A stretch of 64,000 bases of DNA from a virus: the IMG/VR virus record IMGVR_UViG_3300025132_000026, positions 1 to 64,000 of that record; one strand, 5' to 3'. How positions within the stretch are numbered: the stretch's first letter is position 1; each line of letters begins with the position of its first letter. The position numbers and the translations under genes were made by a program. The notes beneath the pieces were generated by a model, which had not been told where the DNA came from, did no database searches, and saw only the letters and a list, made by a program, of their open reading frames with translations. This document shows, one piece after another, positions 1 to 64,000 of the stretch.

Positions 1-1955
1 GCCATGTTGCGGTTTAGATCGGGATTCTCTGTTCTCGGTGGGCTAGTGCGAGACATTGGGCTACCAAAGATTCTGCTGTATAGCTCCGTTATATTCCTAT
101 CGTAATCTTGCCCGTACATCTTAATCACTTGTGGGATTTCGCCGCCGTCATTGATTACGTTCTGGGAGCCGTCGCTTCTCCAAGCAAACTCCAGCGAACC
201 ACCACTACCTTCTGTGACGTCCCAGTGTTCGAATGTCTTATCAACTAAGTCTCCACGGGTTCTGTCGTATGCGCCCTTGGCTATGTACTCGCCATCAACC
301 AACTGGCTTCTGACTGCTTGTATGTAGTCCTCCATACTTTCTTCAAGGTTGCGAAGCTCTCTCGCGATAAACTCGACTTCACTAACGGCATCGTCTGCAT
401 TGTCGGCGCTCACGCTCTCGTTGGATCTGATCAGCACGCGCAAGTGTGCGGTTTGCTTCTCGGCACCAGCAGGAACGTCATCCGGCTGGGCGCCCACAAG
501 CATTACTACTTCATACTCAACTTCAGCATCTTCACCGGGTAGTTCATAGCCGAGATCATCTAAACCAATCTCAGATACAAAGGCCCGGGCTTCTCTGCCG
601 TATGAATCAAACGGGATGGAGTCCAACATATCGTTAATGTCACCAGAGTCAACTTCGTCGGCAGAGTAGAAGTCATTATCTCGCCTTACAATGTCGGGCC
701 AACCTAAGTCAACTTCGAAGCTCATCTCACTTTGAATGGAGATATATGCGTATTGTCCGTCGCCACCCCAGTCGTTAGGATCTTGAACCTCTACGTAAAG
801 ACTTGTGTAATCTCCCTCGTAGTTATTAACAACTTCATCGACTGCTTCTTGAATGTCGTCGATATTTATCATCCCTTCGAAATTAACGTCAGGGTTCTCG
901 CCTTGAAGGTACTCGTTCATCTCTTCGAAGCCGGACAGATCGCTGGAGTGTTCGCCAGTTTCATGGACTGAATTGATAGGTGCGTTCTGAATAAACCAGC
1001 TAATGTATTCCCAAAGTTCCGAGTCCGGTGCGTTGTTGCCTCGTCCTTTAATTTGATAGAGTATTTGATCGTCTTCGTTCCAAGTCATAGTCACATAAGA
1101 CGATGATGCCTTGCGCTTCTCTTTGCGTTCACGGAGCGATACAAGCACACCACGCGAGTCTGATCCGCAGTGCCCCATACGCTCACCTTCGATAGAGCAA
1201 TTGTATGTGTTCAGGTTATACCAGTAAAGACCATTATCAAACTGGTGGATAACCATATTTGGATCTTCTCTATTCTCTAAATCTTCTATTGCAGTCTGGA
1301 AGGCAGTCTCAATATTGTCGCTCTTGATTAACTCATAGTTGGTGGGCTCGTCGTTAAGCCAAGCAAATAGTTTATCATAGTTATACCACCAACCTTTAAA
1401 CTCGCGTAACATTGTTGCGGCAAGTTCTTCTTTTACTTTCTCGACCTTTTCGGATTCAACGCCTGCTTTGCTCAGAGCCTTAACTGCTTTCATAAAGGCT
1501 TTGCGCCAAGCGCCAGAAGGCTTTGCCAAGACATTCAATACATTTTGAGCCACGAAAACAATGCGCTTGTTTTGCTCAATCATTTCGTCGTCGTATTCCT
1601 TGCGGACAACTGGCTTGTCATCAACACCACCAACATAATACGGAGTCATTGTTCTAGCTCTATACGGTGCGTTGCCGGCGGCGGATCTATCCTCGGGAGG
1701 TATAACTTGAATCTCGTCCTTGAAGGTTCTTTCCATAAAGCCTTCCCAATTTCTTTGAGCAAAGGTTCTTCCGTTGCGGGGCAACTCGTATTTCTTCCAT
1801 TCGTTGCCTGCGTATGTCTTTGCTTTCTCGGGTGCGTTCGGCATAGCTGACTCAATAAAATCAACAACGCTCTCGGGCAAGCCTATGTCTCGCAAACCCT
1901 CTGTTAAAACTTCTTCGCGAAGATATTCAAACCAATTGCCTGTAGATATATCCAT
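1..1955 (-). CDS. PcfJ-like phage protein, 3' end outside window
   Basis: The frame opens at an ATG at 1955 and stays open to the window edge, giving at least 651 residues with the C-terminus missing. I translated it by hand. Residues about 252-310 carry an EG-x2-M-x-HCG motif, then SLR, a YVTM strand, and QIKGRGN followed by P. That order (EG..HC, G, LR, Q-x-RG-x-N) is characteristic of PcfJ-like proteins, found on conjugative elements and many large phages with unknown biochemical role. The rest is acidic and rich in D, E, N and Y. A late-type promoter element lies about 20 bases upstream. The assignment rests on the motif only. Confidence 0.7.
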   Translation of the reverse strand, partial: MDISTGNWFEYLREEVLTEGLRDIGLPESVVDFIESAMPNAPEKAKTYAGNEWKKYELPRNGRTFAQRNWEGFMERTFKDEIQVIPPEDRSAAGNAPYRARTMTPYYVGGVDDKPVVRKEYDDEMIEQNKRIVFVAQNVLNVLAKPSGAWRKAFMKAVKALSKAGVESEKVEKVKEELAATMLREFKGWWYNYDKLFAWLNDEPTNYELIKSDNIETAFQTAIEDLENREDPNMVIHQFDNGLYWYNLNTYNCSIEGERMGHCGSDSRGVLVSLRERKEKRKASSSYVTMTWNEDDQILYQIKGRGNNAPDSELWEYISWFIQNAPINSVHETGEHSSDLSGFEEMNEYLQGENPDVNFEGMINIDDIQEAVDEVVNNYEGDYTSLYVEVQDPNDWGGDGQYAYISIQSEMSFEVDLGWPDIVRRDNDFYSADEVDSGDINDMLDSIPFDSYGREARAFVSEIGLDDLGYELPGEDAEVEYEVVMLVGAQPDDVPAGAEKQTAHLRVLIRSNESVSADNADDAVSEVEFIARELRNLEESMEDYIQAVRSQLVDGEYIAKGAYDRTRGDLVDKTFEHWDVTEGSGGSLEFAWRSDGSQNVINDGGEIPQVIKMYGQDYDRNITELYSRIFGSPMSRTSPPRTENPDLNRNM

Positions 1956-1972
1956 TAATTAAACTCCATCAC

Positions 1973-1982
1973 TATAAATAGT
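1973..1982 (-). promoter_or_regulatory. Late-type promoter element
   Basis: The coding strand reads ACTATTTATA in the 42-base gap before the PcfJ-like gene. It matches the element recurring before capsid, sheath and fibre genes, and there is no -35 box. Confidence 0.5.
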
Positions 1983-1997
1983 TGTTTTTATCAGTAT

Positions 1998-2756
1998 CTA
2001 CGCAAAAGGCTCCGTCTTTAACAACTCTGCCGTATCTTGCCACGTTTCAACCTCATGAGCAGACCCGTTAGGATGTTGTCTTAGGGCCGTTGCTAGCGCA
2101 TAATCGTTGCCAGGAAACGGTATCCTATCGCCGACAAAAATTATCTCATTATGCTCTAAGGCATCTTTAAAATATCTCTCAACTATCTGAGACTTATCTT
2201 TCCCAACATTGAATATGTCGATGCTGACAGCGCCGCCGATGACAAAATCTAGTTTTGGATATTCCTCTTTTAGATCCTCTACAATCTTTTCTCTTTCGTT
2301 GTGTTCTGGATCGTATTCTTCGTAAGCTTTTCTTTGTTCTGGGGTTGCCCTTCTTCCAACAATTGAAAAGTTTACCATACCTACTCTTTCTTCATAATGA
2401 TTGCCGGTCTTTATTGGAAATTCTGATTCGGCAACAATCTTGTCCAAATCCGCATAGAGGCCGCGAGGTGCACGGAATTTATTTTCATACACTGTCTCCC
2501 ATTCATTGTATCCGGTAGCATTAACAGTCTCAATTTTTTGATGAAATATGTTTCCCATACAAGCAAAGACACCATCGACCTTATCAACAATCCTACTCCC
2601 CAATTGGTCCAGAATCCTAACAAAAGAGCCGCCCGATACGATGTACACCTCTTTGTTTTCCATCCATCTCAAAAATTGCTTTTGAAATTTTTTATCTATC
2701 TTAGATTTTGCCGGAGTAAGCGTTCCATCGACGTCGAAAAGAAATATTCTACTCAT
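1998..2756 (-). CDS. Eukaryotic-type phosphomannomutase (HAD family)
   Basis: The 252-residue product resembles human PMM1/PMM2, the HAD-type phosphomannomutases that interconvert mannose-6-phosphate and mannose-1-phosphate for GDP-mannose synthesis. The nucleophile motif is FDVDGTLT at residues 7-14 (D8 and D10). It continues with a GGS loop, a NFSIVGR segment, a GGAVSIDIF segment and a late GDR-x3-PGND motif, all in the order of the PMM family and near its usual length of about 250. Most bacteria use the unrelated alpha-D-phosphohexomutase ManB for this step. It sits at the end of the groEL-led operon, four bases after a small membrane-protein gene. Family call is strong; the exact substrate is inferred. 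Confidence 0.85.
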   Translation of the reverse strand: MSRIFLFDVDGTLTPAKSKIDKKFQKQFLRWMENKEVYIVSGGSFVRILDQLGSRIVDKVDGVFACMGNIFHQKIETVNATGYNEWETVYENKFRAPRGLYADLDKIVAESEFPIKTGNHYEERVGMVNFSIVGRRATPEQRKAYEEYDPEHNEREKIVEDLKEEYPKLDFVIGGAVSIDIFNVGKDKSQIVERYFKDALEHNEIIFVGDRIPFPGNDYALATALRQHPNGSAHEVETWQDTAELLKTEPFA

Positions 2757-2759
2757 TTA

Positions 2760-3110
2760 TCATCTCCAAAAAAGCTGGACACCTATTATCAGAAAGGATA
2801 GAAATACACAGATCATTGTCCTTACCGTAAACATGGTTTCGTTTAGAAAGTACCACGTCAATATCGGGAAGGTCAGATAGGACATACAAAAAATTAAAAA
2901 TCTAGGACCCCAAACTTCTCCCCATTCTTCATAGCAAAGTTTTATACCATACCAAAAACAAATACCAGTCGGCACAGAGTATAAAACTGCTGCCAATACT
3001 GGCTTATCCTTCCACCAATCCCATACAAATTGGGAGTTCAATTGAAACCAGCCTAGCGTCTGACCAATCGCAAAAAGCGTGCACGCTAAAACTATATTAA
3101 AAGTTGGCAA
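2760..3110 (-). CDS. Small four-helix membrane protein
   Basis: The 116-residue protein is almost entirely hydrophobic, with about four transmembrane segments rich in W, F, Y and L, and little outside the membrane. The size and layout recall the small DMT/EamA-like membrane proteins, but I see no diagnostic motif. The only usable start is TTG at 3110, inside the end of the upstream gene, with a GAGG about 9 bases before it. Lying between a degenerate methyltransferase and a phosphomannomutase, it could act in envelope or sugar metabolism; that is speculation. Confidence 0.65.
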   Translation of the reverse strand: MPTFNIVLACTLFAIGQTLGWFQLNSQFVWDWWKDKPVLAAVLYSVPTGICFWYGIKLCYEEWGEVWGPRFLIFCMSYLTFPILTWYFLNETMFTVRTMICVFLSFLIIGVQLFWR

Positions 3111-3870
3111 TTATCAAATCCTCACATTTAGAGACTTCTTGTGTTGGTCGACCGAATCTGTCAACCATATTGACATTAAAATCTTTATATAAATTGGCGG
3201 CAGCTGGATGATATTTATACAGAATCACGCTTTTCTTTTTTAGACTTGAAAATTTGCGATTTAACATGTGATGATCCACAGTGGTTTCTTCGACTCCTTT
3301 ATTCTTCCCTTCTTCAAAGAAATTATAACTAAATTTTCCTGCTGGTATGATTAGATATTCACCGGGAATGTCTTGCTCATCAAGAGATTTTACGAAATCC
3401 TGGTTCGTGAGCCAGCTAATATCGAAATTGACTGGCTCGCAGTTAACCAGATAAGAAATTGAAAGCACATTCACTCCCTCTGGTTCAAAATCTCCGGAAG
3501 AGATATAGCCAGTGCTTGAGCATCTATTTAAAAGAAAAAACATCGCTGCTCTCATAAAAGGATCTCTGTAAGATACCCACTCTTTCTGAAAATGTAAGAA
3601 CATCTTTTTGTCGTCTTCCGCTCTGCGGTGCATGAACTTTACCATCTCGGCAATTCTAAAGCTATCTTCCAGAAGATATTTCCAAAACTCATACACCACA
3701 TAGCTGTTAGTAAATGACGTAACATTCCGGCCAGATTCTGCCAGATTAAGCTCTAGATTTCCGCCGTAAAACAAAACCGTTGAAACTTCAGCCTGCTCTG
3801 GGATTATCTTTTTTAGATGAGTCAGACACCCTGATAACGAAGGGCCCGGATCTTTAATCGGGGTTCTCAT
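3097..3870 (-). CDS. D12-class adenine methyltransferase-like protein, probably inactive
   Basis: The 257-residue protein follows the layout of D12-class (T4 Dam-type) N6-adenine DNA methyltransferases. It has an N-terminal FYGGN (residues about 34-38) where active enzymes have F-x-GGG, then an N-S-Y helix, then a helix with RAAMFFLLNR and a following G typical of the family. Where the catalytic DPPY should be, after the NQDF segment, it reads YLIIPAG. Both the SAM-binding glycine motif and the catalytic tetrapeptide are therefore altered. It is full length with no frameshift, so it is probably kept for a non-catalytic job, perhaps DNA or SAM binding. It overlaps the glutaredoxin-like gene by four bases. 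Confidence 0.6.
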   Translation of the reverse strand: MRTPIKDPGPSLSGCLTHLKKIIPEQAEVSTVLFYGGNLELNLAESGRNVTSFTNSYVVYEFWKYLLEDSFRIAEMVKFMHRRAEDDKKMFLHFQKEWVSYRDPFMRAAMFFLLNRCSSTGYISSGDFEPEGVNVLSISYLVNCEPVNFDISWLTNQDFVKSLDEQDIPGEYLIIPAGKFSYNFFEEGKNKGVEETTVDHHMLNRKFSSLKKKSVILYKYHPAAANLYKDFNVNMVDRFGRPTQEVSKCEDLIIANF

Positions 3871-4130
3871 TCAAATAGTTCCTCCATGTGGCTCAAAAAT
3901 TCCTGTAATCCACCAATCAGTTTAAAATTGAAAAAATCTCTTTCTCCATATTCAAAAATCAAAGGTAATTTATCAAGTTGATGTTGATCTTTTAAGTGAT
4001 AAAAATAATCTGGACAACCATCCACTAGAGTAAGAACATATTCAAGCCCGAAGTCTTCTAATAGCCTCAAGGCTTTTAAACAATCTGCATCACTACCTTC
4101 TGCAATCAGGTGATATCTTTTACTGAGCAT
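3867..4130 (-). CDS. Glutaredoxin-fold protein without CxxC
   Basis: The 87-residue protein has the glutaredoxin size and pattern: beta strand YHLIAEG, a helix, a second strand with YVLTLVDG, then a LPLIFEYG strand in place of the cis-proline T-V-P-x-I-F, and a terminal IGGLQEFLSHM helix like IGGYDDL. The redox CxxC is absent; the region reads SDADC. Electron transfer by the usual dithiol route is unlikely. The start overlaps the end of the preceding gene (AATGCTCAGTAA), suggesting translational coupling. Confidence 0.5.
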   Translation of the reverse strand: MLSKRYHLIAEGSDADCLKALRLLEDFGLEYVLTLVDGCPDYFYHLKDQHQLDKLPLIFEYGERDFFNFKLIGGLQEFLSHMEELFE

Positions 4131-4653
4131 TCTTTATGGTTCGTTTAAACTCCTCAAGTTTCTCAGCCAAGACTTCTGGATCTATGTCAGGAGGCAGCGG
4201 AATGGCGCCGTTTTTAATCGTTTCATGAAGCTGATTGGCCGCGGCCTCAAGCTGGTCAGGTTGGCCGGCCTGGAAGTTTGGCGGGTAAATATCAGAGGCG
4301 TACGGATTTGGTACCGGTGTGGGCGCCTGTTGCACGCTCTGCTGTGGGGTCTCGCTGTACTCTTCTTCATCTTCTGATTCTTCTTGGCCAAGCTGATACG
4401 TGACGTATGAGCCGATAAGGCGCGAGATATCAGAAAGCGTGAAGTCGACTCTAGCCATATTCTCCCTTATCTCTGAAATTTTGTTGGCCGTGTCAGAGCT
4501 AAGGATTTTATCCCCCTTGGCGTGGCCTGTGAGATTGTTTAGCTCTTTGTTTGTTTCGTTTAGACACTGCCTTGATCTTGCTAGCAACCTCTCTAGTTCA
4601 AGATCTAGCTCTTCCATGTCAATTGAATATTGAATATTTACTCTTTGGTTCAT
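4120..4653 (-). CDS. Hypothetical protein with coiled-coil and Pro/Gln linker
   Basis: I do not recognise this 177-residue protein. Residues 10-95 look like long charged helices, probably coiled coil. Residues about 100-150 form an acidic, then Pro/Gln/Ala-rich linker, and the C-terminus has another charged helix. The mix of helix, proline-rich spacer and short basic tail resembles two other unknown proteins at 11560-12395. It lies in the groEL-led operon and overlaps the glutaredoxin-like gene. Confidence 0.6.
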   Translation of the reverse strand: MNQRVNIQYSIDMEELDLELERLLARSRQCLNETNKELNNLTGHAKGDKILSSDTANKISEIRENMARVDFTLSDISRLIGSYVTYQLGQEESEDEEEYSETPQQSVQQAPTPVPNPYASDIYPPNFQAGQPDQLEAAANQLHETIKNGAIPLPPDIDPEVLAEKLEEFKRTIKNAQ

Positions 4654-4654
4654 T

Positions 4655-4945
4655 TTATCCTCTTAATAGTTGTTTTTGTTGGTTAAGGGTGGATTCGATA
4701 ACATCAGGTGCCCCTACCACCACAATTTCTGTGCCCGTGTGCCCTCGATTAATCGTCAATTTAGTAAATCGATGAGAAGACTCTAGGTCTGGCATAAGTC
4801 GGCTTTGTTCGTTCAGTTGTTTTAGGCGTGCCTCTTCTCTTATCATTATAACATGTTCTGGGTTTACAAAAACCTCCCTTAGTGTGTAATCTTGCCGGCT
4901 CGTTACAGTGTTGCTTTGGCATATTTCAGTAAGTTTTACTAGCAT
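4655..4945 (-). CDS. FlbD-like small protein
   Basis: The 96-residue protein has the strand order of the FlbD family: an opening LVKLTEI strand, then VFVNPEHVIMI (compare the family's x-x-NPDLIE-x-I), then FTKLTINRG and a final VVGAPDVIESTL helix (compare V-x-E-S-x-x-E-V). In FlbD proteins these strands form a small beta barrel; the function in phages is unknown. Similarity is by pattern only. It overlaps the end of the 67-residue gene by seven bases. Confidence 0.45.
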   Translation of the reverse strand: MLVKLTEICQSNTVTSRQDYTLREVFVNPEHVIMIREEARLKQLNEQSRLMPDLESSHRFTKLTINRGHTGTEIVVVGAPDVIESTLNQQKQLLRG

Positions 4946-5142
4946 GCTTTCTCCATAGGATATACATCCCTTCTTTTAAGTTTCCACTCTTGACCATTAG
5001 CATAAACCTGATAAACGGTATTGGTTCCACCCATATAAACACCAACGGTGGGTCTCTCGGTCATTCGATGCCTCATACCCTTTTCCGATTCACTCCACAA
5101 TTCAACACCTTGTGGTATGTGAACTAAGTCACCTTGTTGCAT
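4939..5142 (-). CDS. Small hypothetical protein downstream of groEL
   Basis: This 67-residue protein starts directly after the groEL stop (TAAATG). The sequence suggests a small beta barrel: DLVHIPQGVELW, then VGVYMG, VYQVYANGQEWKLKRRDVYP. It is short for GroES and lacks a mobile-loop-like segment, so I do not call it a co-chaperonin; a better GroES candidate lies at 26917-27189. Many phages carry such small barrel proteins of unknown role. Confidence 0.55.
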   Translation of the reverse strand: MQQGDLVHIPQGVELWSESEKGMRHRMTERPTVGVYMGGTNTVYQVYANGQEWKLKRRDVYPMEKAC

Positions 5143-6726
5143 TTAATCAGTCTCCGTCTGAATAATACCAAAATTGGTAGTAATTAGCGTGGCGGCGGTG
5201 CTGGCACCGTTCTGTAGTGCTGTTCTGGATACCTTTACGGGGTCTATAATACCACATTTAAACAAATCTGTCAACTCAGATCTGCGGAAATCCCAGCCGT
5301 TTCCATCTTTTGAATTCAAAACCTTTTGTACAATAATGTCAGGGGAATCTCCAGAATTCAAAGCCATCTGCCTGATTGGCTCTCGGCATGCGTTCTGCAC
5401 TACTACGGCTCCCACCCCTTGGTCTGTGTGGCCATCCTCTGTGGAAATAATTATTCTTTCTGACGCTCTGAGTAATGCCACTCCACCTCCGGGTACAATA
5501 CCCTCTGCTTGGGCCGCCTTAACAGCCTCAAGTGCATCCTCAATGCGGTGTTTCTTTTCAATCATCTCAACTTCTGTTGTTCCACCGACCCTAATTACAG
5601 CTACTGCAGATCCTAGTCTGACAATCCTGCTCTGGATTCGACTACACTCCTGCAAGTCGTCTGTTTGTGTTATCGAATCTTTTAGGTCCTCAATTTTTTG
5701 TTCTATCAAATCATAGTCTGCGGCGCCTCCAACAATCGTTGTCAGTCTTCTGTCAGATTCTATAAAGTTTGCAGTACCAAAATCCACCAACTCTATGTTT
5801 TGTAGTTTCCTTCCGCTTTCTCTTGTTATGAATGTTGCTCCAGTTGATAGCGCCATATCGTTCAAGATATTTCTGCGGTCTTCTCCATATAAAGGTGCTT
5901 TTATTGCGGCGACCTTTAGTGAGCCTCGCATAGAATTCATAATCAGAGCAGCCAGCGCTTGGCCCTCGATATCCTCTGCGATTATCACCAGTGGTCTGTT
6001 CTCTCTCGCAATCAACTCCAAGGCTGGCAAGATTTGTTCAACTGTTGCTATCTTGTGATCAGTGATAAGAAACAGTGGCTCTTCATGATGCATCACTCCC
6101 CTTCTTTCGTCAGTTATGAAGGCTGATGCACAGTATGTACCGTTAAACCTAAACCCTTCGGTTATATCCAGTATAGTGTCCACCGAGCGTGACTCTTCAA
6201 TTGTGATTGTCCCGTCTTGACCTACTCTATCGACAGCCATCGAAATAAGCTTCCCGATAGATTTATCATTATTAGCCGAAATTGTTGCGATATGTTCAAT
6301 ATCTTCTACACTCGTAACCGGACGCGCAAGATCTTTCAGGTTTTTGACCACCTCTCTCACAGCCAGATCGATTCCTCTTTGCAACTCTGTTGGAGATATG
6401 CCAGATGTTATATACCTCTGCGATTCTCTGAGGATTGCTCTTGCGAGAACTGTTGCGGTGGTTGTACCATCGCCGGCTTCGTTGTTAGTCTCAATTGCAG
6501 CTTGCTTGATTACTTGTGCTGCAGCATTCTCAAAAGGATCTTCGCATTTTACAAATGCTGCGACTGTAACGCCGTCCTTTGTGATAAATGGGTTCTTGCC
6601 TTTTTCTTGTAGAAGGACATTTCGACCTCTTGGCCCAAGAGTTGAAGCCACGTTATCGGCAAGCTTGTTGGCGCCGGCCATTATCTTTTGTTGTAGTGTT
6701 TGATTGTCGTCATATGCGCGACTCAT
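5143..6726 (-). CDS. groEL: GroEL-type chaperonin (Hsp60)
   Basis: The 527-residue product is a complete group I chaperonin. The ATP-site motifs are all present: TLGPRGRNV (residues 29-37), TKDGVTV (49-55), AGDGTTTATVLA (84-95) and a later VPGGGVALLRA. The C-terminal Gly-Met tail of E. coli GroEL is missing. GroEL forms a double ring that folds client proteins with a GroES lid; phage GroELs are thought to fold phage proteins such as capsid or tail components. A perfect-consensus sigma-70 promoter sits just upstream, so it is probably expressed early with host polymerase. A GroES-like partner is encoded 20 kb away at 26917-27189. Confidence 0.96.
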   Translation of the reverse strand: MSRAYDDNQTLQQKIMAGANKLADNVASTLGPRGRNVLLQEKGKNPFITKDGVTVAAFVKCEDPFENAAAQVIKQAAIETNNEAGDGTTTATVLARAILRESQRYITSGISPTELQRGIDLAVREVVKNLKDLARPVTSVEDIEHIATISANNDKSIGKLISMAVDRVGQDGTITIEESRSVDTILDITEGFRFNGTYCASAFITDERRGVMHHEEPLFLITDHKIATVEQILPALELIARENRPLVIIAEDIEGQALAALIMNSMRGSLKVAAIKAPLYGEDRRNILNDMALSTGATFITRESGRKLQNIELVDFGTANFIESDRRLTTIVGGAADYDLIEQKIEDLKDSITQTDDLQECSRIQSRIVRLGSAVAVIRVGGTTEVEMIEKKHRIEDALEAVKAAQAEGIVPGGGVALLRASERIIISTEDGHTDQGVGAVVVQNACREPIRQMALNSGDSPDIIVQKVLNSKDGNGWDFRRSELTDLFKCGIIDPVKVSRTALQNGASTAATLITTNFGIIQTETD

Positions 6727-6749
6727 TAATACCTCGCAGTTATGTATAT

Positions 6750-6778
6750 ATTATAATCATTTTTTAGATAAATGTCAA
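6750..6778 (-). promoter_or_regulatory. Consensus sigma-70 promoter of groEL operon
   Basis: On the coding strand TTGACA (6778-6773), a 17-base spacer and TATAAT (6755-6750) match the E. coli consensus exactly. The -35 box overlaps the stop codon of the preceding gene. It should drive groEL and the eight genes after it. Confidence 0.9.
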
Positions 6779-8112
6779 ACTTTATTTTCATCATCAGGCT
6801 CACTTAATTGTGCCTGGAGAGTTTGTTGAATTTTAACAGAGTCTTGGATTGCCCTGTTGCCCGAATTGATGGCAGAACTTCGCTTTTCTACCAAAAAGTA
6901 TTTGTTTACATTCTCTGATAAAGCTTGCGTGGCCGTGAATAGTTGCATAACTTCTTCGTTTAGTTTGTTCATGTGACTTCTTGCAACGTTCAAAATTTGT
7001 TCTTCGGTAAATGGCAGTTCTCCTAATTGCTGATACTCCACAAAGTCATAGCTAATTAATTGTGCTGGGCTGATATGCCACTGTGTTCCACCGGCTTTTT
7101 CGAGCAGCAAGTTCCACTCCTCAATAATTGCCTCGTTAAGATCTTGTTCTGCCGCAGCTTGGTCGGGTGCCTGCGCAGCTGTTTCGCGCTTCTTCCTAAC
7201 CCTTTCGGAATACCCAGCGGTCCTTTGAAGTAGGTTATACTTTGATTCCCAGCTATCATCAGGTAATTTAAGTTCACCCCCTTTCGTTCTCACTGTCTCA
7301 CCCTTTAGGAGACGAATAGAGTCATCTGGACTAAGACCCTGAATTTGAAAGAGTTGCGCTCCTTTAGTTCGGCCGCCGCGAGCAGAGGTCGAGAGTGCGT
7401 CGATGAAATTGTTTTGATCAAATCTGAATTTTTCAATTTTAATTCCGCCTACTTCTTTGTCTTTTCTGGCAACTATATAAACCATTTCACCAAACTCATC
7501 AAGACCGTCAACTAGGTTGGTGTAACTACCTTCGATATTCGTAGTTTTATTAAGCAACTTCAAACTAATTGGCACCGCCTTATCACTATCCGAGAATGCT
7601 ATTAGATCCTGAATGGGCAGATTACCCTTTGCGGAGATCTCAGCCTCTTGTGTTCCCTGTAAAAGTGCCGACAGCCAACCCTCAAATACAAAGCCCGCAG
7701 AAGATGCATTAAAACTCTGGATGACTGCCTTTAATGACTCTAGTATAATAAGTGATGATATGATTCTTCGCGGTGATGTAATTCTACTATTCGGATCTAC
7801 AATTCGCTGCAAGAACTGTAGTTTTCCTTCGATTGTTCGGCCGCCGCCCATAACATTAAAAAGTTTTGTTATCTGCTGGCGTTCCATACTATTGGGATCA
7901 CCCCAAGCCTCCGTGGGTGTAAATTTTGGTAGAGACAGAACAAATTCTCTCGCTCTATCTTGTGCCATCTCTTGTATCGGCTCAGGCTTATGAGCAAACT
8001 CTTCATATATTTCATCAAGAGTATGCTCCACCATCTCCATCAAATCAGTCGGCCTAACCTTTTTGGACTCGCGAGAATACTCTTCTTCTAATATACTTTT
8101 TAAATTGAACAT
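6775..8112 (-). CDS. Phage protein with possible PD-(D/E)xK nuclease core
   Basis: I do not recognise this 445-residue protein as a named family. Residues 140-187 hold a pattern seen in restriction-endonuclease-like folds: a helix with FEGW (E144), then LPIQDLIAF (D169), a short turn, and a strand PISLKLL with S183 and K185 in the position of the E/Q/S-x-K. The N-terminal 120 residues are helical and the C-terminal 130 residues contain coiled coil. It follows the ClpP-like gene in an operon with its own sigma-70 promoter. A nuclease is an inference; a structural or packaging role is possible. Confidence 0.5.
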   Translation of the reverse strand: MFNLKSILEEEYSRESKKVRPTDLMEMVEHTLDEIYEEFAHKPEPIQEMAQDRAREFVLSLPKFTPTEAWGDPNSMERQQITKLFNVMGGGRTIEGKLQFLQRIVDPNSRITSPRRIISSLIILESLKAVIQSFNASSAGFVFEGWLSALLQGTQEAEISAKGNLPIQDLIAFSDSDKAVPISLKLLNKTTNIEGSYTNLVDGLDEFGEMVYIVARKDKEVGGIKIEKFRFDQNNFIDALSTSARGGRTKGAQLFQIQGLSPDDSIRLLKGETVRTKGGELKLPDDSWESKYNLLQRTAGYSERVRKKRETAAQAPDQAAAEQDLNEAIIEEWNLLLEKAGGTQWHISPAQLISYDFVEYQQLGELPFTEEQILNVARSHMNKLNEEVMQLFTATQALSENVNKYFLVEKRSSAINSGNRAIQDSVKIQQTLQAQLSEPDDENKV

Positions 8113-8121
8113 ACAAAAACC

Positions 8122-8778
8122 TCAGATAATTATATCAGCTATACCTAATTTTACAGCTTCTTCTGCAGATAAATAGACATTAACTTTGCGTTCTAACATC
8201 TTTTTAAGCTGACTTTGTGTCATTTTTGTTTCGTTCAACAATGCATCTGTATACATCTTCTGCAATTGCTCGACTGCTTCCATTTCATTTATTAAATTGT
8301 GCAAAGAACCATGATTACCAGCAATGACCGAATGGAGCATAACGCGACAGTTTTTACCTATCTTTCGTTTGCCTTTCGTGCCTGCCGCTAAAAGGAGAAC
8401 GCCGGCAGACATAACTTTGCCAAGTCCAATCGTGTGTATCTCTGTTTGTGTTTCAATACTCTTCATGACGTCATACAGCGCGAACATATCATCTGCATTG
8501 CCGCCGTACGTCGAGAGATAAAACTCAACAGGCAAGCGCTTATCTTCAGGTACTCCGTTGTTGGATTTATCTAAAAACAACAATGCGTGAACTAGTTCTG
8601 CAATTTTTTCCTCATGCACGTCTGAAAAAAGGCCTATTACTCTTAGTTCTTCCTGTGGAGGCCCAAGAAGCTCTTCTCCGATCTCTCCTGGATCAATTAA
8701 AATTATTCTTTTGCCATCTTCATTTGCGGGGCTCTCGCCAACAATTGAATTAATTTTTTGTTTTATTTTGTCTATCAC
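8122..8778 (-). CDS. ClpP-like protease 1, catalytic Asp replaced
   Basis: The 218-residue protein has the ClpP/crotonase serine-protease fold. It shows LSTYGGNADDMFALYD (the SPGG region), KVMSAG with nucleophile S124, and VMLHSV with H149. The third triad residue should precede the LSAEEAVKLGIAD helix, but alignment by eye with ERDRFLSAPEA of E. coli ClpP puts N200 there. Several serine proteases with Asn or Lys in that place keep some activity, so inactivity is not certain. ClpP degrades unfolded proteins with a Clp ATPase; phage ClpP-like enzymes also act as prohead proteases. GTG start with GGAGGACAGG upstream, overlapping the preceding gene. Confidence 0.85.
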   Translation of the reverse strand: MIDKIKQKINSIVGESPANEDGKRIILIDPGEIGEELLGPPQEELRVIGLFSDVHEEKIAELVHALLFLDKSNNGVPEDKRLPVEFYLSTYGGNADDMFALYDVMKSIETQTEIHTIGLGKVMSAGVLLLAAGTKGKRKIGKNCRVMLHSVIAGNHGSLHNLINEMEAVEQLQKMYTDALLNETKMTQSQLKKMLERKVNVYLSAEEAVKLGIADIII

Positions 8779-9181
8779 TGTACCTGTCCTCCAAGAAAAA
8801 TGCCTGTACTGCGCCGCGGTGGGTCTCTAAATAACGCATCGCTGATTCCCAATCTTCAAATTTTATCATGTCCTTAAACACGCCGGAGTGATTGTGGACA
8901 ATTGCCCTTATCGATCGATGTTTAAATTCATCTAACTCTGTTTCAAATTCTTCTTTGAAAGAATTTATCTTAATATCGCTAAAGCCAGTTTTGGATAGCT
9001 CGTTAAGCCTGTATGTTGATGCGTAATGGAAACTCTCCATAGACTTCGCCAAAACCCCGAGGCTTATTAGTTGGGCCGCTCTTATAAGTTGTAAGCTTGT
9101 TCTGGCCGATCTAACAAAATAGAAGGTTCGACATGTCACGTAGCCAAATATAAAAACCAAAAGATATAGCAATATTTCCAT
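8750..9181 (-). CDS. Single-span membrane protein
   Basis: This 143-residue protein begins with a hydrophobic segment (residues 3-18), followed by a Cys-Arg stretch and a long charged helical cytoplasmic domain ending in a Lys/Asn tail. No family is recognised. It is the first gene after a consensus promoter and overlaps the ClpP-like gene, so the two may work together at the membrane, for example as an anchor or substrate receptor; that is inference. Confidence 0.6.
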   Translation of the reverse strand: MEILLYLLVFIFGYVTCRTFYFVRSARTSLQLIRAAQLISLGVLAKSMESFHYASTYRLNELSKTGFSDIKINSFKEEFETELDEFKHRSIRAIVHNHSGVFKDMIKFEDWESAMRYLETHRGAVQAFFLEDRYSDRQNKTKN

Positions 9182-9191
9182 AAATCATCCA

Positions 9192-9231
9192 TAAAAAAAT
9201 AACCACCAAATACAAAAAGTATCCGGTGGCT
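9192..9231 (-). terminator. Rho-independent terminator after acidic core-like gene
   Basis: The coding strand has AGCCACC (9231-9225), a 17-base loop, GGTGGTT (9207-9201) and then a run of seven T. The upstream arm touches the -10 box of the next promoter. Confidence 0.8.
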
Positions 9232-9233
9232 AA

Positions 9234-9262
9234 ATTATAACTTCTCGTAAGATTATTGTCAA
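9234..9262 (-). promoter_or_regulatory. Consensus sigma-70 promoter before ClpP-like operon
   Basis: TTGACA (9262-9257), 17-base spacer, TATAAT (9239-9234): a perfect match. The -35 box lies just after the end of the upstream gene at 9264 and the -10 abuts the terminator stem, so transcripts would start inside the hairpin sequence. Confidence 0.9.
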
Positions 9263-9263
9263 G

Positions 9264-9890
9264 TTACTTTGTGAGTCTGCTCATGATTCTCTCTGCGAGA
9301 GTATCAGCCAGCTCTTGTTTCTGAGCTTTTTGTGCAAGGCGCTCAGCAACCCGACGAGCAACTTCTGCTACAATCTGGTCTTCTTCCATATATGTGTCAC
9401 GTCCACCGGGAACAGGCTCATCTTCAATTGCACCAAGCTCTACTTCCTCTTCACCTCCAAGTCCGGCGGGCTCTCCCATGTCATCCATAGGGTCGCCAAG
9501 ATCTTCGTCACCCCCTTCTTCGCCAGAGCTATCCATCGAAACTGGAACACCAGTTACGTCTGAAATAGTGTCAACAAGTGCTTGTACAAGTGTTTCTACA
9601 CTTGCCTCGTCTGTGCCGTCGATATCTGCGCCTTCGTCGTCCATATCGCCAAGCTCCATTTCTGTTTCTCCCCCTTCCTCTTCGCCGGGGAGATCTGCCA
9701 TCTCATCACCAAGTGCATCTTCGTCTTCAAGTTCTTGAAGCTCATCCACTTCTTCTTCGAGAGATTCTTCTTCTTGCTCTTGTTGAATATCCGTCATCTC
9801 TTCGATGCGAGTATCACCAACGGCTGGCATGCTAGCCAGTTTTAAGAAGCGACGAATCTCAGATTCTGTTAATAAAGTCTTACGAGCCAT
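9264..9890 (-). CDS. Acidic prohead-core-like protein
   Basis: The 208-residue product is extremely acidic, with long runs of E, D, G and almost no aromatic residues, between a basic N-terminal helix (RKTLLTESEIRRFLKLA) and a C-terminal helix with repeated Ala/Arg/Glu. This plan is typical of phage core or scaffold proteins, and similar Leu-Thr-Glu-Ser-Glu N-terminal helices occur in core-type proteins of marine T4-like phages. A second acidic scaffold is encoded next to the capsid gene at 57288. It stands alone between a late-type element and a strong terminator, so it is its own late transcript. Function is inferred from composition. Confidence 0.6.
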   Translation of the reverse strand: MARKTLLTESEIRRFLKLASMPAVGDTRIEEMTDIQQEQEEESLEEEVDELQELEDEDALGDEMADLPGEEEGGETEMELGDMDDEGADIDGTDEASVETLVQALVDTISDVTGVPVSMDSSGEEGGDEDLGDPMDDMGEPAGLGGEEEVELGAIEDEPVPGGRDTYMEEDQIVAEVARRVAERLAQKAQKQELADTLAERIMSRLTK

Positions 9891-9923
9891 TATGTTTCTC
9901 CTTTAGAATAGTCTAAAACTCAC

Positions 9924-9933
9924 AATAAATAGT
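9924..9933 (-). promoter_or_regulatory. Late-type promoter element
   Basis: The coding strand reads ACTATTTATT, about 35 bases before the ATG of the acidic core-like gene, with a clear AAAGGAG ribosome site between. No -35 box is seen. Confidence 0.6.
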
Positions 9934-9963
9934 ATTGATTATTATTAAAATCCCTTTGGGTGC

Positions 9964-10224
9964 CTAAAAAAACGCCTCTAGGGAAGTTCCTCTTTTTTTT
10001 ATCTTCTGTAGCGCTGCTGTTTCGATCTGTTTAACTCTTGCGAATGAGATACCGAGACGATCGGCAACTTCTCTTAAAGTCATCGAACCATGTTCGAATA
10101 TTGATATTAAACAGCAGTTCTTATCTTCTTCAAAATTTATCCAATGCTTGCATTCTTTGGATTTGCAATTTTGATTGTTCTTGATACAAGCTCTTGAACA
10201 GGAAAGTAAACCGTCGGTTTTCAT
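9964..10224 (-). CDS. Sigma region 4-like protein with cysteine cluster
   Basis: The 86-residue protein has six cysteines in its first 40 residues (C-x3-C, C-x4-C-x-C type spacing and a CC pair), suggesting a metal site. A sigma-70 region 4 helix-turn-helix follows: MTLREVADRLGISFARVKQI, then a basic helix. Region 4 normally contacts the -35 box or the polymerase beta flap. The protein is too small for a whole sigma factor, so it is a candidate transcription co-regulator for the middle-to-late switch. It is the last gene of a long early operon and overlaps the gene before it by four bases. Confidence 0.65.
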   Translation of the reverse strand: MKTDGLLSCSRACIKNNQNCKSKECKHWINFEEDKNCCLISIFEHGSMTLREVADRLGISFARVKQIETAALQKIKKRGTSLEAFF

Positions 10225-10547
10225 AATTCTGGGTATTCCTCCTCAAGCAAATCGAATATATTTTCAATCTCATTATCGTTTAGCCCTAAGTTTTTTGAAT
10301 TTTCCTTGCCCTGTTTGATAAGCCTGCTAGATTTGTATTTATGACGCAGAGATTGTCCTTTTGTGTCATCAACAAATTGCTGAATTCTCTCATCACCGTC
10401 AATATATCCCTTTATTAGGCTTCGAAAAAATGCCGCCTGTGTCAATCCGTCATGTTTAAGCCTAATTATGAGCTTTGCATGGTTGTGGTCTGTCTCGGTA
10501 AAAACAACTCTCTTTGTCAGGTTACCATATTTTACTTCATCAGACAT
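10221..10547 (-). CDS. Ribbon-helix-helix-like small DNA-binding candidate
   Basis: This 108-residue protein contains a strand KRVVFTET, a helix with HAKLIIRLKHDGLTQAAFFR, then a second helix through LIKGYI. That strand-helix-helix pattern is seen in ribbon-helix-helix proteins, and similar proteins are common in marine T4-like phages. The C-terminus is charged. It directly precedes the sigma-4-like gene, overlapping it by four bases, so both may act in transcription control. Pattern recognition only. Confidence 0.5.
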   Translation of the reverse strand: MSDEVKYGNLTKRVVFTETDHNHAKLIIRLKHDGLTQAAFFRSLIKGYIDGDERIQQFVDDTKGQSLRHKYKSSRLIKQGKENSKNLGLNDNEIENIFDLLEEEYPEL

Positions 10548-11573
10548 TTACCATTCCCGGGCCAAAATGTGTGTGCGACTCTCAGTGATACCAGAAGATG
10601 TTTGCTTTACAAATTCTGCCCTAGATTGTAGTTCTGCTATGGTTCGCGCCCCAGAATAAGATAAACCAGATCGGATTCCTTTTTCTAGATCCTCAAGTAT
10701 TTCTTTTGCTGGGCCGCGATATGGTACAGTTGTAGACACGCCTTCAAAGGAAGAATATTTACCTCTCCAATCTACCTGAGCCTCTTTGCTAGCCATACCT
10801 CTATAAATTTTCCATTTATGACCATCCTTGTCTTGCAATATTTTACCAGGAGTCTCATCTGTACCTGATAACAAGGAGCCAACCATAACAGCATCAGCAC
10901 CCGCAGCAAGAGCTTTGACCATATCTCCAGAAGTTTTTATACCTCCATCAGCAATTATTTTTACATCCCTATCGGTTTTTGCACATTCAAAAATTGTCTG
11001 TAGGCCCGGTAAGCCATGGCCGGTCTGCACTCTCGTTGAGCAAATCGAGCCGCCTCCAATATTGCAGCGTACACTATCGGCACCCCAATCTGATAGATCG
11101 TTAATGCCATCTAGAGTTGCGACATTGCCGGCCATAATGTGAAGCTCGTCACCAAGGGCGCGGCGCAAAGTTTCAAGTGCCTCCTTCATCAAAATATGAT
11201 GACCGTGAGCAACATCGATACATATAAAACTAGCTCCGATAGCACGCATTACAGACGCTCTATTTAAGAAATCTCCACTGATTCCGACTGCTGCTCCTAC
11301 AGTACCACCCTCTTCTAATACTCTTGAGACAAGCCTTGTTTGCTCTTCAATGGTGTTATACCTGTGTATAACAGAACATCCACCGACAGAAGCTAAACTA
11401 ATTGCCATATCTGCTTCTGAGATAGTATCCATTGGGGATGAAATAATCGGCAAAGCTAGCTTGAGACCGTTGCCAAGATCTGCGCTTGGATCAATTTCTG
11501 ACCGAGAACGAATATTCGAATATTGCGGCCTCAGCAGTATGTCATCATATGACAGAGAATCAGCTATCTTCAT
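10548..11573 (-). CDS. GMP reductase / IMP dehydrogenase family enzyme
   Basis: The 341-residue TIM barrel has the family signature GGGSICSTR (catalytic C178), the FMN/phosphate motif IIADGGIKTSGD, and GADAVMVGSLL. It lacks the CBS domains that most IMPDHs carry, giving GuaC-like length. In the flap, IMPDHs have EG-x2-GRV-x-YKG with a catalytic Arg; here it reads EGVSTTVPYRG, without that Arg and closer to GMP reductase. YRGMASKEA also resembles GMPR. The C-terminal SSGITESRTH looks IMPDH-like, so the call is mixed. GMP reductase converts GMP to IMP with NADPH; IMPDH makes XMP. Either would shift the purine pool. It overlaps the upstream gene by 14 bases. Confidence 0.85.
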   Translation of the reverse strand: MKIADSLSYDDILLRPQYSNIRSRSEIDPSADLGNGLKLALPIISSPMDTISEADMAISLASVGGCSVIHRYNTIEEQTRLVSRVLEEGGTVGAAVGISGDFLNRASVMRAIGASFICIDVAHGHHILMKEALETLRRALGDELHIMAGNVATLDGINDLSDWGADSVRCNIGGGSICSTRVQTGHGLPGLQTIFECAKTDRDVKIIADGGIKTSGDMVKALAAGADAVMVGSLLSGTDETPGKILQDKDGHKWKIYRGMASKEAQVDWRGKYSSFEGVSTTVPYRGPAKEILEDLEKGIRSGLSYSGARTIAELQSRAEFVKQTSSGITESRTHILAREW

Positions 11574-11949
11574 TTTTCTTAGTGCTCTTTTTCTTCTTTG
11601 GTGCTGAGCGAACAGAACTTCTAATTTTCTGCTTCTCTACCTCTCTCTTGTAACTCGGAGACATCTCCGGAGTGACCTTGATCGGAGGATCATCATTAAC
11701 CGCAGCCGCGGCGGCTGGCTGTTGTGGCGCCGGTACCGGGGCTGGTGGGGCATATCTTTGTCCAAAGTATTGCTGCAGAGTAATCATTGAGGCTTCTTTT
11801 GTTGCTAATTTTTCGGCCTGCTCCATTATCAATTCAGCGGCATTGGGATCCGGCGAATGGCTCGACAAAAGGCCATCGATCACAGACATCGCAGTTAGTG
11901 CTTCGCCTCTAAGCCTTTGGATGGCAGCCTCATATGCTGTTTTTGACAT
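11560..11949 (-). CDS. Hypothetical protein, paralogue of upstream neighbour
   Basis: The 129-residue protein has an N-terminal helical part, a Pro/Ala/Gln-rich linker starting YAPPAPVP, and a Lys/Ser-rich basic tail (KKKKSTKK). The helix and linker match the adjacent gene: ATKEASMITLQQYFGQRYAPPAP here, ATSQAAIEIFEQHMNANHAPPAP there. These look like diverged tandem duplicates. The basic tail suggests nucleic-acid binding, but no family is recognised. Confidence 0.6.
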   Translation of the reverse strand: MSKTAYEAAIQRLRGEALTAMSVIDGLLSSHSPDPNAAELIMEQAEKLATKEASMITLQQYFGQRYAPPAPVPAPQQPAAAAAVNDDPPIKVTPEMSPSYKREVEKQKIRSSVRSAPKKKKSTKKNEDS

Positions 11950-12395
11950 TATTTACCCCCGTACAGATCTTCTTTCTTGCTATCTGTATTCCCACGATTT
12001 CTTTTTCCTCCTCTTTTTCTTACCGCATTCGCTGCAGGGTTTTCTTGCGATAGAGGGCCGGCTAAAGGGACGCTACCTCTTGCCTCCGTTAGCTTTTTTA
12101 TTTGTTCAGCAATAGCCTTCCTGTTTTTTATATTTGGGGCCGCGGGGTTAGTCTCGGTCTGTTGTGACTCGTCAGGCCCCGGTGCGGGTGGTGCATGATT
12201 GGCGTTCATATGCTGTTCAAATATCTCGATTGCAGCTTGTGACGTGGCCAGTTCTCTGGCCTGTGCAACAATCTGATCGGGGTCTGCTGCTTCGTTAATC
12301 AGCCTTTCTAAACGAGCTACCTGTTTTGCGGCATCTGCATGCAGTTGACGATGGGCGCCCACTACTGCAAATCTTTTTTGTGCTTCTGTTGACAT
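11949..12395 (-). CDS. Hypothetical protein, paralogue of downstream neighbour
   Basis: This 148-residue protein shares its plan with the next gene: an Ala/Gln-rich helical N-terminus, an HAPPAPGP linker at about residue 84, and a basic C-terminus rich in Arg, Lys, Gly and Asn. Start and stop overlap by one base on both sides. Function unknown; nucleic-acid binding through the basic tail is possible. Confidence 0.6.
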   Translation of the reverse strand: MSTEAQKRFAVVGAHRQLHADAAKQVARLERLINEAADPDQIVAQARELATSQAAIEIFEQHMNANHAPPAPGPDESQQTETNPAAPNIKNRKAIAEQIKKLTEARGSVPLAGPLSQENPAANAVRKRGGKRNRGNTDSKKEDLYGGK

Positions 12396-12760
12396 TATTT
12401 CTCCTTATTGATGAAGCTTCTGATATCTGACGTTTTATACCACGTCATATCGTTGGGGTTTTCGGGGTCCGACAATACTCGAATTTTTGGCTTGTTACCA
12501 CCTGTCTTTACGAGCGATATGGTCGGCACTCCGTTAAAATTTAATATTCTTTCTGCGGTCGGATAATCATCAATATTGAACGCAAAAAAATGTATATCGG
12601 AAAACATCATATCATCCGATATGTCTTGGTAATATTCCTTTAGATTGTGGCACATATGACAACCGTTGGAATAAAATTTAATGACGCAGGTAGATTCTTC
12701 GACAACACTGCCGCGAAGAATCTTTTGTAACGCGTCTTTTGAAAGTCTACTGACTGGCAT
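12395..12760 (-). CDS. Thioredoxin-like protein
   Basis: The 121-residue protein has a thioredoxin fold: strand CVIKFYSNGCHMCHNL with redox pair C34 and C37, a second strand FFAFNIDDYPTAERILNFNGVPTISLV with the cis-proline (GVPT), and a C-terminal helix. The active site is CHMC rather than CGPC. A likely role is supplying electrons to a reductase, for example the class II RNR encoded at 27418-29385, although it sits in the methyltransferase operon. Family call is firm; partner is inferred. Confidence 0.85.
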   Translation of the reverse strand: MPVSRLSKDALQKILRGSVVEESTCVIKFYSNGCHMCHNLKEYYQDISDDMMFSDIHFFAFNIDDYPTAERILNFNGVPTISLVKTGGNKPKIRVLSDPENPNDMTWYKTSDIRSFINKEK

Positions 12761-12992
12761 CTATAATCTCCTTTGCTTTGTTAACACACTCTGGGCAGAA
12801 CAGCCTAACAACTTCTTGTTTGACTACCACAGACCAAGAGTTTACCATATCTTTATCTTTCTTGTCAAACTCTTTTTGACAAACATTGCACATTTCAGGA
12901 AGCTTACCAAACAGCGCGACTTGGCCGGCCATTTTCTCTTGAGCGTCCTGCCCTATGTGCTTTTTTATTGCTCTTCTTTGTTTTCGGTTCAT
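12747..12992 (-). CDS. Small zinc-finger protein
   Basis: The 81-residue protein starts with a basic MNRKQRRAIKK helix, followed by two CxxC pairs (MCNVC and FCPEC) about 25 residues apart, typical of a treble-clef or zinc-ribbon fold. Similar small basic zinc-finger proteins occur in T4-like phages without known function. It overlaps both the Dam-like and the thioredoxin gene. Confidence 0.65.
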   Translation of the reverse strand: MNRKQRRAIKKHIGQDAQEKMAGQVALFGKLPEMCNVCQKEFDKKDKDMVNSWSVVVKQEVVRLFCPECVNKAKEIIDASQ

Positions 12993-13462
12993 CGATTCAG
13001 GGCTCCGAATATCTGCCTCTGGTTTGAACCATCGAAAACGACGACTGCTGATGGAAACGGGGCACTGTTATCGCTATCGCCGAACTTAAGCCTTCCCTTG
13101 ACAAAGTGAATCTCATCTGCTCTCATGACATACTGGTGCCAGTACTTTGTATCCGTCCTTGCGGGAATAAGCATCACCACCTTAGTACCTTCCTTGCGAG
13201 ACTCTTCGTAGCCCTTCTTAATCCACTTTTCAATGCCGCGGCCATATGGAGGATTGACAAAGCTTGTGAAGCCCTCCCAATTTTTCGATAGACCATCCTC
13301 TGCTTCGGTGTAGAAATTGGCACACTTCGTGTTTGTGCAGTCCGCACAAGGGTCTAGATCAAATGGGCCGAATCGCCAGTCTAGTTTGTTAAAGAAGTCC
13401 TGTGGTGTAGCCCACTGTCCTGTCTTAGACGAGAACATCACTACTTGTGTTTGTTTATCCAT
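12989..13462 (-). CDS. Phage Dam-type DNA N6-adenine methyltransferase
   Basis: A 157-residue protein of the phage Dam family. Visible motifs are WATPQDFF near the start, FDLDPCAD, then the catalytic NPPYGRG, and a late VVMLIPARTDTKYWH. It transfers methyl from SAM to adenine in DNA, often to protect phage DNA from host restriction. I chose ATG 13462 over a longer frame opening at 13570, because the longer start lies inside the upstream methyltransferase and its extra 36 residues are a shadow of that gene. It is the second methyltransferase of the cassette and overlaps the first by eight bases. Confidence 0.88.
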   Translation of the reverse strand: MDKQTQVVMFSSKTGQWATPQDFFNKLDWRFGPFDLDPCADCTNTKCANFYTEAEDGLSKNWEGFTSFVNPPYGRGIEKWIKKGYEESRKEGTKVVMLIPARTDTKYWHQYVMRADEIHFVKGRLKFGDSDNSAPFPSAVVVFDGSNQRQIFGALNR

Positions 13463-14345
13463 TTTTAATTCTCTCCATAGATTTAATATAATATGTTTTA
13501 TCCATCTCGCAACCAATAAAGTTACGATTTGTGTTTTTTGCTGCGATTGCAGTCGTGGCAGATCCTGCAAAACAGTCTAAGACTAGATCGCCTTCGTTTG
13601 AATGTTTTCGGATCAATTCTTCAAATAGCGGCAAGCTTTTCTGTGTCGGGTGGAATCTAAATTTACCCCCCTGCAGTGGAAATTTGTACACGCCGTTATC
13701 ATACTTGCTATTGAACGTTGGTTTTGATTTCTTAATGCCCAATAGTGCTATCTCTCTGCAGTTAGTCAAGTAATTGACGCTGCTATTAATCGGCTGTGGG
13801 TTGGTTTTAATCCAAGATATTAGTCTGATCTGTTTAAACTTTTCCGATTCTAATATGTCTTTTAAGTTTGTTATCTTCCACAAATCGAAGAAAACTATAC
13901 ATGTGCCGCCGGGTCTCAATATCCTATGGAAGTGCTTAGTGAATAACTGCAATTGCTCCATAGTAAACTGAGAATCCCAGTCTCCATAGTTTGTCTTGAC
14001 TGCATATTTTTTGCCGTATATGCTACCATACTTCAAGTAGTCTCTTTTATATGCTTTGAGCTTTCTCTTGACAAGGCCGCTTTTAACTTTGTCGTTTTCA
14101 AACAAAGAATTATCCTTGTTTAAAAAATCTATCCAACCTCTCAAAGTTTTAAGACCCTTCCAGTCGTTCTCTGTTCGTAAGTTTTTGGCGCCCTCTTGAT
14201 CTTGTTTCGCAACATGATCTACCCACTTATCCATACCTGAATCTCGCGAAGTAATATAAGGAGGATCTGTCAGGATAAGATCCACAGAATTGTCGGGAAT
14301 ATCCGACAAAAACTGTAGACCCTCCTGGTTTAGTAGCTTGATCAC
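13455..14345 (-). CDS. Beta-class DNA methyltransferase (DPPY)
   Basis: The 296-residue protein has the beta-class motif order: catalytic DPPY first (residues 27-30, inside VDLILTDPPY), and the SAM-binding DCFAGSATTAIAA near the C-terminus, preceded by FHPTQKSLPLFEELI. The region between, about 150 residues, would hold target recognition. DPPY rather than SPPY favours N6-adenine over N4-cytosine methylation. It follows the GHKL ATPase by three bases and overlaps the Dam-like gene. Modification may protect phage DNA, or serve as the partner of the nuclease-like gene at 15944-16441; specificity cannot be read from sequence. Confidence 0.92.
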   Translation of the reverse strand: MIKLLNQEGLQFLSDIPDNSVDLILTDPPYITSRDSGMDKWVDHVAKQDQEGAKNLRTENDWKGLKTLRGWIDFLNKDNSLFENDKVKSGLVKRKLKAYKRDYLKYGSIYGKKYAVKTNYGDWDSQFTMEQLQLFTKHFHRILRPGGTCIVFFDLWKITNLKDILESEKFKQIRLISWIKTNPQPINSSVNYLTNCREIALLGIKKSKPTFNSKYDNGVYKFPLQGGKFRFHPTQKSLPLFEELIRKHSNEGDLVLDCFAGSATTAIAAKNTNRNFIGCEMDKTYYIKSMERIKNG

Positions 14346-14348
14346 TAT

Positions 14349-15815
14349 CTATGCCGCTTTATAAAGCAGATTAGCAGTCAGGCGGCTAGATTCTTCAAAC
14401 GGAATCAAAGTTTTACCGTCCAACTGTGCGTGATTGACGAGCGCATTGACTGCTGCCAGTGTTCTTGCCTCATGGTTCTTCGAGTCCTTGTTGGAATTCA
14501 TCAAAGAAGAGATAAAGTAATTGGAATTATTGTAATAAATAATCTCTTGCTCATCATCGTATCTTGAAATCTCGTCCGAAGTTTCAAACTTACCAGCTTC
14601 AATAGACTTCACCTTTCCAAAGAATCGACTGCGCAAAGTCTTTGAAGAGCCAAAAATATTCTTGTCTGTTCGGAATATCTCTGCAAACTTCATCGATGCT
14701 TCCATACGCGCTTGTTGAGACTTGATAGCCTTTTCTGTGTCCGACGCGGCCTTGCGTCGGGCAGCTTCTGCAATAAAGAGTTTGCCCAGTTCAGAGTCCC
14801 TTAACCAGTCGCCAAAAGCAGGATCTTTTAGTTTGACATCATGCTTGTGGGATGTAAACTCAAAGACTTTGTTAAATTCATCTTTGTTTGTGAATTCAAT
14901 TTCTGCTCGTAAGTGCCATCGGTATGAGTGAGAAGCACCCTCTTTAAACATTCCAAAAAGAGTGTCCCGATCTTTGTAGATTGTAATTCCATTTACCTTC
15001 AGATAAATACCAAAATCATTGCTTGACCCTTCTGGCATCCGAGTAGCGGTAACATCAAAAGACGCGCCTGTTTTCTTCCACTGTTGGGTGGCAGTGCGCA
15101 TTATGTAATTGTCATCCGGAACCTCATCACGCGAGAGTGGATCATTAAAGTCAATGGGGTTTGGTGCACCCTTGTTGCCGTTGACTGTGAATATCTTCAA
15201 GCTTCCTGACTTAATCTTGTCACAATATCGTGTTGCGAGCTTACCTGAATGTCGAATTCCTGCCTTTTCTTTTCCGATAAATGTTTTGCAATCTTGATAT
15301 TCTGTTTGAATTAAATCTTCAAGGATAATAACCGTTCCGGAGCTTTCTGGGTATTGTGAATGCTTGTTCCACAACTTCAGTGCTCTCTCATCAGTTCCCT
15401 GATCAAAGGGCCCATCATATTCTTGGCAGTTATTAATTCTTCCACGTTCAAGAAAAGAACCGCAGACAGAACCTTCTTCATCTCTCGTTATCACCGCAAA
15501 GCGATTTGCCAGAGAAAATGCTGCCGCTTTCAAACCGACCCCAAACTCTGATACCTCATGGATAGAGCGCTGGCGAATCTCGCCGGCAAACTCCATTGCT
15601 GCTAGAAGTTCTTCGCGGGTCATCCCGTTACCATTATCATAGAATATAATAGTATCAAGAGGCTGGGTTGAGCCTTTTAGTGCGCTGATATAGATCTCCG
15701 TAGCGTCAGCTGCTTCTGAGTTATCAGCGAATTCATATAGTGCCTCTACAACTTCATAAGTTCCAGAGGTAAATGCGTTTAGTGTGCGCTCCACATTCAT
15801 TTTAAATTGTGCCAT
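14349..15815 (-). CDS. GHKL (MORC/Hsp90-like) ATPase
   Basis: The 488-residue protein has a complete GHKL ATP site: N-box EFADNSEAADA (E28, D31, N32), G1 motif DNGNGM (60-65) and G2 motif GVGLKAAAFSLA (92-103). An S5-like domain and a long charged helical region follow. The combination resembles MORC-type ATPases, a group proposed in comparative genomics to have originated in bacterial restriction-modification loci. There is no histidine-kinase H-box or HNH nuclease. It is the first gene after a sigma-70 promoter with operator-like repeats and is directly followed by two methyltransferase genes. A role as ATP-driven clamp or DNA loader in a modification system is inferred. Confidence 0.8.
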   Translation of the reverse strand: MAQFKMNVERTLNAFTSGTYEVVEALYEFADNSEAADATEIYISALKGSTQPLDTIIFYDNGNGMTREELLAAMEFAGEIRQRSIHEVSEFGVGLKAAAFSLANRFAVITRDEEGSVCGSFLERGRINNCQEYDGPFDQGTDERALKLWNKHSQYPESSGTVIILEDLIQTEYQDCKTFIGKEKAGIRHSGKLATRYCDKIKSGSLKIFTVNGNKGAPNPIDFNDPLSRDEVPDDNYIMRTATQQWKKTGASFDVTATRMPEGSSNDFGIYLKVNGITIYKDRDTLFGMFKEGASHSYRWHLRAEIEFTNKDEFNKVFEFTSHKHDVKLKDPAFGDWLRDSELGKLFIAEAARRKAASDTEKAIKSQQARMEASMKFAEIFRTDKNIFGSSKTLRSRFFGKVKSIEAGKFETSDEISRYDDEQEIIYYNNSNYFISSLMNSNKDSKNHEARTLAAVNALVNHAQLDGKTLIPFEESSRLTANLLYKAA

Positions 15816-15834
15816 TATGGACTCCGTTAAATGT

Positions 15835-15892
15835 CCAGGCTATGCCCAGACTGTTGATTAATGTAAGTTTTAATCCAGATTAATTCCAGACT
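15835..15892. promoter_or_regulatory. Operator-like CCAG repeats
   Basis: Four copies of CCAG(A/G)(C/T) on the plus strand start at 15835, 15846, 15875 and 15886. They form two pairs, each spaced exactly 11 bases, one helical turn, and the pairs are 40 bases apart. They lie between the promoter and the start of the GHKL ATPase gene, where a repressor or activator could bind. Confidence 0.5.
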
Positions 15893-15907
15893 TTTTCTTA
15901 CTTTGTT

Positions 15908-15936
15908 AAGATACCATTTTTAGATTGGTTTGTCAA
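15908..15936 (-). promoter_or_regulatory. Sigma-70 promoter of GHKL/methyltransferase operon
   Basis: TTGACA (15936-15931), 17-base spacer, TATCTT (15913-15908). A 12-base perfect palindrome, ATATTATAATAT (15941-15952), sits just upstream of the -35 box. The promoter should serve the operon from 15815 down to 9964. Confidence 0.8.
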
Positions 15937-15943
15937 CAACATA

Positions 15944-16441
15944 TTATAATATTTTTATTCCATGTTGTTGAATCTCTGACCAAGTAATGGTTGCACTTAG
16001 TCTCGGATCTTTCTTGTCCAAAACATTTGGATAAGATTTCTTCAGTTTAGGTCGTAGGGTATTATATACATCTATCCCGCTCATCATCCAGCTTTCAGCC
16101 ATACGGCCACCCTCAAAACGATTGTAGTAGTGCTCGGGATATTTCGCTATCTTCTCTTCGAGCAAATAACGATCTTGCTCCTCCCAAGTATCTTGCACAG
16201 AGATGCCTGTATATGCACCTTGGCATCGTGGACCAATTGTAGATTTATATTCACATTCATTGTTATTCTCGTTGTTTATCGCATCTGCACCAGAATAACT
16301 GCCGGCAACTGAGTGTCCCAGAACGCATGCGGCATAAATCTCTTTGCTGCGTGCATAGCTGAAGGGGTCGCCCCAACCCTGCTCTTCGCAGACGCGAGCC
16401 ATTTCTTCGTATAGCTGTTTATAGCGTTGCTCAGGAGTCAT
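15944..16441 (-). CDS. PvuII-like PD-(D/E)xK restriction endonuclease candidate
   Basis: The 165-residue protein resembles R.PvuII (157 residues) in order and spacing. A helix EEQGWGDPF (compare KHGINDIF) leads to GADAIN with D53, then ECEYKS with E64 and K66, against D58, E68 and K70 of PvuII. A GGRMAESW strand follows, and the protein ends with WSEIQQHGIKIL, close to VKYVMEHGTKIY. Type II enzymes of this fold cut DNA as dimers with Mg2+. ATG at 16441 is chosen because GGAGA precedes it; a TTG at 16465 has no ribosome site. It overlaps the 84-residue gene and sits next to two methyltransferases. The comparison is from memory. Confidence 0.6.
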   Translation of the reverse strand: MTPEQRYKQLYEEMARVCEEQGWGDPFSYARSKEIYAACVLGHSVAGSYSGADAINNENNNECEYKSTIGPRCQGAYTGISVQDTWEEQDRYLLEEKIAKYPEHYYNRFEGGRMAESWMMSGIDVYNTLRPKLKKSYPNVLDKKDPRLSATITWSEIQQHGIKIL

Positions 16442-16685
16442 CGGACTCTCCAGAAATAATCCCAAAGTTTTCTACAACCTCATCGATATTTACTTTGCCT
16501 CTGAATAGACGATAAGCCTTCACTGCTGCTCTAATCTCGTCGGTGTTCAGCCACCCGTTGTTACGAAATTCTGAGCGTAGTTCGCGCTTTTGTTCCTGGT
16601 AAGGCTCAATGCAATCTTCGATTGCCTTGAGGGAACGGATATACTCTTTAACGTATTGCTGCTTTTGCTCGCTTGATGTGGCCAC
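16431..16685 (-). CDS. Small helical protein, possibly GapR-like
   Basis: The 84-residue protein is two long charged helices (residues about 8-45 and 48-75) with the pattern Y-x5-L-x-x-IE, then Q-x-x-E-L-R-x-x-F-x-x-x-G, loosely like the GapR/DUF2312 family that binds overtwisted AT-rich DNA. There is no clear helix-turn-helix. The GTG start follows AAAGGAGGGCCC. It is the first gene of a short operon with the nuclease-like gene, overlapping it by 11 bases. Confidence 0.55.
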   Translation of the reverse strand: MATSSEQKQQYVKEYIRSLKAIEDCIEPYQEQKRELRSEFRNNGWLNTDEIRAAVKAYRLFRGKVNIDEVVENFGIISGESDDS

Positions 16686-16711
16686 GGGCCCTCCTTTTGT
16701 ATTACTCTAAT

Positions 16712-16740
16712 AGTATAATGTGTTATGAATCAGAAGTCAA
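16712..16740 (-). promoter_or_regulatory. Sigma-70 promoter of nuclease-like operon
   Basis: TTGACT (16740-16735), 17-base spacer, TATACT (16717-16712), each box one base from consensus. It drives the 84-residue protein and the PvuII-like gene separately from the methyltransferase operon. Confidence 0.85.
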
Positions 16741-16753
16741 CTGTTTTTTATCA

Positions 16754-17449
16754 TTAAATTCCAAAAAGTCTATTTAAAAATCTTCTTATCAATTCATCTT
16801 TTCCCCAATCGGGACATTCAGAAAAAATGTAGTTATAGGTATTTTTTTTCTCTAAGATTTGGGCGCCGACTCTTTCTGATTCTTTGCGAAACCATTTTGA
16901 TTGTCGGGCATAGTTGTCTGGCGGATATATGTCGTATTTTTCCGCTATCTCTATCAGCACAAAGTATCTTCTTTCCTCGTAAGCCTTCTTTGCTGTTTTA
17001 AATGCTTCGATCATCTCTTGTGCTAAGAACGGGCTTATGTCCAGAGAGCTGACTTTATCGGGATGCAATGCTATCGCTATTTTCTTAAACAGTTTGTTAA
17101 AGATTTCATGAATCTGCTTATCTTCTTCCGTGGCAGGATCTGGATTAATCTTGTCTTTCTCGGGAATATCAACAGCCATCAGAGCGCCGGGCATTGGGTC
17201 TATTGCCTCCTCGGGCTGTTCTTCTGCTTCTTCCTTGGCGCCAAATATTTGCACAAGGCGATCGTTATGCTGCCTCTCAAGCTCTCCGATATCTATTCCC
17301 ACCTCTGGGCGCGAACAATATTCCCTGTAGTATGTTTCAAAGTCACGGCCGGCGGCCTTACAAGTTTCGTTTACAAGTTCCAGCTCTTCATAAAGAAACT
17401 TAAGCTCGTTAATAGATCTTCTCCATTTGAGTTTTTTTGATATAGACAT
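16754..17449 (-). CDS. J-domain protein
   Basis: The 231-residue protein has a DnaJ-type J-domain at about residues 112-180: helix EIFNKLFKKIAIALHPDKV with the essential H129-P130-D131, then a loop and AQEMIEAFKTAKKAYEERRYFVLIEIAEKY. J-domains stimulate ATP hydrolysis by DnaK/Hsp70 and deliver clients. The first 100 residues are helical with an acidic Pro-rich linker and no zinc repeats, so this is not a full DnaJ; it could recruit host DnaK to a phage process. A late-type element lies immediately upstream. Confidence 0.8.
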   Translation of the reverse strand: MSISKKLKWRRSINELKFLYEELELVNETCKAAGRDFETYYREYCSRPEVGIDIGELERQHNDRLVQIFGAKEEAEEQPEEAIDPMPGALMAVDIPEKDKINPDPATEEDKQIHEIFNKLFKKIAIALHPDKVSSLDISPFLAQEMIEAFKTAKKAYEERRYFVLIEIAEKYDIYPPDNYARQSKWFRKESERVGAQILEKKNTYNYIFSECPDWGKDELIRRFLNRLFGI

Positions 17450-17453
17450 ACGC

Positions 17454-17463
17454 TATAAATAGT
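17454..17463 (-). promoter_or_regulatory. Late-type promoter element
   Basis: The coding strand reads ACTATTTATA only five bases before the J-domain ATG, in the 15-base gap after the ClpP-like gene. This is too close for a normal leader, so either the transcript is nearly leaderless or this copy is not functional. Confidence 0.4.
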
Positions 17464-17464
17464 A

Positions 17465-18070
17465 TCATCCGAAGTCGAATTTTATATCAGTTCTAATTTT
17501 TAACTCTGGTATGTGCATATGATTTGTTAGGTTGTGCTTTTTGGCTTCATCAACATCCAAAAACCAGTCCGCGTGGCCCTTTTCGTGTATCAGGTCAAGG
17601 AAATAATTCTTACGGTGGCCACAATTTTTTGCCATCATTTGATAAACTTTTTTGTTAAGTCGAGATGTTTCTTCCGCGGAAGCCTTAATTTCTTCAACCT
17701 TACCCCACTGCATCGAACTTACGTCATGAATCATCAGCGTGGCATCAGGATCCATATAACGGTATCCGTCGGCACCAAAACTAAACAAAATTGCACCGCA
17801 CGACATAGCCTTGCCCTGTACAATGGTGGCCACAGGAATCTTTGAATGGCTGATATCTGAAATCATAGACATCAAGCTATACACTTGGCCACCATAGCTA
17901 TCGATTATAACAGGAACCACTGGTTGGCCAGTGTTCTGGGCCTTCATCATAGCTGTTGTAAAGCCCTTAGCAGATGATTCATCAAACTTATTAACTCTTA
18001 TAATAGTCGGAAGCCCATCAATCAAGTTTGGCTCCTTTAGCAGTGGGCTAAAATATTTCATTACATTCAT
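17465..18070 (-). CDS. ClpP-like serine protease 2
   Basis: This 201-residue ClpP-family protein has all triad residues by pattern: S90 in KAMSCGA, H115 in LMIHDV, and D168 before WFLDVDEAKKHNL. IDSYGGQVYSLMSM corresponds to the SPGG region. It may act as a peptidase with host ClpX/ClpA or as a prohead protease, though the distance from the capsid genes argues against the latter. ATG 18070 is preferred over 18076: GGAGGA lies six bases upstream and the start overlaps the preceding stop as TAATG. Confidence 0.88.
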   Translation of the reverse strand: MNVMKYFSPLLKEPNLIDGLPTIIRVNKFDESSAKGFTTAMMKAQNTGQPVVPVIIDSYGGQVYSLMSMISDISHSKIPVATIVQGKAMSCGAILFSFGADGYRYMDPDATLMIHDVSSMQWGKVEEIKASAEETSRLNKKVYQMMAKNCGHRKNYFLDLIHEKGHADWFLDVDEAKKHNLTNHMHIPELKIRTDIKFDFG

Positions 18071-18480
18071 TACCATTCCTCCGTTTGGCCAACCCAGTCT
18101 TTATATTGTTCGTCGCCGCCGCGGGCTTTCCAGTCTGAGTCTATTGTTAATTTTGAACTGATGCCGCCTCGCGCATTACAAACCATTACGAGTCTTAATC
18201 TTTCTGGTTCGTAAACTTCCATCATATCATCGAACACAACATTAATTAGTCTTTCATAAGAATAAATTTTGCTGCGAAATTGATAAAAATATTCCTTCAT
18301 AGATTTTAACTCAATCACCCTATTCTTGGGATAAAAGGTGATATAAAGAAGTGCAAAATCTGGCTGGCCTCGTACGCCTTCAAAAGTAATTTCTGGCGCT
18401 TTTAGCTTTATTTCATATGCTCCTGAAGACGGGTTTGGTATAGATTTTAGTATTGTCTTGTCTGACCATTTTCTTGACAT
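18070..18480 (-). CDS. QueF-like protein lacking the catalytic cysteine
   Basis: The 136-residue protein matches the QueF family of T-fold enzymes, which reduce preQ0 to preQ1 in queuosine and 7-deazaguanine synthesis: GQPDF (38-42), ELKSMKEYFYQFR (57-69) and a VNVVFDDM-type helix. In active QueF the nucleophilic cysteine lies four residues before GQPDF; here E34 stands there. The substrate-binding FHE motif reads SYE, so the His is lost as well. The predicted Asp (D41) remains. It cannot be a normal nitrile reductase. Phage proteins that act on 7-carboxy-7-deazaguanine (DpdL) have been proposed and might be relevant. It follows DnaE by two bases. Confidence 0.75.
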   Translation of the reverse strand: MSRKWSDKTILKSIPNPSSGAYEIKLKAPEITFEGVRGQPDFALLYITFYPKNRVIELKSMKEYFYQFRSKIYSYERLINVVFDDMMEVYEPERLRLVMVCNARGGISSKLTIDSDWKARGGDEQYKDWVGQTEEW

Positions 18481-18482
18481 GT

Positions 18483-21400
18483 TTATCCTAGTTGTCTGAA
18501 AGTTTTTCCTATTGCATAGGTGCTAAAGCCCCAGTTTGGATCGTACTTGAGGTTTGCCATATAAGGCCGGTTTAGGTGAATACGATCTTTTTCTGGCTTG
18601 ACACCCCAGCATCGAATCTTGGTAAGCTCATTGTTCGAATCAATAACCTCGACAATCCAATAGAGTTTCCCATTCTTGGTTTTTTTGGGGATGATCTTTC
18701 GAGGAATAAACCAGCACAACTGTAGTTCTGGTTCGAACTCAGAAATTGGTGGTACAAACTTTTCTTGTAGTTTTTCGATTGTTTCTGGGCTAATCACCAA
18801 GTTCATCGGAAACATTCCTGTCAAATCTGATTTAAATTGAATAATCTCTTCTTCTGTGAAGTCACCCTCTGGGCGGTACAATTCTAGGTTTTCCCCGAAC
18901 TTCTTAAGGCTCTTCGGCCTTTCGACGATACAGGCCGACCAAAAATGCTTTCGTCCAGTAAATCGATCATCAACAATGTTGTCTAAAGCTCCCCCTCTAC
19001 AGAGGGCGTCGAGAGCTTTCTTGTTGAGTTTACTATAAGACACCCCCTCCCGGAACAGGAGGTCTTCGGCATTTATAAAAGGCCTGTTCTCAAGTAATTG
19101 CTCGATAGCAGCCATTCCTAAGCCCTTGATGGAGGTAAGCGGCTGGATGAGAGTCTTGCCGTCGTCACTAATCTCCCACACAACTCCAGATTTATTCACA
19201 TCTAGTGGCTCAATATCGAAACCAAATTTCTTTGCGATGTTAATAGCCTTCTCTTTTCGACTCTCTGGTTCCTTATCTAGAAACGCAGCCATCCACTCTG
19301 CTGGGTAGTAGTTCCATAGCCAGGCGCACTGGAACGAAATGATCGAGTAGCTTACAGCGTGAGACTTGTTGAAGCCATATCCCGAGAAGTATTCAAACTT
19401 GTCCCAGAGTGCCTGTGCTTCGTCTCTATTGATGCCGTTCTCGCCACAGCCTGTGATAAACTTATCATGTAGTTCACCCTTAACTGAGCCCTTGCCAGTG
19501 CCCTTCTTGGTAAGCACCTTACGAAGCATGTTGCCTTCGTCAAGGGTTAGACCACCGAGCTTGTGGGCCAACAATGCAATCTGTTCTTGAAAGATTAGAA
19601 AGCCAAATGTTTCTTGTGTAATATCATGCGCATCATCGTTCAAATACTTGATGTAGTGTGGGTTCTCCTTGGCCTCCACATACTCATCGTGGACGTTTGC
19701 AGCGAGCGGGCCCGGGCGATAGATAGAGGTAATAGCAGACACATCAATAATATTCGTTGGCTTTGCTCTCACACAGAATTGCTGTGCTCCCTGCTCTGTA
19801 AACTGGAAGACCCCAGCCCACTTGCCCGTGTGAAAGACGCTTTCGTACACCTCCTGATCGTTTAGATCTATAACATCTGGGTGCAGGTTCTTCTCGTAGT
19901 ATTCTCGGATCTGTGCGAACGTAGGTTCTTCGACACCGTGATGGCGCTTCAGAATATGGTAGATCGCGCCCTCCATCATCTTGAGTGTGGAGAGCCCAAG
20001 CAAATCGAACTTGATGAACCCCATTGGTTCAAGGTGCCGGACGTTCTGGCCTTCGGCCCACGGAGCCTGACGGACGCCGCCTGAATTAATCAAGGGCATA
20101 CTCTTGTCTAGATTCTCTGCGATAACCACACCGCCGGCGTGTCGCGAACAAGAGCGAACCTGACCAACAAGCCCCTCGACGTGAGTTTTCACTGTTGGGT
20201 ATTTATTGAGGTAGGCGGCCAACGTTGGAGAAAACTCCATAACCTCTTCCCAGGTCGGGGCGTAAACGCCGGCCTTGATGCCGTGCTTACGCTTTGCCTC
20301 GGGCGTTGCCTCTCGAATCATGATAGAAGTGACCGTGTTTACTTCCGTGAAGGGAATATCGTATAGTTTAGAGATATCTTTGATTAGACTTTTAAGCTGT
20401 AGTGTGTTCCAATTAGAAATTGGAGCAACACAGTCCTCACCCCACATCTCGACAAGCTTTTCCTTTAGCGCCATTGAGTCAGACACATCATAATCGATAT
20501 CAGGGTAGTCTTTTGCATCTGAACGCAAGAAGCGAGAGAACAGAAGTCCGTGCTTGATTGGGTCGACCTGGGTAATGTTTAACGCATATGCAACCAAAGA
20601 GCCAGCAGCGGATCCGCGGCCGGGGCCCGTCAACATCATACCCGTTGCCACATCGACGATAGATTTCATTGTCAGAAAGTATTTCGAGAAGCCGCGATCA
20701 TCGATGACATTTAATTCCTCCTGCAGGCGCTGGGTATATACCTTGTTGGTATGCAAGCCCTTGTCCTTGAGTCCTTCAAGTGCGAAGTTCACTAGCGCCT
20801 GTGTGGCCGTAAAACCGGCCGGTACGACGAATTCGGGGAGGCGTACTGTATTGTCGGGCAGGAAAGACTCGATGCGCTCGAAAGCGATCCTGTGAGACTC
20901 CTCAATACTTTTCAAGACTACATCATCATCATACTCAAACCCCGTGGATTGCGAGTACTCCTTGTAGCTTTCCCAGATCTGGTCACCATTTTTTGGATAC
21001 AGCTCATATCCAATTTCTTCAACTCCTTCCGGCAGTTGAGATTCCTCCTCGGCCCAGGAGGGTCGACCCTTACCAAGCCAACCAAGGCGCTTGTAAAGTT
21101 CACGGTCCTTCCAAGCGTCAGGGTTGGGGTAATGGCTGTCGGCTGTCGTGACCAGTCCAACGCCAAACTCTTTAGCAACTTGAATTACGTATTGGTTAAG
21201 TTCATGCTGCTCTTTAATGTTGTTCCATTGTATTTCGGCATACCAGCGATCACCGAAAATGTCGACCATACGACGTGTGGATTCGCGCATCGCATCCAGT
21301 ACTGCTTCATCCCCATCTTCTCGGTTCTCCCAATAGTTTCCGGCGTACACCCCACCAAGACAAGCAGAAGAAGCAATGATGCCTTCGTTGTACTTCTTAA

Positions 21401-21914
21401 GTAGTGCATAGTCGATACGTGGATAGCGATAGAAATTCTCCGGCTGATATGACTCTGATACCAACTTAAATAGGTTGTTCAGCCCAGTTTGGTTCTGAGC
21501 CAGTAAAACAAGGTGGCGCCGGCGCTTGAGGATACTCTGGACCTTCTTACTGTCTCCCTCATCCTCAACGGTGGCGCCAGATTGGGCATCCTTCTTGATG
21601 GCCCGGGCCTTTTTCTTGTCTTCCATCGCCTGATTGTAGGCCTCTCGCCATTCTGCGATTGAAGGAGTGAAGTACGCCTCACATCCAAAGATGGGCTTAA
21701 AATCCTTACCGGCCTCTTGCATCTTCTTAGCGTGCAGCACTTGGTATGCTAGGCCGTTCATATTGCCATGATCTGTTAGTGCTAGCGCATCACACCCATT
21801 CTCATATGCAAAATCCATATGATCTTGGGGATACCCAATCGCATCAAAAATAGAACCTGCTACGCTATGTGCGTGCAAGCCAACAAACTTAATATCAGAC
21901 TCTTTTCGAATCAC
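18483..21914 (-). CDS. dnaE: DNA polymerase III alpha subunit (DnaE type)
   Basis: The 1143-residue protein is a C-family replicative polymerase. The PHP domain opens it (KFVGLHAHSVAGSIFDAIGY, then LALTDHGNMNGL). The palm follows with GPGRGSAAGSLVAY and YPDIDYDVSD, the metal-binding Asp pair. A fingers/HhH region contains FIKFDLLGLSTLKMMEGA and GYGFNKSHAVSYS, and a C-terminal OB-like domain includes CWFIPRK. Length is close to bacterial DnaE (1160). C-family polymerases are uncommon in phages; most T4-like viruses use family B. No clamp or clamp loader is in this window. GTG start overlaps the upstream stop (GTGA) with AAGGAGG before it. Confidence 0.95.
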   Translation of the reverse strand: MIRKESDIKFVGLHAHSVAGSIFDAIGYPQDHMDFAYENGCDALALTDHGNMNGLAYQVLHAKKMQEAGKDFKPIFGCEAYFTPSIAEWREAYNQAMEDKKKARAIKKDAQSGATVEDEGDSKKVQSILKRRRHLVLLAQNQTGLNNLFKLVSESYQPENFYRYPRIDYALLKKYNEGIIASSACLGGVYAGNYWENREDGDEAVLDAMRESTRRMVDIFGDRWYAEIQWNNIKEQHELNQYVIQVAKEFGVGLVTTADSHYPNPDAWKDRELYKRLGWLGKGRPSWAEEESQLPEGVEEIGYELYPKNGDQIWESYKEYSQSTGFEYDDDVVLKSIEESHRIAFERIESFLPDNTVRLPEFVVPAGFTATQALVNFALEGLKDKGLHTNKVYTQRLQEELNVIDDRGFSKYFLTMKSIVDVATGMMLTGPGRGSAAGSLVAYALNITQVDPIKHGLLFSRFLRSDAKDYPDIDYDVSDSMALKEKLVEMWGEDCVAPISNWNTLQLKSLIKDISKLYDIPFTEVNTVTSIMIREATPEAKRKHGIKAGVYAPTWEEVMEFSPTLAAYLNKYPTVKTHVEGLVGQVRSCSRHAGGVVIAENLDKSMPLINSGGVRQAPWAEGQNVRHLEPMGFIKFDLLGLSTLKMMEGAIYHILKRHHGVEEPTFAQIREYYEKNLHPDVIDLNDQEVYESVFHTGKWAGVFQFTEQGAQQFCVRAKPTNIIDVSAITSIYRPGPLAANVHDEYVEAKENPHYIKYLNDDAHDITQETFGFLIFQEQIALLAHKLGGLTLDEGNMLRKVLTKKGTGKGSVKGELHDKFITGCGENGINRDEAQALWDKFEYFSGYGFNKSHAVSYSIISFQCAWLWNYYPAEWMAAFLDKEPESRKEKAINIAKKFGFDIEPLDVNKSGVVWEISDDGKTLIQPLTSIKGLGMAAIEQLLENRPFINAEDLLFREGVSYSKLNKKALDALCRGGALDNIVDDRFTGRKHFWSACIVERPKSLKKFGENLELYRPEGDFTEEEIIQFKSDLTGMFPMNLVISPETIEKLQEKFVPPISEFEPELQLCWFIPRKIIPKKTKNGKLYWIVEVIDSNNELTKIRCWGVKPEKDRIHLNRPYMANLKYDPNWGFSTYAIGKTFRQLG

Positions 21915-22792
21915 TCTGCCTCCTTAATATAAGGTAATTTAACATGTGTGCGTGGCTTTGTCAATTCATTTTTAGGAAGTTTTATAGTATTATCTGAGCC
22001 AAGATAATTCCTATATCCACTCCAATTAGAAATATCGTAATACCAGGGCAAAGATACTTTTTCAGAATTTTCTTCATTTACCTCTCCAAAAACTTCTTGT
22101 AAACTGAATTTTTTAGCGGACCACCGCTCGTGGAGGGGCAGTTTCTCTGACGGGTATTGCTGGCCGGGTGAAGGGGGTAAATACTCCCTTGTTGTCTTTT
22201 CGTTTATCGCTCTTCGACATAATTTAAAATCTTCTCCAAACATTGTGAATGATATTGGAATCCCATCTTTTACAGTTTTGCCGTCATGCATCAGAAAAAA
22301 ATTGGATTCTTTATTGGATATTGCACGCCGGTGTTCTCTTACGCTGTGTATATCATATGCACTGAGTGGGAATGAAATAAAATATTTCTGGGGTACTACC
22401 CACTGTGATATGTTATATGCAGTGCGCCAAGCGGAATGCATCCCATATAACGCCCCCCAGCCATAAGAATCGCGGCGATTGCGGTCTTTAGGATGAATAG
22501 GGACATAGTAAATAGGTATCTCTCTCCTAGATTCTGAACTAAATTTAGATAATTTATTATAATATGCAGGATCGTAGACCCATTCACCCACATTTTTTCT
22601 AACTATTGGCGCCAAATCATCGTTTGCAACAATCCAAATGGTATTGCAACCCGCTAATGCGCATTCAAAAACAGACTTTTGAATCGCGGTAAAACCTTTC
22701 TCAACCGGTATTAGTATTTCCGGCACCAGCCAGTCGAAGTCTGACTCTAAGTTTGCTACCGGTATAATTCCGGCCAAATGATATTTGCTCAT
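21911..22792 (-). CDS. Nucleotidyltransferase-like (GT-A fold) protein
   Basis: The N-terminal 80 residues of this 293-residue protein follow the sugar-phosphate nucleotidyltransferase pattern: AGIIPVAN, then EILIPVEKGFTAIQKSVFECALAGCNTIWIVAND, equivalent to the PK-x-L-x-P-(x)-P-hydrophobic segment and the AG-x-x-x-I-x-IV strand. The nucleotide-binding G-x-G-T-R-L loop is missing, replaced by ANLESDFDW. The remainder is unfamiliar. It may bind a nucleotide sugar, or be a diverged pseudoenzyme. It sits between a Rossmann-like protein and DnaE under one promoter, overlapping both by four bases. Confidence 0.5.
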   Translation of the reverse strand: MSKYHLAGIIPVANLESDFDWLVPEILIPVEKGFTAIQKSVFECALAGCNTIWIVANDDLAPIVRKNVGEWVYDPAYYNKLSKFSSESRREIPIYYVPIHPKDRNRRDSYGWGALYGMHSAWRTAYNISQWVVPQKYFISFPLSAYDIHSVREHRRAISNKESNFFLMHDGKTVKDGIPISFTMFGEDFKLCRRAINEKTTREYLPPSPGQQYPSEKLPLHERWSAKKFSLQEVFGEVNEENSEKVSLPWYYDISNWSGYRNYLGSDNTIKLPKNELTKPRTHVKLPYIKEAE

Positions 22793-23673
22793 AAATACCT
22801 TAAAAATCTATCGTAGGCCACACAAGCCTGTGGTAAATCTTTGAGCAGGTCATTCTGGCTATATTGCGCAACCTTAACATTGCCGGCTTGGGGTTCCTCT
22901 GTAACTCTTCGCTTATGAGTTTTGCGTCCGATGCAAGTCGTTCTAAATTTGTAATGTTTTGGTTTTCCGGCTTTTGTGTAATCATGTGCAAAGGCTCCTT
23001 TCATTCCTCTATGTTCCATTTCGTGTACCACCTTAAAGCGGGACATTGTTTCAGAATAATCAAAATCTAGTAACTGTGACTCCGTTAGTTCTGATACAGC
23101 ACAAGCATCTCTAACAGGAGTATTTCCATCAATACGATCGGAACTGTAAAACCATATCTCGCTGACAAAATCATCACCTGTGTGGATGTAGTCGATATCA
23201 TGTTTTCCTCCCTTATTGAATCCTATATAATCATAACACAGGTATACGTTCTCGTCAAGAGATTTTTCTTCCACAAATCCAGTAGAAAACGAATCTCCAA
23301 AATAATGACATTCTTCAAATTTAAGTTCCATTATCTTTGAGTACTCGTTTGAGCAAACAACCCTATCACCATCATATCGTATATTGTGACAAAGATTGGA
23401 AAGCGGAACGTTACCATCTAAAGACAGCAAAAAAAGCAACCGCTCCCAAAGTAATTCTTTAGGTATGCCGACCTCTTTATCTCCCTCAAACGTCGTTAAA
23501 CTTTTCCGCATGGCTGGAATCTTTAAATTTGCCATGGTGTGCGCATGGGGCAAATAATCGAATCTAAACGGACGTTGGGGATTGGTGAATAGAATCGGGC
23601 AGCAGTTGTTGAATGCGAATAAAGCCGCCTCCAAAGAGCTGCCTACTACTATCTTATCGTACTCGAATATCAC
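22789..23673 (-). CDS. Hypothetical protein with Rossmann-like N-terminus
   Basis: The 294-residue protein begins YDKIVVGSSLEAALFAFNN, a beta-loop-alpha start like the dinucleotide-binding fold of flavoproteins (G-x-S-x2-A-x3-A), followed by a strand PILFTN. The remaining residues carry many acidic and aromatic positions and a basic stretch (GRKTHKRR) near residue 255. No enzyme family is recognised. GTG start without a strong ribosome site. It overlaps the nucleotidyltransferase-like gene, so the pair probably work together. Confidence 0.5.
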   Translation of the reverse strand: MIFEYDKIVVGSSLEAALFAFNNCCPILFTNPQRPFRFDYLPHAHTMANLKIPAMRKSLTTFEGDKEVGIPKELLWERLLFLLSLDGNVPLSNLCHNIRYDGDRVVCSNEYSKIMELKFEECHYFGDSFSTGFVEEKSLDENVYLCYDYIGFNKGGKHDIDYIHTGDDFVSEIWFYSSDRIDGNTPVRDACAVSELTESQLLDFDYSETMSRFKVVHEMEHRGMKGAFAHDYTKAGKPKHYKFRTTCIGRKTHKRRVTEEPQAGNVKVAQYSQNDLLKDLPQACVAYDRFLRYL

Positions 23674-23681
23674 TTTGTTTT

Positions 23682-23710
23682 ATTATAAACCAATAAATAG
23701 AATATGTTAA
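23682..23710 (-). promoter_or_regulatory. Sigma-70-like promoter of polymerase operon
   Basis: TTAACA (23710-23705), 17-base spacer, TATAAT (23687-23682). The spacer contains CTATTTATT, a partial late-type element, so this site could serve early and late. The -35 box overlaps the end of the metalloprotease gene. Confidence 0.75.
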
Positions 23711-24243
23711 TCGTTACGTAGGCCAGTATGATCGTAGCCTCCGCCTTGCCAATTTGGATACATTATGTGAAATTTTTTGTTGTAATGAGACCAGCCGAGT
23801 GCGTGACCAAATTCGTGTTCCAACACTCTTTCTTTCCTTCCATTTTTGGGTAGTATAAATATCTTAGCCATTACAATTTTACCAGTTCGATTACTTGTGT
23901 ATAATCTTGTCGAGGCCATATGGTGTGGTGCAAAACCGCCCTCTGGAAGAGTTATTATTATCTCCCCATATCTGGGATTCATACAGTCTATAACAAAATC
24001 TTTGTACACATAATTAAATTCGTACCCCAGGCGTTGCCAATATCTAACCGCAGCATCAACGCGCGACATCATTAACTTGGTGCTCGCACAGACTCTTACT
24101 TTTGGCTTTGTTTCCCACTCGGCTTTTCTCTTCGGCTTGCCTATTGCAAACGCTTCAACAGGTTTTTGTTCAGAAACAAAAATTATATTTTGTAATTCTG
24201 TACCTGTAACGCAACTTAGCAAAAATAGTAAAAGTAGCCCCAC
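23707..24243 (-). CDS. Secreted lipoprotein zinc metalloprotease (metzincin type)
   Basis: The 178-residue protein starts with a short hydrophobic segment ending LLSC (C11), a lipobox. The catalytic motif is HEFGHALGWSH (H143, E144, H147, H153), the extended HExxHxxGxxH zinc site of metzincins, followed by HIMYP with the Met-turn at M161, as in matrixins. It would be exported and anchored to a membrane, cleaving protein substrates at the envelope. A GTG at 24243 is the only in-frame start, because TAA lies two codons upstream; an ATG two bases away is in another frame. It follows fibre-like genes, so roles in entry, lysis or exclusion are all possible. Confidence 0.8.
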   Translation of the reverse strand: MGLLLLFLLSCVTGTELQNIIFVSEQKPVEAFAIGKPKRKAEWETKPKVRVCASTKLMMSRVDAAVRYWQRLGYEFNYVYKDFVIDCMNPRYGEIIITLPEGGFAPHHMASTRLYTSNRTGKIVMAKIFILPKNGRKERVLEHEFGHALGWSHYNKKFHIMYPNWQGGGYDHTGLRND

Positions 24244-24266
24244 ATATTATATAGTAGGCTAAACTA

Positions 24267-25442
24267 TTACAGCGGTAGATAGCGATCTACAGCGAGTGCT
24301 TCAACCTTTTTGTTGCCGGACTTCTTAATTCCGTTTGCTCCTTGCGCGAAGGTAATTCCGTTATTAGAGCTAGCGAAAATATCGCCACCACTGCTACCAC
24401 CTGATGTTTCACCATCGGAGCCGATCCACCAATTACCTTCACCATCAGTAGCTATGCAATTAGCGCTGCCATTAGTGCGAACTGAGTTATAAGAATCTAA
24501 AACAGTAAATGTTTTACCATTGACATCGGCAGCTAGGCTGTTGTGTGTGTCGATAAAAACAACCCTGCCATTGCCTGCGGCACACCGGTTTGTCTTGGAT
24601 GAGTGCAATGAATCACTACCGTATATTAAATGTGTGGCGGTACCCCAGTCAGTTGTGTCACTAGATGCAGCTGTAATAACACGCGCCTGATTAGTGCCGC
24701 TACCGTCATTATAATGATATAAACAAATAACGGAATTATTTGTAAAAACAAGATCTTTAATGCCGTTGCCAGAGGCCCCCATATCAAGTGTATGTTCTAA
24801 CGACCACGACGCCGCATTATCTGTAGATTTATATATTTTGGTTCCGACACCAAACCACCAAGTTCCAGAACCGTCGCTAGTAAGTGCTTTAATGTTAGTT
24901 GCGCCGGCGGTGTCGATGCCTGTTAGGCCTGAAATATTAACTGAACTCCAAGTACTACCATCGGTTGAGCGCCATATTTTGAAGGTACCCGTCAGCTGCC
25001 CAGCTACTACCCAAACATTGTTGCCCCACAACACCGTGTACATAATAGGGCCCTGACCTGTATCACACAAAGTCCATGTGCCGGCTGAATCGATAAAATT
25101 AGTACTTGTAGAGAATATTATATTTTGCGTGTCCGTCGCCCTTACTCCCACATAAAATGGGTTTCCGCTATCGTCCTTTCCGTATGCTATATCTCTAAAA
25201 TCCCAATCGCTTTCGCCTCTTGATGCATAGGCATTATTTTCCCAAGTGAGGGTCGTGGGTATATTAGCTGTTGGGGCGTAAGAAACAAACTTGTCATCGA
25301 ATCCGGCCACAAGTCTACTCATTGCTGGGTTGGAATCGCATGCGTCCAGGCCATCGACGTTGTTGATAGAAGATTTGGAAACGCCATTTACAGACGTCAC
25401 GTTATCGCAACTAATGCCATTAAGCGACGTAAAGTTTGCCAT
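24267..25442 (-). CDS. Beta-propeller-like tail or receptor-binding protein
   Basis: The 391-residue protein is rich in G, S, T, N and W, with repeated units of the type I-x-x-S-x-D-G/N-x-x-x-W (IWRSTDGSTWSSV, IYKSTDNAASWSLE, FASSNNGITFAQG). These resemble BNR or sialidase-type beta-propeller blades. The N-terminus has short NGV/VNG repeats. Such proteins are often tail-associated carbohydrate-binding or receptor-binding components. Its start overlaps the stop of the preceding structural gene (TAATG). Confidence 0.6.
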   Translation of the reverse strand: MANFTSLNGISCDNVTSVNGVSKSSINNVDGLDACDSNPAMSRLVAGFDDKFVSYAPTANIPTTLTWENNAYASRGESDWDFRDIAYGKDDSGNPFYVGVRATDTQNIIFSTSTNFIDSAGTWTLCDTGQGPIMYTVLWGNNVWVVAGQLTGTFKIWRSTDGSTWSSVNISGLTGIDTAGATNIKALTSDGSGTWWFGVGTKIYKSTDNAASWSLEHTLDMGASGNGIKDLVFTNNSVICLYHYNDGSGTNQARVITAASSDTTDWGTATHLIYGSDSLHSSKTNRCAAGNGRVVFIDTHNSLAADVNGKTFTVLDSYNSVRTNGSANCIATDGEGNWWIGSDGETSGGSSGGDIFASSNNGITFAQGANGIKKSGNKKVEALAVDRYLPL

Positions 25443-25948
25443 TACTCAATTACCAAATAATCTGCGCTTGGGTTGAAGTAAATAATTTTTGATGTATCCG
25501 TACATACCCCAACAACCCTCAAAATTTCAGTGCTAGTTGAGGGTACCGTCGTGGTCAGTTGGCCATCGGCAGCCAAGTATACAGTTGTGCCAGAAGTAAA
25601 TGTTCCAGTAAGATATGAAGCAGCATCAAAAAATCCACGAACAAGCATTCCGCTAGATGACGGTGACGTTCCCAGCGCAATTGCAAGAATGCCTTTGCCT
25701 CCAATTCCTGCCGATGAGACGCCTGCTTCTGCCCAGTTGCCGCTACTATTTAAATAATATGTTTTACCAGCAGTTGTTGTCCCGCCGCCAAATGTGACAA
25801 TCTCTCCGTTTCCAGTGTTATCGCTGAAATCTGCTCTAAAGTATTCTAATTTTAAGTTTGAAAAAATTGATCCATTTAGATTAAGTCTTCTGGCTAAGGC
25901 TTCAAGTAGTGCTTGGAACCGCGGCAAGCCCATATTCTTCTCGCCCAT
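25442..25948 (-). CDS. Virion decoration or fibre-like protein
   Basis: The 168-residue protein begins with a peptide shared with the protein at 54766-55251: MG-x-K-x-x-GL-x-R-x-QAL-x-E, then LNL-x-GS. The rest is Gly/Ser/Thr-rich beta structure. The shared N-terminus could be an attachment module for the same virion site. It has its own late-type element and a GGGGAG ribosome site. Confidence 0.55.
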   Translation of the reverse strand: MGEKNMGLPRFQALLEALARRLNLNGSIFSNLKLEYFRADFSDNTGNGEIVTFGGGTTTAGKTYYLNSSGNWAEAGVSSAGIGGKGILAIALGTSPSSSGMLVRGFFDAASYLTGTFTSGTTVYLAADGQLTTTVPSTSTEILRVVGVCTDTSKIIYFNPSADYLVIE

Positions 25949-25976
25949 TGCAAACTCCCCGTTTGTGTGTGTTTTA

Positions 25977-25986
25977 TATAAATAGT
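25977..25986 (-). promoter_or_regulatory. Late-type promoter element
   Basis: The coding strand reads ACTATTTATA, about 30 bases before the decoration-protein start, in the 48-base gap after the amidase gene. Confidence 0.6.
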
Positions 25987-25996
25987 GATCTCTAAA

Positions 25997-26899
25997 TCAA
26001 TCTTCCTCGACTTCTTCCAGTAAAGATTTTATATCCAAACCTGCACAATCAATCTTAGACTTGCTGACATGATAATGGCTGACAAATCCTGTAAAATTGC
26101 CGTAGGCTACGTCTTGAACATATTTTGTTGATGTTTTCCCAAACTGACTGGTGGGCGTTTCATAGGGGATGCCCGTTGAGTTGTGTATCGCCTTCCAAAG
26201 AGCCTTCAAGGCCTCTAATTGTTCTGGATAGAACCCCAGGAACGGTTCAAGTTTGTTACCGTGAACCCAGGAGTTCTCTATTAGTGGCCTCTCGCCAAAG
26301 CCGTTTTTCACATACCAAGCTTGATACTTGGGATAGTAGGCGTTAGTTATTTCAACCCCCACAGATGGACGATTGGATCTAGATGAGCCAGCATGAAAGG
26401 CTGCGTGTTGCATATCGAGTGTCTGATAGATCGTTCCGTCATTATCAATCAAGAAGTGAACAGATATACCCCTCTTATCCAAAACTTTTTGGCAAGACGT
26501 TGAGGTAAGACACACATCCCAATGATTTACGAAAAATCTAATCTTTCTTTTTGGGCGTGCTGAATAATCGTAGTAGTTTCCAGATTTGGCGATGTGGCCG
26601 CCTTTTTCCGACCAAAGAACAACCTTTTCCCACTCAATCGGATAAAACTCTCCATTATAAACAATATAATTTGAGTATTCACACTCGTTCGGTTTGAAAT
26701 TCGAGATCTCCGCTTCTCTTTCGGTCCACAGTCTCCTGAAGGTCATGGGCCCACAGAGTCCGTCGCCAGACAAGCCTCTAGCCTTCTGCCATTTTTTAAT
26801 CGCTCTTACAAGCTTATCATCAAAGTATTTCTCGCCAAACCAACTTGGTTCCCAGCCGAGTTTTTTGGCCGAGGCTTCGTTGTAAAAATGCTTGTCCAT
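25997..26899 (-). CDS. N-acetylmuramoyl-L-alanine amidase (endolysin)
   Basis: The 300-residue protein has an N-terminal peptidoglycan-binding domain (VRAIKKWQKARGLSGDGLCG at about residues 30-50, PG_binding_1 type). A type 2 amidase domain follows: FFVNHWDV with the first zinc His, SVHFLIDNDGTIYQTLD, an AFHAG strand, GVEI, and a late HYHVSKSKIDCAG providing the last His and Cys/Asp. It cleaves the bond between muramic acid and L-alanine in the cell wall, releasing progeny. No signal peptide, so a holin elsewhere is expected. A late-type element lies inside the preceding gene. Confidence 0.92.
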   Translation of the reverse strand: MDKHFYNEASAKKLGWEPSWFGEKYFDDKLVRAIKKWQKARGLSGDGLCGPMTFRRLWTEREAEISNFKPNECEYSNYIVYNGEFYPIEWEKVVLWSEKGGHIAKSGNYYDYSARPKRKIRFFVNHWDVCLTSTSCQKVLDKRGISVHFLIDNDGTIYQTLDMQHAAFHAGSSRSNRPSVGVEITNAYYPKYQAWYVKNGFGERPLIENSWVHGNKLEPFLGFYPEQLEALKALWKAIHNSTGIPYETPTSQFGKTSTKYVQDVAYGNFTGFVSHYHVSKSKIDCAGLDIKSLLEEVEED

Positions 26900-26916
26900 A
26901 CATGATGTGCTCCCTT

Positions 26917-27189
26917 TTATTCAACTATTCCTATAACATAGTTGTCTAGAATGACATTATAAATAGTTCCGCCAATGTTTATCTCCTCAATCATTGAACG
27001 ATCAACAACGACTTTTGAGCCCTTCTGAATATCGAACCTAACATCGGCTGCAGCGCGGATCGCAGAAACTAGCAAATGGCTCTCGTCTGGGGCCCTATAA
27101 TCTTCCGGCAGTATTATCGAAAGAGGCGAGGCCTCTTCATTTGGTCTGGGAATATCTATTAAAATATATCTATTTACTGGTTCAAACAT
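26917..27189 (-). CDS. GroES-like co-chaperonin
   Basis: The 90-residue protein follows GroES: PVNRYILIDI (compare PLHDRVLVK), a mobile-loop-like ASPLSIILPEDY (GGIVLP), a variable stretch, KGSKVVVDRSM (KVGDKVLF), then GGTIYNVILDNYVIGIVE (DGEEYLILRESDILAIV). It would cap the chaperonin ring, presumably with the phage GroEL at 5143-6726 or the host one, as T4 gp31 does for gp23. The gene is not next to groEL but between RNR and the endolysin. Confidence 0.75.
   Translation of the reverse strand: MFEPVNRYILIDIPRPNEEASPLSIILPEDYRAPDESHLLVSAIRAAADVRFDIQKGSKVVVDRSMIEEINIGGTIYNVILDNYVIGIVE
26958..26967 (-). promoter_or_regulatory. Late-type promoter element inside the GroES-like gene
   Basis: The coding strand reads ACTATTTATA, about 60 bases before the amidase ATG. 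It lies in coding sequence (GTIYN), so chance is possible, but the position suits late lysis expression. Confidence 0.4.
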
Positions 27190-27409
27190 TTTCTATCTCT
27201 CTTTGTATTAGTTTTTGTTGCGTGAAATACTCCTCACGACTTAAAAAAATATCTTCTCGTTTTCCGCATTTTTTGCAATACATTGTTACGTGTACGTTAT
27301 CTCCCTGTGTGGAGCGTACATTCCCGGCTGGAATGAAATAACACTCTACATTCGTGGACGCGCACCTTCTCTTTACAAGGTGGGACTCCATTAAGTGATT
27401 AAAATTCAA
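27182..27409 (-). CDS. Small zinc-ribbon-like protein
   Basis: The 75-residue protein has CASTNVEC and YCKKCGK, two cysteine pairs 25-30 residues apart, typical of a zinc ribbon. A TTG start at 27409 follows AGGAGGAAAA; an ATG seven codons in is possible. It lies between RNR and the GroES-like gene, overlapping the latter by eight bases. Function unknown. Confidence 0.6.
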   Translation of the reverse strand: MNFNHLMESHLVKRRCASTNVECYFIPAGNVRSTQGDNVHVTMYCKKCGKREDIFLSREEYFTQQKLIQREIENV

Positions 27410-27417
27410 TTTTCCTC

Positions 27418-29385
27418 CTATATCTCACAAGTATCGTTTGTGCAGAATTTAGACCCAACACCACCTTCATCAAAATGAAATCTTTGAATAGGCTTGATAT
27501 CTTTACTAATTTTATCGTATTCTTTTTTGGTGATTGCCTCATAAGGTGCTTGCTCATATCCAGTCTCTTCGTACTTCAAAAAAGAAACAGCCTTAAGTCT
27601 AGATTCGTACATCTCTAAAGCTCCTTTTATTTGGCTAGCCTCTGAGGGTGTGAAAGATACTGTCACTGAGACTGAATTATCGGCCCAGTAGTGTTGGTAC
27701 TGTGCTGCTATTTCCAGCTGCTCCCATAGAGATACATCTCTTTTGCTTTTTTCATAATGTGGTTCATGAACAGGAAATTCAACACAAACTGTATTTGGAG
27801 AATATTTGTCGTCTTCAATTTTGTACCCTGCCTTTTTCAAATCTGGCAATAATTTTGAAGTACTAGAAAACCTAATTCTCCTAATGTAATATTCACTCTC
27901 CGGAAAGTGAATTCCTGGAGTTGAGCCGTTCAGAAGAGAGACTGTTCCGGAAGGTTTGATAGACGTCATACGAACAGACTTAGGTATGCAAAGCCAGTTT
28001 GAGTACTCTTCGTCTAAGTGCTTAACGTGTTCATATGCCTTATCGCACATATCGTACAATGCTCTGCGACCAAACTTATTAAACGCCTGGACCACACCAG
28101 ACTGCGAAAGGCCAATCCTGCGATTCTTCAACATCTTTGCATTGGTCTCAGGCCAGTGAGTGTTGGAGAGCGTAATTGTTTTTCCGTAAAGATATGCAAT
28201 CTTCAAAGTCTTAAGATAGTCATCGATATCATCGTGTTTGGCTGGGTATGTCTCCACAAGACAGCAAAGCTCTGCGTCCTCTAATTGTTGTTCAACACAA
28301 GGATTAAAACCAGCTACGTTGATATCATCGAATCTTTCTGGATCCTTGAATCTGCCTCTTGTTCTCGCATTATTAAGCCAAATATATCCAGGCTCCCCGT
28401 TTTTTTGTGACTGTTCTGCGTGCCACGTATAGTTCATTCCAACCTCTGCATTGAAAGAGTTGTTTGAGCCCCATCGATGATGGTATAGCTTTTCTTGATC
28501 GTTCTTCATTTCAAGATATCTCATATCGTCATGACGACCCATAGCCAGCGCTGCTGACCGGCGGACATTTCCGGATACAACACAACGACCTATGAGGTTT
28601 TCCGTGTCGACAATATCTACAGATGTGATCGCTTCTCCAACCTTGCTAGAGAACATCTCTGTGAGGTTTTTGTGTAGCTCGATCAAGGGTCCAGGTCCAG
28701 AAGAAGTGCCGCCGAATCCTTTTATCTCCGCTCCTAACTCTCGGATGGCTGAGTAATCAAACTTCGGTACCTTACCGCCGAAGAAAAACCCATCCAACAG
28801 AGTGTGGACAGAATTAACCCACCCTTCCCGGGAATCATCAATAACAAGAACATCGCCGGTATATTCAGGTTCCTGAATCGTAACCGTGCCAGCACCTTCG
28901 GTGTCGAAACCAACGCCGACGCCGACCATCAGGGCATCCATCATCCAAGCAAACAAATATCCACCCTTGGAAGCCAGATCGCGTGTAGACCTGAAGGCAC
29001 AATTAAAGAGGCCTGCGGCAGTGCGTTCTTCGATAAACTTTGTTCCCATCATCCACAATCCGCGGCCGGGAGGTGTCCACTTAAGATTGAACAATCGATC
29101 ATAGGCATCCTTAGCGGTTTTTTGTGCCTTGTTGTCATTCCATTCCAAGCCAAGCTGAAAAACGTGCTGCTTCTGCATATTAAACATGCCTTCAACTACG
29201 CGCCGACAAGTTTGCCACCATTCCTCTGATCCTGTGGCGTCCGGATCGAACTCATTTAAGCGTCTTGCGTATGTTCTTTTAAAGGTAACATACCCTAAAG
29301 GACCCCAAGGTACCTGTGACGTTTTGTAAGGCTCCACAAAAGTGTCTGATAGCCTAAATCTGCGAATGTTCTCAATTGTTCTCAT
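27418..29385 (-). CDS. nrdJ: Class II (B12-dependent) ribonucleotide reductase
   Basis: The 655-residue protein is a monomeric adenosylcobalamin-dependent ribonucleotide reductase like that of Lactobacillus leichmannii. Visible are LKWTPPGRGLWMMG, FNCAFRS with the first active-site Cys, GVGVGFDTEG, FNPCVEQQLEDAELCCL with the radical Cys in the finger loop, and KPSGTVSLLNGSTPGIH. The C-terminal FCTNDTCEI supplies the shuttle cysteine pair. It reduces ribonucleoside triphosphates for DNA synthesis and works without oxygen or a separate radical subunit, but needs B12 from the host. Confidence 0.93.
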   Translation of the reverse strand: MRTIENIRRFRLSDTFVEPYKTSQVPWGPLGYVTFKRTYARRLNEFDPDATGSEEWWQTCRRVVEGMFNMQKQHVFQLGLEWNDNKAQKTAKDAYDRLFNLKWTPPGRGLWMMGTKFIEERTAAGLFNCAFRSTRDLASKGGYLFAWMMDALMVGVGVGFDTEGAGTVTIQEPEYTGDVLVIDDSREGWVNSVHTLLDGFFFGGKVPKFDYSAIRELGAEIKGFGGTSSGPGPLIELHKNLTEMFSSKVGEAITSVDIVDTENLIGRCVVSGNVRRSAALAMGRHDDMRYLEMKNDQEKLYHHRWGSNNSFNAEVGMNYTWHAEQSQKNGEPGYIWLNNARTRGRFKDPERFDDINVAGFNPCVEQQLEDAELCCLVETYPAKHDDIDDYLKTLKIAYLYGKTITLSNTHWPETNAKMLKNRRIGLSQSGVVQAFNKFGRRALYDMCDKAYEHVKHLDEEYSNWLCIPKSVRMTSIKPSGTVSLLNGSTPGIHFPESEYYIRRIRFSSTSKLLPDLKKAGYKIEDDKYSPNTVCVEFPVHEPHYEKSKRDVSLWEQLEIAAQYQHYWADNSVSVTVSFTPSEASQIKGALEMYESRLKAVSFLKYEETGYEQAPYEAITKKEYDKISKDIKPIQRFHFDEGGVGSKFCTNDTCEI

Positions 29386-29390
29386 TTAAT

Positions 29391-30758
29391 TTATTTCCTT
29401 TTTCTAAATTTTTCATATTTGTGTTGCAAAAGATCCTTTTGCATGCCAGTAGTTAAGGCCACCGGATTAATAGGAACCATCGCGCTGTTAACCACACGAG
29501 GCATAATTTTTATTTTAACGTTAGATGGATCCATAAAAATGTCGTACACCATTCCATCCGGCCCGTTACGATTTTTTGCAATAAAAATCTTACCTTGATT
29601 GTTCTGCTTATCTTCAACCGTTCTGGATACCGACATGATAAAGTCTGCTACAAAGCACTTGTTGAATGCTTCTGAAATTTGTTCCATAGTAATCACCTCA
29701 GCGTTTAAGCCGGAGCGATTGGTTTGTGACGCGGTCCAAACTGGGCATTGAAACTCAGTAGAGATTGCACGCATTTCTTCGTATATAGATTCCAATTCGT
29801 TTCTCTTTTCTTTTCTTACAACTATCGGCTTCAAAAGATCCCCATAGTCTATGATTATCATTCCCGGCTTGATGCCTCTCTTTAACAACTTGGTGAGGTG
29901 AGATTTAATAGTATTAGTTGTTGCAGATTTGGTGGGATACTCTTTTACAATCAGTTTGCCTTCGATTTCTTTAATCTCTTCAAATACTTCTTCTTTGAAA
30001 TTAATAATATCAGATAACGGATATCCTGTTAAGCAACTATCATATCGAGTAGCGATAATTGTGTCTTGAAGCTCCAGAGTGTAGTGGATAACTGTCTTTC
30101 CCTCTCTTAAGGCTTGGGCCCCAAGATGAACAAGAACCATACTTTTGCCAGCTCCAGTCGGTGCGACGACCACTCCAAGCTCACTTTTCCCGAGTCCACC
30201 ATTGCAAATATGATCAATATCCTTCCAGCCCGTAGTCACAGGTAGTCTGTGTTTTGGTATAAATCTTTCTTCAAAATCTGCAAAATAATCGTACCCGAAG
30301 TTGTTGTCAGAGCCAAGCTTGAGAGAGTCATTTATAACTTTAGATATTTCATCAAATGAGCAGGTCTGGAGCAAATTAACAGACTTTAGCATTGCCTCTT
30401 TTAGGTTTTGCTTGCGACAAAAATCTAAGGACTGCTCTTTTATATATTCAACATCTGTTGGCTCTTTGGATGAGATCTTTGCAAAGAACTCTCTTACCTG
30501 CTTTTGGACAACTTCGTCCTCGTCATCCAGATCAGTTCTCAACATGGTGATAACTGCTTCGGCAGAAGGGTGAGTCCCGTAACGGTTTCGATACGACAGA
30601 ACTTTATCAACAAAAACACGAAGATATTCAAGCTCTAAAAAGCTGACATCGAGCACTTCAGTTATCTGATCAGCAAAGGGTCTGTCCTCATATATGAGTT
30701 GGATCAGACCCTCTTGAAAAGCTTTTCCATATCTAGCAAAACTAGCTTCGTTTGTCAA
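29391..30758 (-). CDS. DnaB-like replicative helicase (gp41 type)
   Basis: The 455-residue protein has an N-terminal helical domain and a RecA-fold ATPase: Walker A APTGAGKS (199-206), HYTLELQD, a Walker B MIIIDYGDLL, and a Q-T-N-R motif (WTASQTNRSG). These define the DnaB/gp41 family of hexameric 5'-3' helicases at the replication fork. No primase domain or zinc finger is present, so the primase must be elsewhere. TTG start at 30758 with AGGGGTG upstream; a sigma-70 promoter is just before it. Transcription continues into RNR. Confidence 0.9.
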   Translation of the reverse strand: MTNEASFARYGKAFQEGLIQLIYEDRPFADQITEVLDVSFLELEYLRVFVDKVLSYRNRYGTHPSAEAVITMLRTDLDDEDEVVQKQVREFFAKISSKEPTDVEYIKEQSLDFCRKQNLKEAMLKSVNLLQTCSFDEISKVINDSLKLGSDNNFGYDYFADFEERFIPKHRLPVTTGWKDIDHICNGGLGKSELGVVVAPTGAGKSMVLVHLGAQALREGKTVIHYTLELQDTIIATRYDSCLTGYPLSDIINFKEEVFEEIKEIEGKLIVKEYPTKSATTNTIKSHLTKLLKRGIKPGMIIIDYGDLLKPIVVRKEKRNELESIYEEMRAISTEFQCPVWTASQTNRSGLNAEVITMEQISEAFNKCFVADFIMSVSRTVEDKQNNQGKIFIAKNRNGPDGMVYDIFMDPSNVKIKIMPRVVNSAMVPINPVALTTGMQKDLLQHKYEKFRKRK

Positions 30759-30786
30759 TTTACACCCCTATTGTTCGCCCAGAATA

Positions 30787-30814
30787 ATTATAACATTACA
30801 GTCCAGAAAGTCAA
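30787..30814 (-). promoter_or_regulatory. Sigma-70 promoter of helicase-RNR operon
   Basis: TTGACT (30814-30809), 16-base spacer, TATAAT (30792-30787), in the 61-base gap before the helicase gene. Confidence 0.85.
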
Positions 30815-30819
30815 GCAAA

Positions 30820-31788
30820 TTAACACTCTGAATTTATTTTATTAAGGTGAAGTTCGAGGTCCTTCCAGTTTAATTCGCCAAAACCATCATCTCTCATTTT
30901 CTTAATAATTTCTATCTTATTGAAATTGCACTCGAAGTTCTCAACAGCGTTTCTAACGAAATCTTTTGACTGTGGTGAAAGCATGGGAGAATATAATTGC
31001 ATCATTTTGTAATTATGTTCGATCGTCTCTTGACCTTCCAAGATATTATCGTGAAATTTTAGCTTTTTGTCGACATTCTCGCAATAGGTAATTACGTCAT
31101 CAATCGTGTAATCCTTCTCAGCTGCAAGAAATCCGAGGCGGCGCTGGATTGTTTTAAATCCAACTGCCTTAATTCCCGGCAGATTATCTGAAGCATCTCC
31201 CACAAGAGCCCTGGCAAGAGCCATATTTCTGGGATGGACCCCCAGCTCTTCCACAATCTTCTTCTTGTTGTAAACTAAGTCGCTAGTCGGGCGATATACC
31301 ACAGTCTCTTCGTCACATAACTGATAGAAATCCTTATCATTAGAGACGATCACCTTTTGCCATCCATCGTAGTAGGGCATTCTAGTCAAATAGGAAATAA
31401 CATCGTCCGCCTCCACCTCTGGTAGCATTACCTGCACAATTGGCATTTCATTAAAATACTCAATTGCTCTACGTTGCTGCCATACGCGGTTTTGCATCTC
31501 TTCAATTTCAGTCAGTGCCTTAACGTTCCTATTGAGTCTGATTGGTTTGCGGCCCTCTTTATAGTTTTTATCCATAGTTCTGCGCTTGCGAGAACCATCC
31601 GGGCCGTCCCACACAATTACAATCTCTTCTGGGGTTGTCATTCTAACCAACTTCTGGACAATCTTTAAAGAACCTTTGAAGCCTCCGATTGGTTCCCCGT
31701 TGGTTGATAAACTTGGGTCAACAATATATGCTCTTAGAAACATGTTAAGTGCATCAATAATCAAAACTCTCTTCATTCCTTCACTCAT
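30820..31788 (-). CDS. FEN-type 5'-3' exonuclease / RNase H
   Basis: The 322-residue protein has the flap-endonuclease layout: an early IIDALNMFLRAY (first metal Asp), VWDGPDGSRKRR, then VEADDVISYL, IVSNDKDFYQL with clustered acidic residues, and GDASDNLPGIKAVGFKTIQ, the DNA-binding helix-hairpin-helix. T4 Rnh and T7 gp6 belong here; they remove RNA primers and 5' flaps. The DnaE and mini-PolA in this window both lack such a domain, so this enzyme likely supplies it. The start overlaps the small preceding gene by eight bases. Confidence 0.9.
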   Translation of the reverse strand: MSEGMKRVLIIDALNMFLRAYIVDPSLSTNGEPIGGFKGSLKIVQKLVRMTTPEEIVIVWDGPDGSRKRRTMDKNYKEGRKPIRLNRNVKALTEIEEMQNRVWQQRRAIEYFNEMPIVQVMLPEVEADDVISYLTRMPYYDGWQKVIVSNDKDFYQLCDEETVVYRPTSDLVYNKKKIVEELGVHPRNMALARALVGDASDNLPGIKAVGFKTIQRRLGFLAAEKDYTIDDVITYCENVDKKLKFHDNILEGQETIEHNYKMMQLYSPMLSPQSKDFVRNAVENFECNFNKIEIIKKMRDDGFGELNWKDLELHLNKINSEC

Positions 31789-31948
31789 CTATTTGTTCCT
31801 CCAATTTGCTAATTTGTTCCATAACATAGGCCAATCCACGCAAATTACCATTACGTTGATAAATCATTGCCTGTTCTTGTAGATTAGATATTTGTTTTGT
31901 AATCTTGTTTTGTTTTCTTTTACTAAAGAAGTCAGTTAAAAATTTCAT
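31781..31948 (-). CDS. Small helical protein, 55 residues
   Basis: I found this frame by reading the gap between UvdE and the exonuclease. ATG at 31948 overlaps the UvdE stop and TGA at 31781 overlaps the exonuclease start. The product is a single charged helix with heptad-like leucines and isoleucines (KQISNLQEQA, MEQISKLEEQ), probably coiled coil. Function unknown; coding is supported by its exact fit between two overlapping neighbours. Confidence 0.6.
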   Translation of the reverse strand: MKFLTDFFSKRKQNKITKQISNLQEQAMIYQRNGNLRGLAYVMEQISKLEEQIDE

Positions 31949-32880
31949 CCTGCCATCCTTCCTTTACTCATCACTTGTCTGTATTCCAGGAGAGCTTGTT
32001 CTTTGTGCTTGGCCTCGATCATTACATCTAAATCATGGCCATAGTCATTGAACGGGTTGCGAATCATATCCGAGTGTGCTTGCGGTTTGATTTTCGGATT
32101 GTTATGCTCAACAGAGCGAGACTCTGCATAGTGTACAACTGGCTTGATATCGCCCCACGTAGACAGTGCAAGTTCTAGAGCTTCTTGCTCAGTCTGACCA
32201 CCGGGGTGGAGCATATGGTGATGATAGTCGAACACGATAGGAATACCGATTCGCTTGTATACGCTCTCATACAGTTCAAGTGTTGAATATAAAGACTCTT
32301 TGTCATCATTCTCAACGGTCAGGCGTGACCGTACATTTTCAGGCAAACGCTCAAAGTTGCGACAGAAGTTGTCAAGGGCGAACGGCTTATCGCCATAGGC
32401 AGCGCCAACATGAATGTTTAGCTTTGCATACGGTGTACGAGGCAAGCCAATAAGATCAAACAAATCACCGTGCACAGACAAATCAGTCTTAGTGAGCTGA
32501 AAAACGCGCTCTTTCGGTGAAGCCAATTTGTTGAATGGGCCTGGGTGCGAGGTGAGGCGCATATTGTGTTGTCTTGCAAAATTACCAGCAGACAGGGCCG
32601 CGGCGTGTATAGCGCCGTAGTTTGGCATCTCAGTCAATTCGTACTCACTAGCCCACGGAATAATGTCGGACGACAGACGATAAAAATAAATGTCGTTCTC
32701 AAGATTCCACTCAAGAATAGTTCGCAAATCACGCAAATTCTGCAGTGCTAGCTCCGAAGCATACTCGATACCGCGGTCTTGGAACGTACGCTTGATCATC
32801 GTACGATTAGTTGTGATGCGCTGCGATTTTGGCAGCGACGAGAAACCCATATTGATACAGGCATAACCATAATTACGCAT
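31945..32880 (-). CDS. uvsE: UV damage endonuclease UvdE
   Basis: The 311-residue TIM-barrel enzyme matches UvdE: YGYACINMGF at the start, NLRDLRTILEWNLENDIYFYRLSSDI, RLTSHPGPF, LNIHVGAAYGDK, LTVENDDKE and FDYHHHMLHPGG, which supply the metal-binding His, Glu and Asp residues. It nicks DNA 5' to UV photoproducts and other distortions, starting repair without UvrABC. A strong promoter precedes it. Length is usual for the family. Confidence 0.93.
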   Translation of the reverse strand: MRNYGYACINMGFSSLPKSQRITTNRTMIKRTFQDRGIEYASELALQNLRDLRTILEWNLENDIYFYRLSSDIIPWASEYELTEMPNYGAIHAAALSAGNFARQHNMRLTSHPGPFNKLASPKERVFQLTKTDLSVHGDLFDLIGLPRTPYAKLNIHVGAAYGDKPFALDNFCRNFERLPENVRSRLTVENDDKESLYSTLELYESVYKRIGIPIVFDYHHHMLHPGGQTEQEALELALSTWGDIKPVVHYAESRSVEHNNPKIKPQAHSDMIRNPFNDYGHDLDVMIEAKHKEQALLEYRQVMSKGRMAG

Positions 32881-32905
32881 AAAGCCCTCCTACAAGCTTA
32901 TACTT

Positions 32906-32934
32906 TATTATAACCCCTCATCCAGGGGTTGTCA
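32906..32934 (-). promoter_or_regulatory. Consensus sigma-70 promoter with palindromic spacer
   Basis: TTGACA (32934-32929), 17-base spacer, TATAAT (32911-32906). The spacer is an inverted repeat, AACCCCT-CATCC-AGGGGTT (32911-32929), touching both boxes. It could be a repressor site or part of a recA terminator. Confidence 0.9.
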
Positions 32935-32940
32935 AGTGCT

Positions 32941-34056
32941 TTAATTGGGATCTGAATAGAATTGATCGGCAGAGCCCTCTCTTCGATCAAACTTCTGCAC
33001 AACTTCCTCATCCATCAATTCCAAGATATTTTTTCTAAATTCCTCGTCTGTTTGAACCATTTGCGTCCATTTAGACGGCTGAAACTTCTTCTCGTATCCG
33101 CTGGGCATCTTAAGTGTGTACCAAGCGCCGGCACTTGTAAGGCGATCCGAACTCTTCACGGCCTCAAACCATGACTCTTCATCACGAATGCCAATATCTT
33201 CAGTGCCCCACAAGATTCGAAAAGCACAATTTCTTCCTTGTGTTCCAAATCTAGATTTTTCTAGCTTAACTTTAACTTCAGAACCGATCCGAAAACCCTT
33301 GTCGTCTTCGATAAAAGCAGACTTGGCTTTTCGCCCAGTCAGCCAAATTCGCAGAGAATAAGAGTAATGCATTGCTTTTCCGCCCGGGGTCATGTATGGA
33401 GTTGTCATTGCAACAATACGTGCATTAGGGCCGCTTGGGATATTTGTCTTAAGCTGATTGAGAACTATGAATGTGGCCTTTTTATCTGCAATCGGAATCA
33501 GCAACTTAGACATTCCTTTTGCCAGAATGCGGGCTTTGACGGCCATTGTTGACTGAGGGTTGAAGTCTCCCTCGACATCCGATACGGACGGTGTAAGCGC
33601 CAATGAGTCCCAAATAAAGAGAAGTTGCTCGTCGGTGGCTCCGAGAAGTTCTTCTACAGTCTCCAGTACAAACTCCACAGAGGATGCTTGAACGTACATT
33701 AAGCGTTCCAGGTCGCATCCTGCTCGCTCCAAAAAGGTTGGGTCAATAGCAGACTCGGAATCGAAGTAAACGACCATCTTGTCTGATTTCTGAGCGTTTG
33801 CTGCAATTTGCGCAGCCATATAAGATTTACCCGTACTTTCAAGACCAGCTAGCTCAGTTACCTTACCAACAGGAATACCTGCAACTTGTCCCTTGCAAAT
33901 AATTGAATCTAGCCAGCGAGAGCCAGTTGATATCCACTCTTTAACCTCTGTAGGATTTTCACCAGTTAAATCATGTGCGACATTTCTGCCGGCTTTTTTG
34001 TTAACGATTTTCATCAGGTCTTGCATTGAAACACGACCCGGCTTAGCTTTTGCCAT
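32941..34056 (-). CDS. RecA/UvsX recombinase
   Basis: The 371-residue protein is a RecA-family strand-exchange protein: ISTGSRWLDSII, Walker A GLESTGKS (71-78), VYFDSESAIDPTF, LLFIWDSLAL (Walker B), FIVLNQLKTN (L1/L2 area) and a TPGGKAMHYS motif close to UvsX. It pairs homologous DNA for recombination-dependent replication and repair. ATG at 34056 has AAAGGAGAGCC just upstream; a longer frame to 34119 would run through the upstream hairpin and is rejected. Confidence 0.93.
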   Translation of the reverse strand: MAKAKPGRVSMQDLMKIVNKKAGRNVAHDLTGENPTEVKEWISTGSRWLDSIICKGQVAGIPVGKVTELAGLESTGKSYMAAQIAANAQKSDKMVVYFDSESAIDPTFLERAGCDLERLMYVQASSVEFVLETVEELLGATDEQLLFIWDSLALTPSVSDVEGDFNPQSTMAVKARILAKGMSKLLIPIADKKATFIVLNQLKTNIPSGPNARIVAMTTPYMTPGGKAMHYSYSLRIWLTGRKAKSAFIEDDKGFRIGSEVKVKLEKSRFGTQGRNCAFRILWGTEDIGIRDEESWFEAVKSSDRLTSAGAWYTLKMPSGYEKKFQPSKWTQMVQTDEEFRKNILELMDEEVVQKFDRREGSADQFYSDPN

Positions 34057-34082
34057 TGGCTCTCCTTTAAAATAAAAATACA

Positions 34083-34103
34083 GCAGACTTTTTACCGGTC
34101 TGC
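34083..34103 (-). terminator. Intercistronic hairpin, copy 1
   Basis: GCAGAC and GTCTGC arms (34083-34088, 34098-34103) lie right after the small lipoprotein stop, followed on the coding strand by GTATTTTTATTTT. It is nearly identical to copy 2. Probably a weak terminator or an RNA-processing/stability element before recA. Confidence 0.55.
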
Positions 34104-34115
34104 CAGCGGCTTTTT

Positions 34116-34226
34116 TCACTCTGCTGCTGTATCAGCAGAGCTAGCGGTGTCGGCCGCGGTGTCATCATCCTTATCCCCGCATCCCATCAATAGGGTAGCG
34201 GCAAGGACTGGTAGAACGAGTCTCAT
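34116..34226 (-). CDS. Small lipoprotein, 36 residues
   Basis: I found this by reading the gap between recA and the Thr-rich gene. ATG at 34226 follows AAGGAGAGAG. The peptide has a signal sequence (MRLVLPVLAATLLMGC) with lipobox LMGC, leaving a mature tail of about 21 residues rich in Asp, Thr and Ala. It would be lipidated and anchored in the envelope. The tail is too short for a classic outer-membrane spanin; small early lipoproteins such as T5 Llp block receptors, so an exclusion role is possible. It is co-transcribed with the ssDNA-binding protein and recA. Confidence 0.7.
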   Translation of the reverse strand: MRLVLPVLAATLLMGCGDKDDDTAADTASSADTAAE

Positions 34227-34247
34227 TTTCTCTCTCCTTAAAATAGC

Positions 34248-34270
34248 GGCAGACTTTTGACCGGTCTGCC
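34248..34270 (-). terminator. Intercistronic hairpin, copy 2
   Basis: GGCAGAC and GTCTGCC arms (34248-34254, 34264-34270) follow the Thr-rich gene stop directly. The sequence from AAAAAGCCGCTGGCAGACCGGT to the ribosome site repeats copy 1. Confidence 0.55.
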
Positions 34271-34282
34271 AGCGGCTTTTTA

Positions 34283-34555
34283 CTACTCAGTTGTTTCAGT
34301 AGTGGTGGTGGTTGTGTCACCGGTTGTCGTAGTCGCCGTGCCGGTTGTTGTGGTAGTGGCGGTCGTTGTTTCCGCGGTTCCAGTGTTAGTGGTGGAAACT
34401 TCAACAGTTTCTGTCGCTTCAGTAGTCGTAGTAGATTCTGATACTACTTCTGGATCAACAGTACATGTACCATATGATGTTGCGATTACAAGCGCTCCGC
34501 CTGCCAAGGCAACCTTAACTTTCCAGCTAGCTAATAGTGTTTTCAACCATTCCAT
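34283..34555 (-). CDS. Membrane-anchored Thr-rich protein
   Basis: The 90-residue protein has a hydrophobic segment (residues about 13-26, VKVALAGGALVIAT) and then a tail made mostly of Thr with Glu, Ala, Val and Gly. The topology suggests an inner-membrane anchor with a periplasmic low-complexity tail. It precedes the small lipoprotein, so a spanin-like inner/outer pair was considered, but the tail lacks coiled coil. A second Thr-rich protein is encoded at 54270-54590. Confidence 0.6.
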   Translation of the reverse strand: MEWLKTLLASWKVKVALAGGALVIATSYGTCTVDPEVVSESTTTTEATETVEVSTTNTGTAETTTATTTTTGTATTTTGDTTTTTTETTE

Positions 34556-34584
34556 AATTATATCTCCTTATTATAGAAAATTGC

Positions 34585-34612
34585 GGCGCCCGATATTAAC
34601 GACCGGGGCGCC
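34585..34612 (-). terminator. Hairpin after ssDNA-binding protein gene
   Basis: GGCGCCC (34585-34591) and GGGCGCC (34606-34612) form a 7-bp GC stem, followed on the coding strand by CGCAATTTTC. Probably attenuates read-through from the highly expressed gp32-like gene. Confidence 0.6.
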
Positions 34613-34635
34613 GACGGTCTCTTTACAAGTTTAAC

Positions 34636-35400
34636 CTAGTTTGCCATTAGTTCATCAAACGCTCGGTCCACGTCGCTTTTCTTATCGTATCGAGTGGTCT
34701 CACTTGAGCGTGATTCTGCGCTTCCATTGCCAGCCAATTGCTCATCTAGGATTGCGTCAACTTGCTCTGGAGTCAACCTCTCAAAGAGAGTATTGAATTC
34801 AGGGATACCATCAAGGAGGGCGGGGATGGCCTCTGAGTCCTCCAGAAGCGGCGAAGTGTTACGACGCATCTTTAAACTTGTCTGTGGGTAAGCCCCCGGT
34901 TTGGTGGGCTTAGTGTAAGTAAGTGTAATATCGGTGCCCTCTTGCACATCTGTGACATCACCGTACTCGGGGTCAAGAATATAGCCCAAAAGAAGCTCAT
35001 AAGCTGTCTTTCCGTAACCGTATATCTTGGCTCCTTCGTCTTCTCTTCCTCTCACAACAACTGGTGAGAAGAAACGGGTTCGAACAAACAATGATTTTGC
35101 AAGTTTCTTGCTTTCTTCATCGTTTTGATCGACGCCTTCGCGCCAAAGCTGCGAGGCGAAATCACAAATTCCGCAGCGTTCTCCAAAGTTGCGCTTAGGA
35201 CAAAGAATTCCGCCCTTATGATCGCCAACATTATAGTGGAAGAACATCTCCTTCAATGGGTCACCATCATTTGTTGGTACGATACGAATATCTGTATCGC
35301 CCTCATCGGGTTTAAACCAGACCGAAGCCTGCCCGGAGTCCCGATTTTCTCCGCGTAGTGTAGCGAGCTTTCGTCGCATAAGTTCCATGTCAATTGCCAT
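34636..35400 (-). CDS. gp32-like single-stranded DNA-binding protein
   Basis: The 254-residue protein resembles T4 gp32. It has a basic N-terminal segment (LMRRKLATLR), a core with zinc ligands of the gp32 type (H55, C67, C76, C79; spacing 11-8-2 versus 12-9-2 in T4), and an acidic C-terminus ending KSDVDRAFDELMAN. It coats ssDNA and organises replication and recombination proteins. A promoter and a leader hairpin precede it. Confidence 0.88.
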   Translation of the reverse strand: MAIDMELMRRKLATLRGENRDSGQASVWFKPDEGDTDIRIVPTNDGDPLKEMFFHYNVGDHKGGILCPKRNFGERCGICDFASQLWREGVDQNDEESKKLAKSLFVRTRFFSPVVVRGREDEGAKIYGYGKTAYELLLGYILDPEYGDVTDVQEGTDITLTYTKPTKPGAYPQTSLKMRRNTSPLLEDSEAIPALLDGIPEFNTLFERLTPEQVDAILDEQLAGNGSAESRSSETTRYDKKSDVDRAFDELMAN

Positions 35401-35428
35401 TTTATTTCTCCTTGTTTTTGGCTAAAGT

Positions 35429-35449
35429 ATACCAAGCGTTCCTTGGTAT
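35429..35449 (-). promoter_or_regulatory. Leader hairpin of the gp32-like gene
   Basis: ATACCAAG (35429-35436) and CTTGGTAT (35442-35449) form an 8-bp stem with a 5-base loop in the mRNA leader, between the -10 box and the ribosome site. T4 gp32 represses its own translation through a structured leader; this may be an analogous site. Confidence 0.5.
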
Positions 35450-35451
35450 CT

Positions 35452-35480
35452 AATGTATCACCCTTGATCTATCTTGTCAA
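35452..35480 (-). promoter_or_regulatory. Sigma-70 promoter of gp32-recA operon
   Basis: TTGACA (35480-35475), 17-base spacer, TACATT (35457-35452). The -35 lies inside the end of the FtsZ-like gene. Confidence 0.75.
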
Positions 35481-36318
35481 GGTTATTTTGTTGTATCGCG
35501 TTTGTGTGGGCCACGACATACCCAAAGTCTTGATGTGGTGTTTCGTATATTGCATAAGATATCTTACGAAATGCATTCGTATTCTTCTTTTTTAGCATGT
35601 CTACTAAACGCCTGTGTAATGTGCCTTCCTCTTTTAATCTTTCTTCATTTATACACATATAATAACATAACTCTCGATCGATGTCAAGCTCGAAAAACCA
35701 ATTTTCTTCAAGATTCTTTAAGTTGAGTGCGCCGAGAGTTCTGATTCTGCTTACTTCCGAAGGCTTTGAAACTTGGCCAATTTCAGGCTCGGTATGAGTA
35801 AAATAATTTAAATAATGCACCGCAGAAAAGATTGCATTATTGATGGTGTCGTAATAATTTTTAATTGGCACGTTTCCTAGTGTTTTTTCAATCTCTTGGT
35901 TTGAAAATATTGTTATTGATTCAAATAGACCAGACCTGGCATATTGCTGTAGTATGCCGAACGCTGCAGCTTCCAGCATTCTTGGTAAGCCAGTTAACAA
36001 CTCTGTGTCGGGCTTGACATAGAAAATTTCAATTTTCTTTTCTTTTATTTGCTCCAATATACCAAGAGCATAATTTGAACTGTAAGATGAGCCCACTATA
36101 AAGACCTGTACATGTTCTCTTAAGTCTTCAAAAAACTTCTTAACGTCTGGAATATTTTTTTCGTATTCCTCCGGCTCTGAATGCTTCTTTAGTTTGAATT
36201 TATACTTCGACTTTCTCTCTATATTGTCGTTCATCAGGTAAACTTCATACTGCGATACCTCAGAAAACTTTTCGGCGATTGCAGAGGCGCCATTTCCAAT
36301 CCCAACTATCGATATCAT
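35458..36318 (-). CDS. FtsZ/tubulin-like protein with degenerate GTP loop
   Basis: The 286-residue protein reads like a shortened FtsZ/tubulin GTPase domain. It has an opening ISIVGIGNGASAIAEKF strand-helix, a VQVFIVGSSYSSNYALGIL segment where FtsZ has its G-GGTGTG loop before a helix, then IEIFYVKPDTEL, ITIFSNQEIEK and a helix with NNAIFSAVHYLN, matching FtsZ secondary structure in order. The glycine loop reads GSSYSSN (76-82), so ordinary GTP binding is doubtful. Phage tubulins (PhuZ) form filaments that position DNA; whether this one polymerises is unknown. Its start overlaps the mini-PolA stop (ATGA), suggesting linked function. Confidence 0.5.
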   Translation of the reverse strand: MISIVGIGNGASAIAEKFSEVSQYEVYLMNDNIERKSKYKFKLKKHSEPEEYEKNIPDVKKFFEDLREHVQVFIVGSSYSSNYALGILEQIKEKKIEIFYVKPDTELLTGLPRMLEAAAFGILQQYARSGLFESITIFSNQEIEKTLGNVPIKNYYDTINNAIFSAVHYLNYFTHTEPEIGQVSKPSEVSRIRTLGALNLKNLEENWFFELDIDRELCYYMCINEERLKEEGTLHRRLVDMLKKKNTNAFRKISYAIYETPHQDFGYVVAHTNAIQQNNLDKIDQG

Positions 36319-37499
36319 ATATTAAGCTCCTTTAAGTCTAAATAATTTTTGCCGCATCTTAAGTTTACCATATATTGCGCCAATTTGTTGCTGGAGAAAA
36401 TAGATTTTATTTCTGCTAAGATTTCTCGCTCGTCATCTGCCAGATCTATTACAATCTCATCATGGACAATATGAGATATAAAAGACTTCTTATCTTTTAA
36501 GAATTTATCAATTACGGTTGCCCGTTCGAGAACCAAATCAGAAGTTGTGCTTTGAATCAAATAATTTAAGGCCCTTCTTTGTTCTACTTTGATTTTTCTA
36601 TTGAACGGCGTTGTAATATATTCCCCATCGTACCATTTTGCTAAAGCCTTCTCTTTGCTGTATAGTTCCGTGGATATTGCATCGGATGCTGGATCGTATA
36701 ACCACGCAAAAAATCTGGTCTTGCATTCGTCGCGGGTTATTTCTTGCTCAAAGAGATTAAGAGCGTTCCAATCATGAATATCTATATCTGGTTGTTCCTC
36801 GCCGGTGAGAGACAACAGAGTTCTAACTTCTGCCCCATTATAATCAAATGAAACAAACCACTCATTATGAGGTTTGATAATTTTTCTAAACTCCTTTTTC
36901 AAAGTCAAAATCGGAAAGGAATCTGGCATTGTTGTTAAGCGGCCGGTAATAGTGCCGAATAGGTTATAATCAATGTAGGTATCATCCGACAAAAGATTGC
37001 TCATTGTTTTTCGATGTGTAGACGTTAAAAACAAATTCTTGCAGTCTGATACATTTGTTTTCAATTTTTGGGATTTTATCTTCTGTAATAGAGAGTGAAC
37101 ATTTATGAGGTGTTCGTAGTTATCAGGCTTAGGATATTTTTCGAATACATGTGCTGATATCTCGTTTTTGGTCTCGCAGTATTTTTTTAAAAAATCTTGT
37201 GGCACCATATCAAAAAAACAATGTTCCCTCAAATTTATTTTTGCCAATTCAAAAGCTTTTAAGTACGCTCTGAGTTTTCTCGTCGACGAGTCTAATTTTT
37301 CCAATAAATTTTGGGGTGATGCATCTTGCAAAGACTTACCGCCAGAATATATCCAAGCTGATTGTACTTCTTTATCCGTGTCTATCGTAGTTATTTTCCA
37401 CGTGTGCGTCAAATCATCGGGCAAGTCCTCGAAAAATAGTTTTCCATCAGCATACACACCTATACACTCGGTTTTGTCATCTAAGGTTTGAAAAAGCAA
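36315..37499 (-). CDS. Mini family-A DNA polymerase (PolA palm/fingers only)
   Basis: The 394-residue protein keeps family-A polymerase motifs in order: GTITGRLTT (183-190), motif A SFDYNGAEVR with D219, motif B R256-x3-K260-x3-F264-x3-Y268, and motif C HDE at 346-348. There is no 3'-5' exonuclease domain and little thumb, so it is far shorter than PolI (928) or T7 polymerase (704). A repair, gap-filling or primer-processing role beside the DnaE polymerase is likely. TTG start at 37499 with GGAGATACC before it. It lies directly behind virion genes and ahead of the FtsZ-like gene. Confidence 0.85.
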   Translation of the reverse strand: MLFQTLDDKTECIGVYADGKLFFEDLPDDLTHTWKITTIDTDKEVQSAWIYSGGKSLQDASPQNLLEKLDSSTRKLRAYLKAFELAKINLREHCFFDMVPQDFLKKYCETKNEISAHVFEKYPKPDNYEHLINVHSLLQKIKSQKLKTNVSDCKNLFLTSTHRKTMSNLLSDDTYIDYNLFGTITGRLTTMPDSFPILTLKKEFRKIIKPHNEWFVSFDYNGAEVRTLLSLTGEEQPDIDIHDWNALNLFEQEITRDECKTRFFAWLYDPASDAISTELYSKEKALAKWYDGEYITTPFNRKIKVEQRRALNYLIQSTTSDLVLERATVIDKFLKDKKSFISHIVHDEIVIDLADDEREILAEIKSIFSSNKLAQYMVNLRCGKNYLDLKELNI

Positions 37500-37511
37500 G
37501 GTATCTCCAAA

Positions 37512-38828
37512 TTAAGACAGATCTATCTCTTCGTCGGGGGCAAGAATGCCGCGGCCAGCACCAGGTGAGCCAAACCGGCCAATTGAGGCGCCGTGTGACG
37601 CATTGCCGGTCGGATCCGGTCCAATTTTTTTAGTGTTTTCTTCATCCGCAAGCATTATCTTGGTATTATAATCCAATGAACCGTTATAGTCAAACGTTTT
37701 GTTAATAATTTTTTCAAAATACGACAAAGCAGCTGCTGGGCCTTGAGTATTGTATGCTTCTTTTGCCTCACTTGAAATAACAGCTATTTCACTTTCCGAT
37801 AGTTTAGCCTCCTCTTCCATCATTCTGATTTTCATATAAATCTCAAATAAAAATTGATCCGGAAATTCTTTTGCAAATTTTTGTGGACTATAGGCTACGC
37901 TTTTTCTGAATTTTGTTACTATTCTGCCGTCGCACTCTTCAAGTTCTTGATAAACATCTCTTCTAATTCTATTATACATTCTTGGAAGCTCTCTTAGGAG
38001 AAAATCAAAATATCTTGCATGAACAGAGATAAAGCGATTATTTAAAATCTGGTCTTCGGAGCGGAGGCCATACCTTTTTGAATAAACCTGCATTGGTGCT
38101 CCGGCAATGTCAGCAACTAGTCTCCAGGGCCTATGCATATCAACCATAAAACCATAATTATTGCAAGCATTTACATAGAAATTCCAATTGTTGCTATTGA
38201 TAAACTCGTTCATTTTTTCTTCGTCATTCGCATAGTCAGCAGTTGCTATCTCTATTGTAAGACCATTGGTATACACCGGGCAAAATCTAGATTTTATGAA
38301 CGCAGTCTTTGTGAACGGAAATTCTCTTACCAAAACTTCTAACATTCCCATAAAATGAGTCAAAAATTCCTGAAAATTTCTCACCATCAAATTTCTTTTT
38401 TTAAATTGTAGCTCAATGCGGCCTAAATAAGTTTTTAAATAATCTTTGTAAGCCTTGCTGTGAGAAACGTAGGCCTTGTGAACTTCTAAATTAGACAGAA
38501 AGGGATCGGTGTCATCTATTAGTCCGCTAGCGGCGCATTTTCTAAAATTAGCAGCCATAGCTTCAAAGGCGTCAACAACAAAATCTATTGCGCTCATTGG
38601 CCTTTCGGGGGCGTTAGTTGTATTAAATCTTTTGAGAATATTAGTGCTGCTAATATGTATCGGAACGTAAACCCGGCTTACTCTGCCATAAAGATATTTT
38701 TCTGCAAAATTAAAGTCGACCAGGTTTGTGTGATCCTGATTTCGATACAAATTGCCTCGATATATAACTCTTTTTTGGAAAAGATCTTTCGTTGATTCAT
38801 CATTCCCCTCTGCGAAAAGAAAAGACAT
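37512..38828 (-). CDS. Virion structural protein
   Basis: I do not recognise this 438-residue protein as a named family. It is rich in aromatic and charged residues and contains KYLYGRVSRVYVPIHIS near residue 45, similar to HLYGRADPVYIYENTT in the tail protein at 42633-43772. The last 70 residues are Gly/Pro-rich and flexible. Its place after the baseplate genes suggests a tail or baseplate component. Confidence 0.5.
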   Translation of the reverse strand: MSFLFAEGNDESTKDLFQKRVIYRGNLYRNQDHTNLVDFNFAEKYLYGRVSRVYVPIHISSTNILKRFNTTNAPERPMSAIDFVVDAFEAMAANFRKCAASGLIDDTDPFLSNLEVHKAYVSHSKAYKDYLKTYLGRIELQFKKRNLMVRNFQEFLTHFMGMLEVLVREFPFTKTAFIKSRFCPVYTNGLTIEIATADYANDEEKMNEFINSNNWNFYVNACNNYGFMVDMHRPWRLVADIAGAPMQVYSKRYGLRSEDQILNNRFISVHARYFDFLLRELPRMYNRIRRDVYQELEECDGRIVTKFRKSVAYSPQKFAKEFPDQFLFEIYMKIRMMEEEAKLSESEIAVISSEAKEAYNTQGPAAALSYFEKIINKTFDYNGSLDYNTKIMLADEENTKKIGPDPTGNASHGASIGRFGSPGAGRGILAPDEEIDLS

Positions 38829-38851
38829 GTTTTAGGATCTCCTTGTTTTAA

Positions 38852-41800
38852 TTAGGGGCTTTCTCCAGAATCTTCTGTTGGAGGTGCACCAACATTATCC
38901 GTCGCATCGCCCATAGCATTACTGATGGCGCCCATTATTTTGTCAAGCAAGCCTCCACCGGATGCAGCGGACTTTCTTCCTCCGTGTCTTGCCTTGCATT
39001 TTTTAGCTTTTTCTGTGCCACCTTGCTGGTTGTCGCCGCCTTTTTGTCGACATTCTTCTTCATAATCAATTTGTGCCACCCACTTGGCGTGTATCGTAGA
39101 TTCGGCGCGGCCGGTTCCAAAACTGTGTTCTGATTTCCAAATCATATGATAGCCTCCGATTCCATATTTTGTTAAATCTGATATAGAATCATCCAGAACT
39201 GTCATATCTGGAGCAAAGCCTCTCGGATCTAGAAAAATATATGTGCCTGGGAATGTGTGCACATTGGCGTAGGTTTTAATTTTTATATTATAGACTTCTC
39301 TTAACTGTTCCAGATCGTCATAGCCCTCTTGCATAAATCTGGTTTCTTTGAGGCCCGGCGTGTTGGTCCGCTCCAGATCTACGGTTTTAACTATTCCGTG
39401 TGGTTTACCTAAAATATAATGAAATATGCCTCTTTGCTCATCAAATTGTCTTTCACCTTTCATAAGTTCCGTTGGCTGTGTGCGGCCGGCGAAATAAATC
39501 AAAAAATTTGTTTCTTTTTCTACTCCACCATCTTTAATTGGTGTCCTGCTGACACCAGAGGTGTTGAGTATTGGTTGCTTATTTGCTTCTACTATGTTTA
39601 TTGGCAATCTTGATAGTCTTTTTTCGCCCTTTGGATCCAATTCGTTCGATATGCTTCTTATAAGTGCTGTGAATTCGTCTAGCTCGCCATCCTTGTAAGA
39701 AGTAACGGAAGCCTGATTTAATCGGGTTCTCTGGCGACTTTCTGTTGAAAAACAGTCATCATTGTTTAGAAATTCTCTGAGTAAGTTGTTAAATAAGTCG
39801 TTTAAAAATTTGGGAAGAGGGTATACGACTTGATCTCTTTTAAGTGTTTGGCCAGTTAACCAGGACATGAAATACTTTAAGGATATTGGGACATCCCCAA
39901 AATTAACAAATGTGCTCGCCTGATCTGGCCTAATAATCTCCAATGGGCCCATTAATACTCTGAATTTTTTAAACTGCTGGTGGAAGGCTTTATACTTGTC
40001 GACCTCTCTTTGCACATCGGAACCACTTACATTTTTGTCAGCCGCAAGTCTAGCTAGTCTTTTTGGGAGTCTTTCTAAGTTTCTTTCTATTGACGCCAAT
40101 ATAACATCGATCAAATCACTTACATAGAAATATGCGATATTTTGGCTTTTTATGTTCGCCAAAGCGGTATCAACCTCTAGTTTTATTTCTTTCACAGACG
40201 CGTCTTTTGTTTTCTTTGGATCAAGCGCAGAGCCCAACGCATCATCAAGTTTTTTACTCAGGTTTTTTGTGTTTCCAGCATCTTCGTGAATTTTAAGCTT
40301 TTTGCCTTCTTTAAAATATGGGCCCGCTTTTTTAAAAGACGCTATGTCATTTTCATTCATCGTTATATAATAAATGCGGCCGGTTGCCATCATTGTTGTT
40401 ATAAAAGTTGATAGGGATTCCTTTTTTTCTCTCTCAATCGTCCCATCTCCAAGTAACTTCTTTTTATCGGCGGCTATTCTCTCTGCTCCGCAGTCGTCTT
40501 CATCTGTCCAGTAATTATATTTTAATTTTCTATGGATTTGTTGCTCTGTAATTTTCGTGTTTGTGAAAACATTGAAATTTGGTTGATCAAAAAAGTCTTC
40601 AACGTAAGCTAAATATTTGATCGTAAAATTTACTCTACCTTGTTGATCAAAATTAAATTCGTGGGTAGTCGGTGTTAAATTCAGCGTTATAAACGAATCG
40701 TTTAGAGCATCAAAAACCGCTGAACCTATTGTGGTCCTGTCACCGGGCATAGCCCACCCCACAAGCGCTTTTAGTCTAAAATTCAGCTTTCTCAAATTTG
40801 CATCGATTTCATCATCAGATGGACATTTTGGGTTTGCCTTATTTACACTGTCTTCTCCGTCTGCGGTTGCGGCTGCTTTTATTTTTTTGCCGCCGGTCTT
40901 CATTGCAAGATCCACATACTTGAAGCCCCTATGGTCCTCCAAAAGCTCTTGAAAGCTATTCGCGAATATAGTCAATTCTGCCGAAATACTCTTTTTGGCC
41001 GCAAACGGGTTGTTTCCGTCATAAGTAAATTTAAAATCTTTTATTCCGACCCCGAAGCCTCTACGTTTCTTTTCTTTAAAGATGTTTTCAACATCTCGGC
41101 CCGAAGCATAAGAATCAAAAAATATTCTTTGCTGTTCCTCGGTTCCATTTTTGTTTCTGATAATCTTATATAATTTTATCATCGGCTGGAGGTTTGATAT
41201 CTCGTCCGTTTTCATGTTAAAAAACGCGCTTTGATTTGGATGTTGGGTTAGCCTGTTCAAGAAGCCATAGGGATCACCATCAGCCATCAAGCAGGCATTA
41301 ACATTTCCAAACCCAGAGGTACCTACGTCATATGGCAAACCTTTAGGGTTCTTTTTTTCTATTACAAGCTTTTTGTAATCGGATAATTCGTCTATTTTCG
41401 CCAACAAAAAGCACTGATGCCTGAAAACATACCTTTCTGCGTAATCACCCTTCAATTGAGATGGGAAAAGCTTGTCGAAGGCTTTTGCCGCAGCATCTGC
41501 CTCGGCATATTTGTTCTTAAGCTCTTCATCGCTCATGAGGCCCATTTTGTTTAGCCAATAATCTCCAGTTCGTTCCATCATACCGCCAAGATCAGTATGT
41601 TGAATAGCTGCCGTGCACGCGTCTCTGGCCAATTGGAATTCTTTTACTAATTCGACTATTTGGGTTGACAAACCGAGAGGGCTATTGGGATCCGCAACAG
41701 TCGCGCCATCGGATATCTCATCTTTTAAAAAATTTTGCCAGATTGCTGAATTTTCTTTACACCAAGCTACTACTTCGGAGTCTCTTACTTGGCCAGGTTT

Positions 41801-42292
41801 ACCGCCAGATAATGTACGCATTTGATTTAGATAAACTAAGGCTTTTGGAGGTAATTTTAGAAAGTCTTGCTCCTGATCTGGTCCAGCATTCTCGTATACG
41901 AGGTCTATTTGTTCAATAAATGCCTTACTTTGGCTGGCCATAAGCATCGACATCCAGTCGGATAAGAGATAATCCATCTCTTGCATTTTAGCTTCAACGT
42001 TGCCTTTTCCATCACCATCGCTTTTTTCTTCTGCAAGCTTGCCAAATTGTTCATCTAGCTTTCTAACTGCATCGTTGTAGTTGTTTGTTATTTTATATTT
42101 AACTTGGGGCCCACGAACACGGGAATCGCCTTCAATTTCAGCATTATACTTAGCTATTTTTTCATCTAGTTTCCTTAGTGAATCTTTTAATGGGTCAATT
42201 AGCGCTTTTACTTTTGGATAAATTTCCTCTGCTAATAACTCAACCTCTTCAACACAAACATGTTCTTTCCCGGTGCTTACATCTTTTGACAT
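38852..42292 (-). CDS. Large tail/baseplate structural protein
   Basis: The 1146-residue protein is the largest of the tail block. It has a coiled-coil N-terminus (KVKALIDPLKDSLRKLDEKI), a middle section with TPTTHEFNFDQQGRVNFTI, extended helical stretches and a Gly/Ser-rich C-terminus. Near the end, FPGTYIFLDPRGFAPD followed by YGIGGYHMIWKSEHSF looks like a globular, possibly hub-like domain. It starts directly at the end of the LysM-like gene. Named function not assignable; baseplate wedge or hub is most likely. Confidence 0.55.
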   Translation of the reverse strand: MSKDVSTGKEHVCVEEVELLAEEIYPKVKALIDPLKDSLRKLDEKIAKYNAEIEGDSRVRGPQVKYKITNNYNDAVRKLDEQFGKLAEEKSDGDGKGNVEAKMQEMDYLLSDWMSMLMASQSKAFIEQIDLVYENAGPDQEQDFLKLPPKALVYLNQMRTLSGGKPGQVRDSEVVAWCKENSAIWQNFLKDEISDGATVADPNSPLGLSTQIVELVKEFQLARDACTAAIQHTDLGGMMERTGDYWLNKMGLMSDEELKNKYAEADAAAKAFDKLFPSQLKGDYAERYVFRHQCFLLAKIDELSDYKKLVIEKKNPKGLPYDVGTSGFGNVNACLMADGDPYGFLNRLTQHPNQSAFFNMKTDEISNLQPMIKLYKIIRNKNGTEEQQRIFFDSYASGRDVENIFKEKKRRGFGVGIKDFKFTYDGNNPFAAKKSISAELTIFANSFQELLEDHRGFKYVDLAMKTGGKKIKAAATADGEDSVNKANPKCPSDDEIDANLRKLNFRLKALVGWAMPGDRTTIGSAVFDALNDSFITLNLTPTTHEFNFDQQGRVNFTIKYLAYVEDFFDQPNFNVFTNTKITEQQIHRKLKYNYWTDEDDCGAERIAADKKKLLGDGTIEREKKESLSTFITTMMATGRIYYITMNENDIASFKKAGPYFKEGKKLKIHEDAGNTKNLSKKLDDALGSALDPKKTKDASVKEIKLEVDTALANIKSQNIAYFYVSDLIDVILASIERNLERLPKRLARLAADKNVSGSDVQREVDKYKAFHQQFKKFRVLMGPLEIIRPDQASTFVNFGDVPISLKYFMSWLTGQTLKRDQVVYPLPKFLNDLFNNLLREFLNNDDCFSTESRQRTRLNQASVTSYKDGELDEFTALIRSISNELDPKGEKRLSRLPINIVEANKQPILNTSGVSRTPIKDGGVEKETNFLIYFAGRTQPTELMKGERQFDEQRGIFHYILGKPHGIVKTVDLERTNTPGLKETRFMQEGYDDLEQLREVYNIKIKTYANVHTFPGTYIFLDPRGFAPDMTVLDDSISDLTKYGIGGYHMIWKSEHSFGTGRAESTIHAKWVAQIDYEEECRQKGGDNQQGGTEKAKKCKARHGGRKSAASGGGLLDKIMGAISNAMGDATDNVGAPPTEDSGESP

Positions 42293-42630
42293 TAATATGC
42301 TCCTAATACATTCAGCGCATTTTCAATATTTACTGGTATTTGTATTATGTCTCCCGGCTTCATATGAGCCTCTGTGGGGGCTGCATTCCATTGCGCAATC
42401 ACCCACCAATACCTAACGTCTCCGTAAAATTTGTGTGCCAAATTATAATACCGATCTCCGAGTGTCCAAATGTGAGAAGTTGTCACTATTGAAGCACGGT
42501 CGGCGATTCCGGGGGTATATACCACGGGCGTTTCATAGTGCCTTATTGTTTTAAGTTTTCTTTTCTTGCGTAAGCTTTCATAATACTCACTAGAATTATT
42601 CAATATTCTTTTTTTACTATATCTTGGCAT
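42292..42630 (-). CDS. LysM-like baseplate protein (gp53 type)
   Basis: The 112-residue protein ends with a LysM-like fold: SHIWTLGDRYYNLAHKFYGDVRYWWVIAQWN, then MKPGDIIQIP. T4 gp53 and several tail proteins carry this fold, which helps join the baseplate or tube to other parts. The N-terminus is basic. It lies between the two large tail genes, in line with a baseplate role. Confidence 0.7.
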   Translation of the reverse strand: MPRYSKKRILNNSSEYYESLRKKRKLKTIRHYETPVVYTPGIADRASIVTTSHIWTLGDRYYNLAHKFYGDVRYWWVIAQWNAAPTEAHMKPGDIIQIPVNIENALNVLGAY

Positions 42631-42632
42631 TT

Positions 42633-43772
42633 TTAACCTTTATCCTCCCCGGTTGCGATTCCCTCAAGGTATCTTCTTTCGGCTTCAGTGTACTTGCTTT
42701 TCCCCGTGCCTTTTCCAGCATGTTTTGCATCATATTCATTTGCGTTTTGCAGTTTATTTCTTGCTTTTTGGGCACTAGGGGCCCCAGTAAAGATGTTTCT
42801 AAATTTCGACTGGGCCGCTTCATATTCTGCTTGTGCTTTTGCGGCATCTCTCTTATCTTGTTCAACCTTTTCAATTATCTGATCAAAGCTCATTCCAGGA
42901 TTTTCTTGAGTTGCTTTCTTGAAAGGATCCTGCATTGCAACACCATACGGGAAAAATTCGTTTGAAAAGTTGCTTTCTTCGTCCCATCCGAGTGCGTGCT
43001 CATGAATTACATCATAATCAAAGCTAATATTTATCAATTTTGGAAGTATTGTATTCGAAGCTTTGATATACGCACCTTTGCTATCTATGTTATGTTCTAT
43101 GGTTAGATTTTTTAAAATGCCCAACAGACCTTGCGATGATGCAGCATCGGATGCATATCCTTGGAAAAGCTCAAAAGGCTTCTTCTCTAGGTCTATATCT
43201 CCGTTCTGTGCTTTTTGCGCTAGGTTCATTACTTTTAGTCTAAGAAGCGGTGATTGTGATATCGTTTGAGCTTCTAAGTCGGGCTGACCCGTCACGGGAT
43301 TTGTTAATTTAGTATAATTTGGATATAAAAACTGCGCTAGTTTTTGCACTTTTCCTAGATTCTCATATGCTTCTTGTTGTGTGGCTGATGGGATTGCAAT
43401 TCTAAGTGAAAATGAGCGTGTTGTGTTTTCATAAATGTAAACAGGATCTGCGCGGCCATACAAATGCTCTGATTTCCAATTTGGATTAAAGTTTTCTACA
43501 AAGTTTTCAATAAATGCTTTGAAAAATATTGATCTACCGCTTGGAACGTGCTGAAGGGATACAAAAGTTTTTCGAAGGTTTGCAAACGCATCAGATCCGT
43601 CGAAATACCGGAGCATTTTCTGCCCATCGGATCCCGGGGCTGCAAATGGATCATCTAATTTTTCTCCAACCTCAACAGCGCCGTCTTCGGTGTATTTTGT
43701 AGTATCAAAAGTACCGTTAAAATAATCATGCAGTGTACTAGCATCATTTTTATTGGTTTTGTCTCCAGCCAT
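42633..43772 (-). CDS. Tail/baseplate protein
   Basis: The 379-residue protein contains IFFKAFIENFVENFNPNWKSEHLYGRADPVYIYENTTRSFSL (given here as the segment around residues 83-124), a pattern I associate with myovirus tail-tube or baseplate proteins of marine phages. The end is helical and charged (AKAQAEYEAAQSKFRN). Directly after the tape-measure gene. Likely tail-tube connector or hub. Confidence 0.55.
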   Translation of the reverse strand: MAGDKTNKNDASTLHDYFNGTFDTTKYTEDGAVEVGEKLDDPFAAPGSDGQKMLRYFDGSDAFANLRKTFVSLQHVPSGRSIFFKAFIENFVENFNPNWKSEHLYGRADPVYIYENTTRSFSLRIAIPSATQQEAYENLGKVQKLAQFLYPNYTKLTNPVTGQPDLEAQTISQSPLLRLKVMNLAQKAQNGDIDLEKKPFELFQGYASDAASSQGLLGILKNLTIEHNIDSKGAYIKASNTILPKLINISFDYDVIHEHALGWDEESNFSNEFFPYGVAMQDPFKKATQENPGMSFDQIIEKVEQDKRDAAKAQAEYEAAQSKFRNIFTGAPSAQKARNKLQNANEYDAKHAGKGTGKSKYTEAERRYLEGIATGEDKG

Positions 43773-43776
43773 TTGA

Positions 43777-46437
43777 TTATCCTCCTCCTATTCCCATTAT
43801 TGCATTTTTGGCTTTTCCTGCTAGCAACTGAACTGTGCTTGAGCCAACGGTGCTTCCGTCCATCTCTACGTTTATTGTTACATTATACGGGCGCTCATTT
43901 GCTTGTTGCGCTGGTGCTGCAGCCGTTGTGGCGCCTCCAGACGCCATTGTAGCTGACGTTCCGGCAGTTGCGGCTGCCGCAGCAGCAGCAGGCGCTGTAG
44001 CCCTTACTGTGGGTGCCTCAATCTGCACTTTATCCATAACGGCTGTCCAAGCAATCACTTTGACAAGCGGAACCTTATCCATTGCTGCTTGTATCTTCTC
44101 AAACTCTTTCGTAAAATTTTCTAAAGCTGTCGTATCGATTGTTCCGGTTGATTTGAACATCGCGGTCATTGCGTTTGCTGCGCCCTCAATTGCCGCACCT
44201 ACCACATAAAATGCCGTGGCCAGACTCAAGACGCCTGCGGCAAGCAAACCTATTCCTATCGCACCAACCTTACCAGACGCGGCAAGCGCTACAACTGCTC
44301 CAGCTAAAGCTATTGCTCCGCCGGCTAATGCGTATAACATGCTAGCTGGGGCCCTATCCCAGTGGTTCACCAGTGTACCGAATGCGTCTGCTGCCATTTG
44401 GGCACCATAGCCCATCGCTAGCAGGGCGGCGCCAAACGCTAGTACGGCGAGGACAGCCACTCCGCCAGTTTTAACAGCCAACACTGTAAGTGTGACAAAC
44501 AGACCCAGTACAGTCGCTCCCATGATGGCCAGTGTTGTATTTAAGTCTTTTGTTTGGGGGCCTAATTTAATAAGCGAATCGGCAATATTATCTATAGCCA
44601 TAGATGCAAGATAAAACGCACCGCCAAGAGCTACCGCAGCCAAAGCAAAACCAGCAAAGCTAACGCTGTTTTTCTTTACAATAACTCCCATTACCGTCAT
44701 CGCAGCCATCAATGCCGTAGCTGCCCCAACGAACTTCCACATACCATCAATAAAGTTAGACGCATATTGCTTTTCGTATAGAATGTAAGCAACTAGGCCC
44801 AAGGCTGCAGCAAAGGCCAAAAATTTAAGATTGGTGACCGCTTGTACTACATTGAATGCCATCATTAATCCCTTATATGCCATAAGAGACTGTAAAATCG
44901 GAGTAATGACTTTTTGGTTTTCTTGTAATAGTTCTACAAAGCTCCTAAGACCGTCAATTAAAGGCGTTAGCACAGGGGTAGCAGCAGCTATCAATCCATT
45001 GAATTGCTCCTGAAGAGACTGCACAGCTTGTGCCTGTTTCGCCATAGCTTCATAGTCGTCACTTGTTTTATTTAGGTTACTGCTCATTTCCTCGGTGTTG
45101 CCGGACATAACTTGCGCAAGTTCCGCGACTGAACTAAGACCAAGCGACTCAGCATACATTTTTCTTTGGTAATACGACATGTTATCGAATTCTAAACCAG
45201 CGTCTGAAAGCGCATCGCGAATCATTCCAAATCGTGCGGCAGGATCCGTTTCCATCATCATATCCATAGCATTGACAAAGTTTCCACCCAACATTGCATT
45301 CAGTCTTCCTGACATCTCCGCGGCTTTGTCGAATGTATCAAATTGATCAGTAATCTTCAGCAATTTTTCAACTTCCATACCTGTGACCTTGGCTGCGATT
45401 GCCAAGTCTTTAAATGCTCGGGGGCCGTTGGTACCAAGTTTCGCTAATTCTCCGCCAACCTTGCCATAATCTGCCACCATCTTCTCTGGTGCAACTCCAA
45501 TATCTTTTGCCATGGCGACCATTGAGCGAGCAGTGTCAGCTGACTGTTCTGCGTTTTGACCCATTGCTTTTGTGGTCAGCTGTATAGCAGCCGCATAGCT
45601 CTTGTTGCTTACTCCGAGTTTTTCAAGTAAAATTCCAGTTTCACCAACAGATTCTCGCTGATCCTTAGAGAGCATTGTGAAATCAGTAAATGTCGCTCTG
45701 AGTTCCGTGTATGCACTATTGACTTCGGCTGCGGTTGTTCCTAATTGTCTTGTTGCTTCGTATGAGTTTGTTAGCGAACGTGCAAACTCTTCGTTTGCAC
45801 CCGTTGTTTTCATAAAAGCGTTTTCCATATCATAAAGCATAAATGGCATTTTTATGAAATTATTAATCATTGCCGCACCAACACCAAGCGCTGCTTTGTG
45901 GAGGGCGCCGAATGGATCACGTGCAGCTTCTATTGTCTTGGTAAGCGTAGCAATAGAGGGTGCGAACTTAGACTCTATGACATTGAATGTATTATTTATA
46001 TGGTCTTTATGTGTGGACAGTAAATCCGATCTTTTTTGAGCTTGTTTGTTGCTTTTCTTTTGTTCTTTGATCTGCTTTTTAAGAAGCTCTACCTCTTTCT
46101 CAAGTTTTTTGACATCATCTTTGCCGAGATTTTTTTTCTTGAAAAGATCTTCGTTTTGCTTTTCTATCTGCTGGCTTTGATTTTTTAGTAATTCAGTTTT
46201 TTGTTTATTGAATAAGTTGTCGCCTTTTGCAGCGCGATTTCTTTTTTCGTAGGCTCCGACCATTTTTGTGACCGCTTCTTCTTCTTGCTTAAGCTGATCT
46301 AAATTAGTAGGATCACCGGCGGCGCCAGTGCCACCACCATCTCCAGAATCGGCGCCACCCTCCATTTGTTCTCTGAGTTTGACAATTTCTTCTGTTAATT
46401 GTTGTAATTCCGCTTTAAGCTCGTCGCTGGTCGCCAT
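43777..46437 (-). CDS. Tail tape-measure protein
   Basis: The 886-residue protein has an N-terminal coiled coil (residues 1-140), a central helical domain typical of tape measures (LTNSYEATRQLGTTAAEVN, AKVTGMEVEKLLKITDQF), then several strongly hydrophobic segments from about residue 520 to 770, and an Ala/Thr-rich C-terminus. Tape-measure proteins fill the tail tube, set tail length and help DNA cross the inner membrane. Its place after the gp26-like gene and before baseplate genes fits. Confidence 0.9.
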   Translation of the reverse strand: MATSDELKAELQQLTEEIVKLREQMEGGADSGDGGGTGAAGDPTNLDQLKQEEEAVTKMVGAYEKRNRAAKGDNLFNKQKTELLKNQSQQIEKQNEDLFKKKNLGKDDVKKLEKEVELLKKQIKEQKKSNKQAQKRSDLLSTHKDHINNTFNVIESKFAPSIATLTKTIEAARDPFGALHKAALGVGAAMINNFIKMPFMLYDMENAFMKTTGANEEFARSLTNSYEATRQLGTTAAEVNSAYTELRATFTDFTMLSKDQRESVGETGILLEKLGVSNKSYAAAIQLTTKAMGQNAEQSADTARSMVAMAKDIGVAPEKMVADYGKVGGELAKLGTNGPRAFKDLAIAAKVTGMEVEKLLKITDQFDTFDKAAEMSGRLNAMLGGNFVNAMDMMMETDPAARFGMIRDALSDAGLEFDNMSYYQRKMYAESLGLSSVAELAQVMSGNTEEMSSNLNKTSDDYEAMAKQAQAVQSLQEQFNGLIAAATPVLTPLIDGLRSFVELLQENQKVITPILQSLMAYKGLMMAFNVVQAVTNLKFLAFAAALGLVAYILYEKQYASNFIDGMWKFVGAATALMAAMTVMGVIVKKNSVSFAGFALAAVALGGAFYLASMAIDNIADSLIKLGPQTKDLNTTLAIMGATVLGLFVTLTVLAVKTGGVAVLAVLAFGAALLAMGYGAQMAADAFGTLVNHWDRAPASMLYALAGGAIALAGAVVALAASGKVGAIGIGLLAAGVLSLATAFYVVGAAIEGAANAMTAMFKSTGTIDTTALENFTKEFEKIQAAMDKVPLVKVIAWTAVMDKVQIEAPTVRATAPAAAAAAATAGTSATMASGGATTAAAPAQQANERPYNVTINVEMDGSTVGSSTVQLLAGKAKNAIMGIGGG

Positions 46438-46476
46438 GCATAAAGTTCCTTAATCGCTAATGTAATTAGTTTAGTC

Positions 46477-46501
46477 AAAAAAAAGACGGGTTATCCCCGT
46501 C
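46477..46501 (-). terminator. Rho-independent terminator before tape measure
   Basis: GACGGG (46485-46490) and CCCGTC (46496-46501) form a 6-bp stem, followed on the coding strand by eight T. It ends the sheath-tube-gp26 transcript. Confidence 0.85.
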
Positions 46502-46508
46502 CTTATCC

Positions 46509-46745
46509 TTAGCCTAATCCAGTGGGCATCGCCGGCTGGTTATGTGCGCTCAAAGTTTGAGTCCTGCTTCCACCTCTGCCGTTGCCTTTGCTAGCCTTCT
46601 CTATTGCTTCTTTTTCATCTTCTAGTTGCTTAACTAAACGCTTTACAAACCAGTTTCTGAGCCCAACAGGAAGATTGTATGCTTCTGAAAATGACCATCC
46701 GCCAGAATATTTTAAAAAGAAAAACTGTTCATATATGTTTTCCAT
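46509..46745 (-). CDS. gp26 partner protein, possible frameshift extension
   Basis: The 78-residue frame has an N-terminal MENIYEQFFFLKYSGGWSF, then NLPVGLRNWFVKRLVKQLEDE, like the second tail-assembly chaperone or gp51-type product. There is no clear ribosome site before ATG 46745. The same frame is open upstream through TTTTTTT at 46764-46770, near the end of the gp26-like gene, so it may be made as a fusion by +1 (or -2) frameshifting, or by coupled re-initiation four bases after the stop. Confidence 0.65.
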   Translation of the reverse strand: MENIYEQFFFLKYSGGWSFSEAYNLPVGLRNWFVKRLVKQLEDEKEAIEKASKGNGRGGSRTQTLSAHNQPAMPTGLG

Positions 46746-46749
46746 ATAC

Positions 46750-47604
46750 TCATGAGTCAGGCCAAAAAAAGTCCGCGGTGAGCGGCACCTCCATATCTTG
46801 TTCGTGACTACAATGTGCGCATTGAAATACTTGAGTTAAGTCCACATTGGGCGAAGCTAGCTTGACAGCCATTCTCAAATGACGAGAATCAATTGATGGA
46901 ATATTAAGAACTAAATAATTTATTGCATCAGCAGAAGTATCACCGTTAACTGCAACAACGGTGTTTACGAGCTGCCTTGTAACAGTTTTCTCGTAGGACT
47001 TAGACTTCCTATCTTTTTCCATTCCGGAAAGCAACTTCTTCTCATCGATACCATTTAAAAGCTTGAATGTTACTGTAACCCCTGTTCTGGGTAAAGTAAT
47101 GTCAAATGTTCCATTTTCGTTGTCTGTGATGCCGGCATCTTGAAGCTCTTCTCCATGTTGTATTTCTGCCTCGTTTAAATCAAAAGAATATTTTTGCTTT
47201 TCTTCACAAGCGGGACAAGTTACTTGCGTAGTATATTCACTTCCATATCCCGAAACCCTACAAGCAATAACAATTGCATTTCTATCGCCAACCAATAGCG
47301 AATCAGGGTTAATCTTTCGATCAACTATAATATTTTGGATCACACGATCCAATGCCACACCCTTTTTAAGAAGAGTTCTCGAAGTTAAGATATCCTCTTC
47401 TTTTGCAGTCATCTGCTTTATTTCAATGCTATCGGCATTGTGAAGCGGATGATTTTCTGGGTAATACCTTCCTTTTGATGGTAATTCCACAAATTCAGTT
47501 GGAACTACGAAGGAAAACCCGTCCGATGCTGCATCTTGCAGTGCCTGCGGCGGAGGGCTCGTATCTACGTTCTGAGCGCCTGTGCGCTCTTTATTTCTAG
47601 ACAA
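46750..47604 (-). CDS. gp26-like baseplate / tail chaperone protein
   Basis: The 284-residue protein resembles T4-type baseplate protein gp26: FVELPSKGRYYPENHPLH, MTAKEEDILTSRTLLKKG, then two cysteine pairs (CPAC and CAHC) in the central and C-terminal parts that could bind zinc. It ends in ADFFWPDS after a seven-T run. TTG start at 47604 with GAGAGGTG upstream. Between the tail tube and tape measure, the usual place of tail-assembly chaperones. Confidence 0.8.
   Translation of the reverse strand: MSRNKERTGAQNVDTSPPPQALQDAASDGFSFVVPTEFVELPSKGRYYPENHPLHNADSIEIKQMTAKEEDILTSRTLLKKGVALDRVIQNIIVDRKINPDSLLVGDRNAIVIACRVSGYGSEYTTQVTCPACEEKQKYSFDLNEAEIQHGEELQDAGITDNENGTFDITLPRTGVTVTFKLLNGIDEKKLLSGMEKDRKSKSYEKTVTRQLVNTVVAVNGDTSADAINYLVLNIPSIDSRHLRMAVKLASPNVDLTQVFQCAHCSHEQDMEVPLTADFFWPDS
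46764..46770 (-). other. Candidate frameshift site (T7 run)
   Basis: Seven consecutive T on the coding strand, codons TTT TTT T, 12 bases before the gp26-like stop. A +1 shift reads on as GGC CTG ACT CAT GAG TAT into the frame of the next gene with no stop. Confidence 0.45.
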
Positions 47605-47634
47605 TATACACCTCTCGTTTTGTTTGTCTTATTA

Positions 47635-48216
47635 TTAAACCTTGAAGAACTCAGAACCGCCACCAATAACTGCGGAAGAGTTGTTGTCTGTGGTAATACG
47701 GGCCCAATCGTACGCTAATGAAATCTGAACTGTTGAAAGCTCGGTATCTCCGTATGCAAGGTCGCCATAGTTTACGCTTGCAATCCAAGCATTCCAAAGC
47801 GTCCAAGTCTCAAGAGGGTTACCATTCGAATCAAACTGAGTGATAATAACGGTGCCCAATGCGCCCACAGATTTTGCTTTTGACATGGTTGCTAAAGAGT
47901 TTACGTCCGTAGGGGGAGCATAACCAGAAGCTTCGATAATATCTGAAACTGTGGCAGCCACGTCGGGATCGACCGGGTCGATGACTTCTATATCCAAAGG
48001 GCTCCACTTAAGGTTGCTTGGGTAATAGAATGTATGGTTAAGATATTGGTGCTCAGTTGACTCAATCTCGAATTGAGGTTTTTGCGCCGTCTTTGCATAC
48101 CATAAAACTGCGCCTCCCGGCCCATCGATTCCTTGGAATTCTACCGTAAATCGAAATTTTCTTTTAGGATCTTTTAACGTTGTGTCGTTCTTGAAATTTT
48201 GTGACCAGAAAGCCAT
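47635..48216 (-). CDS. Tail tube protein (gp19 type)
   Basis: The 193-residue protein follows gp19 tube proteins: KRKFRFTVEFQGI, KPQFEIESTEHQYLNHTFYYPSNLKW, an ID-V-x-DP segment, then FDSNGNPLETWTLWNAWIASVNYGDL and ISLAYDWARI. It would form the inner tube of the contractile tail. It directly follows the sheath gene, the usual order. Confidence 0.9.
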   Translation of the reverse strand: MAFWSQNFKNDTTLKDPKRKFRFTVEFQGIDGPGGAVLWYAKTAQKPQFEIESTEHQYLNHTFYYPSNLKWSPLDIEVIDPVDPDVAATVSDIIEASGYAPPTDVNSLATMSKAKSVGALGTVIITQFDSNGNPLETWTLWNAWIASVNYGDLAYGDTELSTVQISLAYDWARITTDNNSSAVIGGGSEFFKV

Positions 48217-48256
48217 TTTTTGGGGTACTCCTTGTTCTTACTTTTAATTAGTGGTC

Positions 48257-48275
48257 TGAGGGGAAAATCCCCTCA
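48257..48275 (-). terminator. Hairpin after tail sheath gene
   Basis: TGAGGGG (48257-48263) and CCCCTCA (48269-48275) with a 5-base loop. No T run follows, so it may protect the sheath mRNA or attenuate rather than end transcription. Confidence 0.5.
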
Positions 48276-48279
48276 TATT

Positions 48280-51200
48280 TTAGTCGTCGAATGATGCACC
48301 CGTGGAGAGAATGACGAAGTCGATGGCAATATATTCAATTGCGCGAGCGGGCTTAATCATAATCTTTGCGTACATTACGTTCTGATCGATAAGATCTGGT
48401 GTTGTGGTTGTTTCATCCAGGATGAGTCTGTAATCCGTGATACCAAATCTGGTCTTAACTGTCGCCAGGAAGGGTTCAACGAGTCCCTTGAAGCGGTTCC
48501 AAGTAGCTTGTACGTTTTGTTCGAAAAGCACTTGAGTTGAAAGAATGGCGATTTGCTTCTTCATGAAGATTACCAATCTTCTTACATTAATCCTGTCAAG
48601 AGCAGACTGACGCTCTTGGAGAGTCTTTTGTCCGAAGACCACAATTCCGGTGGATGGGAATGAGGCGATTGGGTTAACCTTACCGTCGTAAAGCTGATCT
48701 CTTTGCCTGGAGGTAAGCTTCTCGGTAATTCCGGTAATCGGAATTCCTGCGGCGCCGTCGGAGAGGCCTCCGCGGTTGAACCCTGCAGGTGCGAACCATA
48801 CATCAGAGCGCGACTCAGAGGAACCAAAGACACCCAACATCGCAACAGAAGGCGGAATCCAGAGTAATTGACCTGTTTCATCGTCCCTTGTTTGAACCCA
48901 AGGATAGAAAGTGCAACCATAGCTGGAGTCAATTCTACGGTTCTTGAGAGCATCAACGGCCTGCTTAGGTGTCGAGGTGATTCGAAGAGGCTTGCTTGTT
49001 TTGAACTCCTCATGCATCGGAGTGTAAACATCTGGCAAGTCGATAACTGCTAATGAATCTGCTCTGTCTTGGCATACATCAATCATTCTCTTGGTAAGAG
49101 ATGGCAGTGTTAATCCTGGAGCAGCCAATACGTTCATATCGAGTTGTTCAGGATCTGTCAGGGAATCAATAGCTCTGCCCCAAGTGTTGTAAATGTAGTT
49201 ATTCTTTTCAGTCGAAGTTCCATCCACCATTCCCTTGTTATAGAGGGGATCTGGCTTGGTAATGTCGAATCCGTCGAATCCGCCCCAGAATGGTGCCGTG
49301 AATCCGTTGTAGCCACGAAGCAACAAGTCGTTCAGCGAGCCTGTCGCAGTGAGCGACACGTTGCGCTGACGCGAGCCGGATTCATAGTAATAGTTCGAAG
49401 TTGAACTTACTTGTACGTCGTCGAGCGAGAAGACATAACCATACGCATCGTATGGGTAAGCTGAACCGACTACTGGGTTTAATTCGCCGGCAGAAGTTGG
49501 ATCATCTGGCATATCTGAGTACAGATATCTATGTAAGTCTCCTAGACCTTGCGCGGCTCGGGACGAACCGTGTGTGCGGTTTGACATGAAGCCAAAGTTT
49601 GCATCTCTAGGATCTTGAAGACCGGCATCGGATGCGGATCTAACAAGCAAGTCGGTTGGGAAATAGAGGCTAGCTGTCAAACCTTGCTCAAACGCGTAGG
49701 GGAAGGACGCAGAGATGAAGTGTCCATCGGCGCCGCCGACTTCGTGATCATGAATTTGCGCTCTTGGTACTTGTGCAGTCGAGCCTGAGAGTCCGATAAA
49801 GCCCATGTTTGTCGCCGTGTCAATCGTAGCGGCGTTGCCAGAGACTGCACTCTTCCAGCGCGGAGGTCCGAAGTAGCCAACTGGCAGAAGCTCTGCACTA
49901 GTTGCGCCGGCTTCGACGTCTGCGTCCATTTCGACATAAACAAATTTTGAATTAGTGTTGTATTCTCCATAAGTTCTTAGAGTTTTCGATGTATCATCCC
50001 ATTGCGTAAATTTGTTACCAATTTTTCTTGCAACAAAGTTAGGAGAAGTCGGATCTAAGTTACAGTTATCGAAGCGCTCCATTACTTGCTTGGCGCTATC
50101 TGTGTCATGTAGACTCCTAAAAACAACCGAGAATGAACCGTAACCACCGCCGAGTGCGGGGCTAGGTTGGATTCTTTCGATGGAGACCTTCACGTTTTTG
50201 TGAAGCCATTCTCCACCGCCCAGTGCTTTAAGGCGGAAAAGCTTTTGCGAATCTTGAGGCTTATAAGCAGTTGCGGGGCCCTGATCTTGAGCAATGAACC
50301 ATCCTGCTTTCGCTTTCTGTGACGCTGCTCTCATAGCAGCCGCACTGCGAGTCGTAGAGCCCTTTTCTTGAATTTGCATTATAACTGCTTGAGCTTCTTG
50401 TCCAACAATACTAGAACCTGAGATATTCCAGTTTAAAAGGGTTTGCTCGAATGTTTCGCCAAGCCAGACGGGTTCAAGTCGTGGATAAAATTGCGTTGCG
50501 CTATCTTTAATCATTTGTGGGTTAGTGTTGAACTTTGTGCGAATGAAGTCTGGAGAGTCTGGATCAAAGTTAAATTGAACCTTGGTAACAGTACCATCTG
50601 AGTCTGTGACGTGTGCTGTGAACAAGTTTGTTCCTGTGGCCGAGCCGACAATAACACCGTTAACACCAACGCCAGCTTTCATCCCGTCATAGGCTGGGGC
50701 ATTTGCCTTAAACGTCGTGTTGGTGCCGGCGCCATTTCCTGCAATTGTTCCAGAAAGAGAAACTGAACCAGAGTTCATATAGAAGATTGCAGCGAGTACG
50801 CCGCCTTCGTCCATCGCTGCGGGAGCTAGCGCATCTGGCGTGCCGGGTGTGTCGCCGTTATTACCTTGACCTTGAGAGATAGCATATGTATCGGGATACA
50901 CGTTTCCTGAGATGCGACCTGGGGTGACAACATGAGGCGCAGCACAACGAACTTGCGCGGAACCAGACCGGAACAAGAACATTCCATACGCACCGCCGGC
51001 ATTAGGACCGATACCCGGCACACCAGGGGTTGCTTTGCCGGTCGCGTTGTCCTTACCGATAGGGTTGGTTGTTTGCCAGCCGGCTTTTCCGGCGGTCGTA
51101 GCACTGGTGTGCTCTTCGCCAAGTACGCGTATATAAGTAAGAGGAGCAACGTTCGAACGCAAGAAGGCTTTTGCTGCGTACGTTCCGTACATCGGAGAAA

Positions 51201-51432
51201 CTAGGTTTCCATCGCGATATACATCTGTTCCACCGTTACCGGGGACTGCTTCTCCATATATTTCTACAAATTGAGAATAGGATTCAACTCTTGTCGGTAC
51301 CCACGCTGGGCCTCGACGGGCGCGTCCAACAATAACTGGACCGATATTTTCTGCTTGTTTTGGTCTAAAGGATTTGTCTATCTCGTTGATAAACACCCCT
51401 GGAGATACAAATTTGAAGTTTTTTACTGACAT
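48280..51432 (-). CDS. Tail sheath protein (gp18 type)
   Basis: The 1050-residue protein is a contractile sheath subunit: VSPGVFINEIDKS at the start, IGPVIVGRARRGPAW, and a C-terminal domain with VFGQKTLQERQSALDRINVRR (given as two neighbouring parts) and FEQNVQATWNRFKG, typical of gp18 and its relatives. T4 gp18 has 659 residues; the extra 400 are Gly/Ser/Asp-rich middle insertions (about residues 120-700), probably surface-exposed domains. A late-type element lies about 50 bases upstream. Confidence 0.95.
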   Translation of the reverse strand: MSVKNFKFVSPGVFINEIDKSFRPKQAENIGPVIVGRARRGPAWVPTRVESYSQFVEIYGEAVPGNGGTDVYRDGNLVSPMYGTYAAKAFLRSNVAPLTYIRVLGEEHTSATTAGKAGWQTTNPIGKDNATGKATPGVPGIGPNAGGAYGMFLFRSGSAQVRCAAPHVVTPGRISGNVYPDTYAISQGQGNNGDTPGTPDALAPAAMDEGGVLAAIFYMNSGSVSLSGTIAGNGAGTNTTFKANAPAYDGMKAGVGVNGVIVGSATGTNLFTAHVTDSDGTVTKVQFNFDPDSPDFIRTKFNTNPQMIKDSATQFYPRLEPVWLGETFEQTLLNWNISGSSIVGQEAQAVIMQIQEKGSTTRSAAAMRAASQKAKAGWFIAQDQGPATAYKPQDSQKLFRLKALGGGEWLHKNVKVSIERIQPSPALGGGYGSFSVVFRSLHDTDSAKQVMERFDNCNLDPTSPNFVARKIGNKFTQWDDTSKTLRTYGEYNTNSKFVYVEMDADVEAGATSAELLPVGYFGPPRWKSAVSGNAATIDTATNMGFIGLSGSTAQVPRAQIHDHEVGGADGHFISASFPYAFEQGLTASLYFPTDLLVRSASDAGLQDPRDANFGFMSNRTHGSSRAAQGLGDLHRYLYSDMPDDPTSAGELNPVVGSAYPYDAYGYVFSLDDVQVSSTSNYYYESGSRQRNVSLTATGSLNDLLLRGYNGFTAPFWGGFDGFDITKPDPLYNKGMVDGTSTEKNNYIYNTWGRAIDSLTDPEQLDMNVLAAPGLTLPSLTKRMIDVCQDRADSLAVIDLPDVYTPMHEEFKTSKPLRITSTPKQAVDALKNRRIDSSYGCTFYPWVQTRDDETGQLLWIPPSVAMLGVFGSSESRSDVWFAPAGFNRGGLSDGAAGIPITGITEKLTSRQRDQLYDGKVNPIASFPSTGIVVFGQKTLQERQSALDRINVRRLVIFMKKQIAILSTQVLFEQNVQATWNRFKGLVEPFLATVKTRFGITDYRLILDETTTTPDLIDQNVMYAKIMIKPARAIEYIAIDFVILSTGASFDD

Positions 51433-51480
51433 TTTGCTTTCCTCTTATTAATCACTGCATAAATGATAGCGTAATCATTA

Positions 51481-51490
51481 TCTAAATAGT
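51481..51490 (-). promoter_or_regulatory. Late-type promoter element
   Basis: The coding strand reads ACTATTTAGA in the 104-base gap before the sheath gene, one base off the common form. Confidence 0.5.
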
Positions 51491-51536
51491 ATTTTCAAAT
51501 CCAAAAGGATGTCAGGAACTAATAAAATATGCCCTT

Positions 51537-52424
51537 TCACTTCAGGATGTCACCAAAAAGATTGGGAAGACCCTGTGGAGCAACGTTTTCTTGTGGAAAT
51601 GTTACCTCCACGATGTTCTCATCGATCCTTACTATTGGTCGATCATCATTTTCTCCTTCGCCAATTAAATATCCCAGAACTCTGATGGTTATTTCTGTGC
51701 TAAACATTCTCATGTCTTCGTCTAAGTTGCTGGAATTGTTATTGTGTGTGAAATTCTGATCAATGAACGCTTCGTATAAATGGCCGTTTCTTTTCATTAC
51801 AAATGAGTTTATTTGTCCTGTTCTAGCAATAAATGGGGCCATTAATTCATTCATTTGCTGTTGGTATTCTGTTTTTATGACGATCTTATATTCTACATTG
51901 ACATATACTGGTATTGGAATCGAAAGTGTCTCAATAACGACCTTCTTGTTCACTCTTGGTGAAAAAGGCTGCTTCTTTGTTCCAAATGCTGCATTTCTAG
52001 TGCCCGTCGCTGTTGCATAATTGGTGGTTTTGTCTTGTTTTATCCTTTTTGCTATCGTCATTCGGCCAGATCTGCCGTTTTTATCTGTAGAATAGATGTG
52101 TGCTTGGTATGCTCCCTTCATCTCAGGATCTTTAGTTATGCCTGTTCTCTCAATACTAATAAGTGGCATTTTGAGTGCGCCGGCGTCGTCTCTGAGGTCT
52201 TCGTTGTTTTTTATTTGGTATGCTCGCTCTGGCGCTTGCCACAAAACCGGCACTCTCCGGAAGCCCTCATTTGTTCTTGCACTTAAATCAAGATCTTTCT
52301 TTAACCAAGAAACAAGAGCATAATCTATTGTCTCAATTGAAGAGTCTAACATCCCGATTTCTTTTAAAGTTAAACTATCTGCGTCTTTAGGTAGCATTGC
52401 AAAATCAAAGTTATCAGGTAGCAT
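51537..52424 (-). CDS. Tail completion / sheath-stabiliser-like protein
   Basis: The 295-residue protein shows FRRVPVLWQAPERAYQIK, then ALKMPLISIERTGITKDPEMKG, and a later IPVYVNVEYKIVIKTEYQQQMNELM. These patterns recur in tail-terminator or gp15-like proteins of marine myoviruses. ATG 52424 is chosen: AAAGGGAT lies before it and it overlaps the upstream stop by 11 bases, whereas the longer frame from 52490 would overlap by 77. Its place just before the sheath gene fits a neck-tail junction protein. Confidence 0.6.
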   Translation of the reverse strand: MLPDNFDFAMLPKDADSLTLKEIGMLDSSIETIDYALVSWLKKDLDLSARTNEGFRRVPVLWQAPERAYQIKNNEDLRDDAGALKMPLISIERTGITKDPEMKGAYQAHIYSTDKNGRSGRMTIAKRIKQDKTTNYATATGTRNAAFGTKKQPFSPRVNKKVVIETLSIPIPVYVNVEYKIVIKTEYQQQMNELMAPFIARTGQINSFVMKRNGHLYEAFIDQNFTHNNNSSNLDEDMRMFSTEITIRVLGYLIGEGENDDRPIVRIDENIVEVTFPQENVAPQGLPNLFGDILK

Positions 52425-52902
52425 CGAATAATCCCTTTCTTGCTCTTCTGCATCGTGCAGATATTTCAAAACCATGTTCAACTTGGCCAAAAAGCTTGCG
52501 AGGCTCAGACAATTTTACAATTTCATAAAAATAATCACCATAAAGCACAAAATCGCCCTCCCTTACATACATATCTTGATCTTCTTCTAATCTTCTTTTG
52601 TGGAAGTGTACGTTAATTTCCCAAGTCTTGTCAATTCCACCGCTTTCAAGGTAATCCGTTGAATAATCTGTGAATTCTACAAGTGCATAAATTCTGACGG
52701 GTGGCAAATATGTCTTTTCTATTGCCTCACCGTATAAATCGTGAAAATTGGTGGATGCCATGTCAATTGGGTAATATAAAATTTGCTGTCCGATGACTTT
52801 TTCAATAAGCTCATCGTTAACCTGCTTTACAAGATCGCGCTCTTTCTTGCCAAGAAACAAGGGAGGGGGCGGTGCAGCTGGTTTTTTCCATTCATCTCCC
52901 AT
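52414..52902 (-). CDS. Neck / head-tail joining protein
   Basis: The 162-residue protein has a Pro-rich N-terminus (KKPAAPPPPLFLG) followed by a compact beta domain: RIYALVEFTDYSTDYLESG, EINVHFHKRRLEEDQDMYVREGDFVLYGDYFYEIVKL (residues about 97-133). The pattern and position between the adaptor-like protein and the tail-completion gene suit a gp14-like or head-closure role. Assignment by position. Confidence 0.5.
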   Translation of the reverse strand: MGDEWKKPAAPPPPLFLGKKERDLVKQVNDELIEKVIGQQILYYPIDMASTNFHDLYGEAIEKTYLPPVRIYALVEFTDYSTDYLESGGIDKTWEINVHFHKRRLEEDQDMYVREGDFVLYGDYFYEIVKLSEPRKLFGQVEHGFEISARCRRARKGLFDAT

Positions 52903-52908
52903 TGTTCA

Positions 52909-54204
52909 TTACCCCACAAAAATCGGCAGCGGCGAATTCTTCAGCGTAGCAGTCGCCGAATCAGCTTTTTCACTGTCTTGTTTCGCTAAGGCCGTATATT
53001 CCATTTCTTTCAATATCTCCATCAGCTTGTCTTTAAGCTGTTGTTGCTCATCTTTCGCTTGAGAAAGCAGCTCTGAGTGATTCAGCGTCACGTTGTCTCC
53101 AGGAATCGGTAGGGTTTGGAATTTACCTCGAATTTGACCAAGCATTTCTTTACATAAGGCCAATGAATACTTTCGAATCCACTGTTTACCAATTGCATTG
53201 ATATTTTCATACGGAAGATTTCCGAATGGCAGTGTGTTCATGTTATTGACACCTTGTGCTCCGGACTCATATCGACCATCATCATCCCACGAATTGGCAT
53301 CTACATAAAATTTAACCCAAATCCTATCATCCATACCCGATAAACCATACGTACTTGGTGGAGGGAATAACCTCAATTTGTTATCTACCAATTCATATGA
53401 ATAATGTGATGTTCTCGTATATATTGCATCTTCATACATTATGGCCTGCATTTTGTTTTGCCAGGTAGGTACCAATTCAAATGTTGAGTCATCAGCGTAC
53501 ATACCGTAAGTTGACATGTTTCCAACCATGTTTATACCACCATAATAGCCGTAAAAACGCCACATTGCCCTCGGAGACTTATAAAATACTCTTGTGACAA
53601 CAACACGTTTGTTTCCGACTTTATTGGCAAAGTCTATAGTGTTTCCTGCTGAATCAGTGCCCGAAGTAGATGCAGTTTCTATAATTGCTTGTAAATCGTA
53701 GTCTTGCTGATCTTCTTTTGGTGCAAAAGAAGCAGAGTATTGTCTTACTGTACCACCGAAACCCGCAACAGAGGACATTCCGTCGCCGACTTTCTTTGAA
53801 TAAGAAAACTGGAACCTTGGATATTTTAACTCGACTCTCGATGGTCCTAAGCTGGCAGAGAACGAACTAGATTTCATCATACCCATATGATCAAACGTTC
53901 CAGTTGCGTCACCGAGCGCATCAGAAAGCATGTTTTTGCTTTGGTGTAGATTGACGATGTAAGAATATTCTAATACCGCTTCTTCGTAGGCGGCATATAC
54001 GTTTGCTGGTGTAAGTTCAATATCGACAACATCACCACCAAGTTTCTTAAAAACATATGCAACTTGAGATTCTGCTCCGCTAAGGAAATCAACTGATGCT
54101 GTGTACATTCCAAATGGAACAGAACCAGCCACGTCGTCATAACTTCCGGTCGAAGTTAGGACTATTGCGCTCGTTTCTGAATTTGGACTAAGATTTGTTG
54201 GCAC
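52909..54204 (-). CDS. Neck / adaptor protein (gp13-like)
   Basis: The 431-residue protein shows IELTPANVYAAYEEAVLEYSY early and VVVTRVFYKSPRAMWRFYG, SYELVDNKLRLFPPPS, then IRKYSLALCKEMLGQIRGKF in the C-terminal helix, a composition typical of the head-tail adaptors of T4-like marine phages. The middle is Gly/Tyr/Ser-rich. GTG start after TAGGAGGG. A late-type element is about 20 bases upstream. Position before tail completion genes supports the call. Confidence 0.6.
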   Translation of the reverse strand: MPTNLSPNSETSAIVLTSTGSYDDVAGSVPFGMYTASVDFLSGAESQVAYVFKKLGGDVVDIELTPANVYAAYEEAVLEYSYIVNLHQSKNMLSDALGDATGTFDHMGMMKSSSFSASLGPSRVELKYPRFQFSYSKKVGDGMSSVAGFGGTVRQYSASFAPKEDQQDYDLQAIIETASTSGTDSAGNTIDFANKVGNKRVVVTRVFYKSPRAMWRFYGYYGGINMVGNMSTYGMYADDSTFELVPTWQNKMQAIMYEDAIYTRTSHYSYELVDNKLRLFPPPSTYGLSGMDDRIWVKFYVDANSWDDDGRYESGAQGVNNMNTLPFGNLPYENINAIGKQWIRKYSLALCKEMLGQIRGKFQTLPIPGDNVTLNHSELLSQAKDEQQQLKDKLMEILKEMEYTALAKQDSEKADSATATLKNSPLPIFVG

Positions 54205-54222
54205 ACGTGGGCCCTCCTATTT

Positions 54223-54232
54223 CATAAATAGT
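54223..54232 (-). promoter_or_regulatory. Late-type promoter element
   Basis: The coding strand reads ACTATTTATG about 20 bases before the adaptor-like GTG start. Confidence 0.6.
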
Positions 54233-54269
54233 TTTGTTGAAGACAAACAGCGTAGATGACGTCACTTTA

Positions 54270-54590
54270 TTAGGATGTCTTCTTTTTGGTGCTCTTTGTG
54301 CTCTTAATTGTGGCCTTAGTGGTCTTTTTTGTCGTATTTTTGGTTGTTGCGGTTGTTGTCGTTTCCGTCACTTTAATTTTGGGTGCTGTATCGGTTTTGG
54401 TAGTTGCACCGGCGGTCGTCACAGCTGTTGTGCCTGTTGTCGTGTTGGTGGCTGTTACAGTTGTTTCATCTGTTGTTGTGTCAGCTGTTGTGGTAGTTTC
54501 ACTAGTTACATTCAACCCTTTGATCGTTGGATGATTTGAGTGTTTGGTTTTGAATTTTGCCGAAGCTATAATTCTGCGTTTTTTGCCCAT
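54270..54590 (-). CDS. Basic, Thr-rich small virion-associated candidate
   Basis: The 106-residue protein begins MGKKRRIIASAKFKTKH, a basic segment common in small proteins of T4-like phages, and continues with Thr-rich repeats ending in a Lys/Thr tail (KSTKSTKKKTS). Very low complexity. It has its own late-type element and sits next to capsid and neck genes. A DNA-condensing or core role is possible from charge; no family is recognised. Confidence 0.55.
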   Translation of the reverse strand: MGKKRRIIASAKFKTKHSNHPTIKGLNVTSETTTTADTTTDETTVTATNTTTGTTAVTTAGATTKTDTAPKIKVTETTTTATTKNTTKKTTKATIKSTKSTKKKTS

Positions 54591-54612
54591 GATAGGTGCT
54601 CCTTGTGTGTAT

Positions 54613-54622
54613 AGTAAATAGT
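54613..54622 (-). promoter_or_regulatory. Late-type promoter element
   Basis: The coding strand reads ACTATTTACT, about 25 bases before the Thr-rich gene, in a 175-base gap that also holds a terminator. Confidence 0.5.
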
Positions 54623-54701
54623 TTGAAATCTTGAAAACGAAAATCTCAAAAAATTGCCGGGGAAAATTTTTGAAGGATCACCATATTAAGATCTTTTGTT
54701 T

Positions 54702-54730
54702 CAAATAAAAACCCCCTCCGAAGAGGGGGC
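54702..54730 (-). terminator. Rho-independent terminator
   Basis: CCCCCTC-TTCG-GAGGGGG on the coding strand is a perfect stem with a stable tetraloop, followed by TTTTTATTT. It ends the 54766-55251 transcript. Confidence 0.92.
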
Positions 54731-54765
54731 AAAACATAAGAGATATATTTTAAATTTACTAAATC

Positions 54766-55251
54766 TTAGCTGTCGCTAAAAACAATACCATTAGCTTTCA
54801 CCTTGGATGCGCCATTGACGAACCACAAGGAACCATTGCAGTGCAAGTAAAGATAATCCCCAGCTAATGTGGCGGAGCCAAAAGTAGCAACAAGGTGGCT
54901 GCTTCCGTTAGCTTCGTTACCGTGGTTACTGTCCATTGCAATTGCGTGGCCGGCGAAGAATTCACCCGCTTTTGCTGTAACTGTGCAAGAGGCTGTTGAG
55001 TAATCACCTGCGAGAATGATTTTGAATGACAATCCTGCTGCTGCGTCTGGCAATGCAATCGCAGATGCGTTTGGTGTCATCATGATAACTTTGCCGCTAT
55101 CAGCAGCACTTAATGTGGTTGTCGCATCCGCTGTCGTTGTTAAGACAAAATCTTTAACACCGGCCAGTTGACTTCCTCCCAAGTTTAAATCTCTCTTTAA
55201 GTTTTCGATTAGTGCCTGGGTTCTAGCCAAGCCTACTCTTTTTGATCCCAT
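54766..55251 (-). CDS. Head decoration or fibre-type protein
   Basis: The 161-residue protein shares its first about 30 residues with the protein at 25442-25948 (MG-x-K, QAL-x-E-x-L, LNL-x-GS). The rest is a small beta domain ending YLHCNGSLWFVNG, like the C-terminal domains of four other proteins at 58573-62939. It lies alone between strong terminators directly downstream of the capsid gene, suggesting an abundant capsid-linked protein. Confidence 0.6.
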   Translation of the reverse strand: MGSKRVGLARTQALIENLKRDLNLGGSQLAGVKDFVLTTTADATTTLSAADSGKVIMMTPNASAIALPDAAAGLSFKIILAGDYSTASCTVTAKAGEFFAGHAIAMDSNHGNEANGSSHLVATFGSATLAGDYLYLHCNGSLWFVNGASKVKANGIVFSDS

Positions 55252-55340
55252 AGTTTAAAACCCTCCATTTTTAATCATGTTAAAAACACAATAGGAAAGA
55301 CAGAGGAAGCACCCCTGCCTTACATATAATTAGTTTTGGC

Positions 55341-55374
55341 AAAAAGAAGACCCCTGCCTCTTTCGAGGCAGGGG
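55341..55374 (-). terminator. Rho-independent terminator of major capsid gene
   Basis: CCCCTGCCTC-GAAA-GAGGCAGGGG on the coding strand is a 10-bp perfect stem with a GNRA-like loop, followed by TCTTCTTTTT. A strong end for the capsid transcript. Confidence 0.92.
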
Positions 55375-55430
55375 CTTTCTGTGTCACGATTAGCCGTGGA
55401 ATTTACTTACTATGCTCAAATGAGCTTATA

Positions 55431-57266
55431 TTAGGAAGTAGCTCCGGCTTCTCCGAGGAGTCCTCGTACAACAACTAGACCGTACATATCTGGACGGACC
55501 ATCTTCTTGCCGTAACGAGTCATGACTCCCTTACGTGGCACGAAGTCTTCTGGTCCGAAGATCGTAGGTGTAGTTTGCAGTGGTACGTATGGTGCGTACA
55601 CATATCCGCTTTCAAGGAAAGAGGAGCCGCGGCGACCAACAAGGATCACGTTACGGAGGAAGTATGGATCAACGATAACGTCGAACTTCTTAGTCAAGGA
55701 ACCAACCTTAACTGCTCCAATTGAACCCTTCTCGTCATCATGTGTGACGGAAGCGCGGAATCCAGCGGTAAACTCAAGGATGTTGGCAACTTCAGGTCCG
55801 CAGACGATGAAGTTAGCGCCACCACGCAGAGTCTTGCGGTGGATTTGTGCAGAAACATCGTTGATAGTTTCAACGAGAGTTTCATACCACTCGGACACGG
55901 TACCTGTGAAGTCAGGAGCCGCAGAGCTTGCACCGATTTCGGCACCAGTATCGCGGTTCACGAACAAGCCAGGTGAGCGTGACCAGTAGTAGGTAGCAGC
56001 CTTAGCACCGTTGATGAGGTCCGCAAGGATCTCACGGTCAATCTCAAGAGCAATTTGCTCAGAGAGGATGCTTGTAAGCTCGACCTCTGCATCAAGGTTG
56101 TGGTAAGCGTTGAGGTCTTGACCCAACTCTGGTGTCCACTTCGCCTTGAGCTTCTTGGTACGCGCAGTAATCGCCGAAGAATCGACCTTGATGTCGATCT
56201 CTGGGATGTTTGCCTCACCTTCAAGGCCCCACTCAGCTTGACCAATAACAGCACCAAGCGTTTCTGCTTGAACGATATCATCAGTTTGTTGCCAGCTAAC
56301 TTGAGCCTTAGCACCAGTAAGTGCGAGAGCAACCGCCGTAGCAAGATGGCCAGCCTGCTTATCACCCGAAGTGTGACCAGTATGAACAACATTTCCGTCT
56401 GTACCTGGGCCGGTGAAGAATGCCAACAGACGAGTGCCGTCGGAACCACTTGCGCGAGTAAGACGACGAATTTGACGTGCAACAACCTCATCTTCACCGT
56501 TTATAAGGAATCCATCACCAACGGAGCTAGAGACCGTGAACGACTGAGGACCAATGTTGTCCCTGTCGACTTGATCAAGACCGCTAAGAAGTACGGATAC
56601 AACAGCAACAACAGTTGAACCAGAAACAAAGTCTGCATCATAACGAGCCAACTTGTCTACTGCAGAACCGGTTGCGTGTCCCCAAGCACTCCAGCTTACC
56701 TTCTGTGGTGTAAGCGTTACACCATTACCAGCGGCTGAGCCCGTCGGAGACGAGTAGCCGTTTGCCAAGTTGTAAGGAGCTTGATCAGCGAATACGCTGC
56801 CTTGATCCTTAAGAATGGCACCACTGATGATATCGGAACCAACCCGACCGCCACCATAGAGTGAACTCGCCGAGACATATCCCAAACGGGTCATGTCGTT
56901 GTTGTCATCAGCGCTGCTGATTGGAGTTGCGACTGTAAAGTCGAGGAAGAAGATGAGACCACTTGGCAGACTCATCGGCTGAACGGAAACGAGATCGTTT
57001 GCGATCAGTCCTGCGAAAACGCGACGGACGATGGGGAATGCGACGGCTGCGAAACCTTCGACGTCACCACCAGCCATGCTGCTGCTCTCGCGAAGAAGCT
57101 CTTTAGCTTGGTTTTCAAGCAAACGAGCCATAGTGCTACGGGTGCGACTGCTATCAAGTCCTTCGAGAAGACCAGTCTTTTCCCATTTGTTTAACAATGC
57201 ATGTCCTTCGGCATGCATATCACGATTGACCATACCTTCGGTCAAACGTTCAATAATACTAGACAT
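55431..57266 (-). CDS. Major capsid protein (gp23 type)
   Basis: The 611-residue protein is a T4-type HK97-fold capsid subunit: VEGFAAVAFPIVRRVFAGLIANDLVSVQPM (residues about 68-98) and SLPSGLIFFLDF are hallmark gp23 segments. Later come FIVCGPEVANILEF and VIVDPYFLRNVILVGRRGSSF, and a C-terminal TRYGKKMVRPDMYG. T4 gp23 has 521 residues. The N-terminal 60 residues are helical and acidic, probably a propeptide removed by the prohead protease. A late-type element overlaps the ribosome site. Confidence 0.96.
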   Translation of the reverse strand: MSSIIERLTEGMVNRDMHAEGHALLNKWEKTGLLEGLDSSRTRSTMARLLENQAKELLRESSSMAGGDVEGFAAVAFPIVRRVFAGLIANDLVSVQPMSLPSGLIFFLDFTVATPISSADDNNDMTRLGYVSASSLYGGGRVGSDIISGAILKDQGSVFADQAPYNLANGYSSPTGSAAGNGVTLTPQKVSWSAWGHATGSAVDKLARYDADFVSGSTVVAVVSVLLSGLDQVDRDNIGPQSFTVSSSVGDGFLINGEDEVVARQIRRLTRASGSDGTRLLAFFTGPGTDGNVVHTGHTSGDKQAGHLATAVALALTGAKAQVSWQQTDDIVQAETLGAVIGQAEWGLEGEANIPEIDIKVDSSAITARTKKLKAKWTPELGQDLNAYHNLDAEVELTSILSEQIALEIDREILADLINGAKAATYYWSRSPGLFVNRDTGAEIGASSAAPDFTGTVSEWYETLVETINDVSAQIHRKTLRGGANFIVCGPEVANILEFTAGFRASVTHDDEKGSIGAVKVGSLTKKFDVIVDPYFLRNVILVGRRGSSFLESGYVYAPYVPLQTTPTIFGPEDFVPRKGVMTRYGKKMVRPDMYGLVVVRGLLGEAGATS

Positions 57267-57268
57267 TA

Positions 57269-57278
57269 TATAAATACC
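57269..57278 (-). promoter_or_regulatory. Late-type element overlapping capsid ribosome site
   Basis: The coding strand reads AAAGGAGGTATTTATATAATG. The TATTTATA core is right after the ribosome site, so this copy may be chance; the main capsid promoter is likely upstream. Confidence 0.3.
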
Positions 57279-57287
57279 TCCTTTTAA

Positions 57288-58499
57288 TTATGATTTAATA
57301 CCTGCTAGTTTCTTCATTCTCAGTGAGAATGTGTCGGTAGGTTGCGACTCTTGGCGAGTCGCTCGAATAACAGATGAACGATTTGTTATTGCTTCGCTCA
57401 GTGATTTTGGTCCACTCTTAGGAGTTGACTCCACTGCGCTTTCAAGCGTGTTGTAAATCGTACGCGCTTCTGTTACAGAACCAGCTTTTGAAATGGCTTC
57501 GACAATCTTAGATTTTTGTCGCTCATTTAGGGAGGCATTTTTCAAAATGCGGTTCGTATAGAGCAAGCGAGCATTCGAGAGATTTACTTCTTGTAAAGTT
57601 CCCTTCAACTCTTCTAATACTTGTCTATATTGTGAATTTTGCTCTTTGATTTGGTTATTTTCGAAAACCAATTCTTCTTGAGCCTTCTTCAAGTCTTTTA
57701 AATCTTCTTCCACCTCAGTACTGCGGCGATGAGCTAACTCTCGCTCCATCTCGTACTTGGTGTCTTCGCTTGGGCGGCCGGCCCACCCAGATAACTCTGC
57801 AGACATGTCAACGGTAAGTTTTTCCATAATTGCATCGACAAGCTCGTCGGTGTCAATTTCTTCATTGGTTGACATTGTGCCAGCGTTTACCTCGTCCTCT
57901 TCTGAATCAGAGTCTGAATCTTTTGGAGAGTCCTCAAGATCTTTCATTTGCTCTGCGTCTGCGGCAGCTGCTGCTGAGCCAGCAGTGGTAGCTTCTTCAA
58001 GTTCTTCCTCTTCTTCGGAAAGAACGTTTGCGATAGCTTCTTCGCTAATTTCAATTTCTTCTTCAATTTCTTCCTGCATTTGCTGGATTGCTTCTTGAAG
58101 TGCGCCCAAGTCAATAGTAACTTCGGTTTCTTCACCTTCCTCGGGAAACCTTTTAAGGTTCTCACCCTCCATTTCTGCAAGGCCGTCCGTTGCTGCAAAA
58201 GATGTTCCTGGCGCAACGTCGTCTGCTGTTACGCTGGGGGTGCTGGCCGGGTCGTCCCCAAGAGCATCGGCGCCTAAACCCAAATCGGGCTCTGCTGGCG
58301 CTTCAGCATCAAGGCCGAGGTCCATTTCTGGCTCGGCCGCAGTGTCATCGAGAGGCATTTCTTCCTGCTCAATAAGTTTTTCTAATGTTTCTCTAACTTC
58401 GTTAGAATATTTATCGACAATTGCAGATTCGGCGCTTTTTAAAGCAGCTTCACGGAGTGCTTGCGCGTCTACGATCGCCTCTTTGAGTAAACTTGACAT
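57288..58499 (-). CDS. Prohead scaffold / core protein (gp22-like)
   Basis: The 403-residue protein is acidic and helical, with a D/E/A/P-rich middle and a long coiled coil (ELVFENNQIKEQNSQYRQVL), ending TDTFSLRMKKLAGIKS, where LRMKKLAG resembles a conserved C-terminal scaffold motif. Directly before the capsid gene, as gp22 in T4. ATG 58499 is chosen for its AGGAGAC; the frame from 58529 adds ten unlikely residues. It would assemble inside the prohead and be removed later. Confidence 0.85.
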   Translation of the reverse strand: MSSLLKEAIVDAQALREAALKSAESAIVDKYSNEVRETLEKLIEQEEMPLDDTAAEPEMDLGLDAEAPAEPDLGLGADALGDDPASTPSVTADDVAPGTSFAATDGLAEMEGENLKRFPEEGEETEVTIDLGALQEAIQQMQEEIEEEIEISEEAIANVLSEEEEELEEATTAGSAAAAADAEQMKDLEDSPKDSDSDSEEDEVNAGTMSTNEEIDTDELVDAIMEKLTVDMSAELSGWAGRPSEDTKYEMERELAHRRSTEVEEDLKDLKKAQEELVFENNQIKEQNSQYRQVLEELKGTLQEVNLSNARLLYTNRILKNASLNERQKSKIVEAISKAGSVTEARTIYNTLESAVESTPKSGPKSLSEAITNRSSVIRATRQESQPTDTFSLRMKKLAGIKS

Positions 58500-58530
58500 T
58501 AAATGTCTCCTAAGTTGATAATAGATCAAG

Positions 58531-58540
58531 AATAAATAGT
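58531..58540 (-). promoter_or_regulatory. Late-type promoter element of scaffold-capsid unit
   Basis: The coding strand reads ACTATTTATT about 35 bases before the scaffold start, ideally placed to drive scaffold and capsid. Confidence 0.65.
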
Positions 58541-58572
58541 ATTATATCATCCAAAAATCACTTATTTTACCT

Positions 58573-59706
58573 TTATGTTCCAACCGAGCCTATGATACAC
58601 CAGCTTTCTCCATCTGATTGTAAAATTCTAGAGGAGTAATTCATTTTTAGGACCACTGTATCTTTTAAGTCTATTGTGCCTTCTTCAACTTTGATGTTTA
58701 CGACATTTGAATTAATCTTATGTTTTTGTGAATTCGCTTTTTTGACAACAATTACCCTCCCCTTCGAATTACAAGCAGGAGGCAGAACAACTGTTATCTT
58801 GTTTTCTATCGTATCGCACACTACGGTATAATCGGTTTTTTGAACTTGATAAATCTTTGAGTGTACTTTTTTTATATTCTTTATTAGTTGGCCTTCTATT
58901 TCTAGACTACCATCAATTTTGACCGATGCCGCATTCACAGAACCATTCACCATGAGCACATTTTTTTCCGTGTCATATAACAAGTTAGAGGATGCTGTGA
59001 GATCGCGTCGACCTTTTATTTGTATTTCATTTAAGTTTCCTGCTGCCGTCAAGGATTTTGTTTTAATATATTTTTCGTATAAGTTTAAAAGAGTTGTGTG
59101 CTCGACAGTTCCCCTTGAAATATCTGCCACCAACAATAAGTCTTGATCACTCAAATTTTGTCCGTGCCTATTAATTGCTTCTGTTTTTCTTGGATCTACT
59201 GATAACTTATCTGATTCAAGCGAAAGTCCTCCGTTGGGCGAAATATCGACGGATATGCCATCCACGGATAACCTAATCCCGGATGAAGATTTTACCTGCA
59301 GGTTGCCTCTGATATCTTGGAGCCCCAAGTCATAGTTTATGTTATCTGCGTTTAACTTACCAACTACGGATTGGGCTTGTAGGTTTCTAAGCCCCTCCGC
59401 GGAGCCTTCAAAATTTTGGGCAGATATTTTTTTAGCCAGGAGAGTTTGATTTTTCTTATCAAACTTAAGAGTGTGATGTGTATATGCATCATTGCCATTG
59501 CCATGTATAATAATAGAATCACTGGCTCTCGGCTTAATCTCCCTTAAAGCCACTTCTTTTATTGTGGCACAAGGGCTCTGAGCGCTTGTATCATAAAAAA
59601 CACTTGCACTGATAGTGTTTTTAAATATTTTTATTCCACCTATTTCTTGATCCGCGTGCTGATCAACAGAGCCCTCGACGGAGCCCTTAATAACATTGTA
59701 AGCCAT
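58573..59706 (-). CDS. Fibre/decoration protein with shared C-terminal domain
   Basis: The 377-residue protein begins MAYNVIKGSVEGSV, similar to MAYNIITGSI at 61580-62209. Residues 100-290 are beta-rich with SV-D-G-I and N-x-L repeats typical of fibres, and the C-terminal 90 residues (ITVVLPPACNSKGRVIVVKK onwards, ending LQSDGESWCIIGSVGT) match the terminal domains of its neighbours. Probably a head or tail fibre component. Confidence 0.6.
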   Translation of the reverse strand: MAYNVIKGSVEGSVDQHADQEIGGIKIFKNTISASVFYDTSAQSPCATIKEVALREIKPRASDSIIIHGNGNDAYTHHTLKFDKKNQTLLAKKISAQNFEGSAEGLRNLQAQSVVGKLNADNINYDLGLQDIRGNLQVKSSSGIRLSVDGISVDISPNGGLSLESDKLSVDPRKTEAINRHGQNLSDQDLLLVADISRGTVEHTTLLNLYEKYIKTKSLTAAGNLNEIQIKGRRDLTASSNLLYDTEKNVLMVNGSVNAASVKIDGSLEIEGQLIKNIKKVHSKIYQVQKTDYTVVCDTIENKITVVLPPACNSKGRVIVVKKANSQKHKINSNVVNIKVEEGTIDLKDTVVLKMNYSSRILQSDGESWCIIGSVGT

Positions 59707-59722
59707 ACTTTACCTCACCAAC

Positions 59723-59732
59723 ATTAAATAGG
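59723..59732 (-). promoter_or_regulatory. Late-type promoter element
   Basis: The coding strand reads CCTATTTAAT, a weaker match, 16 bases before the fibre-like gene start. Confidence 0.35.
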
Positions 59733-59753
59733 CAATCGTATCTTTAATATCCA

Positions 59754-59785
59754 CAAAAAAGAGGATGCCCCCACAAAGGAGGGCA
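59754..59785 (-). terminator. Rho-independent terminator
   Basis: TGCCC(TCC) and (GG)GGGCA arms form a stem with one bulge, followed on the coding strand by TCCTCTTTTTT. It ends the 59830-61407 transcript. Confidence 0.8.
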
Positions 59786-59829
59786 CCCAAGAATAAACAA
59801 TGAGTTTTGTCGAGACAAAACAAGATTGA

Positions 59830-61407
59830 TTAGATGATGAACCAGTGAGTTGCATCCATAGCAACCAAGGTAACAGCAGAGCCGGTTGATTCAAGGAAAA
59901 TTGAACCAGCGGCTGCGGAATCTTCGATTGAATCATCTGCAGCACATTTAAGAGTAACGTTCGCTTGTGAGCCCGAAAGCTTGACATGAAGAACCTTACC
60001 TTGAACAGCCGATGGAAGTGTATAGATAGCACCGCCAAGACCAGTGGTAGATCCAGACTTGATAAGAGCGAAGTCAGTTGAACCAGAGATGGTAGTTACG
60101 TACGGGGACGCACCATAGTGTCCAACATCCAAGGTCGTATCAGCACCAACGATTTCATCAGCGTAGATTTTTCTCCAGCGAAGAGCATCGGTACCTAAGT
60201 CACGTGCAGAGTCGGTAGAAGGAACGAGGTCCGAGTCGAAACGACCAGTAGCTGTGATGGTGTCAGAAGTTGCGTTACCAAGATCAATGTTTCCGTTGAA
60301 CGATGCAACGCCATCAACACCAAGATCACCAATACCGATAATGTTTTCACCATCAGCATCTAATTCAGCGCCAAGCTTAGGAATAGTAACGAAACCAGAG
60401 TTTGTTACACCAAAGCCGCCCGCTACGAGGAACGAACTACCAGTGATACCCGCCGAGCAGGATACTGTCGCGGTTGGGCCAACTGCCAAGTGTTGAGTAC
60501 CCAGGATAACTCCAGTGTTAGTGATGGTAGCACCTGTAGTACCAGCAGCACCGATTACGATTGAACTACCGGTAATACCAGTAGAAGCAGACAATGATGT
60601 TCCGATAACCTGACCTGCAGCGCCGTAGATTACACCTTTGCTGTTAACAACCGTGCCAGCGGATGAGCCGTCGAGTAAGTTAAGTTCAGCAGCAGTCGAA
60701 GTAACTGCGCCGTCAGCAAGGTTAAGACCACCAGCCTTAGCAACAGTTAAGTCACTGTTCGCTTTCACAGTAACGTTGGCTGCACCAAGTACCAGCAAGT
60801 CAGCGTTAGTTGCGTTACCAACTTCAGCGTCGTCAGGACCCTTGAAGCCAGTACCTTGCACAATACCACCAGCACTGTAGATAACAGCTTTGCTATTAAC
60901 AACTGTACCGGCCACCGCGGTGTCGAGCAAGTTAAGCTCTGCAGCAGTTGAAGTAACTGCAGCGCCACCATAGTTGAAGCCACCAACTGTAGCAACCGAG
61001 AAATCAACGCCATCTTTGACAGTGATTTCCGCAGCACCAAAATTCATTGCGTCTGCATTGCTAGCGTTACCGATATCGAATCCATCAGGACCTTTAAAGT
61101 CAGTAGCCTGAACAATACCAGCAGCACTGTAGATTACAGCTTTGCTGTTGACAACTGTTCCAGCAACCGCTGTGTCGAGTAAGTTAATCTCGGCAGCAGT
61201 CGAAGTAACTGCAGCGCCACCGAGTTGAAGCCCGATAGTACCGTTGTGTCGTGGAACGTCGACGTTACCATCCTCAAGGATAACTAAGTTTTTCAACCTA
61301 GTAATGTTTTCGCCTTCAGGTCCTTGACCATTAAGGAATGTAACTTCACCGGCTTGTTCAAGCGCACCTGAAAGTGCTGCTTGGCCGATTTGAAATTTAT
61401 AAGCCAT
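59830..61407 (-). CDS. Repeat-containing fibre/decoration protein
   Basis: The 525-residue protein has three tandem repeats of about 80 residues, each starting GGAAVTSTAAE-L/I-NLLD (or DGAVTSTAAELNLLD) and running through AVIYSA-x-GIVQ and a GN-x-x-NAD segment (about residues 65-280). It ends with DFALIKSGSTTGLGGAIYTLP and the common ESTGSAVTLVAMDATHWFII domain. Repeats of this NLLD type are found in phage fibre or head-decoration proteins. Gly/Ala/Ser-rich, no cysteine-rich parts. Confidence 0.65.
   Translation of the reverse strand: MAYKFQIGQAALSGALEQAGEVTFLNGQGPEGENITRLKNLVILEDGNVDVPRHNGTIGLQLGGAAVTSTAAEINLLDTAVAGTVVNSKAVIYSAAGIVQATDFKGPDGFDIGNASNADAMNFGAAEITVKDGVDFSVATVGGFNYGGAAVTSTAAELNLLDTAVAGTVVNSKAVIYSAGGIVQGTGFKGPDDAEVGNATNADLLVLGAANVTVKANSDLTVAKAGGLNLADGAVTSTAAELNLLDGSSAGTVVNSKGVIYGAAGQVIGTSLSASTGITGSSIVIGAAGTTGATITNTGVILGTQHLAVGPTATVSCSAGITGSSFLVAGGFGVTNSGFVTIPKLGAELDADGENIIGIGDLGVDGVASFNGNIDLGNATSDTITATGRFDSDLVPSTDSARDLGTDALRWRKIYADEIVGADTTLDVGHYGASPYVTTISGSTDFALIKSGSTTGLGGAIYTLPSAVQGKVLHVKLSGSQANVTLKCAADDSIEDSAAAGSIFLESTGSAVTLVAMDATHWFII
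60620..61230 (-). repeat. Three tandem repeats inside the fibre gene
   Basis: The DNA encoding the GTVVNSK/NLLD units near 60640-60700, 60890-60960 and 61135-61210 is nearly identical (GCAGCAGT, GTCGAGTAAGTTAA), showing recent duplication or gene conversion. Confidence 0.7.
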
Positions 61408-61444
61408 GTTTAAAAACCCTCCATTATTATAGTTTTATGTAGGC

Positions 61445-61465
61445 AGAGAGGATAAGCCTCTCCGC
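61445..61465 (-). other. Hairpin in the 172-base gap before the repeat-fibre gene
   Basis: GAGAGG-CTTAT-CCTCTC on the coding strand, without a T run. The rest of this gap has no recognisable promoter or gene. Confidence 0.35.
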
Positions 61466-61579
61466 TCTTATATAGTGTCTTCTGGGGGGATCTTTTATTG
61501 GCTTTTTCGTAGCGAGTAACAAAACATAAGAACGTTTAGCTTTGATACAAAATACTATTATTTTTTGATATAAAGTATT

Positions 61580-62209
61580 TTACACCACCCACCAGTCGCT
61601 TGTATTAAAAGCGATCAAAGTAACAGCAGAGCCGGTTGATTCAAGGTAGATACTGTTGCCTGTGGTGCCTCCCTCGATCCTATCTCCACTGCTGGCAATA
61701 ACTGAAACATTCGCAACAGAGGCGGAAAGTTTAACAAATATTTTTTTACCTTCTGCGGCGGTTGGCAGTGTGTATATTGCACCCCCCAAGCCGGTCGAGG
61801 AGCCGGACTGAATTAAAGCAAAATCCACGGAAGAGGATATAGTAGTACCAAGAGGAGGTGCGCCATATTGCTCGACCTGTAAATCAGCACTTGCCAAGCC
61901 AGTGAGTCGACTGCCATCTCCTTCGAAAAAAGAAGCCTTCACTCCAATGCTGGCCGTGAGTTCCCCAGCTACAGTAAGAGCACTTCCATCAAATGTTAAA
62001 TTTGACTCACATGTAATATCATTAGCATCGCCACCAACATTTGTTATTAGAGCATTGTTTGTTGCGTTGGACAATCTGGGTACATTAATGATTGATTCTC
62101 CGTTGGACGTGCTCAAATTTCCGGAGACTATATTTTCTATTACAGTTCCAGACATTGGACTGTATATTTGAGCGGCCAGGATAGAGCCAGTAATTATATT
62201 GTAAGCCAT
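61580..62209 (-). CDS. Fibre/decoration protein
   Basis: The 209-residue protein shares its C-terminal about 95 residues with the repeat-fibre protein: DFALIQSGSSTGLGGAIYTLP, then YLESTGSAVTLIAFNTSDWWVV. The N-terminus (MAYNIITGSI) and a central FFEGDGSRLTGL motif are typical of phage tail-fibre or short-fibre modules. Probably another member of the virion fibre set. Confidence 0.6.
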   Translation of the reverse strand: MAYNIITGSILAAQIYSPMSGTVIENIVSGNLSTSNGESIINVPRLSNATNNALITNVGGDANDITCESNLTFDGSALTVAGELTASIGVKASFFEGDGSRLTGLASADLQVEQYGAPPLGTTISSSVDFALIQSGSSTGLGGAIYTLPTAAEGKKIFVKLSASVANVSVIASSGDRIEGGTTGNSIYLESTGSAVTLIAFNTSDWWVV

Positions 62210-62234
62210 TTTATATCGTCTCCTATTACTTTAA

Positions 62235-62939
62235 TTAGAAGACGAACCAATTGCTTCCATTAGAATAAAGGTTAATCGCTGGGCGAGAACCTGTCATTGT
62301 GTAAGAAACACCACCGTCGATGTAACTGCTATTTTTTGAGCCCGTCACAATAATACTACCTGTGCCTCTGACTCCAAGCTCATCTTTGATAACCAATAAG
62401 CGCCCAGTATTGGAACCAGAGGGTCCGGGCAATGTTATGGTGACCGTGTTGGGTTCGAATACGCCAATGATATAATCCTTGGATTGGACAACATATGATG
62501 TGGAGGCCAAGATTTGGGTGTATTCACCACCAAAGCCCCTAACTCTTACGGATTCATCATGCGCAGAAGCGCTAAGGATATAGTCGGCGGTGCCGGCGAA
62601 GCCCACCTTTGAGACTGTTAGGCTACCGGTACGAATATGTACGTCATCGTTCGTATTACCGAAGAATGTCGAACCGGTGGTACCAATCTGAGTTATGTTC
62701 GCGATGTGATAACTGCTAGCTGATATAGCGCCTGTGACAATAAGTGTGCCGGTAAGATATAGAGTGTGCCCATCACGACCAAGGCCGGTGTGGGAACTAG
62801 TGTAATATGTAAGATAAGCTGATCCAGTAGTCGGACCACCAGACTCAGTTACAAACTGAATTGAATGTGGTGGACCAAAGGATCCCGAACCCGGAGTAAT
62901 TTCATCGCAGTCTACATATGCCCAACCGAACTTCGCCAT
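62235..62939 (-). CDS. Fibre/decoration protein
   Basis: The 234-residue protein contains VTESGGPTTGSAYLTYYTSS and a SASSYHIANITQIGTTGSTFFG segment, beta-rich with many Gly, Ser and Thr. It ends NTVTITLPGPSGSNTGRLLVI and ..LYSNGSNWFVF, the shared C-terminal domain. Probably virion surface. Confidence 0.55.
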   Translation of the reverse strand: MAKFGWAYVDCDEITPGSGSFGPPHSIQFVTESGGPTTGSAYLTYYTSSHTGLGRDGHTLYLTGTLIVTGAISASSYHIANITQIGTTGSTFFGNTNDDVHIRTGSLTVSKVGFAGTADYILSASAHDESVRVRGFGGEYTQILASTSYVVQSKDYIIGVFEPNTVTITLPGPSGSNTGRLLVIKDELGVRGTGSIIVTGSKNSSYIDGGVSYTMTGSRPAINLYSNGSNWFVF

Positions 62940-62948
62940 ACCTTCTCC

Positions 62949-63404
62949 TTAAAATGTGCTACATGCTGCGAATACATTAACATTGGCGGCCGTAGCGGTT
63001 ACAAATGCAACTTTATCTATTCCAGTTATATCGTACCGCCGGTAAGACCTTTCGTCTGGAGTTTGGACCGCTGGATTGTTGCCAGAAGTACTAATGGCTA
63101 TGGAACTGGCAGCGGGTGATGCATTGGTGCCCCAGCCAGCAGCCTGCGTTACAGGTAGCGAGAACCACCGCTGAAAGGCGTGGCAGTATCCATAAACTTC
63201 TACTACAGTCGGTGTGCCCACATTGGTGTCCTCAACTAAAACATGTAAGTATCTTTGGTTTTCTGTTGCATAACCGGCGTTACTCGCCTCAACACCTTTC
63301 AGGGGAGTCGTGTTAGCCAAGGTCTCGACTGAGCCTCCCGGAGTGTTAACCAAGCTCTTAGGGCCGCGGGTTCTTCCCCAACTGCTATGTTTAAATGTCG
63401 ACAT
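62949..63404 (-). CDS. Virion-associated protein
   Basis: The 151-residue protein has a basic start (STFKHSSWGRTRGPKSL) and a beta-rich remainder with VEVYGYCHAFQRWFSLP. ATG 63404 has AGGAGA before it; the frame listed from an upstream TTG would add only one residue. A late-type element is 30 bases upstream. Function unknown. Confidence 0.5.
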   Translation of the reverse strand: MSTFKHSSWGRTRGPKSLVNTPGGSVETLANTTPLKGVEASNAGYATENQRYLHVLVEDTNVGTPTVVEVYGYCHAFQRWFSLPVTQAAGWGTNASPAASSIAISTSGNNPAVQTPDERSYRRYDITGIDKVAFVTATAANVNVFAACSTF

Positions 63405-63433
63405 CAAAATTCTCCTAATTTAAATACATTCAT

Positions 63434-63443
63434 TATAAATAGT
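63434..63443 (-). promoter_or_regulatory. Late-type promoter element
   Basis: The coding strand reads ACTATTTATA at the very end of the bS21 gene, about 30 bases before the 62949-63404 start. It would drive the fibre block. Confidence 0.65.
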
Positions 63444-63688
63444 CACCTTTTGTTTCTATTGCGCCTTTCTTGCGCTCTTATTCTTTTTCGCTCTTCTCGC
63501 TTACGAAGACGAGCAGCTCTTTTTTGCTTTTCTTTCTTCGCTATAGAGGGTTTCTTATAATACCTTCTTTCTTTAACTTGTTCAATGATTTTTTCTTTTT
63601 TGCATTTTTTAATAAATCTACGAATCATTCTTTCGTGATTGTTTTTGCATTCTCTTGATCTGACTACAACGTTGCTCGGCTTCTTCAT
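63443..63688 (-). CDS. rpsU: Ribosomal protein bS21 homologue
   Basis: The 81-residue protein matches bS21: VVVRSRECKNNHERMIRRFIKKCKKEKII (residues about 7-35) followed by VKERRYYKKPSIAKKEKQKRAARLRKREE (compare E-x-RR-R-x-YEKPT-x-x-RKR). E. coli S21 has 71 residues; this has a longer basic tail. bS21 is an exchangeable small-subunit protein needed for initiation and contacts the Shine-Dalgarno duplex, so a phage copy could bias ribosomes toward phage mRNA. It lies next to virion genes. Confidence 0.85.
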   Translation of the reverse strand: MKKPSNVVVRSRECKNNHERMIRRFIKKCKKEKIIEQVKERRYYKKPSIAKKEKQKRAARLRKREERKRIRAQERRNRNKR

Positions 63689-63698
63689 ATTTCTCTCT

Positions 63699-63992
63699 TT
63701 ATTTCATTGCATCCCACATTTTGGATGCACCTCCCACAAGGGAACTAATATCAACTCCCGGGTCTACTGGGCTTCCCAAATCTATTTGTCCCGGCTTGGG
63801 TTCTGACACTTCATGAGTTGCCATCGGGTTTGTTCCTTCGAAAAGATCTACACCATTGTATGCGTCAGCACCAATTGATTTCATAAGCTTTTCTCGGTGT
63901 TCGTTTATTTTTTGTGTTGCTTCTCTGCCAGATTGTGGCGCCTGTTGTGTCAACTTTTGAGTATTTTGTTCGACCACTAAGCCGGTCTGCAT
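63699..63992 (-). CDS. Hypothetical protein, possibly truncated at window edge
   Basis: The frame from ATG 63992 gives 97 residues, but it remains open to position 64000, so the true start may lie outside. The sequence is Gln/Gly/Glu-rich with a helical N-terminus and an acidic, Gly/Pro/Ser-rich C-terminus. No family is recognised. Confidence 0.5.
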   Translation of the reverse strand: MQTGLVVEQNTQKLTQQAPQSGREATQKINEHREKLMKSIGADAYNGVDLFEGTNPMATHEVSEPKPGQIDLGSPVDPGVDISSLVGGASKMWDAMK

Positions 63993-64000
63993 ACCGCGAG

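Follow-up and report, generated by a model that had tools for sequence, protein, structure and literature searches.

The window analyzed here is a stretch of 64,000 nucleotides that is part of a 75,115-bp virus record (G000). An open reading frame (ORF) on its minus strand (positions 35458 to 36318; ATG start), here designated PT, encodes a 286-amino-acid (aa) divergent protein of the FtsZ/tubulin superfamily. The gene directly before it (36315 to 37499, minus strand; TTG start) encodes a 394-aa mini family-A DNA polymerase of the divPolA1 type. Tightly spaced to the polymerase gene on its upstream side is u438 (37512 to 38828, minus strand), which precedes the polymerase in 228 of 247 loci and showed no recognizable relatedness to the genes at the equivalent position in Microcystis phage Mel-JY01 or Immutovirus. 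Downstream of PT is the gene for a gp32-like single-strand DNA-binding protein (34636 to 35400, minus strand; PF08804, E value of 4e-13), present within 3 kb in 221 of 223 loci. Other minus-strand genes encode a standalone 5'-3' exonuclease of the Pol I N-terminal-domain type (30820 to 31788; PF02739, E value of 4.1e-27) and a DnaE family-C polymerase with a PHP domain (18483 to 21914; PF07733, E value of 8.1e-52; PF02811, E value of 3.7e-30). DnaE is likely the replicase of the PT phage, and a match to phrog_405 (DnaE) was obtained in 14/14 large relatives, every one of which also carries PT. A Thr/Glu-rich 90-aa ORF (window positions 34283 to 34555) lies between gp32 and UvsX and is found in only part of the relatives. 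The window phage also encodes a GroEL (5143 to 6726), a ClpP-like protease (8122 to 8778), an IMP dehydrogenase/GMP reductase-like enzyme (10548 to 11573), and a UvdE UV endonuclease (31945 to 32880).

A sigma70-like promoter (TTGACA-17-TACATT, with a TG before the -10 element) was identified between PT and gp32 (35452 to 35480, minus strand), but it is only suggestive, since the total from the scan was no higher than in shuffled sequences. No copy of the late-promoter octamer TATAAATA was found upstream of PT. This octamer occurs nine times (three expected), mostly on the strand opposite to the genes, with window positions including 1973, 17454, 23854, 25977, 26958, 57269, and 63434; several copies are directly upstream of start codons, e.g., that of the major capsid gene.

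The stop codon of the polymerase gene and the start codon of PT share the tetranucleotide ATGA (36315 to 36318, minus strand), which confirms the overlap described in the initial annotation. A Shine-Dalgarno-like AAAGGAG (36327 to 36333, minus strand) is located within the 3' end of the polymerase gene, eight bases before the PT start. Among IMG/VR sequences, PT is preceded by the polymerase in each of the 279 distinct cases in which the upstream sequence is long enough, and each of the 283 distinct polymerases with sufficient downstream sequence is followed by PT, both search seeds being drawn from the same backbone. The two genes overlap in 228 of 276 distinct loci, by exactly 4 nucleotides in 171 of them. 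The neighboring junctions are looser: the u438-polymerase junction overlaps in 95/246 loci and the PT-gp32 junction in 12/270, and the median spacings are +67 for PT-gp32 and +310 for gp32-UvsX. The adjacency partly reflects lineage, because the whole backbone (gp25, gp6-like, u438, polymerase, PT, gp32, UvsX, exonuclease, DnaB, and RNR) is syntenic throughout. In 28 of the 276 loci, other DNA is found between the polymerase and PT. Among the inserts examined is a small ORF of ~91 to 102 aa (KLVRDxIPxII) at L312, L289, L369, L351, L360, L376, and L353, with at most a weak resemblance to MazG (E value of 0.048).

The polymerase matches DNA_pol_A in Pfam (E value of 6.7e-16) and contains motifs A, B, and C with the catalytic carboxylates; residues D219, R256, K260, F264, Y268, H346, and D347 are invariant in 45 sequences. 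Its AlphaFold2 model has a pLDDT of 91.4, and the Foldseek matches in the PDB are family-A polymerases. No exonuclease domain was matched by Pfam. The translational link of PT to a mini family-A polymerase was recognized correctly in the initial annotation, but the polymerase belongs to a known kind, divPolA1, and is accompanied by the separate DnaE replicase. Yutin et al. (2024) described divPolA1 as a second polymerase of Immutovirus-related phages with intact palm residues, a truncated thumb, and an inactive exonuclease (PMC11348598); neither "tubulin" nor "FtsZ" is present in the main text of that article. The assignment of the window polymerase to this type is based on synteny together with a weak similarity to the Immutovirus polymerase (~26% identity across 54% of the query) rather than on a tree. 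Both are extra family-A polymerases that have intact palm residues, occur in phages with a regular replicase, and lie upstream of gp32, recombinase, 5' exonuclease, and DnaB genes. The window phage is also tied to Immutovirus by its capsid and gp32.

Immutovirus differs in that its divPolA1 is found without PT, in whose place there are two unrelated small genes, and none of 80 Immutovirus-like loci searched had a PT match. We considered whether gp002 and gp003 of Immutovirus could be a split PT and rejected this, as gp002 has no profile similarity (P value of 0.12); gp003 was judged by eye only. In a third lineage (G047, G049, and G052), a distant divPolA1 is followed not by PT but by a homologue of HD-type metal-dependent phosphohydrolases (phrog_28876, E value of 2.9e-7), which overlaps the polymerase gene (4541 to 5116 in L601, with equivalents in L600 and L602). 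Mel-JY01 has the gp32-RecA-exonuclease-helicase order and an annotated family-B polymerase, and no polymerase is annotated directly before gp32. With PT missing from two related divPolA1 lineages (that of Immutovirus and that of G047, G049, and G052), PT is not a universal requirement of this type of polymerase, and the relatives without it place PT in one large divPolA1 lineage.

PT had no Pfam match above the cutoff and no significant PHROG match, and single-sequence searches of Pfam, PHROGs, the PDB, and 50,697 GenBank phage records were empty or below threshold, with no PT sequence match among the GenBank phages. In IMG/VR, the family comprises at least ~585 loci, and its carriers are a large, uncultured, mostly marine phage group. 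Within the literature and collections searchable here, PT is a previously undescribed family of the FtsZ/tubulin superfamily. The gene is under strong purifying selection (pS of 0.52, pN of 0.037, and pN/pS of ~0.07, with L002 as the reference); because of this selection and the recurrence in every testable distinct relative, the PT-polymerase arrangement is not due to chance. A genome collection match (L393) places PT, the polymerase, gp32, and part of UvsX within the chromosome of a WOR-3 metagenome-assembled genome. This was dropped as a host assignment, as the short phage stretch is flanked by tracts of unread bases, is surrounded by bacterial genes, and is probably a scaffold artifact or a masked region or prophage.

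The initial annotation had seen the strand-helix order of FtsZ/tubulin in PT and had proposed structure prediction as a check, with a missing tubulin GTPase fold as the contrary outcome. The AlphaFold2 model built from 51 sequences (pLDDT of 89.9, pTM of 0.89) retains that fold, and the best 50 PDB matches listed by Foldseek were all FtsZ or TubZ (E values of ~1e-12 to 5e-11; TM scores mostly 0.65 to 0.72). The best viral structural match was a phage "FtsZ" with 13% identity. The model begins with beta1-H1-beta2 and leads to H7 (residues 155 to 175), strands, H10-like helices, and two further strands, the order after H7 being S7, S8, H10, S9, and S10, as in the C-terminal domain of FtsZ. The prediction thus assigns to PT, at high confidence, the complete two-domain fold, i.e., a Rossmann-type GTPase domain, the core helix H7, and a C-terminal beta domain. 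Homology was also detected by profile-profile comparison: a profile of 289 PTs aligned with FtsZ in hhalign over 173 columns (P value of 7.3e-5), while the best of 60 column-shuffled FtsZ profiles reached 0.029. Single-sequence and HMM searches for superfamily homology were negative or below threshold; PF00091 was the Pfam family matching the most deep PTs (8/37 at an E value of <1; best, 0.0055). The PT profile (positions 4 to 93) weakly matched canonical phage tubulins, identified from their positions, in two records (E values of 7e-5 and 4e-4).

The T4 phosphate loop of PT is GSSYSSN (residues 76 to 82; 36073 to 36093, minus strand), corresponding to G105 to G111 (GGGTGTG) of Escherichia coli FtsZ. 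It retains two of the seven canonical positions, as do most of the 150 sequences of the window PT clade (>50% identity). The 139 sequences of the deep clade mostly retain three or four, and deep relatives have up to six, the best loops being GGGKITG, GGGRTSG, and GGGTISG. The signature GGGTG(S/T)G is absent from PT, GGGTISG (L256) being the nearest in the family, and G76 and S81 are mostly retained across 290 PT sequences. Judging from these alignments, the T4 loop is worn rather than replaced, and GSSYSSN is the endpoint of a graded series; the loss of the glycine loop reported in the initial annotation holds, but its replacement does not.

By contrast, the PT residues in register with the guanine contacts of FtsZ are almost invariant (~96 to 98% of 290 sequences). 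In the hhalign register, the equivalent of the FtsZ T1 loop is GIGNGAS (residues 6 to 12; 36283 to 36303, minus strand), in which G8 is present in 289/290 PTs; the deep clade has GLGxAGCxIA. N140 (35899 to 35901, minus strand; N in 283/290) aligns with N165 of E. coli FtsZ, and in the segment of H7 from Y156 to N160 (35839 to 35853, minus strand), these two residues align with F182 and N186. Position 156 is Y, F, or H in 278/290 sequences, and N160 is present in 284/290. In FtsZ, N165, F182, and N186 contact guanine; their PT counterparts were matched by profile alignment rather than by superposing a bound structure. The family signature QQYARS (residues 124 to 129; 35932 to 35949, minus strand) contains Q124 and R128, which are invariant in all 290 PTs, and S129 (288/290); H168 and N171 are present in 288/290 and 285/290, respectively. 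No FtsZ counterpart of these five residues was identified in the hhalign register, and they may form a candidate partner surface.

In FtsZ, helix H8, which follows the T7 loop, touches the adjoining subunit, whose GTPase site it completes. According to DSSP, H7 of the PT model (155 to 175) is followed by strands at 180 to 182 and 192 to 199, and no helix intervenes before S7, so that the T7 catalytic acid and H8 of the polymerizing tubulin GTPases are absent from the model. The nearest acid is E188 (E or D in 220/290). That H8/T7 is missing from the prediction argues against a role of PT as an FtsZ-like filament scaffold. Together, the conserved guanine-aligned residues, the worn T4 loop, and the lack of a predicted H8 make it probable that PT binds a guanine nucleotide without building an FtsZ-type GTPase filament. 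Models and alignments alike are more suggestive of a nucleotide-binding subunit, present as a monomer or dimer, than of a cytomotive filament.

We consider PT to be a tubulin-fold subunit or regulator of divPolA1, presumably translated from the same message as the polymerase and probably working together with it, and assign this reading a probability of roughly 0.5. Beside DnaE, divPolA1 could act as an exonuclease-free gap-filling or repair polymerase, and the gene content raises the hypothesis that it forms a split Pol I with the separate 5'-3' exonuclease. PT would bind divPolA1 and supply a clamp or thumb-like contact that the minimal polymerase lacks; alternatively, it could provide a guanine-nucleotide-responsive control that is likewise lacking. 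The most specific version, in which a tubulin that forms no filaments is a stoichiometric DNA polymerase subunit, with a bound guanine nucleotide, and serves as the control or clamp of a minimal Pol I, is put forward tentatively, as a possibility that we would not bet on. To our knowledge, no member of the tubulin superfamily has previously been found to serve as a DNA polymerase subunit.

It is doubtful that PT functions separately in the metabolism or sensing of guanine nucleotides and is linked to divPolA1 only by coexpression. The phosphohydrolase homologue in the place of PT at other divPolA1 loci and the small, weakly MazG-like protein between the polymerase and PT at some loci are consistent with such a role, but PT has no recognizable catalytic motif, and the overlap at the junction is conserved throughout this large lineage.

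It is unlikely that PT is a cytoskeletal scaffold that tethers the divPolA1 repair or replication machinery in the cell by forming its own filaments or coassembling with a canonical tubulin of the phage. TubZ and PhuZ do move or center DNA (PMC3678025, PMC4244570), and the contig of the window phage ends inside a second gene of the tubulin family, represented by its C-terminal part (G000, 74955 to 75110, outside the window). The 54 C-terminal residues encoded there are identical to those of L394, whose full copy has the loop AGGGGGTGS; tubulins of 364 to 379 aa with the same loop are encoded in G002, G005, and G006, with PF00091 above the cutoff in G002 and G005. Relatives of the second tubulin, including L394 to L396, were found at 78 loci in IMG/VR and gave no match among GenBank phages. 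PT is a different gene from the GTPase-type phage tubulin. Against a scaffold, no more than 3 of the 14 large PT-bearing records yielded a canonical tubulin, which also occurs without a detectable PT in G047; since each occurs without the other, the two are independent. The worn T4 loop and the lack of a predicted H8 argue against it as well. The jumbo-phage nucleus invoked in the initial annotation is not indicated, with no chimallin match in 15 records in a search run without a positive control.

A role of PT as a decoy toward host FtsZ, which it would poison by capping or copolymerization and so block division during infection, appears improbable. Phage inhibitors of FtsZ are known, and an FtsZ fold without a normal GTPase loop, as predicted for PT, would suit this role. 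However, near-fixed coupling to a polymerase would be unexpected, the most invariant residues (Q124 and R128) align with no FtsZ motif, and PT resembles FtsZ only remotely at the profile level. The idea that PT is a pseudogene in decay or has a Rossmann-like fold by chance, to which subthreshold Pfam matches to NAD-binding families might point, is refuted at the level of fold prediction and selection by the low pN/pS, the hundreds of intact copies, and the tubulin C-terminal domain in the model.

If PT is the partner of the polymerase, a fold familiar from filaments takes part in DNA synthesis, and confirmation of a filament protein turned polymerase helper would establish a new role for the tubulin family. 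For divPolA1, PT is a testable candidate partner, and both proteins are small. The tubulin superfamily gains a large family with a series of near-canonical to eroded GTP loops inside one gene lineage, which can help to address how GTPase function is lost in tubulins.

Among known systems, FtsZl1 and FtsZl2 resemble PT in being highly diverged families of the superfamily (PMC2875224; Makarova and Koonin, 2010). FtsZl1 has the GGGTG(S/T)G motif and a coiled coil, and FtsZl2 has all nucleotide-binding motifs and ~300 extra residues (PMC2875224); PT shares neither set of features. TubZ and PhuZ are, like PT, phage-encoded proteins with the tubulin fold, but they are polymerizing GTPases that move or center DNA, whereas PT lacks the GTPase loop and is encoded behind a polymerase gene. 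Compared with FtsZ (PF00091), PT has ~10 to 16% identity, a T4 loop eroded to GSSYSSN, no H8/T7 catalytic motif in the prediction, no C-terminal tail in its 286 aa, and no host-like context, but the two are alike in the predicted fold of both domains and in the T1 loop, the T6 asparagine, and the aromatic residue and asparagine of H7, all of which are in register.
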